Assembly: GCA_001051155.2 (NCBI GenBank)
Contig: JYIP02000002.1
Location: forward strand, 2,983,583-3,047,582
Source of the DNA: Chrysoporthe austroafricana
Taxonomy: Eukaryota; Ascomycota; Sordariomycetes; Diaporthales; Cryphonectriaceae
Length of the DNA: 64,000 nt
Direction: 5' to 3'
In this document: positions 1-64,000 of the stretch, piece after piece
How positions within the stretch are numbered: the stretch's first letter is position 1
How the letters are laid out: each line of letters begins with the position of its first letter
The notes under the pieces: generated by a model
The model's input: only the letters and a program-made list of their open reading frames with translations
Told to the model about the DNA's origin: nothing
Databases searched by the model: none
Translations under genes and position numbers: made by a program

Positions 1-345
1 GTTTTATTGGGGTGTCATGATATAACAGCACCGGCTGGGTTGATTTCTTTTTCGTTTGGCATAGCCCTGGAGTCTCGTCACGTCTTGTCTTGTCCTACTA
101 GGACGCCTGTCATTTCATGGAGCGCAAAATGTCTATTACGACGGGGATCTACAACAGCGGGTTTATATGAAAAGGGTATGGTATCTGAGCCGCGATCTTA
201 TTTAATCAAAAATATCTCTTAGGAACGTCGTGGGGGTCCAGACCAGAACACACCAGTCGTGATGTTTGACATGATGCAGCCGGCTCACTAGACCATCCGA
301 TTCCCTAGCCACCAAGGGGGGGGATGGTGAAGACACTGATTATTG

Positions 346-436
346 CCAGGCTCGCAAACCCTCTTGTCGCCAGCCCTGGAACCCTCTTGTCGCTAGCCCT
401 CGAGCGCCAGGCTCGCGAACCCTCTTATCGCCAGCC
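346..436. repeat. Left cluster of 30-bp dispersed repeat
   Basis: Three adjacent related units lie here: 346-375 (begins ccaggctcgcaaaccctc), a shortened unit at 376-398, and 399-436, whose core is 407-436. The 346-375 unit matches 3420-3449 in inverted orientation with two mismatches in 30, and 3772-3801 in direct orientation with several transitions. These repeats bracket the FunK1-like gene. Confidence 0.75.
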
Positions 437-587
437 ATACTTCTGCACCTGCTATACTGCCGGACGGAAGCTTAGAGCCTGGAAATAAACAGTTCTGGTA
501 TAATCTCCATCCAATTCAGTATATTAAGCTAGTTTTATCGCAAATTTCTGGATAGCTTCAGTCGTAATAGAGGAAGGAAGGTGGGTA

Positions 588-642
588 GTGGTAGTACCAG
601 GCAAGATTAAAACGTTCCCAAAGTTTGTATGGAGATAAGGTG
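588..642 (+). repeat. 55-bp direct repeat, copy 1
   Basis: This copy aligns with 4311-4364 over its whole length with only a few differences, including the shared core cgttccc-aagtttgtatgg. Both copies are in the same orientation, about 3.7 kb apart, on either side of the kinase gene. Weaker similarity continues downstream, where both copies are followed by a ttgagcgc-type motif. Confidence 0.75.
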
Positions 643-929
643 GCAGGTTCGGGAATAGAGTGGGAACAACCACTTGAGCGCAGAGCGCCCAGGCCACACC
701 GGACACGACTCTGGCCAATTAGCTTTTGACTTAGTTCCGGCACTAAAATGAAGCCAAACGCGACCTCCTTCGTCCCTCTCACTCCTAACTTAGGAACTCA
801 CACGACAACGACAGCGGACACAAGGCTTGTCGCCATAAGGGATCAATCCTGCTTCTTCTAGCTGGGACCAAGCCCCCTGCGCCGTTACCGAATCCGCCAT
901 CTGCCATATGCCATCGCGAGCCATCCGTC

Positions 930-3348
930 ATGACAAGCCGATCAGAACAGATCAGAAGCCATCCTATCGGGACCGGCCTTGACGCCTTTCGCGCGTCATT
1001 CGAGTCGCTTTGCAAAGACAAGAACATTGCTTGTTCAACGAGTGTGCTAGATCAACTAGACCGGGAAGGTAAACACAAACTATACTACGTACAGTATCCT
1101 TCTTCTGACAGTAATATATACAGATTTAAGGAGTCTCTCTATCAAGCTCTTTTCAGCACTGCTAGTCCTTCCAGCATCGCTTCTACTCCCCGCGCGTGGG
1201 AGCGGCAAGAACCTTTTTGACGATCTTTTGGGAGTGACTTCCTCTATCAACACCGACGACTTCGACTTTGACCTCGTCAAGCCCCTCTTGCAAGCAGTGC
1301 TTTCCGACAAGCCCGACGATGCTTCCATCTGGGACCAAGTCTATAGCGCCGTCACCGAGTCCACCCCGCCTCCGCGACCGATAGCCTCTTCCTTCCAACA
1401 GACCCCGTGGATCCGCAATACGAGCAGCTTCGCGAACTCTTCTGAATACCGCAAGGATATCGACAGAGTCCTCCGAGAGGAGCTTGGCGCTATGTACGTC
1501 GACCTCCCTCGGTTTTACGAAACATTTTTCGGTAGCGTAGCAGGTCTAAAGACAGCGTCCGAAGCTGTTTTCAAGAAGTGCGTGGAAGGCGATAGCCCAC
1601 TTTTCAATGCTGGCTGGCGCGGATGGCCAGAGAATGCAAACCAGAATGACGTCTTGAGCTGGTTTGCAGAGATTAGCGAGAAACTGGCGTCATTCGCAGC
1701 CGACGAGAGGTCGATACCAACCTCTCAACGAAGGCTGCTGGCACAGCCTAACAAGCCAGTCCAGGGCTCGACAGGGAAGCGGAAACTAGACGTCGGCTTT
1801 GTCAATAATCCGAAAGCCGGAAAAGATTCTCGGTGCCACTGGTCGCAGATTCTTGTGCCTGGAGAGCTGAAGAGCAATCCATCCGCGGATATATATTCTG
1901 AAGCACGGCTTGATTTGGGAAGGTATGCACGAGAAGTTATGGCTGCGCAAGATACTCGTCGTTTCGTTCTGGGATTTACTCTTTGCGGTTCTCTCATAAG
2001 GGTATGGGAATTTGATCGGTTAGGGGCTATTGCATCTGACCAGTTTGATATTAATAAAGAAGGGTTGCGGTTTGTCTTTACGATTCTAGGTTTTCTCTGG
2101 ATGGACGAAGAAGGGCTTGGATTCGATCCTACTATTACAACCCGGAACGGACCTATTCGGGACGGATGGCAGACTCGAGACGGACCATGTTATGTTACGA
2201 TTCAGCGCGACGGCCAGCCCGAACGGTTTATTATCGACAAGCCTATAAAGCGTGCGCCATGCATCGGCGGCCGGGCTACGACATGCTGGAAAGCTTATCG
2301 TGAAGACGACTTACAGAAACCGTTCGTGATCAAGGATTCCTGGCAGTATACGGAATGTGAAGAGGAAGGCGAGCTGCTTCGAGCGGCAACCGATAAAAAT
2401 GTGGTCAACGTAGCCCGTTACTACCATCACGAGACTATCTGCGTACGGGGCAATATCGACGAGATCCAAGACAATGTACGAGGTGGGCTGGATATTACGA
2501 AGGCGAGCAACTACAGCGAAAACAGCACAAAGGCGAGCGAGAACAGTGAGAACAGCAGCATCAACAACAAGAAACGATCATCCACCCAAGCTCATATACC
2601 TCCTCCGCCCAGCAAGAAACCCCGTTCAGCATCTGCAACAAAAGCTTTGCCAAATCGGATACATCGGCGCATCGTTCTTCGTGATTACGGAAAGCCTATC
2701 TACAAAGCAAGCTCTCGAGCGGCTTTGCTTCGCGGGTTTGAAGGCTGCATTGGAGGCCACGAATCCTTGCACAAAGCCGGCATCCTCCACAGAGATATCT
2801 CGGCCAATAATCTCATGATCAACGAGAACGAGAACGAGGACGAAGACGAAGACAATTCGTCTTGGCATTCGTTCTTGATCGACCTGGACCTTGCTATCAG
2901 AGAGCCACGGGAAAACGCGTCGGGAGCCAAAGGGAAGACTGGCACTAGGGCTTTCATGGCTATCGGGGCGCTTCTGGGCGAACAGCATTCCTTTATGCAC
3001 GACCTCGAATCGTTCTTCTGGGTGCTGTTCTGGATATGCATTCACTATAACGGGCCAGACGATAAGGGTAGAGTGGTGCCACGATTTGACAAATGGAATT
3101 ATGACGATACGGAGGTGTTGGCAAGCGCTAAAAAAGGTGTGATTGACGACGAGGGGGATTTCCTCGAGATCGCCAAGGAGAGCTTCACGGTCTACTACCA
3201 GTCGCTGATTCCATGGGTTAATAGACTCAGGAGAAGGGTGTTCCCGAACGGAGAGAGGTGGAAGAAGCTGGAGCCGGGGCTATATGCCTCGATGAAAGCT
3301 ATCCTTTGCGAAGCCCAGGGCGATCCAGAGGTGTTAGCGAAGAGTTAG
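930..3348 (+). CDS. FunK1-family protein kinase-like protein
   Basis: Proposed exons are 930-1110 and 1157-3348 (790 residues), joined by a 46-nt GT-AG intron (gtaata...ttttcag). The join takes the ATG frame at 930 into a frame that reads LLPARGSGKNLFDDLL and then the conserved FunK1 N-terminal region. The catalytic loop HRDISANN is at nt 2788-2811 (Asp about residue 607). DLDLA at nt 2881 replaces the usual DFG, as is common in FunK1. A Gly-Lys-Thr-Gly-Thr-Arg activation segment and a FFWVLFW helix follow. A Ser/Asn-rich insert with a basic patch precedes the catalytic loop, and an acidic Glu/Asn/Asp run (nt 2821-2862) follows it. FunK1 kinases are expanded in fungi, with mostly unknown substrates. 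Repeats on both sides suggest a mobile or unstable locus. The kinase call is firm; the intron is less certain. Confidence 0.8.
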
Positions 3349-3419
3349 ATATGTATAAATTCAATCCCTCTAGCGTAAGTTGCTGGGAGGGCATTGCGGC
3401 TGGCGCTTGAGGGCTCGAG

Positions 3420-3449
3420 GGCTGGCGACAGGAGGGTTTGCGAGTCTGG
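3420..3449 (-). repeat. Inverted copy of the 30-bp repeat
   Basis: The reverse complement of this segment matches 346-375 at 28 of 30 positions. With the left cluster it forms an inverted pair around the FunK1-like gene, about 3.1 kb apart. Confidence 0.75.
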
Positions 3450-3535
3450 CATTCGAGGGCGTGGCATTCGAGGGCGTGGCATTCGACGGCCTGACATTCG
3501 ACGGCCTGGCATTCGACGGCCTAGCTTGAGGGCCT
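3448..3535. repeat. 15-bp tandem repeat (minisatellite)
   Basis: Five 15-bp units run from 3448 to 3522: two read ggcattcgagggcgt and three are ggcattcgacggcct-like. A degenerate 13-bp unit follows. The array starts where the inverted 30-bp repeat ends. Because the unit is a multiple of three it leaves the minus strand open as a Pro-Ser-Asn-Ala-Arg repeat, which I do not regard as a gene. Confidence 0.85.
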
Positions 3536-3771
3536 GGCAGCAGAAAAACTGATACTAACAAGTTCGACATTCTAGCAATCGTCTGGCTAGAAGGGCGATT
3601 TCAAGTACCATTCTTTTTAAATAGGAAATATAATATAAACAGTGTCTAGAAAGCTTATAAAATATACCAACCTTAAATTTCGATACAGGCTAGCTGTTAA
3701 GCTTATTGCTATAACCTTCTTTATACCAAACCTTCTAGCCTTCTTGCCGCCAGCCCTTAAGCCCTCGAGCG

Positions 3772-3801
3772 CCAGGCTCGCAAGCCTTCTTATTGCCAAC
3801 C
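3772..3801 (+). repeat. Diverged direct copy of the 30-bp repeat
   Basis: This segment has the same orientation as 346-375. Most differences are transitions (C to T or G to A, for example cgccagcc to tgccaacc), in an AT-rich setting. That pattern would fit repeat-induced point mutation (RIP), but 30 bases cannot prove it. Confidence 0.6.
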
Positions 3802-4083
3802 TTCTATATCAATTGCCTCTAGGTTGTCAATATCTCGAGCTCGAATCGTTCGAAAAGTTATTATTACATTTCGTCAAAATACAGATCGACTTTGCAAGTT
3901 AGCAAATCGAAAAGCTCTTATTACCCAGAATAGTCAGACGATAGCTTCAAAAAGGCAAACGGGCAAGGCAAGGTCCGGAAGGTTCTGAACAGACCGCCAG
4001 ATAGAACGGCAACAGCTTGGTCGCGCCGCTAGAATCCTGTTTACGACAAAAGAGGCTGTTATAATCCATCGCCTTCTCAGCCT

Positions 4084-4200
4084 CTACGCATAGTCTGGAT
4101 GGATCTCAATGCTGGCTGCGATATCCTTATTGCTGAAGCCGCTTTCGAGAAGGCTTAGGATAAGAGAACGGTCCCTATCGCTCAAGCGTGGGCCAGGCAT
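4084..4200 (-). pseudogene. Transposase N-terminal helix-turn-helix fragment (relic)
   Basis: A 38-codon minus-strand frame starts with ATG at 4200 and reads MPGPRLSDRDRSLILSLLES, then GFSNKDIAASIEIHPDYA and a stop. The pattern 'L-S-x-x-x-R-x-x-I-x-x-L-x-x-x-G-[FY]-S-x-x-x-I-A' is typical of the N-terminal helix-turn-helix of Tc1/mariner-like transposases in fungi. The frame continues past the stop with a basic segment for about 150 nt and then ends. No DDE catalytic region is seen. I infer a decayed element; the class is uncertain. Confidence 0.4.
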
Positions 4201-4310
4201 TACTGCTAGCAATTCGAGAATACCAAAAATCGATTCATGATAGTCGATTTAAGGGGGCACGAAGACTTCAGAGAGCTCTGGCAGAGAGGGTAGGTGGCAA
4301 CAAGAGGGTG

Positions 4311-4364
4311 GTGGTGGCACCAGGTAAGATTAAACGTTCCCGAAGTTTGTATGGAGATAAGGTG
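4311..4364 (+). repeat. 55-bp direct repeat, copy 2
   Basis: This is the partner of 588-642 in the same orientation, differing by one single-base indel and a few substitutions. It closes the repeat-bounded block that contains the kinase gene. Confidence 0.75.
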
Positions 4365-5103
4365 AATGCAGGTGGGAGTATGCGGCTTGTCAATGACATT
4401 GCAGAGCGAAGGCGGGGTCTTCAACTATCTATCTGCTCCCGGCCGCTAGACAGAGCTCAGTTGAGCGCCAGACTCGCAGAGCTCGAGAGGTACGGCAGAT
4501 GCGTGGAGGAGTTTGGCTATTTCTAGAAAATCACCTCTATACCAGTAGCAGCAAGTGTGGAAGGGAGTTGGCTCCGCCAGAATTGACGCGTCTAGGGGGA
4601 AATCCAAGGTGTAGTGCAATGTGGTACCTCAAAGAAGAATACACTGATCCATTCGGTCTTTATTTTCCATACACCACCATATAAGCCTTAACCCTCAACG
4701 TTTATGACTCTGACATGGCGTAGAATCGCTGACACCACCTGATTAGGCATCCGTAGACGTTTGATGTACATGCCATAACGAACAGGGCCATGAATTAAAT
4801 CCTCTAAAAAGAAATCTGATGGATTAAAAGGCGTACAAGACCATTAATCAAACTCCACTCCCCGGGTGCCACTCCCTACTATGCCCACACAACACAGAGC
4901 CCTTGCTGACCTGGTGATTATTTGACAAAGGAACCTTGGGTATCGAACGTTTTTCAGCAAAATTAGAGTACAGTGCTACGAATTGGCGGGAGTCGATGCT
5001 GATTGATCGTAATTGTTTGAAGGGGGGGGGGGGGAACGCCAGCCCGTCTCCAAAGCATGCTGAGCGCGGCAAGCTCCTGAAGCAGAGAGCACACGATGAT
5101 CTT

Positions 5104-8100
5104 TCACTCGGGAGTCTCAGGAATCTCCCAGATAGCCTCATCAAATTTGCGCTCGACTTCGACCTTTGCCTTAGGCGACGTAGGAGAGGCTAAGGACGGC
5201 TCAGCGGAGCGAGGCGCGAAGCGCAGCTGCGAGTTTGGAGTGAAAAGAGGCAAGTCGGCGCGCTTCATTGGGCTAGGCGCAGCCGTGGCGCGGTCGGTCT
5301 GCCTCATCAGGCTGGGCGATAAAACGCCGGGCTCTTCATGTCTCACTGGACTATGTCTCACTGGACTGGTTGTGCCCGTGTTTTTGGCAGCCAGCGCAGC
5401 CTGTTTGTGCGGACTGGGCGTCGCGGAGGTATTGACTGGAAGCCAGTTCAGGGGACCTTCGGGAGTCCGAGCTTCGGGCGCTGGTCCATCGGGTTGATAT
5501 TGGATGAACGTATCAGGAGTGGACGCCTGGCCGGAGACTGGGGAAACCACCGGAGTTTCGGCCTCAACATTAGCTTCTTGGGCAGCACCAACCACGGGAG
5601 CTGCAGGTGTCTCTTGGGGAGGCGGCTTCTGGGGGATAGTCGGGCTGACTTCAATAGAAGATGCACCGTCATCAGTAGGGAGAAGCGGCTCCTGCGCTGG
5701 GGGCTTCTCTCCAGGAGTGACAGGAAGGCTCGGGTTTTGAGACCCATTTGCCTGCATGGCTTCTTTGGCATTCGCGAGCTTCAGATTTTCACGCGCACGA
5801 GCCTCCTTCTGCTGTTTCGTGACCAGCGTGATCTTCTTAATGCCAGAAGTAATCTTGTCCAGTTCATCTCCCGCCTTCTCTTTGTTTGCAGCACTTCGCG
5901 TGGACTGAGGGCTCGTCGGACTCGATGGTTTCGACCCATTCTTGGTGGCCGGCGCTGTGGCTTTCTTGGCCCGCGGGGCCTTGGGCGCATCCTTCTTGGC
6001 TGTGTTCGTCGTCCTAGTCTTTTTGACTGCAAGAGGCGCATTGCTTGCGGTTGTCGCAGTTGTGGTTGTTCTGACACCTAGGGAAGTCTCAGGTCGTCCA
6101 GTCATTGACGTCGAAGGACGTTCGGCAGCGAAAGCACCTGGTGCGCCATCAAGACTCCCGGAAACAGTCGCCGCCGCGCTAAGGCGTCGTCCTGCTTGCT
6201 TGTCAAGGCTGCGGCCATTGGGTTGCGGCGTGCTGCTTCGTGCTGCCCCCTTCTCGGAGGCCAGGACCGCTGCGCCAGCCACGGTTTTTCGTCTGCTCTT
6301 AGGATTATCCTCGTCATCACTGCCTTCAAAGTACGACTTGGTGGTCTTCCGTTCTCGTAAACTCATTCTTGACGACGGGGGAGGAGGCGGCGGTGGTGCT
6401 ACCACAGGTGCATCCTGTTCTTCAGTGATCCCCATGGCAGCCAAATGCCGCTCACGCCGGAGCCGTGTAGCGTCGGCAGTGAGCTCCTGGGGATTGCAGC
6501 TGGTTGTGGTTCGTTCAGTAGGAGTTAAAATCGTACACAATCCATGAGCCGCAACATTCCAGGGGACCTCGGGTGGGGGCGGAGTGGGCAGTCTGGGAGG
6601 CGGCACGCCGTTGAAAGAGGCTTGCCGGCGAAGCTTGGCAATCTCCACCATCTTTGCTGTTGATGACTGTGTTGGGGTTGAGTAGTTGCCCGGGGTGAAG
6701 CTCCGGGCCACTCGAGGTGCTGGCGGCGACAGGACGATACCAGACTCGAGCATCTCGAGATTCTCCGAGTTCCACCACGAGGTATTGTAGGCATGGGGGC
6801 GCAGCTTGGTCTCGAGAGAGTTTCGTCGATCACCCATATTCCCCATAGCGCCCACTGTATCGCCACCGAGCCCGTTGCGGTCTCCCGCCGGCACAGGATC
6901 ACTGCCAGCCAGGCCGCTGATATGGCTCAAGACTCCAGACGTCAGAGCACGGTCGCTATATCCTCCCTCAAGCACACTGATGAGTCTACCGTGAACACTT
7001 GTCCCCTCTTCCTCGGCAATCTTCTTGACGTCGCTGGCGATGCGGGCATAGAAACTGGTCGGCACGTTCACACTATGACGCTGCATGCCAGCGCCTTCCC
7101 ACTCGCTGGCGTCGAAGCCCGCTGAAAGGAATATCGCTGCCTTGGAGCTCTGGTTTGCCGCGTGAAGGCGGTCCGTATGTGCCTTCAGAAACTTCCGAGC
7201 CTTCTGTAGCAGGACAGTGTACTTGTCCTCGTAAAGCTCCCAGAACTCAGCCTCCGTCTTCCAGGACTCCAGGTGGACATTCCAGACGTGCTGACCGTGT
7301 GCGTTGTCTATACACAGGCTGGCGTTCTTGACCTTCTCCTCATCTCCCTGCTCACAAGGATATGAGTTGATATCGTGCAGTGAGAAATAGCCGATCGAGG
7401 ATTTCTTCCAATACGCGGCGTTCTTGGCTAGACCGACGCCCCTCGAGTTGTGCTGCCACGCGATCGCCTGTGAGCCGTCGCCGTGGTGCAGGTCGAAGTC
7501 GATAATGGCAGCATGCGTGAGGCCGTGACCAAGAATCGCATGCATGATACCCACGTGCACATTGTTGACCCAGCAGAAACCGGAGGGAAAGCTTGCCGAG
7601 CAGTGGTGCCCAGGAGGCCGAACCGCGACGAACGCACGTTTGGGTCCATCTTCTTTGAACACAGCATCGACGGCGTCACAGACAGCACCCAACGAGCCCT
7701 CCAGCGCCTCCAGGGACTCCGAACACAGGTACAAGTCTCCCTCATGCAGCTTCTTAGGCTCCTCGTGATCTGGGCCGCGGTTCATCTCCGGGCGCTGCAG
7801 CTCCTTCCCGCCCATTGCAAGCTTGCCCTCGGCCGCGGCACACATCATCTTGAGCTCCTCCATCCACTTCGTTCCATGTACGTTCGTGACCGCAGGCGAC
7901 ATGAGAGGTAGGCGACGAGTAGACTTCTGTATGCGAAACGGGATCGAGGGCAGGGTCGCCGCGTTCACACCCGGGTGGGGTGGGTACTCTCCGTCGACAT
8001 GGCGCTCTCCCAGCAGCACGTAGGCTGCCGCAACACCCAAGACACAGGCTTTTATTCGCTCGGGCCGTTCGACGATGGTGTTCAGCGCGGAGCGGGGCGT

Positions 8101-8664
8101 CTTCGGGCGCGAGAACCGGTGTCCGTAGCACGAATCGTGGAGTATCACGACCGTGTCGGCGGCGCGACCCGACGCCTCGCCGTGCAGCTGCTCGAGCTCA
8201 CCGCGGAAATACGTCCTCGCTATTCCGTTAGCGGTAGGAGGAGGCGGGCGCGAGAGATCGGGCGACATGGGCGCGCGCGAGGGAGAGGCTGGTATGTTGC
8301 CGGAGGCGGATCGGCGCGGTGGCGCGACGCCGTTGGCGGACTGTAGCGAGTTCATGGAGGCCTTTCGGATCAGGCTTGGGGTTGCTGAGCGCGAATCACG
8401 ACCGTGGGTGGGGCCGCCGCTGTTTCCGAAGGACATACGCGAGGCGGACCGGACGCTGAGTGCTGAAGGGGATCGGTCGACGGCTGGTCTGTGGTGATTG
8501 TTGTTGGGTGAACGCGCAGGCCCAGGAGGGGTGGCTGCGGAGGGCGAGGTCGAGATGGAGAGCCCTTTCAGGGAGTGCAGCAGCTCTCCATCTGACCCTC
8601 CCGCCTGGCTGGACGAGGCTCTCGGCTTGACCGGCGTGGTCGCGGGGTTTGGCGACGGCGACAT
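5104..8664 (-). CDS. hos3: Class II-type histone deacetylase, Hos3/HosB-like
   Basis: A single exon of 1186 residues. The start is the ATG at 8664; the open frame continues upstream only through a GTG. Residues ~1-165 are Ser/Pro-rich and disordered. The deacetylase domain spans ~168-590 with AVRPPGHHC (the His pair near 351), DFDLHHGDG near 388 (metal-binding Asp and His), SAGFDASEWEG and VLEGGYSDRAL. These are the zinc-ligand and charge-relay motifs of the arginase/deacetylase fold, so the enzyme should be active on acetyl-lysine, probably of histones. The segments around the catalytic site and the long C-terminus are typical of yeast Hos3 and Aspergillus HosB. The ~600-residue tail is low-complexity, with Lys/Ala/Pro-rich basic stretches and a short helical KQQKEARARENLKLANAKEA segment, and looks regulatory. 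Confidence 0.93.
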   Translation of the reverse strand: MSPSPNPATTPVKPRASSSQAGGSDGELLHSLKGLSISTSPSAATPPGPARSPNNNHHRPAVDRSPSALSVRSASRMSFGNSGGPTHGRDSRSATPSLIRKASMNSLQSANGVAPPRRSASGNIPASPSRAPMSPDLSRPPPPTANGIARTYFRGELEQLHGEASGRAADTVVILHDSCYGHRFSRPKTPRSALNTIVERPERIKACVLGVAAAYVLLGERHVDGEYPPHPGVNAATLPSIPFRIQKSTRRLPLMSPAVTNVHGTKWMEELKMMCAAAEGKLAMGGKELQRPEMNRGPDHEEPKKLHEGDLYLCSESLEALEGSLGAVCDAVDAVFKEDGPKRAFVAVRPPGHHCSASFPSGFCWVNNVHVGIMHAILGHGLTHAAIIDFDLHHGDGSQAIAWQHNSRGVGLAKNAAYWKKSSIGYFSLHDINSYPCEQGDEEKVKNASLCIDNAHGQHVWNVHLESWKTEAEFWELYEDKYTVLLQKARKFLKAHTDRLHAANQSSKAAIFLSAGFDASEWEGAGMQRHSVNVPTSFYARIASDVKKIAEEEGTSVHGRLISVLEGGYSDRALTSGVLSHISGLAGSDPVPAGDRNGLGGDTVGAMGNMGDRRNSLETKLRPHAYNTSWWNSENLEMLESGIVLSPPAPRVARSFTPGNYSTPTQSSTAKMVEIAKLRRQASFNGVPPPRLPTPPPPEVPWNVAAHGLCTILTPTERTTTSCNPQELTADATRLRRERHLAAMGITEEQDAPVVAPPPPPPPSSRMSLRERKTTKSYFEGSDDEDNPKSRRKTVAGAAVLASEKGAARSSTPQPNGRSLDKQAGRRLSAAATVSGSLDGAPGAFAAERPSTSMTGRPETSLGVRTTTTATTASNAPLAVKKTRTTNTAKKDAPKAPRAKKATAPATKNGSKPSSPTSPQSTRSAANKEKAGDELDKITSGIKKITLVTKQQKEARARENLKLANAKEAMQANGSQNPSLPVTPGEKPPAQEPLLPTDDGASSIEVSPTIPQKPPPQETPAAPVVGAAQEANVEAETPVVSPVSGQASTPDTFIQYQPDGPAPEARTPEGPLNWLPVNTSATPSPHKQAALAAKNTGTTSPVRHSPVRHEEPGVLSPSLMRQTDRATAAPSPMKRADLPLFTPNSQLRFAPRSAEPSLASPTSPKAKVEVERKFDEAIWEIPETPE

Positions 8665-10031
8665 CGTGAATACCTGTGAGGGGTCGCTGCCACTTTCACG
8701 CTGTTCCGTGCTGACTCTAGTCGCCGCCACCGACTCAGAAAGACGATTTGCGCCCAGACCCCACTACTCGGATCTCCTATCTCCCGTATTCGAGCTCTGT
8801 TGGGTTGCGTGGTGAGTTAGGGGCCTGTTGCGGGAGTTGCAGAGGATGCTTGGAGTGTCATCGTCAGGAAAGGGGCTCTGCAAAAGTTGCACAGTTCATC
8901 CCTTGGTCAACTATGACGGGTGTGAAGTCCAAAACAATAATAAACTCATTCGGTTGCGCCTGCGCGTAATGAGCTGCTGCATCCCTGCAGGAGTGCACTG
9001 ACGTAGTTAGTGATATGCATGCGCGCGGTAGAACCCACCCTTCCAGCGCGCCCCTTGCTGTGCCCCTACATTCCTTGATCCACATACCGGCTTCAGAGGC
9101 CCTGAGCCTGCCGTAGGGCTGATGAAAGGCGTCTGAGGCAGAACGAGACATCTCTGCAGTCACCAGACGTGAATACCCTGTCGGACTGGGCCCTCAAAGA
9201 ATGGAACAAAACATATATCTTGGACCAAACCCCCCCCCCCCCACTTCCGAAACGTCAAAGGGAGTCATCTTCGCTTTGATGAGGGGTCTAGATCCCTTCG
9301 TCAGGGGAAAGGCAGAGAGAACTCCCTCAGACACAGCCTTTGTCGCGCAGAGAGTCCACCATCCGGCAGATAGGCCCAGTACCCTTGGAAAATAAGCCAC
9401 CGACGCAGGCAGCAGATAGGCGCCACCAAGGCGGGTTCGCATCCTATTGTTATGGTGCGTGAGGATTCGACCGCGTACTACTACAGCGGAAATAAACAGC
9501 CGTGTCGACAGCGGCCCGTTTTACTTCGAATATCAGCCACGTGGGATATGGGCATGCTGTAAGCCAGAGGCGCAGCACCTACTACGTACCTTACCTCGGC
9601 CGAGCGCAACAACAACGGCAGATGCGCCGCGCGGTTTGGAATCATGTGCGCCGGTCTCCACCACCAGGCAGCTCTCCCGCATCCTCTTTGCAGCCCGGTG
9701 TGGGTTTCCTGGGCAAGCAACGTTGCATGGCAGGCATGAGAGTAGGACCGCCGCCGCCGCCGCCGCAGTGCTGCTGCTACCCAAACCTGTGCCTCGTGTC
9801 TCTAGGCTAGTTAAGCCAGCTGGGGAAGCCCAGGATGGCAAGTCTTGCGGACCAGTAAACAGAAATGCTTCTGTGCAGATTGCCCTGCCATATGATGCTA
9901 TCGCTTCGCTATGACCCGATTTATGCCTCCATCTGTCTCACGCTCTGGCGCCGGGCTGCTGTATGTATCAAGACCAACGCTCTATTCATCACATGCATGC
10001 TGCGCTCCGGAAAGTAAACCAATCTATGCCT
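8665..10031. other. Intergenic region between the deacetylase and hexokinase genes
   Basis: No supportable gene. It serves as promoter and 5' UTR for the minus-strand deacetylase gene and 3' flank for the hexokinase gene. Visible items are a C-run at about 9229-9242, a CACGTGGG E-box near 9539 and a short GCC repeat near 9751. The open frames at 9447-9914 show no domain and no consistent codon bias. Confidence 0.6.
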
Positions 10032-11757
10032 TCAGGCTCTCTCGCTGTGAAGTGACGCAGGGACCAGAATGCCGGCCCCCGTGATCCCGCCGTCATGACA
10101 AGGGGAAAGTAGCACCCGCAGCTCTGTGTCTCTGCCGTACTCCAATGCGACAACTTTGTCCAGAAACGCCTGACAATCCTTGAGATACTCCTGGAATCCC
10201 GTGATGCAGCCCCCTGTGTACCCAACGACCAGCTCAGAAGCGTTACCAGGATTCGGCGAAGGGCTCGTTGCGTTCGGAGGCGGCAGCTCCCCTGCACACA
10301 TCAGCAGGCCAATGGTGCTGGCCGCTACAATCCCGGCTGCTCTGACCTCAATGGCCACGGCGATTCGATAGAGGGCCTCGGCAATCTCATCCGTCCATTG
10401 GGACTGGGCCCGCAGGTTCTCCTTGTTTTTCTCCATCGGGAACTCCCTCTCCAGCTGCTCCAGTAATGTCCCCTGGCCCCGAGGATTGAAATGGCTGAGG
10501 AAAGTCGTGCTGAGACCAAACCTCACCCTCAGCCTGGAAGGCAGTTCTGTTGCTCTGAACCCCAGAATGGATGTCAGGTAGTCGACAAAGATGAGCCGAC
10601 CCAGTTCGCCGAGGTAGCGGCCTGATGTCATGTATTCCAAAGGCTGGAAGCCGGGCGTTTCGCCGGCCAGATCAAGCTCCAGGTCCCAACGGCTGACAAG
10701 GCCGAACTTTCTCAGCGGTGGTGCTGTACCATTGATACCCCACTCAGTGTTCACCGCTAGCCTGACATCCTCACCCGCCTGTCCCGGCATCACGCTCACC
10801 GTCTGCGGTCTCTTGCTGGGGTGCAAGCTGCTGAGCCTGAGGGGTACCGTTGCGTTGCTTCCTGTCCCGCAGATGAGGCCCATCGAAGCCTTCTGGTTCG
10901 GGCTTGCTCGGAACTGGTAGATGAACGAGACCAGCGTCGCAATGGCATCATTAGCGATCGCCGCGATGGTTATGCGCGGCAGGTCTCTGCGATGTTGCTC
11001 ATAGCCGGTGAGAAGGTACGAGCCCAGGTCCAGCTTCGTGGTTATAGCGAAGCCTTTGCCCATTGACATTATGCTTGCTTGTGACACCGAGCTCTGGACC
11101 ACCGGGAAGCTGAAGGCGACCCCCATGGGCAGTTCGCAGTCGGGGTCAAGCGCCCAATCCTCTTGGGCCTTCCTGACCACGGTGGCGATAGACTGGCCGA
11201 TCCATGAGAAGAGACTCTCCGGGTTCTCATTTTTGAGATGCTCGCCTATGGGCCACGACTGCTCGAGGAGCCGTCGCAGCCTCGGCCCGTGGTGCCCTGC
11301 CGCCGAGCTGCCGTTCACTGCGCCCTGGCTGTCATTCTCTGGAAGCAACTCAACAAAGCCGACCCTCAGGTTTGTGCCGCCTCTGGATGACGTGATCAGC
11401 AGCAAGTAGGCCTCAGCTGGGGGCGCGCGTGAACAGCGCAAGTGCAACACCAAGGACAGAGCTTACATGTCAATGGCAAGGTATCTAGTCCGGAGAGATG
11501 GTCAGCCCCCGCCCAAACAAGCCTGTCCGCAAACTGATGGTCACTGGAACTCACCGGCCACGGTCAGCACCATTGACCCGTCTGAGAAGAGACTCGCTAA
11601 TCGGGGTGGGCAGGCACTGGACGTCTGACTTGGCTGACAGCTCAGTGAACGTCTGGGCCATCTCTCGAGAGAGCCCCAGCACTATCTCGTCATCGATGCG
11701 AAGAGGCGTGAGGAATTCCTCTATGGACACTGGGCGCTGCTGCTGTTTGGAAGCCAT
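10032..11757 (-). CDS. Hexokinase-family sugar kinase, possibly N-acetylglucosamine kinase type
   Basis: Proposed exons (minus strand) are 11757-11555, 11484-11467 (an 18-nt microexon) and 11382-10032, with introns of 70 and 84 nt, giving 523 residues. The microexon encodes YLAID and joins exon 3 to rebuild the phosphate-binding motif YLAIDIGGTNLRV (about residues 69-81), which strongly supports the splicing. Further motifs are GVAFSFPVVQ (sugar-binding region), ANDAIATL (the Asn-Asp of the catalytic loop), GLICGTGSNATV (phosphate 2) and a C-terminal Gly-rich adenosine region (YTGG). GTGSNATV and the altered sugar loop differ from classical glucose hexokinases and resemble fungal GlcNAc kinase-type members. 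ATP-dependent phosphorylation of a hexose or GlcNAc in the cytosol is expected; the exact substrate is inferred. Confidence 0.85.
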
Positions 11758-12794
11758 ATTGGAGAGTGCGCGCAGCAGTGGTACAGGGTGGAAGGCGTGT
11801 TCTCATAGTTGATGACTCGTCTGGGAGGGGGCCGGTTTGTCCTCGTCAACACGAACGAGACCCGAAACACATTGGCGAAGGCACGTATGGAAATTCCTCG
11901 TTATGCTCAGGAAAAGGAAGAGGAAAACTCTGGAGGGAGAGGATCCTCCGTCCTCGTCCTCGTTCGAGGGGACTTGTGAGGACCAATTGAAAGAGGAAGA
12001 AGTGACCTGAAGTTGGCTCTCCTTAGTCTGTTCAGGGGTTATGAGTGACTTGCCGCTCCCCCCCCCCCAATCGATAAGCCAAGCCACAGCAGATGAGAAG
12101 TACGTACTATGTACTAGGTAGTGGGCAATTTTGGACCCTGAATAACGCCCGGCAGAGGAAGACTCCACTAGGATCCCCAACTGTAACGTAGGTACGGCGC
12201 AGTGGGAGACGGGAACATCGGACTGACGTAACCTTTATGAGAAGGCAATATATGACTGCTATGCATCTACCGTGGTGTCACAATAAGGAGAGCAGCAGAG
12301 AGGGCCGAGATGAACGTTACGGCAGGGCGGCTCACGGAACCTCGGCGGTTCGATGTACTGTATGTACCGACTATGCTCCCCACAGCATGGCACGAGGGCC
12401 GCACATGGCGCAATACGTACATGTGGTACAAACATGCTTGCTGACTGGGCAGGCTGGGCAGGCTGGGCAGGCTGGGCAGGCTGGGCAGGCCTGGCCCGTG
12501 GTAGCGTGGCCCCCTTCCTGCCGTGGCGCTCGAGAGACAACTGCAGTGAGCGAGTGGCTGCAGTGCACGGCCGGAGCCGCACTGCAGCACATACACACAC
12601 GTACGTCTCCGCCCGCGGGTTGGACTAATAGCCGCAAAACATCCGTCCTGTGACGCCCTCCGTGCTGCACATCCACCCCATCATTTGTACTGTATGCTAT
12701 GCTGCGCTAGCCCGACGCTTGCACTGGAAGCCGACCACATCAGCCCGACCTAGCGAGGACACCACCAGTGGGATCGCGCGACAACGCCCGCACT
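11758..12794. other. Divergent promoter region, hexokinase (-) and GILT-like gene (+)
   Basis: About 1 kb with no supportable gene. It holds a C-run near 12058-12068 and a 9-bp tandem repeat (12445-12489). Both strands show open frames of 90-140 codons across the tandem repeat, as expected for a GC-rich 9-bp unit. Both flanking genes read outward from this region. Confidence 0.6.
12445..12489. repeat. 9-bp tandem repeat, five units
   Basis: Five perfect copies of ctgggcagg run head to tail, followed by a related cctggcc. The array lies about 300 bp upstream of the GILT-like start codon, in the shared promoter region. Confidence 0.9.
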
Positions 12795-13713
12795 ATGGAC
12801 GAGAAATCCGCCAGGTACGAGAAGCTCGGAAGGCCGGCGCACGCAACGATGAGGCCCTACGCCCGCCCTGCGCGGAGGCTCCGGCCCCTCCTGCTCATGA
12901 CCCTCGTGGTCCTGGGCCTCTACTACTACGTGAGGCCGGACGCGCCGTTCGCCATCCTCCCCCAGGTCGCTAGGCTCGCCCCGGTGCGAGACTCGGAAGC
13001 CCAGAGGGAGCTCGCGAGCACCAAGGCCCTCGTCCCGTTTGAGGCCCACATCATGTCTAAGTGCCCGGATGCCAAGGACTGTCTCAGGATGATGGTCCTG
13101 CCCACCATGCAGCGTGTCTTCGACAAGGTCAACTTCACTCTGTCGTTCATCGGAACGCCCACGGAGAACGACGGGGTGGACTGCAAGCACGGGCCCGAAG
13201 AATGTACGTTGCCGGCCTGGTCTGGGATGAGAGCTCTGGCTATCTAGGAACTAACAAGACCGGCTCGCCCCGTATAGGCCTTGGAAACATCATGCTGCTC
13301 TGCGCAGCCTCTCTATACCCCGATCCTAAGACGTATCTGGGTTTCTCGATGTGCATGATCAAGGATTACGAGGACATACCCCAGAGGAGCCTGATCGAGG
13401 ACTGCGCGCTCGAGCACGCCATCGACTTCGAGAAGCTGAGCGACTGCGCAAGCCAGGATGACGGCGCGTTCGGTGTGGACATGCTTAGGAGCAGCGTTCG
13501 CAGAAGCGCAGAGGTAGGCTACCACACGAAGATCATGACTGCGAGGCATCTCTGACGAGGAGTATTCAGGCCGGCGTCACTAAGAGCTGCACGGTACGAG
13601 TAAACGAAGAAATCTACTGCGTCAGGGACGACGGAGAGTGGTCGGATTGCCCCAGAGGACCAGGGGTCAACGACCTGGTTCTTGAGATCGAGAAGCTGTA
13701 CCGCTCTTCTTGA
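12795..13713 (+). CDS. GILT-family (gamma-interferon-inducible lysosomal thiol reductase-like) protein
   Basis: Proposed exons are 12795-13203, 13278-13513 and 13570-13713, with introns of 74 and 56 nt, giving 262 residues. A single hydrophobic segment near residues 31-46 acts as a signal anchor after a basic N-terminus, so the protein is probably type II in the secretory or vacuolar pathway. The GILT domain follows: PFEAHIMSKCPDAKDC, then a thioredoxin-like stretch (FDKVNFTLSFIGTP) and the conserved HGPEEC-LGN signature, which is rebuilt exactly across intron 1. Several later cysteines fit disulfide pairing. The first cysteine pair is C-x5-C (residues 90 and 96) instead of the animal C-x2-C. 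The expected role is thiol reduction of proteins in acidic compartments. The last 47 bases overlap the end of the opposite-strand DcpS gene. Confidence 0.85.
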
Positions 13714-14714
13714 GCGGCTCGAACACTTCCGTCCACAACTCGCTAGCCTCACCGAGTGTATAACTTAACGATACCGAGTCCATACCCTTCTCCTGATCAT
13801 CGCCTATGCTCCTCAGATGCTCGATAATGCTCTCTAAGCCGATCGCCTTGCCCGTCGCTTGCGTCGCCCCCGCCTCCAGGGCGACATGGACAATGTGGAT
13901 ATGAAAGTGATAGTACGTGGGTTGGTAGTGCACATACAGCTTGAGCTGGTCGGGCTCAATATCTGGGTATACTTTCACGGTGGCCTCGACGAACTTGGTC
14001 CTCATGTGCTCGAGCCAGGGAAGGTGCTTGACACGGAGGTCCCTCAGGCTCCAGATGTCCCGGCGCTCCACGATCCCTAGCAGGTGGAGAGCCTCGATCG
14101 TCTTGCGGTCCCAGTTCAGGTCTGGCAGGAGGAGGAAGCCGTCGTCCCCAGCTTGGCCGAGGGCTGTTCTGTATATCACATCTTCCACCTCTTTGCGTCC
14201 CTCAATAATATTAAACACCCAGTTCAGCCGACCTTGGTCGCGCTTGGCCTGCATGTGCGGCCGGATCCTCTCGCGGTATATCTCGGGAGTCTCGGTCACG
14301 AAGCGCACGCCCTGCTTGCTGTACTTCTTGATGTGCTGTTCCGTGCAAGGGTAGATCAGGTTGATCTTGAGATCGGCGAACTCGTCGCTGTCCGGGTGGT
14401 CGATCGCACCACTGCTGGCCATATACCAGTGGTAGATGTCATTGGCGCCGAGGTTTTTGAGCGTCCGAAGGCTGCCCGCTATGGAGCCCAGGTAGTCGCT
14501 CGAGCTGGGGAAGGGGGCGCGCTCGAGAATCAGCAGCGCAGGCTGCCCGTCGATGGTGCCGCATAGCGAGGTCCTCCGTCCTGCCTGGTCTGTATCGCGT
14601 TGTGGTCAGCTCGACGAGAGTTCGAAAGGGGGCGAGTAATCAGGGGCCGGCCGCACCCTGATTGAGTAGGCGCCCAAGCTCGAATCTCGGCACTAGTTCC
14701 TCGGGCTTCGACAT
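13667..14714 (-). CDS. dcs1: Scavenger mRNA decapping enzyme (m7GpppX diphosphatase), HIT family
   Basis: Proposed exons (minus strand) are 14714-14657 and 14589-13667, with a 67-nt intron, giving 326 residues. Exon 1 reads MSKPEELVPRFELGRLLNQ and joins DQAGRRTSLCGTIDGQPALL, matching the DcpS N-terminal dimer domain. The C-terminal HIT domain has the triad YYHFHIHIVH; the middle His (about residue 249) is the expected nucleophile. LPDLNWD and WSLRDL, also typical of DcpS, come before it. The enzyme hydrolyses the cap dinucleotide or very short capped fragments left after 3'-to-5' mRNA decay, releasing m7GMP, in cytosol and nucleus. The stop codon lies inside the last exon of the GILT-like gene. 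Confidence 0.93.
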
Positions 14715-14954
14715 TGTGATCCTCGGGACAGGAGCTGCACGCAGGTTGTACACAGCTGACGGTACATAGCAGAGCGAGTTTCGCAAAGACGGTTCAAGGA
14801 TGCGCGCCCCACTGAATAGAACTACCGCGCCGTTGGTACGGAGAGTGAGCTTGGACCCCTTCCCGGCTCCGGGCCGCCCTGGCCATGGTGCAGAACCTCA
14901 TCTCGCCGATCTCCTTTCTTGATCCTTCTCTCTTCTTCTTCCTCCTTCCCATTT

Positions 14955-15032
<78 letters not shown>

Positions 15033-15046
15033 CTTNTCTTCCCCCC

Positions 15047-15086
<40 letters not shown>

Positions 15087-16307
15087 TTATTTTCTTCTTT
15101 GTTTCTTGACTCTGCCGCCGCCTCGGCACCACTACCGTAGCGCGTGCATACCAATAAACGCGGACCAGTGCCGTCCCAGGTGTCAATTCTGAAGCTCAGC
15201 TCAAATCAGGCAGCCATATAAATCCTGTGGTACTGTCGGATGCTCACGCCAGACAACAGGGGTGCTTGCGGGGACAAGGGTCAGGGCAGCCGCCAGGGGA
15301 CGTGCCAAGAGGCTGGCAGGCTAGGTCCCTTATGAAGCTTGTTTATTGTTGGCTGGCAGAGCTTGTTCTGACCTACCACCTCCCACCGCCCATACGCCCT
15401 GCGGTGAATACCTCATTACGCTGGGCTCGTTGCCACCTCGCTGTCTCCGGCGCAGATGTGCCAGTGCTTGAAGCTCGCAAATCCAGCCGTCAGCCAGCTT
15501 AGGTCGTACTCGTGCCATCATGCCAAGCCTGGGTATACCGTGGGCTAGGGCTCCATGTACTATGTAACGCTGGGCCAGGCCTACCGGGTAGCTCCTCGAA
15601 TTAGGCCCCCCACGATGGATTCGAGCCTCGACATCGCGAGCTCCTGGCTCGCGTTTCACACGTCCAATTTTGGGGCGCAAGAGGTGTGATCCTTCTCATG
15701 CGCCTGCGTGCGCCTAGGCTCTTGTGGGCCTCAAGAAGGCCGTCCGATTACGCGATCAGGACGCCGGGCCTCCCCGTCCATATATCCCCAGCTGAACCTC
15801 GTGGTGGGAATCACAACGTCCAGAAAAAAGCAAGTGCTGACAGGGTGATCACTCGCCTGCAGGGGCTAAGACGGCTAATCAAACTAGAGAAAAAAAAAAG
15901 ATACGACTGGCCCCGAGGGCGTCGGTCTCCATAGTAAAAGGGCAGCACACAAGGGCTGAAGAGCGCGCCGCCCAGCAGAACTAGGCATACACGGCATGCA
16001 GGCTGCGATCTGAGCTGACATGTCTGATTGTCAACCCTCGCTTGCGTTTATCTCCCTCCCTCCATCCTCCTCCTCGTGGCAGCACTTGTCGCTTAAAGGA
16101 TCATTAGGGCTCCTAGGATCCAGGCAATTTCCCGCGGCTGCATCTCGGCGAGGACGTCTGTAAATAACACATATAGTCCGCTTACATGATGTCGAACCCG
16201 GTGAGTGTCATTCATTGATCTCAGGTAGAGCAACACTCGACAATTTCTCTGCTCTTGCTTTTTTACAACAACGCCTGTGAGGTGTGTAGCCTGGTGTACT
16301 AACAAGA
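14715..16307. other. Non-coding region with long homopolymers
   Basis: No supportable gene. The poly-Lys and poly-Phe open frames here are products of the homopolymer at 14956-15085. The remainder (15100-16300) is GC-moderate sequence with no open frame carrying a recognisable domain. It contains the 5' regions of the divergent DcpS (-) and membrane-protein (+) genes. Confidence 0.6.
14956..15085. repeat. Long T/C homopolymer with an ambiguous base
   Basis: About 77 consecutive T are followed by ttctt, an N at 15036, a short tctt, about 14 C (15041-15054) and about 31 T. A run of this length with an N in the middle more likely marks a sequencing or assembly weak point (collapsed or stuttered homopolymer, or a joined gap) than exact biology. 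The true length is uncertain. Confidence 0.9.
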
Positions 16308-17272
16308 ATGGATCCAAAGGCAGACCACCACGCCCAGCAGGCTCCAGAGCTGGTGAGCCAAAATTACCCAGAAGCATTCGCCAACCAGCAGCAATACCCG
16401 TACGGTCAATACCCTCAGCAACCGCCTGCACCACCGCCGAAACCAGAGGGTTCATATATGTCATGGCCCTCACAAAGTGCACACAACTCTGTCTATCCCG
16501 GAAGCTTCCAGGGCTCTCCGCAAACACATTACGCAAACACGACCGGAGCAGGGCCGAGCAACGCCGATGGTGCCGAGAAGAGGGCAGCAAGACCCGGGCC
16601 ATGCGGACTTACGGTCCCTGTCTTCATTCTTAGCGCCATCGTCGCATTTCTCACCGCAGCAGTCATTGGGCTCGCCGCGGGGACGGGCGTTGAGGCCTCT
16701 AGGGCAAACTCAGCTCAGGACACGGTGAACCGACTGAATGCCTCGCTCGTGGCGGCTCTGGCGTCGGCTACCGCAAGTGCCACTACTGGTGCGTCATCTG
16801 CGTCCACGAGCACGTCCTTTGCTGCATTGGACGATAACTGCTCCGGAAACCCTGATGGCGTTACCGGAACGATATACAGTGCCTTCTCATGTAAGCCAAG
16901 GCCCACCACATCAAGCTCGCTGACGAAGACATATGACTAACCCCCTATGATACAGTGATTGGCGACTACTCCTTCACGATACAGTGCAACAAGGACACTG
17001 ATGGTAGCCCACTCATGAGCCTCTTCACGGCAGACCTGAACAACTGCATGGACGCCTGCGCGGCCTACTCGCACTACACGCCCTCAATGTTCGGAAACAA
17101 CACCAACACGACATGCGCTGCCGTGAGCTTCATCCCGCTGTGGACGAACGAGACAGACGCTCTCACGGGGGGCGCGCCGGGCAACTGCTACTTGAAGCCT
17201 AAGCAGACCGCAGCCCCGACCACGCCCAACATCGGCACGGAGTGCCACGCCGGTATCCTCAACACTAGCTAG
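16308..17272 (+). CDS. Single-pass membrane protein with Cys-containing ectodomain
   Basis: Proposed exons are 16308-16890 and 16956-17272 with a 65-nt intron, giving 299 residues. Residues 1-95 are Pro/Gln/Tyr-rich (NQQQYPYGQYPQQ) and likely cytosolic. One transmembrane helix lies at ~101-126 (VPVFILSAIVAFLTAAVIGL). A Ser/Thr/Ala-rich stalk suited to O-glycosylation follows. The C-terminal ectodomain, with about seven Cys and several N-x-[ST] sites, resembles fungal PAN/apple-like modules (YSFTIQC, LNNCMDACAAYSH, CAAVSF, NCYLK). This layout is common in Pezizomycotina for surface proteins of unknown role. No catalytic motif is visible. A carbohydrate- or protein-binding surface function is inferred only from the domain resemblance. 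Confidence 0.72.
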
Positions 17273-18165
17273 TGTGGAGGTAGAGTAGCTGTCAGGATTG
17301 GGTCGTCCTGTACGGCGGAATGGATTTATGCGGAGTCGTTGGTCTGGACCGAGACGACCGGAGGCTGTCGCGAGACGGATGAGGCGGGGTTTTCTCATCA
17401 TTCAACTCAATGTCCTTCACACAAGCCACGGAAACCATTTCCCTTCTGAAACAAGTTATACATAAGGATTCTGGACCGATCGAGATGGAGAGCAAGACGT
17501 TCACCAACAGCAAAGTCGACGCACTAACAGAGCACCGAGAGTGCAAATATTATTGACGAGCATTCACTCAAGCCCGCGGAGGGTATTCGAAGACGACCCA
17601 TCACCAGCGACCGGTCTGCGGATCGTCCCCCAGGGAACCCGCCGACAGGATGAGCAGATAAGCAACTCCTCGACCTCGATCCACAAGCGCCTCACGACGT
17701 AGAGGATGACGCCGACGGGTTCATGAAAGATCGCTCGTGGGGGTCAAGCAACGACCCGCCGACCTGTCCGTATAGGAGCCCGCCGAATAAAGAGATACTG
17801 CCGTTCCTCAAGCGGCGTCACGGCAGGAAGAGGATTGCAGATGCAGCTTCGTCGCAGGTGGAGCGCACAAGAAGGGATATGTCGGCTAGAAGACTTCACT
17901 GTGACGGTCGGAGAAACTTCTCAGACACGTTATCCAGCGAGCCTCTTACCCGCGCAGATGTCCTCTCGAGGCACCAAGGTTGCAGTCCCGGGACGCACAG
18001 GTCCGTCATAGGCGACGGAGCGACATCGCGCAAGAATGGTAGTCATCGATCACGGCCGCGACGGGTTGCAGCACGGGCGAAGCACCACGGATAACTACAA
18101 CGAAAGCCCTGCGATAGGGGAATATCAAAGACAGGGCCTATCGACCTATACTTCCCCGCAGGCGT

Positions 18166-18257
18166 GTACGAGTGAACGACAAGTGATACTATATGGGTTC
18201 AGCAAATGGTCGTCCAGTATGTTTTAAATGTACACCGGTTCGATTCCGGGCTCGTGC
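18166..18257 (+). other. Degenerate tRNA-like segment (possible tRNA relic or SINE head)
   Basis: The 3' half resembles a tRNA. A B-box-like ggttcgattcc forms a T-arm with 4 of 5 stem pairs. It is followed at once by ctcgtgc, which pairs over 7 bp (one G-U) with gtacgag at 18166-18172 as an acceptor stem. A stem gtatg/tgtac encloses the loop ttttaaa. The span (92 nt) is about 20 nt too long, the D-arm is poor and the variable region is almost absent. A T-run (tattttttcc, ~18282-18290) follows, as a Pol III terminator would. I do not call a functional tRNA. Confidence 0.25.
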
Positions 18258-18298
18258 AATATTCTTAAGTCTATTTTGACCTGTATTTTTTCCTTGCC

Positions 18299-18346
18299 GG
18301 GCTGAGACCTACCTGTGAGGTCTCGTTGAGCCGGGTTGATCCTCTC
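18299..18346. other. Imperfect inverted repeat (hairpin)
   Basis: A gccgggctgagacct arm is followed by acctgtg and then aggtctcgttgagccggg. The inner 7 bp (gagacct/aggtctc) pair perfectly and an outer GC-rich block pairs with a small bulge. It lies about 40 bp after the tRNA-like segment. The function is unknown; it could be a relic of a small element or a structured transcript end. Confidence 0.4.
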
Positions 18347-18620
18347 TTAAAATTCTGCCGGTGGACCTTTCTATGGGAAACAGCTTCAAAAGTATAGACT
18401 ACAGGACATTAAGTGAAAATCTAAGGAGTTATGCAGGCCTCTTCCTGTTGATGAGACTGATCCTCCTACCCTCCCGCCTCACATATAGCTATTAGGCCGA
18501 ACAATCCTCACTGTCACTTTAAGAAAACTTGACGAGACCATCAACTAATTTACACATGCGAATAATGATGTCCAGATCTTCTCACACTGCTGATAGCACT
18601 GCCAAGCATCCAGCCAGGGC

Positions 18621-20381
18621 TCACTCCACTGGTTGCATCAGCCTCTGCAAGCTCTCCAGGAAGCCCTTCTTGAACGGCGCCTTCGTGTGCTCCCATGATG
18701 CTTTGTGCTTCTTCAGCATATCGCACTCAAGCCTACTCCGCTCATCAGTCACGTGCTGGCCAGATTTCATCCAGAACCGCCTGTCGATGTCACCCAGCTC
18801 CTCATTCATGCTGCGATACACGTGTGTGCTCTTAACATCAAGCCCGAGAACCAACCAGTCGAGGGCGTGCAGGGCCTTCTCGAAAGCGGCCCTGCGCTTG
18901 ATGTCATCAAGTGCATCGCAGAGGGTGATGCACCGGTTGAAGACGAGTCTGAGGGATACGGAGTTCGTGGTCGCGAACGACATGGAGAGGATGGTGATAC
19001 AGTTGGACATGAGCTGGTGGAGGTGGCGCGTGCCCTTCTTGAAGTCGAGGACGCCGTTTGGGACGGCGATGGGAGTCATTGCCTCTTCTCGGGACCTATC
19101 AGTCTTGTCCAGGACTTGGGTCCAAATTTTCTGCCTCTCAGCAGCCGGAATGCACTTCTGCAGGAAGTCGTAGGTGGCTTCGAACACGACCTGCTTAGCT
19201 GTCTGACCTGCTATCTCCATCGTCTTCTCGTCAATCCCAGACAGCTTCATATTGGGGTTCTCGGCGTAGAGATCTAGAAGGCTCTTCTGCGGCTGCGCCG
19301 TGTTGAAGATGTTTGCGGGCGATGGGCGATCTCGCTTTTCACGCTTCGAAGCTGCAAGGAAAATATCAACACCATAGGCAGAGACGTCATCCTCGACGAT
19401 GGTGTCGTCTTCCTTGTCACTCGCTTTGTTGTCATCCCTATCGTCGATCGGCGACGGGTCCAACAGCGTCAAATCTTCGTCACCAAGCTCACGATCGTTG
19501 ACGGTCGACAGGTTGAAAGTTCGTGCGGGTGTGTGATCACTGCCATAGTCCAGTCGTACCGATTCCCGATCGACATCGGCGACCTCATCCAAGTCAAGTC
19601 GTTTGGAACGTTTCTTTTTAGCCTGCTGAGGGTTGTTTGATTTCAATGTAGGCTGCCGCTGCTTCTGCGCCGCCTTTTGCGCCGCCTTCTGCTTCCGCGT
19701 CGCCTTCCGCGTCGCCTTCTGCATCGCCTTCTGCATCTGCTCCTGCGCCGCCTTCTGCATCTGCTTCTGCGCCGCCTTCTGCGCCGCCTTCTGCGTCGCC
19801 TGCTGCGTCGCCTGCTGCGTCGCCTTATTTTTCTTTCCTTTGCCTTTTCCCTTCCCCATGCTGTCTTCGGCGAGAGGCAAGCTCCCTAGCACGATCTCGC
19901 GACACTTGTCCCAGTGGAAGACGCCGGCCTCCCAGAGCTCGTGAATCAGGCCGACAAGATAGTTGCAGCAGTGCCGCACAGGCTCGGGGAAGGTGTTGAC
20001 GCCCTTTTGGAAGAGAAGTCGGATCTCGTATGTATCGAGAGGTCGGTACCGCTTGGACAGCTCGTGGAGGCGAGCGTGGTAGGTGTTGTAGATCAGCTTC
20101 AGGATGGTTGTATTCCATTCTGTGCCGAATTTGTCGTTTCATGCTTTAGCCTTGTTGTATGTGCTGCGAGGGGAATATTCTTAGTGAGGAAGCCACGAGG
20201 ACGCGATGGAGGTAGGCGCAACACACAGCTCTTTCAGCCCCTCGTTCATGCGGGCCATTCGCTCGATCGCGTCAGGTGTCAGTTCCTCAGTGGCGGGGAC
20301 GAAAGAAGGAGGGGGGAAAGGGCTTTGCACAGCATGCGCCCATTGAGACGACCGAAATGGATTCATCGAGGCGAAGCCCAC
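18621..20381 (-). CDS. Uncharacterised protein with Gln/Lys/Ala repeat tract
   Basis: The main exon is open on the minus strand from about 20138 to the stop at 18621, but its first 50 codons contain no ATG, so an upstream exon is needed. The frame starting with ATG at 20381 (reads MGFASMNPFRSSQWAHAV...) is the best candidate. The exact junction, between about 20115 and 20200, is not resolved. The main exon reads LKLIYNTYHARLHELSKRYR, then a helical region, a basic GKGKGKK patch, a ~60-residue Ala/Gln/Lys repeat, an acidic stretch and a C-terminal helical domain of ~200 residues (LLDLYAENPNMKLSG to the end). I do not recognise the family. The mix of basic and acidic low-complexity tracts suggests a nuclear or nucleic-acid-associated role, but this is only inference. 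Confidence 0.6.
19663..19826. repeat. In-frame 12-bp-type repeat inside the preceding gene
   Basis: Degenerate units around gccgccttctgc recur about twelve times. On the minus strand they encode KAAQKAAQ-, KATQQ- and QMQKA-like repeats predicted to form a long charged helix. Unit variants (gcgtcgcctgctgc, gcatctgcttctgc) indicate duplication followed by divergence. Confidence 0.8.
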
Positions 20382-20710
20382 AGGGTGGTCGTCAGATGGT
20401 TGAGGATTGCTTTGGCAGTTTCAAGCCTTGTGACCAACAAGCTGAGAGCTAAAGTGAAAATAATCGTTGGCAAACCAACAGGTAAAATCACGTTGAAGTA
20501 GACTTCAAACAAGGATGTCGCGTATTTGACAATTCGTGAGCAGCAGCCAGACAGCGGACGGACCAAGTGGAAAATAAATGCGATCAACTTATACCTTGGG
20601 TTGCAGTGTATTCGAGGCCATAGGAGTTTAATGAATGAAGGAAGCATATTTCAATCAGACTATGCAAGTAAAGTATCTTCTTCTTGCGACTGCAGGAATG
20701 TGAATGAAGC
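20382..20710. other. Intergenic region between two minus-strand genes
   Basis: About 330 bases with no supportable gene. It is the 3' flank of the MIT-domain gene and the promoter region of the repeat-protein gene. The short open frames lack domains. Confidence 0.55.
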
Positions 20711-22312
20711 CTAAGTATCCGCGGAGTGAGAAGCCTCCCTTCGAGCTTTTGCTCCAGCTTTGAGCGCCTCCCACTTCTCCCGATACTTTTCAACTGTCCG
20801 CTTGAGGTGTTTGTTGTCCTTCTCCAGGATCTCAAACTGCTTGCTGGCCACAGACAACTCCTCTTCTAGCTCACGGTTCCTCCTCCTGAGAACCTCGTCT
20901 GTGACCTGCACGCCTCCGCTCTGCGACGTTGGCGACCCCGGTTGGGCAAGACGCATACTATCCACCATGGCAAGCCGAGAATGTTGAGCACTCGCCTCGA
21001 AGGCATGTAGGCGTTTGGTAACCTTATCGAGCATGCCTTTCAGACTCTGGTTCTCCATGTTCAGCTCCTCAATAACATTGAACAGGTCCTTCTCGGTCTG
21101 GCTCTTCCCGACGCGCCGCTTGGTGCTCGGAGACAAGCTCATCTGGGACTCCCTAGCATCAACAAAATCCTCGTCGTCGTGGTTATCGTGCGCGTCACCG
21201 ATTCCACTGTGCACGGAGGCGGCCATGGCACGTCTCTTCTCCTTCTGGTCAAAGTTCAGGATGTTGGCGTACGAAACGGTGTGGCCGCTCGTGGGGACGA
21301 CGTAGAAGGAGTCATTGCCGGAGTGGCCATCGCGATACACAGCTCGAAGAGCAGCCTTGGAGTAGATCCTGGAAAGATCCGGCTCCTCAGTGGGGTCCTG
21401 GAGAGACTTGGACTTGCCTCTCGATTTCGAGGAAGATTCCGGAGCAGCGCTTTCCGGGGTACCCGATTCCTCGGCAATCAGGGGCAGACCAGCGAAGGCC
21501 AAAGGAGCAGAGAGCCGGTTGATAATGCTGCCAAAGGTGCTGTAGAAGCGCGAGAAGCCCTCCTCAGTAATAGTCGAGGTGGTCATGGGCTCATCTTCGG
21601 CCCCCTCGTCGATAGAGGCGGGACGCGAGCTCTGTGTCGAGGGCTGTGCCGGAGGCACCCAGCCTGGCTTTGGCTTCCCACTCTTGGCATCAAGCATGTG
21701 CTGCATCCTTGTCCTCGAACCGTCCTTCCTGGCCGTCGCATCCAGGTTTCCGGGAGCTTGGTCATTCGAGACGCTCGGGGCGGCCGGCTGTGCGCGGTGT
21801 CTCGAGCCGCGGATGCCCCTAGCAGATGCGAGATTACTAGCGATCGACGAGGACAGTTCTCTGGACGGAGGGTAGCGACGCTGCGGCGTCAAGCCTGGGA
21901 TCGCTGCAGCCGGCTTGGACGTTGCGCTGGGGGCGGTGCCGGGCTTCGTGTCCGAAAGGCCCGTCTGCGCGGCGGCCTTCTCCTCGGTCTCAGCAACATC
22001 CTTCTCCGTGACGGCGTGTTTGGCTGGGTGATCGACGGAGAACTGGATCAGTTCGGAGAGCTTCTGATGGTGCTGCTCAAGGAGCCTGAGGGTCCGCAGG
22101 GCCTCCACACTGGACGTGACCTTGGCGGCATTGGAGAACTCGCCGGCTGCGAGGGTGTGCTCGTTGATGGCTACGGTGGAGTTGGCCGTCTGGGTGGCGT
22201 CGGAGGCGGCTTTCGCATGGTCATGCGCCTGGCAGGATCCCGTCAGCATCGTCTGTCGGATGGGGGTATCAGGTCCCGGGCGGCATACCTTGATTAGAGA
22301 AGAAGAATCCAT
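20711..22312 (-). CDS. MIT-domain coiled-coil protein (Atg38/NRBF2-like candidate)
   Basis: Proposed exons (minus strand) are 22312-22289 and 22228-20711, giving 513 residues. The 60-nt intron (gtatgc...ctgac...tgccag) is in frame and free of stops, so an unspliced reading would add 20 residues. Removing it gives MDSSSLIKAHDHAKAASDAT, a proper start for an MIT-like three-helix bundle (~residues 5-85, to LLEQHHQKLSELI). A disordered Ser/Pro region follows, then a conserved FYSTFGSIINRLSAPLAFAG segment, an acidic patch and a C-terminal coiled coil (~390-500). MIT at the N-terminus with a C-terminal coiled coil is the layout of Atg38/NRBF2, the linker of the autophagy PI3-kinase complex I. The assignment rests on architecture, not on a unique motif. 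Confidence 0.72.
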   Translation of the reverse strand: MDSSSLIKVCRPGPDTPIRQTMLTGSCQAHDHAKAASDATQTANSTVAINEHTLAAGEFSNAAKVTSSVEALRTLRLLEQHHQKLSELIQFSVDHPAKHAVTEKDVAETEEKAAAQTGLSDTKPGTAPSATSKPAAAIPGLTPQRRYPPSRELSSSIASNLASARGIRGSRHRAQPAAPSVSNDQAPGNLDATARKDGSRTRMQHMLDAKSGKPKPGWVPPAQPSTQSSRPASIDEGAEDEPMTTSTITEEGFSRFYSTFGSIINRLSAPLAFAGLPLIAEESGTPESAAPESSSKSRGKSKSLQDPTEEPDLSRIYSKAALRAVYRDGHSGNDSFYVVPTSGHTVSYANILNFDQKEKRRAMAASVHSGIGDAHDNHDDEDFVDARESQMSLSPSTKRRVGKSQTEKDLFNVIEELNMENQSLKGMLDKVTKRLHAFEASAQHSRLAMVDSMRLAQPGSPTSQSGGVQVTDEVLRRRNRELEEELSVASKQFEILEKDNKHLKRTVEKYREKWEALKAGAKARREASHSADT

Positions 22313-23937
22313 GATGGCCCTCAGCCGGTGCAGATAGTGGTGGGCGGATAGGTGTGGTGTTGTTTGCGCATCGCAGGCACGCCGGAGCCGTCTTTTGATG
22401 GCGGTCGCATGTGACTCGGGACCGGTTAGTCCCCTGTGATGACACGGGGTGCACAGCCTGTACGCGCAAGAGATGCCCGTAGAATGGGCCGACCTTGTTG
22501 CGAGCGGTGAGGCGCTTCAGCTGCAGTATCGTGTGACGCCCTGCTGTGCACTGTCGGGGTCGGAGGCTGAGCTTCTGTACGGCGGGGGAATGATTGACGA
22601 GTGAGGGTTGAGTTGGGGGTTTGAGGCTCAACTACAGTAACTCTGCTGGCCCACAGGGATCCGGACGCAGAGGCAGCGGGCCGGGATGTGGCTCTCGCTA
22701 TGCAATGCCGTGCCTCTCGCAGGGGATAGGAGCGCTAGGGCACAACGTGGGAGAGCTAGGGGCAGGCCTGCCAGGCCTGGCCAGGAGTATGTACTCCGCG
22801 ACGCTAAGGCTTACCTATAGCGCGTCACAGGGGCAGCACAAGTACCCTCCCACGCCTCGGCAGGCCTATCAGAGCGTGCCTACTAGACGAGTCCCGGCGC
22901 CTTGAGCTTGAGATGACGCGAAACAGCGTCATCAGGGAGGCCATCTTGAGCCCAGAGGAAAGCTGAGCAGCGCGCTGGCGCACGCTGGCGGCTGTCTTCC
23001 CTGCGTGCCTGGCTCCCACGCTCCGTACAGGACTCGACTGAACGGCGGTGGTAGGTGGGCATCTACCACAGTATAATGTCTAAAGCACTGTCCACATACG
23101 CGGTACCTTTTTGGGGGCCGTGGGGGCAGAGAGGGTGGGAATTGAGTTCAAAACATCTTGGGTACGGGGTAGCTGAAGGAGGCTGGTACTTGCTATAGTG
23201 CATATGAAACGATCTGCAAGGGGCAACGACAACCGCAAAAATGGCCGAGTCCCAGGTGCTTGGTTCGGCGGTAGAGACGAGACGACATACGACGACGCCT
23301 CACCAGCCCGGGGTAAAGACTCCGTACTTTTAATTCACAGTCGCAGCGCGGCGCCGGCTGTGGTAACTAGCTAAAAACCACCGGCACCCTTGGCCGTGCC
23401 GACGGTCCGACTGCTGCCTTTTCTGCCTCCAGATCACCTCTGGCCTCCTCGAGCCCGACCCAGAATTGGCAGCCGAGTCGGCGACGAACATGCTGGTGAC
23501 GACTCCCCATACTGGAGCACCCAGCGCATCCAAGACAGGGAGCCTGGACAAGGCACGCGAGGATCTTGTACCACGATCCGATCTGATTCATGCGAAACGT
23601 CCTGGTCCCTGAACGAACGCACATTCGGACCCCACCAGGCCGACCTGCCCGGCGCTGTCAGATTGTCAGCATCGCCGTCGCCGTCAGTCACTGTCGTCTG
23701 CGTTCTGTCAGAGTGCTTGGCGGTCATCAATCACTCTCTCTCGTGTTGTCGCATGTCCTGGCCCACCAACCGACAGTAGCAGCAGCAGCAGCAGCAGCAG
23801 AAACAGACCAGGTGCAGAGGGTTTCACCCATCAGTCCATGCTTTGCGCCGAGAGGGAACATACTTTCGCAGACTGGTCCGCCGAATCTTGACGATCTCTC
23901 GGTGGTCTCGCCACAGCCAGGCGTCTGATCGCTGACG
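22313..23937. other. Divergent promoter region, MIT-domain gene (-) and Lam-type gene (+)
   Basis: About 1.6 kb without a supportable gene. A CAG-type run near 23776-23802 is probably 5' UTR of the sterol-transfer gene. The open frames on both strands (for example 22269-22631 and 23434-23730) carry no recognised domain. Confidence 0.55.
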
Positions 23938-26900
23938 ATGGCGGACAAGGCGCTGGGCAAGCTCTTGGCCAAGTCAAAGTCCATCCGGCGGTCCAGGAGG
24001 GGCTCCGTGGACGGCAACAGCAGCACTGCCAGCGACGATATCACTACGCTCTCGAGGGATGCATCCAGCCTCGATCGGTTCTCTCATGCGTCCCAGTCTC
24101 AGTTCGAGGCCCAGAAGGGAGCCCCCTGGCCCGAGGACGACGCCAACGAGTCGATCGTCATCCACCCTCCCGCCGATGGTGGACACGACGGCGAGTCGAC
24201 GAGTCTAGTCTCCTATGACTCGGAGGACCTTGGGACGTAAGTTTGTTTGCCCTGCGGTCAGACGTGCGTCTGATGTATCTCTCTGTTATATCTGATCTTC
24301 CCCTACCCCATATGCGACCGCCAGGTCAGGGCGGGCCAGCACGCCGGCGTCGCGCGGGCGGAGTCTTGCCAGGCCGCACATCCCAGCACACACACTTGTC
24401 CTTCCAGCGCCCCGCGTCCATCCCAATCCCCCAGCTTTCTGCGTTATACGGACTCTCCATCTCGGTTGGCTCGCGGTCGCTGAGGAGGACCCCAATTCAA
24501 TCTAAACCCCCCACACGGCGACGACTAGGACTCAGGGACGGCGGGACTGCGATGTGCTCCTGGGGTCTTATCACCGCCCCCTGGACGAGCCTGGCTACTA
24601 TAGCACGCATAGTACCGTGGTAGTGCTGTGGGCACTGGGTCCCCTCAAACCCCCTCCACAATATTACTACTTACGTCGCGATCCTCCCCCGACTACAGCC
24701 GCCGTCCACGTCTCACTTCAGCTGGCCCCCAAGCTGCCAATCCTCCTCGCACATGGTCCTGTTGCACACTCGTTCTCTTCACCTGCAAGCCATGCGCGCT
24801 GTATAGTTCTGCTTACTCTGTCTTCTTTGTACCTTTTCTGTCCATTTCGTGGCCGCTGCTGGTCAGAAGCTCCCCCCCCTTTGCCGGCTCGCGCTCACCG
24901 CACCGGCCGCCGTCGCCGCCGACCTTTCTGAGCACACCTAGCTATTCTGGTGCTGATCCTTCGCGACTGCAGTCAACTCGAGCGGCCGCCTCCCGTCTCC
25001 CTTCACCCCTCCCAGATCGGCTATCTTACGACCAACTCTCCTCTCATCCAGGCCGAGTACTACCAAGGTTCCCGCCCGTCCCAAGACACATTCACCACGG
25101 AGCAACCAGGAGAGCCCGACCCCGCCGGGTCGCACCAACCGGCCGGCCTTGCGCCACCGACTTCTCGCACCGGGAGATCACCGTCACCTGTGGGACGCAT
25201 AAAGGGTGTCTTCAGGTCCAAAAAAAGCTTCTCGAAGCTTTCAGGGGGTAGTGATACCTCCAGCCCGGAAAGGCGGCCTACGACCTCGAACTCGAACTCG
25301 AAACGGTCGACCGAATCGTTCGACAGCCTCAAGATCACCGTTCCCGAGCGTCCCGCAAGCAGTTCCGCGACCGTGCCAGAAGCTGCCACACAAAAGACTG
25401 CCGAGAAAACGACAGAGCAAAAGCAGGGATCTGCCGACCGCCCTACCCGTCTGTCTCGAGCCCAATCCGTCGAACAAGGCACGCCTCCAGGAACTCCGCC
25501 TTCTGCCACAGACAAGGGCACGCCGATCATCGTCAACACCCCCCCCACGCCGACAAACGCTACCTCGCCGAGGTTCGATATTATACGCCGTGGCAACGAC
25601 TCGACCGGTGGTGGCTCAATCTCTGAGAGACGCGCCAGATCTGGTTCGACAAGCATCGTGCCCAGCAAGCTGTCGAATATCTCATCGACGCCGCTGACGC
25701 CCATCGAGAGTGTTGCTGCTACTCCTACCAACCAACCCACCAGCGGCTTCTTCACGTCCGTACTAACCGCCGCCCAGAGTGCTGCCCAGAATCTCAGCAA
25801 CACAATCACCATAACTGGCTCCGGCAACTCCAAGAATAAGGGGCCCTCTGCCGCTCAGGTCCAGCAGGGTAACACCGTCGAGGAGGACAAGGTTGAGGTC
25901 GAGCCGTCCGCTGCAGCAAGACCAAACCCGTTGATGGAATCCCAAGAGCCTGCGGTGAAGACTATAGGCATGGGCGACCTCAGTTTGAGCCAGCTGGGCA
26001 TCAGCGACCCTGTCAGCCAAGCCCCTACTCCGATGACGGCCAAATTTCCAGAGCATCCTGATCACCGCCGATCAAGATCCGAGTCCGCCCCAGTGGAGGT
26101 CAGCCCGGTGAAGGCCACCATCGACACTCCCTGGGATGATGCGCAGCGACCTGTGTCCTCTTATGAACCAGCATATTACGGAGACAAGACGCCGCCTACA
26201 GGCAGTGTCTATGAAGAGCCTTCTGGCATTCAAAGGAGCGGCAGTGTAAGAAGTGCGCTCGGCCGTCGCAACAACAGGAAACGTGGGAGCACCGGCGGTA
26301 CAGGCGGCACAGGAACTACTATTGGCGCTGCCCTGTCCGCTGTGAATTCATCGTTGGCTCAGCCCGGTGCGTCGATTGCTCCGAAACTTACCGGGTTTGC
26401 GGTGGCTAGTAAGAAGCGGAATCGGGATTTTCATGCACTTTTCAAAAGTGTTCCGGACGATGACTACCTGATCGAAGATTACAGCTGTGCCTTGCAGCGC
26501 GAGATCTTGGCTCATGGGCGGCTGTACGTTTCTGAAGGACACCTGTGTTTCAGCAGCAACATTCTCGGCTGGGTGACCACCTTGGTAATGAGCTTCGACG
26601 AGATTGTGTCGGTCGAAAAGCGGAGCACTGCGCTGCTTTTCAAGAATGGTCTCATGATTTCTACTTTGCACGCGAAGCACATATTTGCGAGCTTTGCAAG
26701 TCGAGATTCCACATACGACTTGATCGTCAAGATCTGGAAACTGGGGCATCCTGGACTCCAGAGCTCCCTGAACGGAGTGCGACTGGATGACACGGGTGGT
26801 GATAAGACCGAGAAGATCGATGCTGAATCTGCGGTTGGAGAGAGCCGGAGTGTCTCGCCATCGGAAGAAGAAAGCGATGACGGAGAAGATGTGTATGATG

Positions 26901-28278
26901 AGGATGAAGAGGAGGACGAAAGTCATGAGGCCGCTCAGGCCGCGGAGACGCCTTTATTAGAGTCGGCCATCGAGAAGCCACTCACTCGCAAGCCATCAGG
27001 AGTCATAGCAAACAGCAGTGTCCCAGTCGACAAGCCCAAGGATGCACCGGCGGCGCCGGCGATTGGAGAATTCCCAGGCCCGGCCACACATGCGCCCACA
27101 GACTGCGGTGATGCTGACACACATTACCAGAGAGTCGCAGGCGACGACATCATCCCGCTGCCACTTGGAAAGGTCTATGATACGTTGTTTGGGCCTGGAT
27201 CTGTGACCTGGATGTCGAAATTCCTCACAGTCGACCAAAAGTGCAAAGACCTGCAAATGGAAGACAAGAAGGGCTTGACACAAGACAACAAAACGCGTAC
27301 ATTCACATACATCAAGCCTTTGAACGCGTCCATAGGCCCGAAGCAGACCAAGTGCATCATAACGGAGAGCATGGAAAACATGGACTTGGAGAAAGCCGTC
27401 AACATCCTGGTGACGACACAGAACCCAGACGTCCCAAGTGGCAATGTCTTCAGCGTCAAGACCAAGTACTGTCTCTCGTGGGCCGAGAACAATGCTACCC
27501 GGGTCCAAATCAACTGTGTTGTTGAGTGGACAGGCAAGAGCTGGCTGAAAGGTAACGTCATCTCTGGCACATCATAATCCCAGTACGAAGTATCTAACTT
27601 GCAATAGGACCCATTGAGAACGGTGCATACGATGGACAAGGACAGTATTGCAAGGATCTCTTCGTCGCTCTGAAGGCTGCCGTTTCCAAGCGCTCCCCAA
27701 CTGCTGCGAGCGGGCCTGGAGGGAAGACCCGGAAGAGAGGCAAGAAAGGCAAGGCCGCTGCGGCCGCAAATGTCGCAAGCGACACTGATGACGCTGCCAA
27801 GAACTCTTCCAAGCAGGACTGGGGCATGCTGGAACCTCTGCATGGCGTCCTCGGTCCGGTAGTCGATATTGGCAAGCCCCTGTTTACAGGCAATGTTGTC
27901 TACGGCCTGCTCGTTGGTCTGCTGGTGGCCGCTTGGTTCGGGTTCGGGCTCACCAACAAACCCGTGGCTAGGCCCTACGGCGTTGGGTTGGGCCTCTACG
28001 GGTATCCTGACCGGCTGGCCGCGTACGAAGAGATGTGGCGGCGCGAGGAGAGCGAGTTGTGGGAGTGGCTAGAAGAGCGTGTCGGCATGGACCGCCTGCA
28101 CAGTGGAGAACAAGTCCCGCGAAAGAGGGTGTTAGAGGCTCGCACCGTGGAGGAGAGGTTGCGCGAAGACCGCATGGACGAGCGGGAAATCAAGGATGCG
28201 ATCAGGATCACAGAGGAAAAATTGAAGGTACTGAAGTCTGTCGTGGAGAAGGACGAATCAAGGACATCGGCCAGCTGA
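23938..28278 (+). CDS. GRAM-VASt sterol transfer protein of ER contact sites (Lam/Ltc family)
   Basis: Proposed exons are 23938-24236, 24973-27551 and 27608-28278 (1182 residues), joined in frame. Intron 2 (56 nt) sits inside WLKG-PIENGAYDGQGQYC. Intron 1 is 736 nt, long for this genome, so a small exon may be hidden in it. The order is a Ser-rich disordered N-terminus with a basic patch; a second disordered region containing GYLTTNSPLIQ; a GRAM domain at ~580-695 (HALFKSVPDDDYLIEDYSCA); an acidic linker; a VASt (StART-like) domain at ~818-985 (YDTLFGPGSVTWMSKF, then VEWTGKSWLKG); a transmembrane helix at ~1055-1075 (VVYGLLVGLLVAAWFGFGL); and a C-terminal coiled coil. Yeast homologues (Lam1-4/Ysp) are ER-anchored and move sterol between the plasma membrane and ER. 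The same role is expected here. Confidence 0.9.
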
Positions 28279-28628
28279 AGGGCGGTTGGGAGGTCTAGAT
28301 TACTTTTTGGGAAAACAGTACAGGACGCCACTGTGCGCTACACCATATTACATTCCTTTGTGTTTTCGGTACATATTGTTACATTTGTTATTCAGCGAGC
28401 ATTAGCAACGGAGTGTAGACAATGGGTCGGGATGGCAACTTGTACTACATTCAAATTCAAAGCATCATAATTACACGTGTCATTTTGACATCGGTGGACC
28501 TCGCGTATTCAGATAATCCCAACAGTGAGCAATTTGCAGATCGAGGTTGCAACAAGACGGTCCTGTCGACTTTGTGAATGCTTGGTAATATTTTTGCAAA
28601 TCGCCTTGCCCGAGTATATATATAACAA
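28279..28628. other. Short convergent intergenic region
   Basis: About 350 AT-richer bases between the 3' ends of the Lam-type gene (+) and the phosphate transporter gene (-). It holds the 3' UTRs only; no gene is visible. Confidence 0.6.
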
Positions 28629-31186
28629 TTACCGTTGCATCAAACCTCCGACGTCCTGTAATCGAATATTCTCGGGTGTCACTCCGCGATCTATCCGCCC
28701 CCAGCCTGCGTGCCATCCCGGCACGGCGTCAGTCTGGCCCATACTGGCCATCTCATTGAACGCTCTCGTAGAAGATGAGCTGCTGCTCAGCCCGTAATCC
28801 CCGCTCGAGCCCGCCGTTCCGCTCCCGTAACGCCGTCTCCGCCACCACCCTTTCCTCTTCGCCGGCGCCGGCTTCCCCGTCTCCAGATCCACACCGCGGC
28901 CGCTGCTCACCGGCTCCGGCCGGCCGGCTGCTGTCCTCGCGCTCGTCCACATGCCCCTCGCGCCGGCAGTCCGCGGGTACGCAAACCCCGCGGGCTTCCC
29001 GCCCAGGAAGGGGTTCAGCCGCCCGCCCGCGGCCCACCGGCGCCTGCGGTCCAGGTCGCCGTGTATGCTCCCGTTGATCCCCGCGTTGTAGCTCGTGGGC
29101 GGCTCCCCGGCCAGCTCCTCCAGCGTCAGCCCCTTAGTCTCGGGGATGAGCAGCGACGTGACGGTCCCGCAGAGCATGAACAGCGCGAACAGCCGCATAA
29201 GGCTCCCTAGCCAGGGGCTGCACCCCGTTCCGGTGCAGCCGGGCGGCGCGTCCCTCGTCAGGATGGGGATGGAGATGACCTGTGCCACAATCGCGCCCAC
29301 CTTGCCCGCGGCGGCGGAGATGCCGTGCCCGGTCGCGCGGTACCGCGTGGGGTAGCACTCGCCCGGCACGATGAAGGTGGTCGTGTTGGGGCCCACGTTG
29401 AAGAAGAATTGTGCGAGGACGTAGAGCGCGAGGAGCGAGCCCGAGGAGAGGCGGTGGTACGCGAAGCCGATGATGCAGAAGATGATGGTCAGGATGAGGA
29501 AGCCGAAGATCTGTAGGGGCTTGCGGCCCAGCGAGTCAATTGTGAAGATGGCGACCCAGTAGCCCGGGAGCGAACCGGCGACGGCGAGGATTATGGAGCC
29601 GACGGCAGTGTTGTAGAGTGTGGTGTACAGGGAGGAGCCGCTGGAGTACCCGATGGCGGCCAAGACGAGGGAGTTGTTGAGACCGAGGCCGTAGAAGGCG
29701 AGGTCCTGAGAGGGGTCAGCTGTGGTCTTCTTCGGATGCGATATGCTGTGTATCAGAGGATGCTCGGACGTACGAGGAAGAACCATGACAGAGTAGTGCC
29801 AGTAAGGACTAGGATATTCTTCCACTCTCCGAAATACGATGCTAGATCCCGCCACGATGCAGCGGGCGCCGTGAGTGATGGTCCGGCCAATTTCTTCAGC
29901 CGGGCCTGTCTGACGATGTCCACCTCTCCTTTGGCCTTGCTCGCCATAAAGGCCTGGATGTTAGCATCGGCCATCTCAACATCGTGGGCAACATCGAAAG
30001 TGTATCTGGGCCTGTGGCATTGAATGCTTATCAGTCTTGGGAACAATCGCGGGGACGAATCTCAGCAGATGAATCACAGCTTACGTTTCTGGTATCGTGA
30101 GCCTGTAGTATAGGGCAAAGCACGCCGGAACTGCCCCCATGCCTACGATGATACGCCAGCACCGGTCTGCCGCGATCTGGCAGCTGTAGTCGCACTCTGA
30201 TAAGTCGGAGGTGCCCGCGAAGGCGCTCTTGAATCCCGCCGTCACGACAAGAGCGACGACAGCCGCAACCAGCTGGCCGACCCCTTGCATGGAGAAGACA
30301 CCTGCCATCATGGCGCCTCGCCATCTCGTGGGTGCGAATCTGCATAATTGTTAGCATGTTTGGAATATACCGGTCCCCGATGTGATAGGAGCAAGGAGGG
30401 TATTCAAAGTCATGCGTAAGGGTATTTGTGAGATGAGGGAACAAAAGGGGTGCAACGGGATGAACTCACTCGCTCGTTATAACGGACGACAGGGGATAGT
30501 CTCCACCAATTCCAATACCCTAAGAATAATGACATTCAGCCCTCCTAGCTCCATCACTTGTCACTGGAACCACACTGCAGAGGAACTCACCATCATGACC
30601 CTCCAGAAGGTCAACAAAGCAGTCGAGCTCATAGACTGACTCGGGCTGGCCATCGCACAGAGGAAGGTGGAGACCACAATGATGATCAACTCAATTCCAT
30701 ACATCCTCCGCCGTCCCAAGACATCGGCCAGCCAGCCGAACAGGACCTGCCCGATAATAATGCCCGCGCTTGCAGACGCCTTCAGGGCCTGAGACACTGG
30801 TGTCGGAAGCGCGCCATTGTTTCCGCCGAATCCATAGCGAGCGTCCTCGGGAGACCCCGACCAGAACGCGAGCCCCAGAAATATCGTGATCAGGTTGATG
30901 GCGAAGATATCATAGCTGTCGAGGAAGAAGCCCACGCCCGCTACTAGTACAGCTCGAATGTGGTACAGTCCGAATGGGCTCTTGTCGATCTCAGATAATG
31001 CGAGTCGTCGTCTTAGATTCGGGTCGGCGATATGGGAATAGTCGTTGGCTAGTCATTTGCTCAATTAGCCCAGGGGCCCCTTCTCTGACGGCGACGAGGT
31101 GTCATGTGCGGCAACATACCGAAATTGTGGAAGGCATGATTACCACCATACGTCCGATAGATTCCTCCTTCCGGCGGCGAGTCCAT
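28629..31186 (-). CDS. pho84: High-affinity inorganic phosphate:H+ symporter, Pho84/PHO-5 type (MFS)
   Basis: Six proposed exons (minus strand): 31186-31120, 31048-30591, 30519-30470, 30339-30085, 30011-29774 and 29705-28629, with introns of 71, 71, 130, 73 and 68 nt, giving 714 residues. Each junction rebuilds a family motif: GGNHAFHNF-ANDYSHI, VMM-GIGIGGDYPLSSVITSE-FAPTRWRGAMMAG and IPET-PRYTFDV. Other Pho84 signatures are VAGVGFFLDSYDIFAINL, LADVLGRRRMYGIEL and FIVPGECYPTRYRATGHG; IPETKG follows the last helix. Twelve transmembrane helices are expected. The protein imports phosphate with protons at the plasma membrane. The tail after the last helix is about 160 residues and rich in Arg, Gly and Ser, longer than in yeast Pho84. 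A CACGTGGG site lies 1.16 kb upstream (32349). Confidence 0.93.
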
Positions 31187-32808
31187 GCTGGCGTGTCGGG
31201 GGCTGGATCATGGACTTTCGCTGCTTCTCAGCACGCCGCATGGTGGTCATCCATCGGCTCGAGGGCTCTGTACCTGACCAGCCCGTCCTCGAGATTTCGG
31301 AGGAGGAGCGTCTCCAAGTACTTTAGGGGGCCAAGGGGTTTCAATGATTTGGAAGGGGTAGCGTTGTCAAACAAGGTTCTGGAGGCTGAGACAGCCGTCT
31401 TCGAGTCCACGAGGGCGAGATTCTAGAAGATCACCAAGAAGGCAGGGAATAGGATGCCGCGGCTCGTCCGGATTATATTGCGCCACTGCAACGGCGGGCC
31501 ACAGCTAGCGGTATCCTTCCTGTACGACCCGGGAAAAACGTTCCAGCGACACGGAGCCTCATTCATGCGAACAACACCGACAGTGAAATAAATTATCAGA
31601 GATCGACCGTAGGACCTAAGAAATAGGCGGTACTTGGTTGCTCATTGGCGAACTCAGCGTTGCTCCTATCAGCTCCGTGGCACCCGCGGAACCGGGCGTG
31701 CGGACAGGAGCAGGCGCAGCCCCTCGACGAATCCAGGCATCCCCTCCCTTAAGTCCTGTCAGACTAGGGGCGTGGAAATGCGGTTGGTGTAAGGTCGCAC
31801 AGCCAACGAGGATCCAAGACGGCCCGTCGCACGATGCATTCGCCGCCCCACGCCGTGTCCCAGTGGGTTACAGAGCTGGGACGGTGCGTCGCTATTGGGC
31901 CGGGTACGTGAAGGCTACAAGAGTCAAATTAGCTAGTCTGGTCCCGCCCGCAAGGCTGGCGGTATGCAAGTCAGCACTTCGGCCCATCTTCGTTGAGCTT
32001 GCGGCACAATTACCGGCGCAACCTCTCTCGGGCAGCTCTCGTAGCGTGTGCCCATCCAGCGTGCCGCGTGTTCGGCGAGCCTCTCAGCGATGTCGACCCG
32101 AGATACCTGCCGGATTGAGCATTGGCACCGGTCGTTGGCCCACCACGCCCCCCACGGGCGATCTCGTTCATGCCCCTGGCAGCTTTCCACTCAAACCCCG
32201 GGCGATCGATCCCCTGCATTCTGCGCTGTTCAACTGTGGAAGACGCAGGATTAGGGGCTGCCTGGAGACCACTATCCAAGAGCAACGACTGGCTGTAGCA
32301 GCAGGAGGAGCATGCTAAGGCCCTTGCAGCTGCAATCCGTGGAGATTCCACGTGGGCGCCCTGGCGATCGAGAGCCCGTGCTGTTGAGTCATGTGCCGAC
32401 GTGCGCGCTGCTTGTTTAGACCTCACATTGCATAAGTAAAAGAGATGAGCATCCACCCTCCAGCCCCTTCTTCCATGGGAATGGTTGATGAGGACCGACT
32501 GGTGCCAAAAGCATGTCTTTGTGCAAGTGTGACTTCGCCAAAGCATGAACCACTGGGCTGGGCTTCGTAAGTGGAGTTGCAAGTTGACGATGGTATTTGA
32601 TTCCCTCTTCCCGCCCATCTCCCTTTCTACGATGGATCTAGACCCAAGCCGGCGAGTTGAACGCCGAATGCACCGACTTCCGCATGCCAAACGCCCCCAA
32701 ATCCAGAATTCGCTGAATCACGAGTTGAACATAATTCAATACTGCTCTTGCGCAGTTGTCCGGAGCTCTCCGAAGTAAAAGGTGGCGGGTCTCCAGGCTA
32801 AACTCCTT
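31187..32808. other. Promoter region of the phosphate transporter gene and 3' flank of MET2
   Basis: About 1.6 kb with no supportable gene. It holds one CACGTGGG site (32349-32356). The frame 31638-32318 and its minus-strand counterpart lack domains and an intron-compatible context. Confidence 0.55.
32349..32356 (+). promoter_or_regulatory. Candidate Pho4/NUC-1-type E-box CACGTGGG
   Basis: CACGTGGG is the high-affinity core recognised by the yeast Pho4 and Neurospora NUC-1 bHLH activators of phosphate-starvation genes. It lies about 1.16 kb upstream of the phosphate transporter start codon. The distance is large, and a second CACGTGGG occurs in the window (near 9539) beside an unrelated gene, so chance is a real alternative. 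Confidence 0.3.
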
Positions 32809-34425
32809 CTACCAGGCCGTGATGTCCTCTACTTCGGCTTCGCCGAACGTGCTGCTCTTAGTCAATTGACCAATGGAGCTCTCAACAGCCGCCGGCTCGC
32901 CGCCTTGTTGCATGATGTCGGGAAGGACCTCGTGGAGGAACTCCAAGATGTATTTGTTGACCTGCTCGAACTGGAGCAGGAAGGCGTCGTGACCCTCGGG
33001 GCTCTCGATCTTACCCAGCTTGGCGTTTCTGATGTGCTCGGCCAGCTCTTGCTGCTCAGCAAAAGTGAAGAGACCATCGCTCTCAATGCCAAGAACGAGA
33101 GCCGGCTGCTCGATCATGGCCAAAGCTTCAGCCACGGTTGGCGCGCGGTCGCGGGACACGTCATGGGTGTCCAGCTTCCTCGTTATAGCGATGTAACAAT
33201 TACTGTCAAAACGCTTGACAAATTTCCCTCCTTGGTACCTCAGGTATGACTGGGCTGAGAAATATGTCGAGCTGGGTACGTTGTCACCTCCCGTGAGACT
33301 CTCCGATTTCGGGCCATGGAACTGAGGGTCCAGGGCCTGCTCGGCTGCGCCATCAGTTCCCTGGCCCGGGGCGCTCTCACTAGCCTGGGTAGGCTGGCTT
33401 GTCCTTCGTGAGTTGGCAGGCCTATTGATCTTATGGCCGTCGTTATGGATGTTGAAGTGAGCTTCAGAAGGGGTGCTGGGCCGAGACTTCTCTCGGATGG
33501 TCTGGCGTCTCGAAGGATCAGGAATGTTCCGACCAAAGCGAGACTCAAATGAGTTGCGACTGCGGTAGGTCAGGAGCGCGGACATTCTTGCGGCTCCAAG
33601 ACCCGTAGCAGGCGGGTCGTCAAACGAATAGTAACCATCGTCGTATTTGGGGTCGGCGTAGATGCTCTGCCTCTGCGCTTCGCCCCAGCTGATGCACCAT
33701 GCACTGTGTCGGCTAGACGTTGCGATGGGGACGATACAGCGAACATAGTCTTTGCCGAAGTACGCCCATTCAAGCACCAACATACCACCCATGGAACCAC
33801 CGATGACGGCTGCCACCTGTTTGACACCCAGATCATCGAGAAGCAGCCTGTGAAGTCTGCGACACGCACCAATCAGCCTGACAGCCGAGAATAACGATGC
33901 TGGGTGTAGGTAACCTACCGGACATCGTCACGGATCGTGGTCAGGGGGAATTCAGGACCATATCTGCCACTGTTGCTGTCTCCGTCCTTGGCCGTCACCG
34001 GGCTGGCGGTGCCATAGGGACTGCCCAAGCTGTTCATGCAGACCACGAAGAAGCGAGACACGTCGAACGCCCGCCCGTTACCGCCCAATAAGGGCCCCCA
34101 CCAGTCACTCACGTCAGCGCTGCCGGTTAGGGCATGGCATATCACCATGGCATTATCCCCGGATGGGGACAACTTTCCCTTCGTGGTGTATGCGACAGGG
34201 ACATTTCGTAATGTCACGCCAGACTCAAGAGTGAAAGATGGTATCACTGCGATCTGCTGGTCTGGGATCAAGCTTGAGAATGGATTCTCGGCTTGCGATT
34301 GTATTCTTTCTTGGATGTATTCAGCCACCGGTCTTCGCGCTCGCTTTCCCCAGCTCATATGTGGTCTCGCTGTGACGGGTCCACTTACCGTATTTGCAGC
34401 CGCTATGGCCGTTCATGGGAGTCAT
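32809..34425 (-). CDS. met2: Homoserine O-acetyltransferase (methionine biosynthesis)
   Basis: Proposed exons (minus strand) are 34425-34389, 34309-33919 and 33856-32809, with introns of 79 and 62 nt, giving 491 residues. This is an alpha/beta-hydrolase acyltransferase that makes O-acetyl-homoserine from homoserine and acetyl-CoA, the first committed step of methionine synthesis. Visible features are AENPFSSLIPDQQ, HALTGSADVSDWWGPL, NSLGSPYGTASP and the nucleophile elbow GGSMGG (Ser about 164). The triad is completed by Asp in ESDGLF (~403) and His in PEGHDAF (~432). A disordered Ser/Pro/Asn-rich insert (~230-310) interrupts the lid region, as in other filamentous fungi. The start exon is short; its splice choice (acceptor tccaag) keeps the frame but is less certain than the rest. 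The gene is divergent from THO2 across ~680 bp. Confidence 0.92.
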
Positions 34426-35105
34426 TGTTCGTCCCGGATTTTCATAGAAGCAGTTTGACAATAACGAGACAAAGGACGGGGCGCAAGGCTCTGGAAGCCA
34501 GGAGTAGAAACGTGAAGCTATGTAGGCGAACAAGGCTAATTTTTGAAGGCGATGCCGGAGGAGTCATTTGCTTGCTAAGTTCGGAAGTACCCCGCAAAAT
34601 AGGACCGTACTATGGTACAAAATACTTTGTACAGTGCTAGTGCTTACTAAGTCAGCGAAGCCGCTTAGGGGCGCACGGGCCAGTGGCCAAGGCGCGGCCG
34701 GCACTCTCGAAGCTCTCGCAATCGACAACGTCGCGAGCCTTGCGTCAAACCAAGCCAACCAGCAGATCCATCTGCGGTCCTTGTCGTTCCCTCCGTCCGC
34801 GCTCAACTTTGGAACGGATCGGTACCTCATATTCTCACAGTCGTATCCTAGCCGACTTCTTTTCCTTCTTTTTTCCTTCTCTCAGGACTTTCTCACCTCA
34901 CATCGCGCCACCGACGGGCGAGCCGTACTTTCGACTTCCGTTTGTTCGTGATCGCGCCAGAACAAAGAATTCACGTTCGCGCCAACATCACCCTCTAATC
35001 AGGTGACCTCGACAAACCTTATCTCTCGACAGACCTCATCCTCCCCATACTTTCGAGCCCTCCCTCCGCCCTGATGATACTGCCGTTGCTAGTATCGATC
35101 TGACC
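34426..35105. other. Divergent promoter region, MET2 (-) and THO2 (+)
   Basis: 680 bases with no gene. A pyrimidine-rich stretch (about 34855-34885) lies before the THO2 start and is typical of fungal core promoters and 5' UTRs. I saw no CACGTG-type site here. Confidence 0.6.
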
Positions 35106-38100
35106 ATGCCTCCCAAGCGCAAGAGGACCGTCGACCTGGGAACCCCCCGCCCTTCACCTCACCGACCAGGCGACACCAACTTAGCCCAACATGATAGAGG
35201 TCGTGCTGGCAGTGGTGCTAGACCCTCACGACGCAACGATCGCCGCGATTCAGGCCCCTCGTCTGCTCCTGGCGCAGGTTCACCGCTCAACTCACCATCT
35301 CTTCCCCGACCCTCGAGCGCCTCATCTCAGCCTGCGAGCGCTCCCTTGACCACCAACGCCCCCGCTACAAACTTTTCAATGCCTCCTTCGCCGATACCAT
35401 CTGGCTACCACTACGATATTGTGACCGATGCCCGCTTGGGCAGTTGGACGCAAGGCGGTCGCCAGGAGCTGGTTGAACATGGCATACAGTCTCGCGACGA
35501 CGAGGATATGCAGGAGCTGTCTACGATATTCCAAGAACTCTTGCAGTCATGTTTCGACTTTCGTTTGAAGGCCTCTGAAGCGGGCGAGGTCACCAAGGAG
35601 ATCATTGGACCTCACGACGCAGACAGCAGCACACGTACCTTCGATTCTCACATCCTGTTTCTCGACACCGTTTCTATCTATCTCGATGTTGAAACGAACA
35701 AATCCAGCTCAAATCTGCGCGACTTTATGATCGCGACCAATATCGACCCTGCGCTGATGCGCCGGGTTCTTGAGCCACCCGTGTTGGAGCACCTGGGTTT
35801 GATCCGCGACACTTTCACCAGGGTGGGAATCCGTCAGGCTACCAACATACTGTACAAGCAAGCAAATTACAACTTATTGCGCGAGGAAACTGAGGGGTAT
35901 GCGAAGCTCGCGACAGAGTTGTTCACGACATGCAACCACCAGGCACCGAGCTCAGAAGCGGTCCAGGCCGCCTTCGAGAGAGTGAAGGGTCTTATCGGCA
36001 CCTTTGACCTGGATGTCGGCCGAGTCCTCGACGTGCTTCTCGACGTATTCGCCTCTGTTCTCATTAAGCAGAATCGATTTTTCGTCAAGTTCTTGCGCAT
36101 CAGCTCCTGGTGGCCACGCAGCCCTGTTAAATCTTCTGTCTTTTGTGGTGGCCTGCCGAAATGGGCACTCCCAGAGTCGAGCCATTGGCAGACCAGCGAG
36201 GAGGACGAACAGATTCTCAACGCTCAACGCCTTCAGCGAGATTTGGAATTCTGGGACAGGGCTCGAGATGGGCGGCTCAGAGCATACTTCGAACTCAGTG
36301 GCCGTCAACTCCAAGGACCCGAGCTTCAGCGCATCAAGGCTGTCCTTGAATCGAGCGGCCAAACGCCTGACGACTTGTCCTACCTGGACCCGGAATCTCA
36401 GTGGATTGTGGCCACCAAGACCCTTCCGCCTCAAGGAAACAGGGTCGCAGCCCAGCTGCTCGGATTCAAGCTGCGATTCTACGAGTGTGATGATGTCAGG
36501 GACAGGAACGTTGATGTTATTCCCGCCAACCTCTTCTACATGACTGCACTACTCATCAAGATCGGCTTCATCTCTCTTGCAGACTTATGGCCACATCTGT
36601 CTCCCGACGATACCAAGATGGAGGAGCACCGGAGAGAGAGAGAGAAGGTACTCGAGGAGGAAGAGCGAAAGAAGACCGGCAGGGGCAACAATGCTCTGAC
36701 CATGTCAGTCCTGCCTGATGACACTCTTGGCGCTGCCGGCCAACAACCCGCCAAGCCCAACACCCAGGCAAAAGGTTCCGACGAAAAGGACAAGGACAAA
36801 GACAAAGACAAGGACAAGGATAAGGAGGAATATCCACCCCAGAAAGTGCAGCTGTTGACCGAGCTTCTCACCATGGGCGCCATACCGGAAGCTGTCTACG
36901 TTTTAACGCGATATCCGTGGCTCCCTGAGGCCTATCCAAACCTCTACAGACTCATCAATCGCCTTCTTTCCCACTCAATACAGAAGGTCTCTGATGAGGG
37001 CAGGGTTTTTCACGGAGATTTTGGAGTCTGCTCGGAGATTCCACCGAAACGCCTTCCGGATATTGATCAGACAGGCGTCGCCAAGGGATCCGTGAGACTC
37101 GGCCAGACCGTACAGAGGCGGCCTTTCCGCTGGCCACACCCCGACGGCGAAAGCAACAATACACCATACAGATTTTACTGGGATGAGTGGGCCGACAATG
37201 TCCCCATCTGCCAGACCGTCGATGACGTGTTCACGCTTTGTGACACACTCATGAACCTGTCCGGAGTCAATATCGGCAGAGACCCGACACTACTTGCGAA
37301 GCTTGCCGGCATCGGGGCTATGAGCATGGCCCAAGATCAGTCTTCCCAGAACATGAGCCGCTGGCAAGACTTGCTTACACGTCTACTGGTTCCGGCCCTC
37401 AGCTTGACCGAAGCCAATTCTTTCGCTGTCCATGCTGTCTGGGACCTGCTGAAGCTCTTCCCCATCACCACTCGGTATGCTATCTACTCAGAATGGTTCC
37501 TCGGCCGAATCTCGCGCAACGCAGTGATAAAGTCGGCTTTTGCGCGTACCAGGTCAGAGACGAACAGTGTCCTCAAGCGGCTCTCCCACACGAACTTGAC
37601 CGTAATGGCTAAAAAGCTTGCGAAGACTGCCTATTCGTCCCCTGGTGTCGTCTTCAAGACCGCTTTCGACCAGATCGAGGCCTATCCCAACCTAATCCAG
37701 GCCTTCGTCGAATGCGCGAGATACTTCACGGACTTGGGTTATGATGTTTTGACTTGGTCTTTGATGAGTGCTTTGGGAGGCAAATCTCGAAGCCGAACAC
37801 AAGAAGCATCTGTGCTACTCACAAGCAAGTGGCTGCAAGCCCTGTCTAAATTTTCCGGCAGGGTTTTTAAGCGATATCAGAACATGACGCCATCTCCGGT
37901 CCTTCAATATGTCAACAGCCAGCTATCGAAAGGGAACTCTACAGATTTGGTGATACTGCGAGAGCTCATTTTGAGCATGGCTGGCGTGGTATCCGACGTA
38001 GACTTCACGGATGCTCAATTGCGGGCAATGACGGGCGGCGAGGTGTTGCGTCGGCAAACTCTGACGAAACTCGGTGATCGGCGATTTGAATACATTAACG

Positions 38101-41100
38101 GTGCAAAGCGACTCATGCAATCCTTGGTTGATGCGAAGCTGGCTGGAAAGCTCCTGATCAACTTAGCTCAATACCGCCAGTCAGCACTGTATCAGGACGA
38201 CGCTCATGTCAAGTACCTCGCCACAATCATGGACGAGGTTCAACAAGCCTTAGCCCAGTATCTTGACCTCCTCCGAAGCAACCTGACTCCGGATGAATTC
38301 GACAAGCTCATTCCAGGAATCATTGAGCTGATGACAGTCTATGGTCTCGATGTCAATCTAGCTTTCATGATTGGAAGGGCTAGCCTGGCATATCGCATGG
38401 CCAATACCAAAGCACCGGTAGTCTCACCTGCTAAGGATGGTCCTTCGAATCTTCAGGCGGCGCAAGAGGTTGCTGATATCGACGGCGACCTAGCGATGAA
38501 TGGGACCAGCGCGGAGGGCCCGGCTGATAAACAGAATGCTGGCAAGAATCAGGCGGAGGACAAGATGGTCTTGGACGACAAGCCTGCCTCAGAAATTCCT
38601 GTGGACACCAGCGTACCTTCGGCGTCTGAGACACGAAAGCTTGACCCGATCGCCGATGTCCTACAGCCTATTGTCGACAGCATTCAGGACTTTCTGCCTT
38701 CGTCGACCTGGCAGAACCTCAGTCCAGAGTTCTATGTCACCTTCTGGTCTCTCTCTCTCGGCGACTTGCATGTCCCACAAATGAGCTACGAAGCCGAGAA
38801 CGATCGGCTCAACAAGGAATCAAACGACGTCATGAAGGACCGCTCCGACATGACGCGGCACGGGATGAACAAGAAAGAAGAGAAGAAGAAGTCACTCCAA
38901 GCACTTGCGCAGTCCATCAGGGAAGAATTGGGAAGCCACATCGAACGGTACCAAAAGACCAAATTCAGATTGGCCAGGCAAGCCAAATATTGGTTCTCTG
39001 GATCGATTGCAGAAGCGACAGTAGTTGCTGATGCTCTGTTGGAGCATTGCATACTGCCTAGACTTTTCATGTCTGCTTCTGACACGGAGTACTGCTTCAG
39101 GTTAATGAAATGCCTACACGAGAACCAGACACCGAACTTCAAGCTGTTCACGCTTTATGAGCAGCTATTCAATGCCAACCGACTCCGTGCGATAATCTTT
39201 TCTGCCACAGTCCGCGAAGCAGAGCATTTGGGGCGTTTCCTCAGATGCATACTTGAGGATCTGTCAAGATGGCACGCTGACAAGGCCATATACGAGAAGG
39301 AAGCTTTTGGCCCCAAGCGGAAGTATCTGGGCTTCGCTACGGCTTTTGACCAGGAAGGCAACCCGACGAGTTTCGTTGAGCATCCGTTCTTCCGAGATTC
39401 TCATTATGAATGGCACAAGAACCTCAACATTGCGTTGAAAGCCTGCCTACAGGGAACTAAGGAGTGGATGCACATCAGGAATGCTCTGACGGTCCTGAAA
39501 TGGGTCGCTGAATTCTTTCCCGCTGTCAACTTTATGGGGGCCCAGCTGTTGAAAGTTCTCGATGATATCAAAATTCGTGAAGAAGGTTCCAAGGGTGCAT
39601 CAGAAGAAGAACACCGAGTCGATCTTTCAGTCGCTGCTCAGACGGTCTACGCCATGTTGAAGAGGCAAGATTCCAAATGGGTTGCGGTGCAAGCATTCCG
39701 ACCCAACATGGTGAGTAGTACAGAAACTTCAAGAAAGGTTCAGCAATGGCTAACACAACAATCTAGTCTGTAATGCCGCAGGATGGACCTAAGGATGTTG
39801 AGATGACTACCCCAGCCGCAAATTCCACTCTACGCCCGACTGCAGCAGAATTCAAACCTCAGCAGAGCGCCACGTCAGTACCATCGACAGCTTCTAAACA
39901 ATCCGTACGTAAGGAATTACTGACGCAAGATAGAGCTGCTGCTTCTGCTCAGCCTACGGAAGTGGAAGACGGTGAGGTGAAAGATGGTAAAGACTCGAAA
40001 ATCTCCGCAGCTTCCACCCAGAACGAGCAAGTGAAAACCGAATCCGCAACCAGCCGACCTGCTGTTCAAGACAACGATACGCGGGAGTCTGCGAATAGGG
40101 ATCAGCCTCCTGCACAAGGTAGCAGACCAGCGACACCGAAACCGTTGGTTCCTGTGGCAGCTTCCACGTCGAATGGGCGCAGTGACAACTCTCGGCCGCC
40201 CTCTACGTCGAGGCCGGATAGATTGCCCCACGGCTTGCCCAGTCGCCCCAATGTGCCGATTCCTGGCCCCTATCACCCACAACACCCTGCTTCTGAACGC
40301 CGCGATCTGCCTACTAGAGACAGCCGGGATCCGAAACAACCTCGTGATACGAGAGAGCCGCGGGACTCAAGAGAGCGTCAACGAGACCCTAGGGACCTTT
40401 CTCGTGATGCACGGGACTTGCGAGATCATCGTCAGCAAGACAGCGGTCGTGGAGACAGGCGTGATCACCACGATTCGGACCGTCGAGGAAACGAAAGCCT
40501 TGTTCGCGAGCCTGGACGGCTTTCGGAACGCGATTGGTCAACTCGGCCAGAAACTCTACCCCGTCGAGTTGAACCATCCAGTGATCGAGATGCTCGACCG
40601 ACCCGGGATCGCACACAGACTCGTGATAGCCGTGGCTTGCGAGAGCTGCCTGTTCCGCCTCCCCAGTCTCAAACGACAGCTCCTCAAGAGGGACCGGAAG
40701 AACCACAAATGAACCCTCAGAGAGCTGCTCTGATTCAGGTGGATGATCGAGCCGACATGATCAATCCCCAACGCGCTGCGCTTATGCAAAACTCACAAGG
40801 CACCCCATCGACGCGGTCTCCAAGAGAAGGTGGGCGGGAGCGCGTTTCATCACGTGCGTCGTCTCCAAGGAGAGATGACAGACCCAGTCGTGATGATCGG
40901 CATAGCCGTAGAAATGGGGGCGCAGCGGAGCCACTTCAGCCTTCCGCCAGGGACAATGAACTGCCTCGGGACCAGGACTTTCCACCGAGCGACCGCGGCC
41001 GCGATACATCCCATGCAGGATCGGTCCAGCGTACCCACGATTCCGATCGAAGCAGGCCGAATCAGCAGGACCCAAACTACGGACGATTGAATCCAATCGC

Positions 41101-42520
41101 CTCAGTGGCTTCAGTAACGGACAATGTCCCACAGGGCCCTCGTGGTCGCGGAGCCAGAAGCTCCGTCAGGGGCTCTTCGATGCCCTCAGCGCCTCGATCG
41201 GAAGGGCGGATGCTACCTCCTGAGGCTCCCAGAGCACCTTCACCAGATCGCCAACCTCCGACCGGGCCCGCATCATCAAGATCCCGAAGACCACAATCAA
41301 ATCAAGCTGACTCGGCTCAGGCGGCTGGAAGTCCTGCTCTGCATGTGCCAAATACTGCCATGCACCCCGATCGTGTGAAGCACTTCGAGCCCAATCCGAA
41401 TCAAGTGCCAATACATCCGGATCGTATGAATCACATTGCCCCAACGCCGCCGGTACCTCTACCCCCAGGGCCTCCGTCCCGGTCACGACCCAGTATGCCA
41501 CCAATTCACACGAACGACCGGCTACCGGCTCCGACAGGCCCATCCGGCCCACGTCATGGCCAGATCAGTTTGCCGAATACTACAGTCGCAGAGCACAACG
41601 CGCCTTATTCTGTGCCGACTGGTCCTGCAGCAACTCACGACCGCCAGAGAGGTAGCGCGAGAAGACAGCTCCAGGATCTCCAAAATAGTATTACGCCTAA
41701 CAGGCGAGATGGCGACTATCGGAAACAGAGAGCGAGTATGCCTGATTCTGACGCGCAGATTCTGACGGGTGCTTCACCAGTCTCAACTCCGGTCCAAGAA
41801 CGGCCGGATCCCATGAGACGCAACAACATCCCCGAGCGCCCTCATGTTGGATTTGACAACAACGGACCACCGGCGAGGGAGATGTCAAGATCTGGGGCCC
41901 TTCTAGATGACGTACCAAACAGCAGAGGTGAACATGATCGCAATGGGCGGAGGGACCATCGTGAGCGACCGGACCGGCCTAGTCGACATGGTGGTCGAGA
42001 GCGTAGCCCTCGCGGAGAGCGCGATCCGAGAGAGACCCGTGGCAATGAGAACTACGAGCGACACGATCGACGGACTGTTGTGCCCCCGGGAATGGACTTA
42101 AACCGTGATCGGGATCCCAACCACGAACCTATCCAGCCAAGGCGGTCTGCACGGGACCTAACTGCCAACAGCAGCATCCGAGAATCTTTACCTGCTGTTG
42201 GTAGGGATCCGTCAGGCTCTGGTCGCGACTCGCGACACCGCGTGGATAGGGGTGACAACATCAGGGGAGAGATGGGCAGAGGGGATGGAGGAAACGGTGG
42301 TAGACCTGGAGATGACTGGGGTGGCAACAGCCGAGGAGGATCGATGCGCGGAGGGCCGAGGGATTCTGGCCCTAGGGACGGTCTTCGGGACGGCGGATCC
42401 GGCCGAGCAGGCGATGAGCGACGAGATCCTCGCGGCGACGAACGAACGTCTGGGAGAAAGCGGAGGAGTGACGTCTCAGAGATGCCGCCCAACGACAGGG
42501 ACAAGAGGCCGAGACGTTAG
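35106..42520 (+). CDS. tho2: THO complex subunit 2 (Tho2/THOC2)
   Basis: Proposed exons are 35106-39710 and 39767-42520, joined by a 56-nt intron (gtgagt...atctag), giving 2452 residues. Tho2 is the scaffold of the THO part of TREX, which couples transcription to mRNA export and limits R-loops in the nucleus. Residues ~1-110 are basic and disordered. A long helical region follows with the THOC2-type LDPESQWIVATKTLPPQGNR, a charged Lys/Asp repeat (nt ~36780-36830) and a central FPITTRYAIYSEWFLGRISR. The conserved Tho2 domain lies at ~1195-1480 (SPEFYVTFWSLSLGDLHVP, ERYQKTKFRLARQAKYWF). The intron then leads into a ~920-residue low-complexity tail rich in Arg, Asp, Ser and Pro, with RD/RE repeats. 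Such tails bind RNA in Tho2 homologues. The ATG at 39773 could be mistaken for a separate gene, but the splice joins it in frame. Confidence 0.95.
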
Positions 42521-43770
42521 TAGCTCTGACCCGGCCCTTCGCTAGGTACACTGGCAACGATATACAATCAGGTGCGGGAATGAAGACAAAACAAGGCGAA
42601 AGAATGCAGAGAGGTTCAAGAGAGTTGCGCTCAGACTGTGGTCCGGAGTTCACCAATTTGGCATCGATCAGGTCAGGATCTTTAGCGACAAAAAAATTGC
42701 ACGCATCACTTGCAAGAAAATCTCTATTTCACATGCATTGGGTGGGAAACTTTTTCACGACAGAAGAGTGGTTGCTCTCCTGGACAAAACCCGAAAGCGT
42801 TGGCCTTTCAAAACTGGGCAAGACTCGAAGCACTACACCAAATATGGCACAAAACAAATCAAGACAACTCTCCCATACAACAAGATATGCAAAGACTCTG
42901 AGACTCCTGTGGCTCGTCTTTCCCCCCTCGGAACACCAAACTCAGCCCTCCAAAGCGTGCTCGAGTTTATAGTTCGCAACATCTACGATATGCCTTCGTT
43001 TAACTTGAGTGACAACTCGAAATTGTCATTTCAAGACTTCTGTAAACATTGTATATACATCACGGCCTTACATTTAAGATACCCATGAAAGCGTTCAATG
43101 GTCTCGCGGTCTGGAAGGGGAGTTTACTGCATTATGAGCATCGTTTGCGTGGCGTTTGGATGGATAACGGATTTACCCCCCGGTGAGCGGGGGAAGGTGT
43201 CTATTTCAGCACGGTGTTTTACACGAGATAAAAGGTAGACAACCCATATTTGACACCGTAGGATAGGGAGTGTTTTCATGAAGAATCGAAGATGTATTAA
43301 CGGCGTCTTTCTAATGTGCGGGCCTACGAGGTGCCCACTCCTTCTAGGTTGTAGTCTCAACTCTACCTGTTGTCCTTGTATGCACACGACTCCTGCCTGA
43401 TCTCACTCTCTGACTCGCGCATCGGCCTGAGAACACGCGCTCGGGCAGCCTATTCACGGTCAGGGCCAGTGAGGCTGACGGTTGCGAGAAGGGTCGATTC
43501 CCGGAACGACCACATGTGGAAAGTGTGGGCATTGCCCGTTGGTGCGAGGCAGCATGTCGGTGAAGCATACAAGGCCACTGTAGGGAGTCGAACCCAGCTA
43601 CTTTTCCTCCTCCACGGATGAGGCGTCTTATATCGCGGAAACCCGGAGTAGGATGGCTGATGGAGGAGTATTAACGCAAGCTTCTGGCTGTTCTACTCTT
43701 GCAAAGAAGTCGGTGCAATGAGGCGTGATAGACCGCGCCCCCGCCTTTCTTCCAGAATTCGTTACTGGCC
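42521..43770. other. Convergent intergenic region
   Basis: About 1.25 kb between the 3' ends of THO2 (+) and the next minus-strand gene. No supportable protein gene is present. The minus strand at 43585-43600 has a B-box-like motif but no tRNA fold. Confidence 0.55.
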
Positions 43771-44979
43771 TCACCAATTCCCATAATTTTGCCCGCCATC
43801 ATTCCAATCAACCGTCGAGAGCCCCTTTCCCCTCCCCTCCATGATGGCCTCTAGCTTATCCTCTACTGTGACCCACCCCTTCCTCCTCGTCGTGATCGCG
43901 TACCTGATCGGCTGCGCCCATTCCCTCCACCACTGCTCCTCGCTCTGCACCACACACACCCTCTTCCCAGACTCCGCCTGGTCCTCCTTCCTGCACGATG
44001 CGAAGGGCCACACGGCCTTGACGACCTCGTACGTCCTCTTGCCGGCGAACAGCGTCGTCAAGCCCGTGAAGAACTTGTTCACCCGGTCCGGGTTCTGCAC
44101 GACCACCCTGGCGTGCGTCACGGGGAACGTCACGCTCACGATGCCCTTGTAGCCCGTCGCGGCGACCAGGCTCCGCACCTGCCCCTCGAGCCAGGCCGTG
44201 TCCAGGTTCGCCACCGTGCGCTCCAGCACGAACGCCTTGACGGGCGCCGTGTCCTCGACGAAGCGGCGCGCCCACGCCTCCAGGCCTGCGTGGCCCCCGA
44301 GGTCCGGCTCGAGCGACGGCCGCGTCCCGCCCCGCAGCGCCGCCTCGCCCGGCGCCACCGTCCGGATGTAGTCCATGCGCCGCTGCGCCGCGCCCGGCCC
44401 GTCCGGCACGAGCAGGTGTATGAGGTTGAGCTTCAGCGCGAAGTCGGGCCGGCCGTGCGGGTCGCCGCTGTGGTGGCCGGTGATGTGGATCTGCGGCTTG
44501 GGCGGGACGCTGGCCTGGGCGCGGATGAGGTTGACGAGGGCCGACGCCGAGCTGGAGAGGTACGGCGCGGTGGACTTGAGCGTGGTGCAGTCCGAGGAGA
44601 GCTCGAAGAGCGGCGGGGCGTAGAGGTGGTAATTCAGCGGAGGGAGGCCCGGGTGCCTTGTGGGAGTCTGAGAGGAGGACGGCTGCTGGGTGGGTGAGGA
44701 GAGGGTGAGCTGTGATGTGCTTGCGGGCCCGGAGTAGGGTGGTGGTGTTGCTGGGTGGTCCTCAGTGGTGGTGGTGGTGCTGCTATTATTGTTCTGTGTG
44801 CTGGCGGGGCTGCTCAGTATGTTCATGCTCGCAGCGCCGCTGGAGCTGAGTGGTGAGATGGGACTCCCGAGGGTGATGGAGGTTGGCGTTGGCGGTAGGT
44901 CCCGGTCGAGTTGATTGTAGTGGACTTGCAGCCGGTCCTTTTCGGACTGCTGGGCTTCAACGGCTTCATCGCCAGCCAT
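43771..44979 (-). CDS. Conserved fungal protein of unknown function
   Basis: A single exon of 402 residues starting MAGDEAVEAQQSEKDRLQVH. Residues ~25-110 are Ser/Thr/Pro/Asn-rich and disordered. The remainder looks folded: LPPLNYHLYAPPLFELSSDC, then HITGHHSGDPHGRPDFALKL, GLEAWARRFVEDTAPVKAF, VSVTFPVTHARVVVQNPD and a basic C-terminal part with IRYAITTRRKGWVTVEDKLE. It has no transmembrane helix, signal peptide or catalytic motif I can name. The GC-rich coding sequence and the absence of frame breaks over 1.2 kb support a real gene. The conserved-looking aromatic and charged blocks suggest a soluble domain restricted to fungi. I cannot assign a function. Confidence 0.75.
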   Translation of the reverse strand: MAGDEAVEAQQSEKDRLQVHYNQLDRDLPPTPTSITLGSPISPLSSSGAASMNILSSPASTQNNNSSTTTTTEDHPATPPPYSGPASTSQLTLSSPTQQPSSSQTPTRHPGLPPLNYHLYAPPLFELSSDCTTLKSTAPYLSSSASALVNLIRAQASVPPKPQIHITGHHSGDPHGRPDFALKLNLIHLLVPDGPGAAQRRMDYIRTVAPGEAALRGGTRPSLEPDLGGHAGLEAWARRFVEDTAPVKAFVLERTVANLDTAWLEGQVRSLVAATGYKGIVSVTFPVTHARVVVQNPDRVNKFFTGLTTLFAGKRTYEVVKAVWPFASCRKEDQAESGKRVCVVQSEEQWWREWAQPIRYAITTRRKGWVTVEDKLEAIMEGRGKGLSTVDWNDGGQNYGNW

Positions 44980-45817
44980 GTTGTGCGCCGGAAGAACGAC
45001 TCTGCTCTGTTCGACGGATGCTCCTCGGCAGTCCTTGGAGCAAGGAACTGGCTTGGAGGCTTGCTGAGCTGGGCAGAGGAGCTGGGCGACCGATCCTTAT
45101 GGGCACACGCACTTGCACTAATCTTTGATCCTTCAGAAGCTCACGGCCGCAGAGGATGCGAAGGCCAAGAGGCGAAAGTTTAGTATCAAAATAGTCGTGG
45201 GTATCTCACGAAACTAGAGTCGTAGCATACTCCGCCGTGGTCGGGGAATTGATCTATAGCCTGGCCTCTAAGACAGCGCAAGTGAAACTGAGCCCACGAT
45301 ACTTTGAGACGGAGGTAGCCTTAGTTCATTGTTATGGTCAGCTGAACTGCCCAAGGCAGCTGGAGAGACTTGGTTGCCTCAGATGTATGAACGCATGTTC
45401 AAAGTGGCGCAGCCCAGGTCGTCAGCACCTAAAGCCGTGCCTATCTGGATGCTAGAGGCTCTGACAGGCGGGATTGGCCTGATGTGACACCACCTATCGG
45501 CGGATGATAGCAGTGCAGCCTTATTACTCCTAGCAATTTTAGGCGGCACGTGGACACTCAAGGTAGAACGCTGCGCTTTGTTGTCAAGCGGAGCAACCTA
45601 GAAGTGAAGCTTGTATTGGGACCCGAATATGGCCCTCTGGTCGATCCAGAGTCAGGCCAGGCCAGCGTTTGAGACCCAAACTCCACAGAAGTCCCAAAAT
45701 TCTATTTGTTCACCTCAGGTGAAAATATGTCGCATTATGAACTTCAGACAGGGGCCGAATGATCTCTGAATCGTCATCTCCTTGCCCGGCGTGTATATAT
45801 TTCAGGCATGATCGTTT
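44980..45817. other. Intergenic region between two minus-strand genes
   Basis: About 840 bases; nothing recognisable. It is the promoter side of the unknown conserved gene and the 3' flank of the QutR-like gene. Confidence 0.55.
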
Positions 45818-48324
45818 CTATGCCACCTCGGGGATGGACGACAGCTCTCTCCTCTGCTGCTCCCATGTCTTCCTGCACACCTCCTTCATGAGCTTCTTCG
45901 GCGCCAGCCGTCCTGTCATGAGCTCGAACGCCTCGATAGCCATCTCGCTCACGTTTTCGAGCCCGTCAACCACGGTCCAGGCCGGGTTCCGCGTGTCCCT
46001 ATAAACCTGCATCTGGGCAACGAGGGGTGTGATGAGAGGTTCGTAGGCCAGCTGAAATCGAGATTAGTGTTGCTCTTGGAAATCTGAAGGGAAGGAAATG
46101 GCCGGAGAGCGCCCGGCAAAGGATGACGCTGGTGACTGACCTCAAGCACCACCCCTCCAGTTGGGCTACCGAGCCACTGCATAGGCATCTCAAAATCCGC
46201 TGGTGGTTTCCCTTCCATCCCTGTGGCCGGCACACAGGAGACGATTATGGTCGGCTGCTCATATCCCTGTGGCCACGGCTCCGATATGGATGTCAAAACA
46301 TGGCAGATCCGCGAGATCCCGCCTTTGCCAGGAGTCATCCCATGCTTGTGCGCCCAGTCATTGAAATGATCAGCCACGACCTGCGCGTTGGAAATAGTGC
46401 GGTTGAAGATGAAAATGTTGCGGCAGCCAAGCTGGATCAGGGCGTAAATGGCCGCTCTTGCCTGTCCTCCGGCACCAATGACGAGTCCCGTCGTCTTCGA
46501 AGCCCGCACGAAATTTCGCGGGCTTATACTTCTCTGTAGACAGGTGAAGATGGATGACCAGTCCGTATTGTCGCCATAGAACTCTTTCGTGGGACCGGCT
46601 TTGTTGCGCGAGAGGGCGTGATCGAGGATAAAATTCGACTTGCCGCGTAATGGAAGTAGGACATTGACGGCGCCGATGACTGTTGCATGGTAGCTCTTTT
46701 GCTTCAGGTATGGCACGATGGCCACCTTGAAGGGAGCTGTCAGTGACGCTCCACCAAACGAGGCCTCGTTGCATATCGCATTCAAGTTCTCCAGCGTGGA
46801 GCATGGCTCGGCGGTAAAGGTGTGTGGCATGCCAGTGTATTCGTAGGCAGTGTGGTGTATACAGGGGGAAAGTGAGTAGGAAACGTCCGCGCCTAGCGTG
46901 TAGAACCGCAGAGGCTCGAGTTCATAGTTGCGAAAGAGCGCATCGAAGCAACTCGCCGCCGTGCTAACGGTTGCCAGGTGGTCCCGCTCGTTCTCCATGT
47001 CCGGATGCTTGACAGGGTTGAGGATCCGGGACTGGAAGGGGTTTCTGACTCCCAGGACAGAGAAGTCGTACGCCACAAGTGGAGGCTTCGGACTCGGCAC
47101 TGTCGCGGCTATCCTGTCTCGAAAATCCGTGAGCATCTCCAGCGTGCTGTCGCCCGAGCAGAAGCGGACCATGCGGACGAGGTCGCAGCCGAGAGCCTTT
47201 GCCTGCTCGTAGTCTCGAATATGACTGTCGTCTGACCAGGGCGTGGTATTCAGGCCGACATTCCAGTAGTTACCCATGATCTTGGACCGGCCCTTGTGGC
47301 CGATAATCCTTGATATAGGGATGTCTGTCCGCTGCATGTCCAGACTCAGATAGTCCACGCCAAGCCGGAGACCAAGCTCGAGGAGCTCTGTGTCCATCCT
47401 CTTCTTCTCGTCTGCGCCGCGGCGCCGTTCCTCCCTCGGGTTCTCCTCGACATGGTAGATGATAGGAACATCCATCTTCCTCCGGATCAGTGCTACAAAC
47501 CTGGCAATCTGGTCTACCATGTCCGCCGGCCAGTGGTCGATGATGAGCTCGACGCAGTCACCCCTCGCCTCGAAGTCTTCCCACTCCAGGTCCATGTGGA
47601 CAAGATACGACAGCCGCAAGCGCAGGGCATACGAGTACTGCCTGAACTCGGGCGGGATGGCCCTCACGGCGAAGGGGCTCTCGCGGAACAATTTCGCGAG
47701 CCCCTGGCCGGTAACGAAATCGATGAACCGCGTGAAGTCCTGTTTGGCGTATAGGAGGCTGGACGGGGCCACCATCTGGGAGTCCCATTCGCCGGTGGTG
47801 GAGCCGTCATGTGACAAGGCGGCGGTGGATTTGGACGAATCGTAGAGGTTGTAGTACTCCAGGTTGGAGCACGACCTGTGCTTCTGGTCGGCGCGGAGAA
47901 TGCGCTCCCCGTCGGCCGACTCGAGGAGGCGCAGGGCCTCCTCCCGCTCACGGTGGACGTAGATGACGGGGTTGGTGTCGCAGAACTGGCGCAGGGCGTG
48001 CTGGGCGTCCTCGGAGAAGCTGCTCATGCCGCACTCGATGATGCACCGGTAGCGGTGCTCATCGAGCATGCGCTTGAAGACCTCATCGTTCCGGCGGTTG
48101 AACTCGTGCTTGCCGTGCTTGCTGAGGAAGCCCAGGCGGGTGTAGCCGGTGGCCTGCTGGAAGTAGTAGTCCTCGGTGATGAGGCGGCGGCGCAGGTGCA
48201 GGGCGCCTATAAACCCCAAGGAGCGCTTCCCGGCGCCGCGACAGCCGACGAGGACGATGGAGGCGTCGGGGTTAAAGAGGCGCTCATTTAGCGGGGTGGT
48301 GATCTTGGCATCTTCGACGGCCAT
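45818..48324 (-). CDS. qutR: Quinate-pathway repressor homologue (QutR/QA-1S), AROM-derived
   Basis: Proposed exons (minus strand) are 48324-46141 and 46051-45818, with an 89-nt intron, giving 805 residues. The protein matches the last three AROM domains in order: shikimate-kinase-like (~20-190), type I dehydroquinase-like (~215-445) and shikimate-dehydrogenase-like (~480-805). The P-loop is VGCRGAGKRS, where a true kinase has GKT/S-T. The dehydroquinase part lacks a clear catalytic signature. The dehydrogenase part keeps YSLSPCIHHTAYEYTGM, SLTAPFK, GDNTDW and VIGAGGQARAAIYAL, and the splice restores VLE-LAYEPLITPLVAQM. Such proteins in Aspergillus and Neurospora do not act as enzymes; they bind pathway intermediates and hold the quinate activator inactive. 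The protein is somewhat shorter than A. nidulans QutR. The quinate catabolic genes are not in this window. Confidence 0.92.
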
Positions 48325-49749
48325 GTCGTCGTCCCTGGGACATGCCGCGGGTCGAAGAGCCGCCGGCCTCGGACTGCGATGACGTGTTTAGGTTCCGGGT
48401 GTGAGGTAGGGCTGAGCGAGGCCTTGCCTGGGCTGTCGTGTCGCATGAGGTTGCTGATCCCACACGGGTTCCGGTTCTCCTCAGAAACGAGAGCTTGTTC
48501 GAGCCCCGAGTCCCTTCTTTCGCTGGCTGACAGACAGACAGAGAGGGAGACGGGCGGCAAGATGCTGGTGTGGTGCGCTGCGGCCGGTACTTGGGCTCGC
48601 TAAGTAGACAAGGCGGCGGAAAAGATATCTTCCCTCTGTGTCAGTCGTGCTGGGCGGGCGCGCAGGGCCTGGCCAGGGCTGGGGAGCGACGGCGGGCGTT
48701 ATAGGCGGGGCCTCGAGACTGTAAGGCACACAGCCTAGGGAGGGGCGCTCATATCCTCGTAGAGACGACGAGAGGCCGGGCTCGCGGCCAGGGCTGCGAT
48801 GCGATGGATTCGACGAGTCGACGGCGCCGAGGGGCGATAGCGAACATTAATCAGATTGAGGTGAGGGAGCGCTCATGACGTGCAGCAGCAAAACAGCACT
48901 AAGTAGACCACATACAGCGCCGAGCGGGCAGCACCTGTGAGCGCTGTGCAAGGAGAACCTCGGCACCTGCATCGGCCCCTCGACCCAGTGCTGTAGCTAC
49001 CCTAGCACGACTGCTACCCAGCACCCAGCACACCCAGTAGCTCGGAGCGCTGGAGGCGGCAGGGCGGGCACGCACGGGGCGCACGGGGCGCACGGGGCAC
49101 ACAGGGGTACCCAGTAGCCTGCTGCTCTAGCGTGCTACCCCACCACCGCCCACCCTCCCGTGGCCCCCGCCGTGCCCCCTCAGGCCTCGAACCCCAAACT
49201 CAGCAGACCCACCCCTCCTCCCCCCGGAAAAAGCAAGATGACAAAAAGTAGTAGTAAAAAAAAAAAAAAAAAAAACATAATTATCGAGCACGCCTACTGA
49301 TAACGGCCCAGAGGGGGCCAGCCACCAGCCACAGGGGCCAGCCGCCACCCGGCGAACCCCCTTCAGGCAGCGCGCGAGACTCAGGGACGAACAGGGCTCT
49401 GGCGACCTGGAGAAGCATCACCCAACCCCCCCGCCCAGCCTCCCATTGGCCTCGACCTCACCAGCCTAAGTAGCTGCCAGGGTCCAGCCCGTCGGTTCAC
49501 CGGTTCAGGATTGTTCATCTCCGCATCGCCAGTGGCTCCTCCAAACGTGTTCCCCCGAGGTCATCACCTCGTTAGCCCCGACCTCACCGAGAGACGTCGA
49601 GCCCTCGTGGCTAAGATGAGGCTGATCCCTCGCTGTCGCCCTCGCTCTCACAACCACACGCCACGCGCACGCGAGCCCAGGGCCGGCATTATGCTGGTGC
49701 AGATGCTGACGCTCACACCTCGACACAAGCACCACCACACACGGCCATC
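48325..49749. other. Divergent promoter region, QutR-like (-) and Zn2Cys6 (+) genes
   Basis: About 1.4 kb with no supportable gene. It contains short GC-rich direct repeats (about 49070-49100, units of cgcacgggg) and a poly-A run at 49257-49275. Either or both divergent genes could be controlled from here. Confidence 0.6.
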
Positions 49750-51146
49750 ATGTCCGACCTGGACGACCTGAAGGACGCCGCCGCCGGCAACGTCGACAGC
49801 TCCTCCATCCACGCGCAGCCCGCCGACCGGGAGCCAGATCTGGACACGGCCGCCTCGGTCGCCGGAGACTCAGTCGCTGGCACTGCTGCCTCCGCCCCCG
49901 CCAACCCTCGCAAGAGGAAGAAGAGCTCTCGCGCGTCAGTGTGATCCCAATCGTCTAATTTTGTCCACCTCGCCCACGGCTCACGGCATCCTGCGATGAG
50001 ATGCTGCGTCTCGTTGATTACGGCCGCAGCAGCCCTCGCCGGGCATAGCCAGCCCTCCTGTGCTACCCTCCTCCCCCCCATGCTCACACCCTTCACCCTT
50101 CACCCTCACCCTCACACGCGAGCCCCCCCCCCCGGGCGAGACCACCTCGCTGACCTCGTGCCTCAGCTGCGATTTCTGTCATGTCAACCACCAGCCCTGC
50201 GACAACGCGAAGCCACGCTGCGGCTACTGTGAGAGGCACAACAAGTCGTGTCTCTACCTGAGACCCCAGAAGAAGCGCGGCCCCGCCCAGGGCTACCGCA
50301 GTGCCCTGCATACCCTGAGGGAGAGTGCAGCCGCGTGGGGCGCGGCCCTCAATCTCATCCCCAGCCTGGGCCCTGTCGTCGAGGGCTACCTGCGGCAGCC
50401 CGAGGGGCGGCGGCTCGTCAAGGCCATCAAGGACCCTGCCCAGCAGGAGTTCTTCATCCAGGCCTGGCAGCAGAGTGGTGTGTTTAAGACCTTCTTCCCC
50501 GACGAGGCGTCGCCAGCCGACAAGCCGAGTGTCACCCCGGATGCGCCGGCTCCTGCATCTATCCCCCAGGCGTCCCCCTCCGTGTCGCTGCAGCAGCAGC
50601 CCATCGCGCCGGATCCGAACCCCCTCGCCCCCGCACACGGCGCCATCATATCCCCTCCCCGGCCGCCTGTGCCACAACTCGCCCAGCCGCCGCCATCCGA
50701 TGGCCTGCCCATGTCCAAGCCTGACAACAGCGCCTTTGGCTACGTGCCGACCCCGTCTCCCTCCTCGCAGGATGGCGGCGGCAGGCCTAGGCAGTCCAGC
50801 ATGTCCACTCGAAGCAAGCCCAGGCAGGAGTCCATATCGTTCTCTGATATTTTAGCCAAAGATGCGGCAAGATCGTATGTGGAACCTCTCCTTCTCGTCC
50901 TTCCCGCCCCCTCCCCTCCCTCTCTTCGCCCGTCACAGGACTGACGGGATGCGAAGGTCTCTGGGCTTCTCTCAAACCCTCGGCTCACTGGGTTTCGCGC
51001 CCAATGAGACACTGGAGGACTTCCTGGACATGAGCTTCAACCCGGAACCAATAGAACAGGCCTCGGTGCAACAAGATCCCCTGCTTGGGAGCGAACAGGA
51101 CCAGCAGGCCTACTACGAGCTGCTTATGGGCAGGCGCTTCGGCTGA
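49750..51146 (+). CDS. Zn2Cys6 binuclear-cluster transcription regulator, small
   Basis: Proposed exons are 49750-49934, 50167-50874 and 50939-51146, with introns of 232 and 64 nt, giving 366 residues. Intron 1 splits the codon just before the first zinc-binding Cys, so splicing builds KRKKSSRA-CDFCHVNHQPCD. The cluster C-x2-C-x6-C-x6-C-x2-C-x6-C lies at residues 63-90 and is followed by the basic linker RPQKKRGPAQGYR. Then comes a conserved helical block (WGAALNLIPSLGPVVEGYLR, DPAQQEFFIQAWQQSGVFKT), a Pro/Ser-rich region and a short C-terminal block (LGFAPNETLEDFLDMSF). The long fungal-specific activator domain is absent. The protein is nuclear and DNA-binding. Its target genes are unknown. 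It is transcribed divergently from the QutR-like gene. Confidence 0.88.
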
Positions 51147-53686
51147 GGCCGTCGCAAAGTCAAACTCGCGAGACCGGAAGCCGGCCCGTTTCCATACTTG
51201 AGCCATGACTCTGTGAGCCCCCAACAGCTTGGCTACAGTCTGCTTAGGCTCACCCGCCGGCCAACGATCGACAAGGGCAATCGTGTCTGTCTGTGCGATG
51301 CTCGTGCAAATCGGCAGGGCCCCCGTAGGAGCCTGAAGAACGAGTTCCGGCCTGTTCTAGGGTGTGAGTTGAGCATGCATCAGCATTTGCATTGCGATCG
51401 ATACGAACTCAAGCCGGCCAGCATGGGCAATATGGGGTTCTTCGCATCATTGCATGGTCTAGCGAGACTGTGGTAGCAGCATGTCTTCAGCTCTCTTCTC
51501 TACAGACGATTTGCGCATCGCATGGCGGTAGGCCAGATGCTGGATATTGACACTGGCCGTGCCGCGAGATTTTCGACGGAGGGACGAGCCCCGAGCCCAA
51601 GCCCTCACCCTCCTGACGCCGTGGCAACGCTGACGGGGCCGTGACGTGACGCCAGGCCTCCCAACGTATCATTCTTGCCGGCTGCCTACACAGTAAGAAG
51701 ATGAGGTTTCATGCGCACGTGGATACTAAAGTGCAGTCTGGTGCGCCCGACCAGCCGGCGGACGGGCGGCCCACCAGGGGGCCGGTTCTTAATTATATCA
51801 GTCAACTCCGCACACTGCAACATACGCCGATCGCACCTCATCGCTCAGGTTTGTTCTTGCAAATTCGGCGCAGCGCATATTATGTACGTTCCCTTTGTCC
51901 AGGCAAGACCGACCCAGGCGGCCGCCTCGGACAGCATCAGCCTTGAAGGGAGCAGCAGGTGCGTGGACCGAAGGATCCACGAATGTGCCGTTAGTATCGG
52001 CGGTTGGCGCGTGATATGATGGCGGCATGCAGTTGGAAGGCAGAGTAAGCAATTTTTCCCTTGGGCGCTTCCGGCTGGAAAGGTGCGCGTGGCAAGCAGG
52101 GCGTTAAGAAAGGGCGAGGTGTGTGGTTGCAATTCTCGCTGTCCCCTCGCGCAAGATTCACCTGATACCCATATGTCGTGGAAAATACGTCGGATGAGAA
52201 GACAAATATATTTTATGCCCAATGCCGAGCTCGGCACAACGGTGACGGGTCCCGAGCTGTGGAAATTGGCCAGGTCGATCACACAGCCCCAACCGGAATT
52301 AAAAGCGGTTGGCCACTGCAGGCGTGGCAGGGAGGGGGAGCGGAGAGATTCCTCATCTCTTGAGACGAGACGAGGCGCGCAGCTCAGCCTCAAACGCTGT
52401 GGACTTGGGGGTGGACCGAGCCCCGGGAGCCCTCTACTGGGGTCACCTCACGTCGGGCGCCTGCTGCCATACTTAGCGGCGGTGGTCCAACATTGGAGGG
52501 GACGGTGATCCTCAAGGACCCTGACGTGCCTGACACCTGGGCAGAACTCTGCGACCGACGGGCAAGACAAGGGGCATTGTCTTGGCGTAAGAGTATGGCG
52601 CCAACCGAGCATGCGAGCCACTGCGAGCCCGCCAGGCCTCCCGAGGGGCCTGCTTTAGATCCGAGGCCCTCCTCTCTGCATCTGTACTAGGTACCACAGG
52701 ACCCTTGGCCCCCCCAGTGCCTCCCAAGGCGTGCTGGGCTAGTGGTAGTCAATGCGCTATGCCTTTCGTCCCGACCCATCCCTGCCCCGTCTGCGCAACC
52801 ACACCCCTTACCTACTCACTGCTACGGTACCACTGTGCGCGTGCCTACGTGCCTACGTACCGCCGCGCTGTGCCGCGCTGTGCTGCGCTGCACTGCACTG
52901 CACTGCACCGCACGCTGCCATGCTGTGGGACGGTGCACTTTTTCCTTCACCACGACACGGCTGCCCAACCTGCCCACTCCGCCGCCCTCCTGCTCCTCTT
53001 TGTCCAACCACTCGAGCGGGTCGTGTCGCCAGCCGCCGACGAAATAGTGCTGACATACCGGCCGCCGCGGTCGAAACAAGGCCGACCCTAATACGTCTCG
53101 ATTTCGCGGCTCCGCTTACTGGAACCAACATACACATCACCACCACTGGCCAGCCCCCATCGCATGGGCAAAACCGAGCACACCCCCTCCCAGACCGCAG
53201 CATCCAGTCCTGCGTCTGTCAAGCTCCAACCCGTACACTTGCACGTGCAGACAACCCGTCGCGCGTATATCCCACACTGTCTCTCACCACCTGGCTCGTC
53301 CGCCTCGACGGCTCAACTCGACCCAGCCCGATCCGACGACTACCGACGTGACAGCTGTCTTGCATTCGATGGGCCGAGCGCGCTCGCTTGCTATCGAAAA
53401 GGTCGAAAGAAGCATCTCGAATATTTGCTGGCCAAAGAGGGAACCAGCACGCGATCACTAGGGTGACTGCCGGATCTCAAGAGCTTGGGTTCTATTTTTG
53501 GAAGCAAGGAGACAATCGAAAGTGAGGCCACCGGAACGCCGCAGACGGGCACGAAGGCGGCGACGTTCAGGCGACCGAATCACCACGCGCGATCTAGACC
53601 TGCGCCCGCGGATCTCTGGCTAGGCGCGCACCACTGAGAGCAAACCACGCGGAGACCGACTGCCTGCGCAGTCACATCTGCCCAGG
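51147..53686. other. Large intergenic region
   Basis: About 2.5 kb in which I see no supportable gene. A short ctgca-type repeat occurs near 52885-52910 and a palindromic gcacgtgc near 53240. The open frames at 51845-52393 (-) and 52752-53466 (+) have no domain or plausible splicing. The 53160-53680 part is probably promoter and 5' UTR of the DUF300 gene. Confidence 0.55.
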
Positions 53687-55822
53687 ATGCAATGGAAGGT
53701 TTGCAATACGACGGCGGAGACGCAGAACAGTAAGCAAATTGCGGCGGCGCAGCTCGCGAGCGGCGACCGTGGAGGTCCCTGAGGTCCTGTTCATCGTTCA
53801 CAGCTGATTCGCGTCCTGGCAGTCTCGGAACTGCCGTTGTTTGAGGGCAACACGTTAACGTTCCACCAATTGGCGATTCTCATCTCTGCCTCCGCGGGGC
53901 TGGGGTCCTTCATGCTCAGCTTCTTCTTGATGTACATGCATGCTGCGAATTATACCAAGCCAGCAGAGCAGAGAAAGTGAGTCCAGACGAACGACCCGGC
54001 GGGACTAGCTGTCTTGTGTGTCTTCTCTGTACTAATGCACGTGACAGCATCATCCGTATCCTGTTCATGATCCCCATATACTCAGCCTCAAACTTTCTCC
54101 AGCTCGTCTTCTATCATCATTCCGTCTACTATGCCGTGATTTCAGACTGTTATGAGGCTTTCGCCATCGCGGCTTTCTTCAGTCTGATGGTCCAGTATAT
54201 GGCACCAAACCTGCATGAGCAGAAGCAGTTTTTCAGACAACTCTCGCCTATACAGCCATGGGTCCTGCCGTTGAACTGGTTCAAGGCGATGTGCGGAGGG
54301 GAAAGGGGCCCATGGCGCACACCCAAGAGCGGCTTGACGTGGTTTAACATCATCTGGATCGGAGTGTACCACTACTGCTTCATCCGCGTGATCATGACGG
54401 TCGTCGCTGTTGTGACGCAGCATTTCAAGAAGTATTGCGAAAGCTCGCTCAGTCCCCTGTTCTCTCACGTCTGGGTAAGTAAGAAAGCTCGGTGGTCATC
54501 AGAGCTCCTCCTCCCGCGATACTGACAATGCCGCAACAGGTCCTGGCTGTCGAGTGTGTTGCAGTCGCCATAGCTATGTACTGCATCATCCAGTATTACG
54601 TTCAGTTCAAGCAGCAGCTGGCATACCATAAGCCCTTCCTCAAGGTGCTCTCCATCAAGCTGGTCATCTTCCTCAGCTTCTGGCAGTCCGTGATGATCTC
54701 CATAGCCTCATCGTGGCTCACCATCATCCACTCTACCGCCAAGCTCCAGTACCCCGACATCTCAACCGGCATACCCGCACTGATGCTCTCTGTCGAGATG
54801 TTCATCTTCGCCATCTTGCACATATTTGCGTATCCCTGGCAGCCTTACCGCCCGAACGCGCCGATCGTGTTCTACCCCAAGCCGAACCCGGACGCACCAG
54901 AACCACAGGAGAATGTACCCCAACCACCTCTTGGTGTTGTCAGGGCCTTGGTGGATGCATTCAACTTCTGGGATGTCGCGAAGGCGTTCGGTCGTGGGGT
55001 GCGCTGGCTCTTCGTGGGGGTCAAGCGCCGTCACGAGGACGTCAGCTACCAGAAGAACATGGCCGCGGATGTCGACATGGATGGTAAGGACGACAATCAC
55101 TCCCATGCTTTATACCCTTACCAGCCACGAACCGGCAAGAGCACCGATCACCTACCCATCGCGACTCAGTTCCGTAAGCACCACCACCCTGGCGCCGACA
55201 GTATTGATTAGCTTCGCACCATTGGAGGCACAGTCGTGGGGCCTGCTTGCGTGCGAAAGCTCACTGTACCGCTACATCTCATTAGCACTATCTCTTGATC
55301 ATCCCTACGCGGCAAGCAAAACTGACTGTAGTTATAGGGCAAAGCACTTACGCGATGAATCATCACGGCGGGCGAGCGAACGGGGGCAACGAAGAGGGAG
55401 CCGGCCTGATTGCCAATGCCCAGGCAAACCCGTCCAGTAGGGGACTAACTCCATTCCACGAATACGATCAGGACGGTCAGCCTTACGACTCGGATCTAGG
55501 ATACCGAGGCGCAGGCCGCCAGTTCCACCAGCCGCCACCGCCGATGGCTTACGAGCCGCAGTCGATGAGCAGCAGCGACGAGGACGAACACCGGGGCCGT
55601 ACCCAGCAGAGATATTACGAAGAGCAAACCCACGCCCTCTCGACGGATGATTATTACCAGAGCCCCAGCCCGCCGAGACAAGGGATCATGACGGCCTATG
55701 CGGACGAGGCTACCCATCCTCAGCGGACCGGTTCACAGCCTCGCGATCCGGCGCAGGCGACGGTAGGCGCGGTGTTGTGGGGCCAAAACCCGCATCAACA
55801 CCCTGACGGACCGATGATATAG
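53687..55822 (+). CDS. DUF300 / OST-alpha / TMEM184-family membrane protein
   Basis: Five proposed exons: 53687-53729, 53823-53976, 54048-54474, 54540-55173 and 55338-55822, with introns of 93, 71, 65 and 164 nt, giving 580 residues. The first exon (43 nt) encodes MQWKVCNTTAETQN and joins ISELPLFEGNTLTFHQLAIL. About seven transmembrane helices follow, with family blocks MMYMHA-like FLMYMHAANYTKPAEQR, IPIYSASNFLQLVFYHHSVY, YEAFAIAAFFSLMVQYM and KLVIFLSFWQSVMISI. The C-terminal 170 residues are cytosolic, hydrophilic and Tyr/Gln/Pro-rich. Animal relatives include the OST-alpha solute transporter subunit, and plant LAZ1 is linked to vacuole and cell-death control. Fungal members are poorly studied and are expected in the plasma membrane or vacuole. 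Confidence 0.9.
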
Positions 55823-56573
55823 GCGGTCCCTATCCATCTCAGGATCTTGGTTGCATTTCAAAGTATAGGCGTTGGGCTCATATTCACGGCATTATATCAG
55901 CACGGCACTGCACAAAAGAGGAGATAGGGACTTGTCTCAGTCGAGCGGCGCTTTGCTTTTTCTTTTTCTTTTTCTCCCCCTGTTCAAACGTATTGATGAC
56001 GATGGTTCTTTTCAACCCTGGGGCTGGTTTTTTTTTTTTTTGGACAAATCACTATTGGCGTTCTTCACTGCAGATGGCTCGAAACGGGAGACGCGTTCCT
56101 CCTTCGCAAGGTTCTTTTTGAAAAAGGATACCATCTATCGATTTTCTGTTCTGTTGGGGTAGTTTTAGATTTGTGACGGCGGCTGTGTCGCGTGGGATCG
56201 AGTGAGGGCGGTTTGTAGCCAGTGGGCAGGAGGAATATATAAATCGTGAATATTGCAGAACCGTCGTCTTGGACCGGGCTCTATATGATGCATGATGAAG
56301 TGCTCGTCGCGTTGTTTGAAATTGGATTTCTCCCCACGGTATGTCCCTAATGTATGGACCGCGGCAGACCTTGCTCGGCTATATATACACTGTACTTGAG
56401 AACGGATACAAGTAGAGGAAAACAAGCTCCTGAAGCATAGAAAAGTTTCTCACAAGGCGTCAACGTAGTGGAAGGATAAATCGGGACTTTGGAAAAGTTG
56501 TATAAAACAAGTTCCCAGAAATACAGAGAAGGTAGGTTTTGCCACACTCACTACTAAAGAAAAAGCACCCCTA
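55823..56573. other. Convergent intergenic region
   Basis: About 750 AT-richer bases between the 3' ends of the DUF300 gene (+) and the HET gene (-), with a T-run at about 56029-56041. No gene is visible. Confidence 0.6.
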
Positions 56574-59062
56574 TCAAAACAAAACAACGGTCTCCCACCT
56601 CGGCTCACAAATCTTCCACAGCTCGGTATAGATATACCCAACCTCGACCCTGCGCACGACGTGCGGCTCGCCCGGGACAGGCTCAACAAGCATGACGTGA
56701 AGGCGCCACTTGCACTGCCGCCGGACCCGCGAGCTCTTGCTCGACAGCTCGTAGTCCGACAGCCCCCCGCTCAGCACGACGAACCTGCACGCGGCCCGCT
56801 GCCGCCCGTTACGAGCAGCCACCCAGCCGGCGCTGCCGCTGCTCAGCCGCCCGACCACCTCGCCGGCGCCCGGGGCCACGATGCTGCCCATCGCGTCGCC
56901 CGACCGCGGCGCCTCGACCCACAGGTCCGCGACCGTCGTGTTGAACACCAGCGCGCCGGGGAACCGCGCCGCGGCGGCGCACGCCCCGGGGTCGAGCGCG
57001 CGGTGCGCCACCGCCTGGCGCGGGTTGTGCGGGCAGGCGCTCCAGATCTCCGTCGACACCAGGGTGTCCGGCTCGTGGCCCAGCGTGGCCGGGGGCACGG
57101 TCTCGCGCCGCGCGACCTCCTCGATGGGCAGGCGCTCGTGCGCGCACCAGCGCTCCTCCTGCTCCAGCATGCGCAGGCCGACGTCGGGGTCGTGGATGTA
57201 GAGGTAGACCAGGCTGACGACGAATTCCAGCTTCATCGAGGGGCGCTGGTCGTCGGACCAGAGGTAGTCCGCCGGGCACCCGGCGGAGGAGGCCCAGCTC
57301 CAGCTTGGGATATAGGGCATGTCCGCTACGTTGTCATCCTGGCGTGGTCTGGAGCCGGCCTGGGCGCGGCTCCACATCAGGGACTGGGCTAGGTGCCTCT
57401 CCGGGAGGCCAAAGAGCATGCGGGTGCGGAGGCCCCTCCCGATAGCATTAGCTACGCCGGCATACGCGTTCAGTATATCGGAGGCGAAGGTCAGATGCCG
57501 TGCTGTGTATTTCTTGACATTCTCGAAGTAGGACTCGAGATCGGAAGGCCCTATGAACTCGCGTAGATTGACGGAATGTCGTTCGCCTACGGCACGGCTA
57601 TCAAGATTGAAAAGGTCTTCGAACCCAGGCAGCTGGAAGCGGTGCTGGCGGCGCTTCTCCATCATCTCCCTGACCTCGACCGTCTGCACGTCCTCGGGAT
57701 ACGTACCCTGGACGTCGCCGAGGGTACGGACATCGGGGTGGCGAGGCAGATACGCAAGCTCTTCATACGCCGTGCCGCACGAGCACTGGAAGATGACCTG
57801 GAACTCGGTGATGAAAAGCCGGCGCCTCGAGAGGAGCCGCTCCTGGAACGTCCAGCCGCGCCGGTTCCACTCGCAGACGTCCACGACCTGGCGCAGCGCC
57901 ACGGGCACGATCCCGCGCCTGTTGCCCTCGCACAGGCGGGGCGGCAGCAGGGCCGACGACACGCGCGGCCGCCCGGGGCAGCCGGGGAGGCCCGAGCTGC
58001 CGTCGCGTGCGTCCAGCGCCGCCATGATGGTGAACGAGGCGGAGCTGAAGATGGCGTCCATGGCGCCGATCTGCCCGTGCTTGGAGCCCGCGTCGTCCTG
58101 GACGATGCAGAAGCGGTCGACCCACAGGTAGCGCTCGCCGAGGCCCCGGCAGAGCGCGATGGCGTCCGCGATGATGGCCGGGATGCGCACGCTGCCCAGC
58201 CCGCCCTCGCTCTCCAGCCGCGCGCGGTTGGCCTTGGTCAGCTGCTCGTGCGCGTCGCCGGCCCCGCTGTCCTGCCACATGTAGCTGAGGGCGACGAACC
58301 CCCGGGCATTGACGGGCCGCGTCACCTTCATGCGCTCCACGTCGATGACCCTGAAATCCGGAGGTAGCGGCCCTTCGGCGGATTTTTGTCAGCAGGCCTA
58401 TTTCGTTACACGGATAGGGGGGATGGGAGGAGAGACGACTCACCTATGCCAGCGTCATGCGAAGCCTGTTCGTGGCCGTGAATCCCATCGCAGGTGTCGA
58501 TCCAGGCCCTCAGCAGCGCAGAGTCGAAATACGGCACCTCCCAGGGGTCGACACCCACCAGCGTCGTAGGCTTCGTCCTCGCATGGCGCAGGCAGAACTG
58601 CGGCGTCATGAAGAAGGGCATGAGCAGGTCGCCCGTCGAGCAGAAGATGTCCAGCTTGATGATGGCCCGCAGCCTCGTGCAGGTCGGGTCGGACCAGTCG
58701 ATCATCCAGCTCCCGGAGCCGTTCTCGGGCGACGAGGGCTCATGGTAGCCCGAGTGCAGGAAGAATGGCCCGTAGTTGCGGACGAGGACATCCTGTGTGT
58801 CGAGGCGCGGGTTGGTGCGCTTCTCGTGGGCGAGCCTGGTCCTGATGGCCGCTGACAGCGCTTGGCAGATCAGGCAGTGGGTGTTGCTGAGCATCGACTG
58901 CAGAGCTGCGTCCACGGAGCCGGCGATTGGGTAGCCAAGCCGCAGTGGATTATTCCCGGACGAGATGGATACCAGATCGTCCCATGGCCGACATCGCTCG
59001 CAGAGCTGTTGATTGGGACCGCCTCTCAGGCTGCTCGCTTTGTCGACAGGGTGGCGAGCCAT
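56574..59062 (-). CDS. HET-domain protein (heterokaryon incompatibility type)
   Basis: Proposed exons (minus strand) are 59062-58444 and 58372-56574, with a 71-nt intron, giving 805 residues. The N-terminus has spaced Cys pairs (LCERCRPW, THCLICQAL) usual in this family. The splice yields LPPDFRVIDVERM, leading into the HET domain at ~residues 230-390: FVALSYMWQD, ERYLWVDRFCIVQDD and RGWTFQERLLSRRRLFIT. The region after it (~400-805) has no known effector motif; it includes MPYIPSWSWASSAG, usual in long HET proteins. HET domains act in vegetative incompatibility and programmed cell death after non-self recognition; recent work on the fold suggests a TIR-like relationship. No NACHT or repeat domain is attached. 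The gene starts 212 bp beyond the stop of the four-domain RNA-processing gene, on the same strand. Confidence 0.9.
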
Positions 59063-59274
59063 AGCACAATTTCACTCGAGAGAGCAGCGGATAAGTTGGG
59101 TATGCCAGTTATCGCCGAGCTCATGCTCGCGACGGGACAATTCATAAAGGGACCGCCGGGCTGCGCTCAGCCACATGCCTCAACTGCAGCCACTGATGCG
59201 CGGCCACGTCGTGGGTGACCAGTGTGCATTTTCACCCTCCCATCGAAGACAACGCTCCCGGCTAGACTAGTTCT

Positions 59275-62200
59275 TTATCCACTTCCGAAAAGTAAATCCT
59301 TCCTCGTCCTCCTCTCCCAGACCACGACCGCGTCACTCTTGCGCTTGAAGTACAGGATCCGGTGCTGCGGGATGAACTCCTCGTGCGTCTGCTCCAGCTT
59401 CCATGCATCCAGCCCTTTCTCCATAGCGCCCAGGAACCTGTCCTCATAGCCAACCACATAGTCTGCGCTGTCCAGCGACGGGTCCCAGCGCAGCCGGTTT
59501 AGCACGTCTGCCGCCGTCCGAAACCTGCCCGCCCCTTCGGGCTTGGGCACGACTGCAGCGCGGGGCTGGTTCGTGGCAGGCTTGGCTTTCTTCTTTTGCG
59601 CGTAATATTGCCCGTCATACTCATCTCCAAGGGTATGGTTCTGCGCTGTTGCTTCTTCCTCCCTGTCTTCGTCGTCAGACTCGTCATCCCCGATAGCATA
59701 TTCGCCCCACTCGCGGTTGTCGACTTCTAGACACTGAACGTCAGCGGCTTTGACGACGCTGGCGTCCATCCACGAGGACTGGGCGTCAAAGTATTTGTTG
59801 TCACCGCGAATCTGTTCTGCAAACCGGCCCAGGACCGAGACCAGCGTACCATACATGACCTTCTCGTCTTCAGTCGTCATGTCATTGTTCAGCTTGTCCA
59901 GACCAATGAGGTAACAGCCTTGGTAGTCTCCAGAATCAGACATGCCCGTGCTCTTCTCAGCCCAGCGAGCTGGCCAGAACCTTGCATGCAGAGTTGGCGC
60001 GCGCTTGCTCAGGTCCACAAGGAGTGAGACGCATCGCGACTCCACCCAGCCAACGAACCCCCGGCCCTTGGTGAGAGAACCTCCCCAGAACTGAACGTCG
60101 ATCTTGATGTAGCTCTTAAACACCCGCAGGAAGCCAGCTGTGCCGTCAGTGTCGATGAATCTCGACCAGGTCATGCTCTTCTCAGAAAGCATATTGTCTG
60201 CTCGCTTGAATTCCGCAGCGAGTGTTCGAGCTGATGGAACAGATGCAGCGAGGCTCGTGTTTAGTGCAGGCGGGAAGTACCCCAGGATGGCGAGAGGCTC
60301 GCGTTCAGTCCTCCTGTAGTTCAGTTCTTTATGGAAGAAAGGGTCAAAAACCAGGTTGTGCTTCCAATCAAAGTTGGCATAGTGATTGAAGAATGTCGCT
60401 AGTACATCGGCAATGGACAATAAAGCTGCATCACGCACCAGAAGCTTGTATACTCGGGCCAGAAGGATGGTGATCTGGATGCCACCCAAATATCCAAACC
60501 TTGCAGTGTAAATGCCGCGACTTTTCGCCCAAGACTTGATCAGGCGATGTGCACAAACAAACCTGGCCATATCAGGGACGGAATGCCGGACATAGTCGAT
60601 GTCGCGAATAGCTTTGAGTTTCGACAGCGTATTGCTTGAGAGGTTCCAGACAGCATGCGAAGCTGGGAGCTTGAGGACCGTGGGCCAAAGCTCTGCGACT
60701 GCGTGAGCAGACACGTATTGGAGGTCAAACTTAACGCCCTGCAGATCCAGCTCCAGCATCGTGCCCGTATTTGCCTTTACTCGACGTATGATCTTGACAT
60801 CTCTGTCGGCGGCTTTTCGCAGTCTCTCAGTCGCGAGCGAGAAGAAGGTAGCGGAGCTGAAGGGCCCGATACACAGGCAGTCGATATCTGAGGAAGGCGT
60901 CCAGACGCCCAATCCATATGATCCCACGGGCACAAATATGAGAGGTGTGCCTGACTGCCCCGATTCTGAAGGCGAGGTGTCGAGAATGACGTCCTTGAGT
61001 ATTTGGAACGCAGCGGCGCGAGTCTTGATGTCCTCATCGGAGGGGATAGCCCCAGCATCTTGCAGAGCCTCTACCAAAGCTGTTGACTCTGCTAGGGAAG
61101 CCTGCGTCATTTTCGGTTGAACAGGTACAACTTGAGAACGCGTTGACCGTGGACTCTCCGTCTCGAGCCCCAGCTTCAAGACAGTCCGAATGCCCCAGTG
61201 ATCACTGGCGTACGAGGTCTTGGGCGTTTCCTCTGCATCAGCCTCCGTAATATCACCGAATTTGTTGAAATGTAGGACCTTCAAGAATCCGGCCTCCTTG
61301 ACCAATATCCTATCGATCCGCTGAGGTCGCATGCCAAACCCACTGCCTACGATCTCTGCGGCCAGCGTATTGACGGTCGGATCATAAGTGGCACCTTGCT
61401 CGCCTTCAAAGGCGGGCTCGACTTCTTCGTCTGATACCGCCCCTCTTTCCAATTGGAAGACTGTCCAGGCATCGACGAAGCCGTTTTGAACGAAGGTAGC
61501 ATCGAGGTTGCGAAGATGTGTGACAGCCTGTGTAGAGACAACATTCTTCTCGAGGGCCTGGCTGATTGTATAGGCCGATGTGGTGATATTGAAGTCGCCC
61601 GCCAAAATAACCGGGTTGTCTGGGTAATTTTGGGCCAAGTGCTTCAGAATCCTGTCTGCCTCCAATTTCTTGGCGGCAATGGATCCGTCTTTTAGACCGT
61701 GCGTAAGGTGTACGGTAGCGAGTATTAGAGGCGTGAAGTCGGCATCATCCCATATTCCGAGGTTCCGGAACTTGACAACAAGCGCGTTCTTGTGCTCACG
61801 ATTGAATGGCACGCTCTCCCATTCAAAAGCGTGCTTGCTGAGCACCACAATATTATTGTGGCTTGGAAGCGGCTCGACGTCCTCTTGGGCCGGAGGGCCA
61901 TGGCTGCACAAGGGGAAGGCATTTCGGATATCTTGATCCTCGAGTAAATAAGACAGGAAGTCGTCAGTGACTTCCTGCAGGACTAGCACATCGGCCTTGG
62001 CCTGGCTAGAGAGGATGTTTTTGATGAGCAACGGGTATCGCTTCTGCGAAGGTGGGTATTGGAATTCGGCCAGCACGTTGTATGTTGCAACAGCCAAGAG
62101 AGAAGCATTCCCCTGCCCCGCCTCGGGGAGATGTCGGTCCGGCGAGACCAGTTCCCATGCCTGTCCTCCATAGCAAATGTATGGTGCGCCCCCCTCCGGC

Positions 62201-62841
62201 GCTGGTGATGGGGCTTCGTCGTTGAATGCCTGCGGCGCCGCGGGCTGGCAGATACTGCCGTCCTTCAAGGATATCGTCGCCCACGTCTTCATCTGGGTTG
62301 ACAATGAATCTCCCACCTCGGCCCGCTCTCTCACGAGGAGGTGGAGCTGGTCAATTTCCCACTCGACTCCAGGAAGGAGCCTTGCCTTTTGAAGGAGGAA
62401 GTGGTGCCAGGACTCGTTCATATCTTCGCTCTGCCCGACGCTCATATGCATTCGATAGTTATCAGCGCCCTCATGCCCCAGCGCAGAGAGGACGGCCTGG
62501 CGCAGGCCCCTCAGCTGATCTCTCCGCTCCTCATTGTCGTCGTACATGAAGATGGTATTGTAGTGCCGGTGCTTGAACACATCGGCCGCACCGAGTCGTA
62601 TTCGAAACGGCGCCTTGCCCTGGACAGCTGACTGGATCGCCTCTGCTGCCCTGGGCAGGGCGTCGACCTGAACGAACGGGTAGACAAGATTGACATGCGG
62701 TGGCCACTTCCCATAGGCCTTGTCATAACGTGACCTCAGCAGTTCGATCCCGGACCACAGATTTCTCGGCGGTATAACACACAAGGCGGTGTCGTGGGAG
62801 CCAGTAGCGAGTGCTGCGGTTGTCTGCTCCGGACTCGCCAT
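59275..62841 (-). CDS. Four-domain RNA end-processing protein: 2H-EEP-PAP-MJ1316 fusion
   Basis: A single exon of 1188 residues. The start is the ATG at 62841 (ctaccATGG context); the frame opens further only through a TTG. Domain 1 (~20-195) is a 2H phosphoesterase with HVNLVYPF (His49) and HMSVGQ (His132). Domain 2 (~247-558) is an EEP nuclease/phosphatase: TYNVL (Asn255), LQEVT (Glu290), ATVHLTHG (His378), LAGDFN (Asp416, Asn418), RIDRIL and SDHWG (Asp547, His548). Domain 3 (~580-985) is a poly(A)-polymerase-like nucleotidyltransferase: VPVGSYGLGV, SSDIDCL (Asp652, Asp654), third acid in VKFDLQYV (Asp706), then a PAP central region. An acidic linker (~1047-1075) leads to domain 4 (~1104-1183), MJ1316/DUF504, with TAADVLNRLRWDP, EEFIPQHRI and VVWERRTRKDLLFG. 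I infer trimming or opening of cyclic-phosphate or capped ends, then nucleotide addition, guided by end recognition. Substrate RNA is unknown. Confidence 0.9.
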   Translation of the reverse strand: MASPEQTTAALATGSHDTALCVIPPRNLWSGIELLRSRYDKAYGKWPPHVNLVYPFVQVDALPRAAEAIQSAVQGKAPFRIRLGAADVFKHRHYNTIFMYDDNEERRDQLRGLRQAVLSALGHEGADNYRMHMSVGQSEDMNESWHHFLLQKARLLPGVEWEIDQLHLLVRERAEVGDSLSTQMKTWATISLKDGSICQPAAPQAFNDEAPSPAPEGGAPYICYGGQAWELVSPDRHLPEAGQGNASLLAVATYNVLAEFQYPPSQKRYPLLIKNILSSQAKADVLVLQEVTDDFLSYLLEDQDIRNAFPLCSHGPPAQEDVEPLPSHNNIVVLSKHAFEWESVPFNREHKNALVVKFRNLGIWDDADFTPLILATVHLTHGLKDGSIAAKKLEADRILKHLAQNYPDNPVILAGDFNITTSAYTISQALEKNVVSTQAVTHLRNLDATFVQNGFVDAWTVFQLERGAVSDEEVEPAFEGEQGATYDPTVNTLAAEIVGSGFGMRPQRIDRILVKEAGFLKVLHFNKFGDITEADAEETPKTSYASDHWGIRTVLKLGLETESPRSTRSQVVPVQPKMTQASLAESTALVEALQDAGAIPSDEDIKTRAAAFQILKDVILDTSPSESGQSGTPLIFVPVGSYGLGVWTPSSDIDCLCIGPFSSATFFSLATERLRKAADRDVKIIRRVKANTGTMLELDLQGVKFDLQYVSAHAVAELWPTVLKLPASHAVWNLSSNTLSKLKAIRDIDYVRHSVPDMARFVCAHRLIKSWAKSRGIYTARFGYLGGIQITILLARVYKLLVRDAALLSIADVLATFFNHYANFDWKHNLVFDPFFHKELNYRRTEREPLAILGYFPPALNTSLAASVPSARTLAAEFKRADNMLSEKSMTWSRFIDTDGTAGFLRVFKSYIKIDVQFWGGSLTKGRGFVGWVESRCVSLLVDLSKRAPTLHARFWPARWAEKSTGMSDSGDYQGCYLIGLDKLNNDMTTEDEKVMYGTLVSVLGRFAEQIRGDNKYFDAQSSWMDASVVKAADVQCLEVDNREWGEYAIGDDESDDEDREEEATAQNHTLGDEYDGQYYAQKKKAKPATNQPRAAVVPKPEGAGRFRTAADVLNRLRWDPSLDSADYVVGYEDRFLGAMEKGLDAWKLEQTHEEFIPQHRILYFKRKSDAVVVWERRTRKDLLFGSG

Positions 62842-64000
62842 GGTAGTCTTGCTCCCCTGCAGGCGCTCAACTGTGTTATGGTGATGTTGTATTTTGAGAT
62901 GCTTCCTTGTAGAGGGGAATGTAGCAGTGAGTATCTTCCTTCCCAATGAGAATTACACTGGCAGAAGGAAACCTGGTGAAATGTCTGATTTGTAGGTGAA
63001 GCAATTGCCACAAACGGAGAGACTTTAATAATTTCGGAAGACTGAACACAGTAGGAAAGCGGCTTGATCTTGCAATCGCATACTACCTACCTCACTTACT
63101 TATGGACATGCTAGGCGGCCAACGCCTCAGTATATAGCCCAATACTATGTTAATTTCCTTGCCATATTGTCAAAGGAGGCCTATGGCGCAGCAGCCATCG
63201 CCGGTGAGTCAACTTGTATACATCGTGAGATCAGCATGACAGGGGTTGGGCAGTCGAATAGCGCGAGATTGCACTGCCTGCCAGGCTCAGGAATTTTTGT
63301 TGTTCTGGCTGCAGCTCATCAGAAGGCGAGCGCACGGTCGCAAGGAAATCTGGCTGTCTGCTCCATGTGAGGCATGAGAAAACCTTCGCAATCCTGTGTA
63401 GGTGTAGTTCGCAGCGTCCCGTGTTAGCGGTGAGGCCGCTCCTCTCACAGGGGATAAAGACAAGGGGCGCGGCACGTGCAAGGCCAGTGCAGTGCACACC
63501 CGATTTCAAGCAGATCCTCTTCCCACAAAATCGTGCTGAACCCAACCTCCGCAACACTGCACAGTCGATCCAGAAACGATTTGGCAACCAGCGACAAGCG
63601 CTTTGATTGTGCTAAGCCGCATGCTAAATGTGCTATCTGATCATGTTCCGATCCCATTCAGGCATACATGAGTGTTCAAAAGGTCGTCCACGCGACAGTC
63701 GAGTGCTGACGCTGTGGCAAGAAGGTATTCAACCGTGCATGCCTCGAAACTAACTAGAGGCGCCTCCAAAAGTTCGAACGCTCCTCAACAGGGTGAGTGA
63801 AGCATGCAGTCAAGATCATCAAAGGCTGAGCAGGATCTCTCGACCGTCTCCTCAACATGCAGTCGTCTCCCATCACCCAAACACCGGTGTCTCTGTGGAA
63901 TTGTACGACAGGACAAATGCTCCGACCATCCCTTGCTACCCGAACTCCTGTCGACCGAGTGGCCGAAAACGAAGAAACGACAGACATCGAATGTCCATTA
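62842..64000. other. Region upstream of the RNA-processing gene
   Basis: About 1.16 kb with no supportable gene. It contains the promoter of the minus-strand four-domain gene. The open frames at 63231-63657 (-), 63367-63606 (+) and 63754-63987 (-) are short and lack domains. A neighbouring gene could begin beyond the window end. Confidence 0.55.

Follow-up and report, generated by a model that had tools for sequence, protein, structure and literature searches.

We found that a single open frame of Chrysoporthe austroafricana encodes a protein of 1188 amino acids that joins a 2H phosphoesterase domain, an endonuclease/exonuclease/phosphatase (EEP) domain, a poly(A) polymerase (PAP) unit and an MJ1316 domain. 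The domain assignments hold and the active sites are largely kept, which makes an enzyme acting on RNA ends the most obvious reading of this four-domain protein, a reading that is partly supported by the sequence. We tentatively propose, with somewhat less than even confidence, that this one chain heals RNA 3' ends and afterwards tails them ("heal, then tail").

The window, i.e., the whole stretch of 64,000 nucleotides analysed here, comes from a genome of 48.15 Mb in 22 contigs. The interval 59275..62841 corresponds exactly to one coding sequence on the minus strand (the first-pass annotation had not stated the strand), with the initiating Met at 62841, the last codon at 59278-59280 and the stop codon at 59275-59277. 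No sign of an intron was seen, and the plus strand, translated in one frame over these positions, is broken by many stops. From stop to stop the frame spans 1225 codons, whereas after the full window had been randomised 40 times with a first-order Markov model the longest frame averaged 262 aa and reached 407 at most. In the alignment, the N-terminal Met lies at a position roughly common to the query and the relatives listed. Accidental read-through of separate genes was rejected on the basis of this frame length and of the similar full-length annotated proteins in other genomes. The first-pass claim that three enzyme folds and an MJ1316 signature share one uninterrupted frame was borne out, with all four Pfam domains present, and a single gene product is predicted.

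Domains were called with Pfam profiles judged by curated cut-offs, a search that had been suggested for the four named domains, and none of the four failed. The 2H phosphoesterase domain (aa 24-174, 62320..62772, minus strand as for all features below) matched PF13563 with 111.6 bits against a cut-off of 27 (4.6e-32), and the EEP hydrolase domain (aa 252-548, 61198..62088) matched PF03372 with 37.7 bits against 24.5. The PAP-type nucleotidyltransferase core (aa 579-713, 60703..61107) passed for PF01909 (22.8 against 21, 1.2e-4) and fell slightly under the cut-off for PF20750 (25.6 against 27, 1.3e-5). It is followed by the poly(A) polymerase central domain (aa 761-884, 60190..60561; PF04928, 44.4 bits against 27.1, 1.9e-11) and by a C-terminal PAP part (about aa 905-1040, 59722..60129), which is probably an RRM-like RNA-binding domain. 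An acidic linker predicted with low confidence (aa 1049-1102, 59536..59697, pLDDT < 50) leads to the MJ1316 domain (aa 1108-1177, 59311..59520), which carries the motif FIPQHR and matched PF04457 with 67.5 bits against 26.3 (1.7e-18). The Pfam scan of the protein revealed no ATP-dependent ligase, RtcB-type ligase or kinase in the chain; the words "RNA ligase" in the name of PF13563 are a label for the 2H fold.

A search of 7989 scored candidates gave 616 homologues at E <=0.001, and the family details below rest on 120 of these, 14 shorter than 1140 aa and 106 of at least 1140 aa. The taxonomic spread of the four-domain set had been proposed as a check. Among the matches listed, the precomputed Pfam column showed all four domains in 96 of the 106 long relatives, the other ten being without one domain each: PF03372 in seven (P0005, P0010, P0012, P0033, P0047, P0108 and P0111), PF04457 in two (P0027 and P0028) and PF13563 in P0030. 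We also chose 42 relatives less than 72% identical to each other and scanned 39 of them with Pfam; the 2H, PAP central and MJ1316 domains were found in 39/39 and EEP in 37/39 (38/40 rows once the window's own EEP piece is counted). Three named relatives were placed taxonomically, all in Sordariomycetes. We take the other named genera among the listed relatives to belong there as well, except for P0115, which is labelled Lasiodiplodia (Dothideomycetes), has 50% identity like many Xylariales matches and is possibly mislabelled. The nearest of the relatives listed, M406DRAFT_288543 of Cryphonectria parasitica (Diaporthales; 1220 aa, 77% identical at a query coverage of 99%), has the same four Pfam domains, and no substantive difference was seen.

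When the query and 106 relatives were aligned, all 18 signature residues were intact in 97 of the 107 rows. The exceptions are gaps only in P0022, P0028, P0030, P0094 and P0106, and substitutions in P0016, P0027, P0033, P0085 and P0108. Mean identity to the query was 55% for 2H, 57% for EEP, 57% for PAP and 77% for MJ1316, compared with 37% for the acidic linker. MJ1316, the supposed reader, is therefore the most conserved and most constrained of the modules. Its comparison with solved structures gave a single match, a designed protein at E 0.86. In a published study, MJ1316 is said to recognise RNA 2'-3' cyclic ends and to occur throughout eukaryotes in fusions with RNA-repair domains, which likewise combine MJ1316 with RNA-end enzymes (PMC6514570). 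We infer that the MJ1316 domain of the fungal protein may bind cyclic-phosphate RNA ends as well.

"Heal, then tail" is the most economical model for such a chain, in which we infer the steps from recognition to tailing as follows. MJ1316, on its tether, would dock RNAs ending in 2',3'-cyclic phosphate, the kind of end that metal-independent RNases or cleavage of the tRNA-splicing type leave behind. The 2H domain would open the cyclic-phosphate ring, the EEP domain would take off the remaining phosphate or adduct, and the PAP unit would then extend the regenerated 3'-OH with nucleotides, by which the RNA would be repaired or marked for decay. Since Pfam shows no ligase or kinase in the chain, healing would be followed by tailing and not by sealing. 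The main results against this model are the first motif of the 2H domain and the TDP2-like fold of the EEP domain, and its best rival is an EEP domain acting on 5' ends.

The EEP catalytic set (N, E, H, D/N, D/H) is represented by N255, E290, H378, D416, N418, D547 and H548, each kept in 105 to 107 of the 107 rows, which together with the Pfam match identifies the module as a member of the EEP superfamily. TDP2 was its best fold match whichever of the two models and two aligners was used, with 22% identity and a lead of only roughly one unit of Z over neutral sphingomyelinase and a bacterial EEP protein (25.1 each). A search of solved structures with the EEP profile also placed TDP2 on top, at an insignificant E of 0.16. 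The single EEP sequence gave five matches, all exodeoxyribonucleases (best 3w2y, E 0.016); TDP2 was absent from this set. ANGEL2 and PDE12 lay outside the 50 fold-comparison rows shown, which excludes neither. Judged by the models, the EEP domain appears nearest to TDP2 in fold rather than to CCR4-type enzymes, and deadenylation, which the first-pass annotation had named among the known activities of EEP enzymes, is for that reason not favoured.

A TDP2-like EEP domain might instead clear a 5' block, such as a 5'-linked peptide, a nucleotide cap or the like, with 2H and PAP working on the 3' end, either of that RNA or of a partner. The agreement of models and aligners on TDP2 and its top rank in the profile search favour such a processor of both ends. 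However, the low identity, the narrow lead in Z and the exonuclease-III-type proteins ranked first by the single sequence argue against it; moreover, a fold does not give the substrate, and no 5'-end recognition module was seen in the chain. We consider this reading unlikely, albeit the best of the rivals.

The PAP signature is nearly invariant: in G640-S641 the Ser is present in 107/107 rows, and D652, D654 and D706 are present in 106/107, 107/107 and 106/107, respectively. A phmmer match to mammalian PAP (1.2e-21) covers aa 571-981, and in the predicted model the PAP unit, from the nucleotidyltransferase to the RRM-like end, aligned between 570 and 1040. The GS motif with three Asp, the central domain and the RRM-like end, the last suggested by the model, place the unit among poly(A) polymerases. 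It is not the best PAP of its genome, since PF04928 gives 231.8 bits at a second locus and 48.6 at this one, and it has about 20% identity to the canonical nuclear enzyme; an orthologue of the latter was not recognised in it.

The PAP unit could also simply mark cleaved RNAs for decay, or serve as a small-RNA factor, with the hydrolases only preparing ends and no repair taking place. The presence of a PAP unit in a chain devoid of ligase and kinase fits this, as does the higher-scoring locus, by which bulk mRNA polyadenylation is presumably covered. By itself, however, tailing for decay leaves the top conservation of MJ1316 unexplained, and without substrates it is hard to separate from "heal, then tail". 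We hold it to be a little less probable than the processing of both ends.

The 2H domain contains the motifs PPHVNL (H49, N51) and HMS (H132, S134). Both histidines are kept (H49 in 104/104 and H132 in 105/106 rows with a letter there), and the third position of the second motif is T or S in 104/106. In the first motif, however, the Asn of HxN occurs in 106/106 rows with a letter, so that the second motif fits the two-HxT/S signature and the first does not. The nearest solved relative by sequence, B. subtilis BSU11850 (2d4g), has HLT at the aligned site, and the other PF13563 protein of the genome (L006, frame from position 1189) has HLT and HYT. We located the first motif in 25 of 28 short 2H frames and found HxN in 24 and HxT in one (P0263), indicating that the site matches the customary one and that the change is confined to the hydroxyl residue. 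Asn thus seems to have replaced the hydroxyl residue within the four-domain protein family. P0263, a 2H relative of 283 aa at 42% identity, has HVT where the family has HxN and carries a second 2H profile, PF02834, in the precomputed Pfam list; its motif may be the ancestral state. The module is probably best described as a 2H-fold member with an altered first motif, not a canonical two-HxT/S enzyme, and 2H catalysis cannot be taken for granted.

One or more modules, 2H in particular, might accordingly be non-catalytic parts of an RNA-binding scaffold. The uniform HxN and the intact motifs of the genome's other PF13563 protein speak for this, but the retention of both histidines and a change confined to the hydroxyl residue speak against it, and we regard a scaffold as quite improbable. 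A degenerate enzyme was rejected for EEP and PAP, whose active-site residues are kept across the alignment; the expectation of non-degenerate active sites was therefore upheld for these two modules and left in doubt for 2H. A role in making or breaking down oligonucleotide signals, 2',5'-linked or other, is very unlikely: members of the 2H and EEP groups, among them AKAP7 and PDE12, do degrade 2-5A, but the polymerase part matches poly(A) polymerases.

Six-frame scans of the own genome, in which introns were disregarded, gave one MJ1316 match, two PAP_central matches, two PF13563 matches and ten PF03372 matches, the four-domain protein among the last. With this EEP domain as the query, no second match was found in the rest of the genome, and none of the other nine PF03372 matches was recovered. 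A protein search with the MJ1316 region gave 288 matches; the 120 listed among them had 67-85% identity and were mostly short frames, some with PAP_central. All 28 matches of the 2H-domain search had 38-63% identity. The matches of both searches are probably exons or fragments of the same family. Four pairs (P0035/P0255, P0041/P0254, P0038/P0253 and P0034/P0258) each combine a short 2H frame with a PAP-bearing one of ~1000 aa on contigs of equal reported length, and three of the four long frames have EEP in the precomputed Pfam column; perhaps some relatives have an intron in the 2H region or a split gene. The family profile gave 15 pattern matches in viral contigs, none of which was confirmed.

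Downstream of the gene, the long frame that follows on this strand (56577-58388, minus) codes for a protein with a HET (heterokaryon incompatibility) domain (PF06985, 2.2e-25); no evidence of a functional link was seen. THO complex subunit 2, an mRNA-export factor, is encoded at 35007-39770 on the plus strand (PF16134, 1.5e-232); its location ~20 kb away is probably a coincidence. An 811-aa frame at 45952-48387 on the minus strand has shikimate kinase, 3-dehydroquinase and shikimate dehydrogenase domains, which we take to fit a quinate-pathway repressor.

Parts of the proposed pathway are known from other systems. The fungal tRNA ligase Trl1 opens 2',3'-cyclic phosphates by means of a 2H domain and has kinase and ligase domains, neither of which Pfam shows in the four-domain protein, where PAP is found instead. 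Vertebrate LENG9 also has a 2H (AKAP7-like) domain; it differs in its CCCH zinc finger and is not known to have EEP or PAP units. The fungal EEP domain has 22% identity to TDP2 (tyrosyl-DNA phosphodiesterase 2) and is here joined to 2H, PAP and MJ1316. According to another study, the EEP-fold phosphatase ANGEL2 clears the 3' end in animal mitochondria before the poly(A) polymerase MTPAP extends it (PMC9525292). These are two proteins rather than one chain, and ANGEL2 is of the CCR4 type, whereas the fungal EEP domain appears nearer to TDP2.

As the first-pass annotation had supposed, related fusions are already in databases under partial names: they are annotated in named genomes as single proteins, comparable in length and bearing all four Pfam domains, and are called "hypothetical protein", "polynucleotide adenylyltransferase" and similar. 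The theme of MJ1316/RNA-repair fusion is published as well, and Burroughs and Aravind 2016 is probably the source cited there for the eukaryotic cases. In the literature searched, whose scope was without Mazumder 2002 and Burroughs and Aravind 2016, the likeliest sources, we found neither a description of the exact four-domain enzyme nor an experiment on its function.

The earlier idea of an all-in-one RNA-end machine is favoured by the domains and mostly kept active sites, and weakened by the HxN motif and the TDP2-like EEP; none of the results speaks specifically for ribotoxins or RNase stress. Many RNases make cyclic-phosphate RNA ends, and to our knowledge little is known of their fate in fungi outside tRNA splicing. 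With all candidate activities in one chain, the proposed role of MJ1316 becomes directly testable: purified protein and a few defined oligonucleotides could show whether cyclic ends are read and whether healing is coupled to tailing. A bolder and rather unlikely view is that of a fungal RNA damage responder handling both new ends of a cleaved RNA, in which MJ1316 would capture the cyclic 3' end, a 2H domain of altered (HxN) chemistry and the TDP2-like EEP domain would clear the ends, and the attached poly(A) polymerase would write a tail deciding between rescue and decay. If true, this would in effect be RNA repair that needs neither a template nor a ligase.
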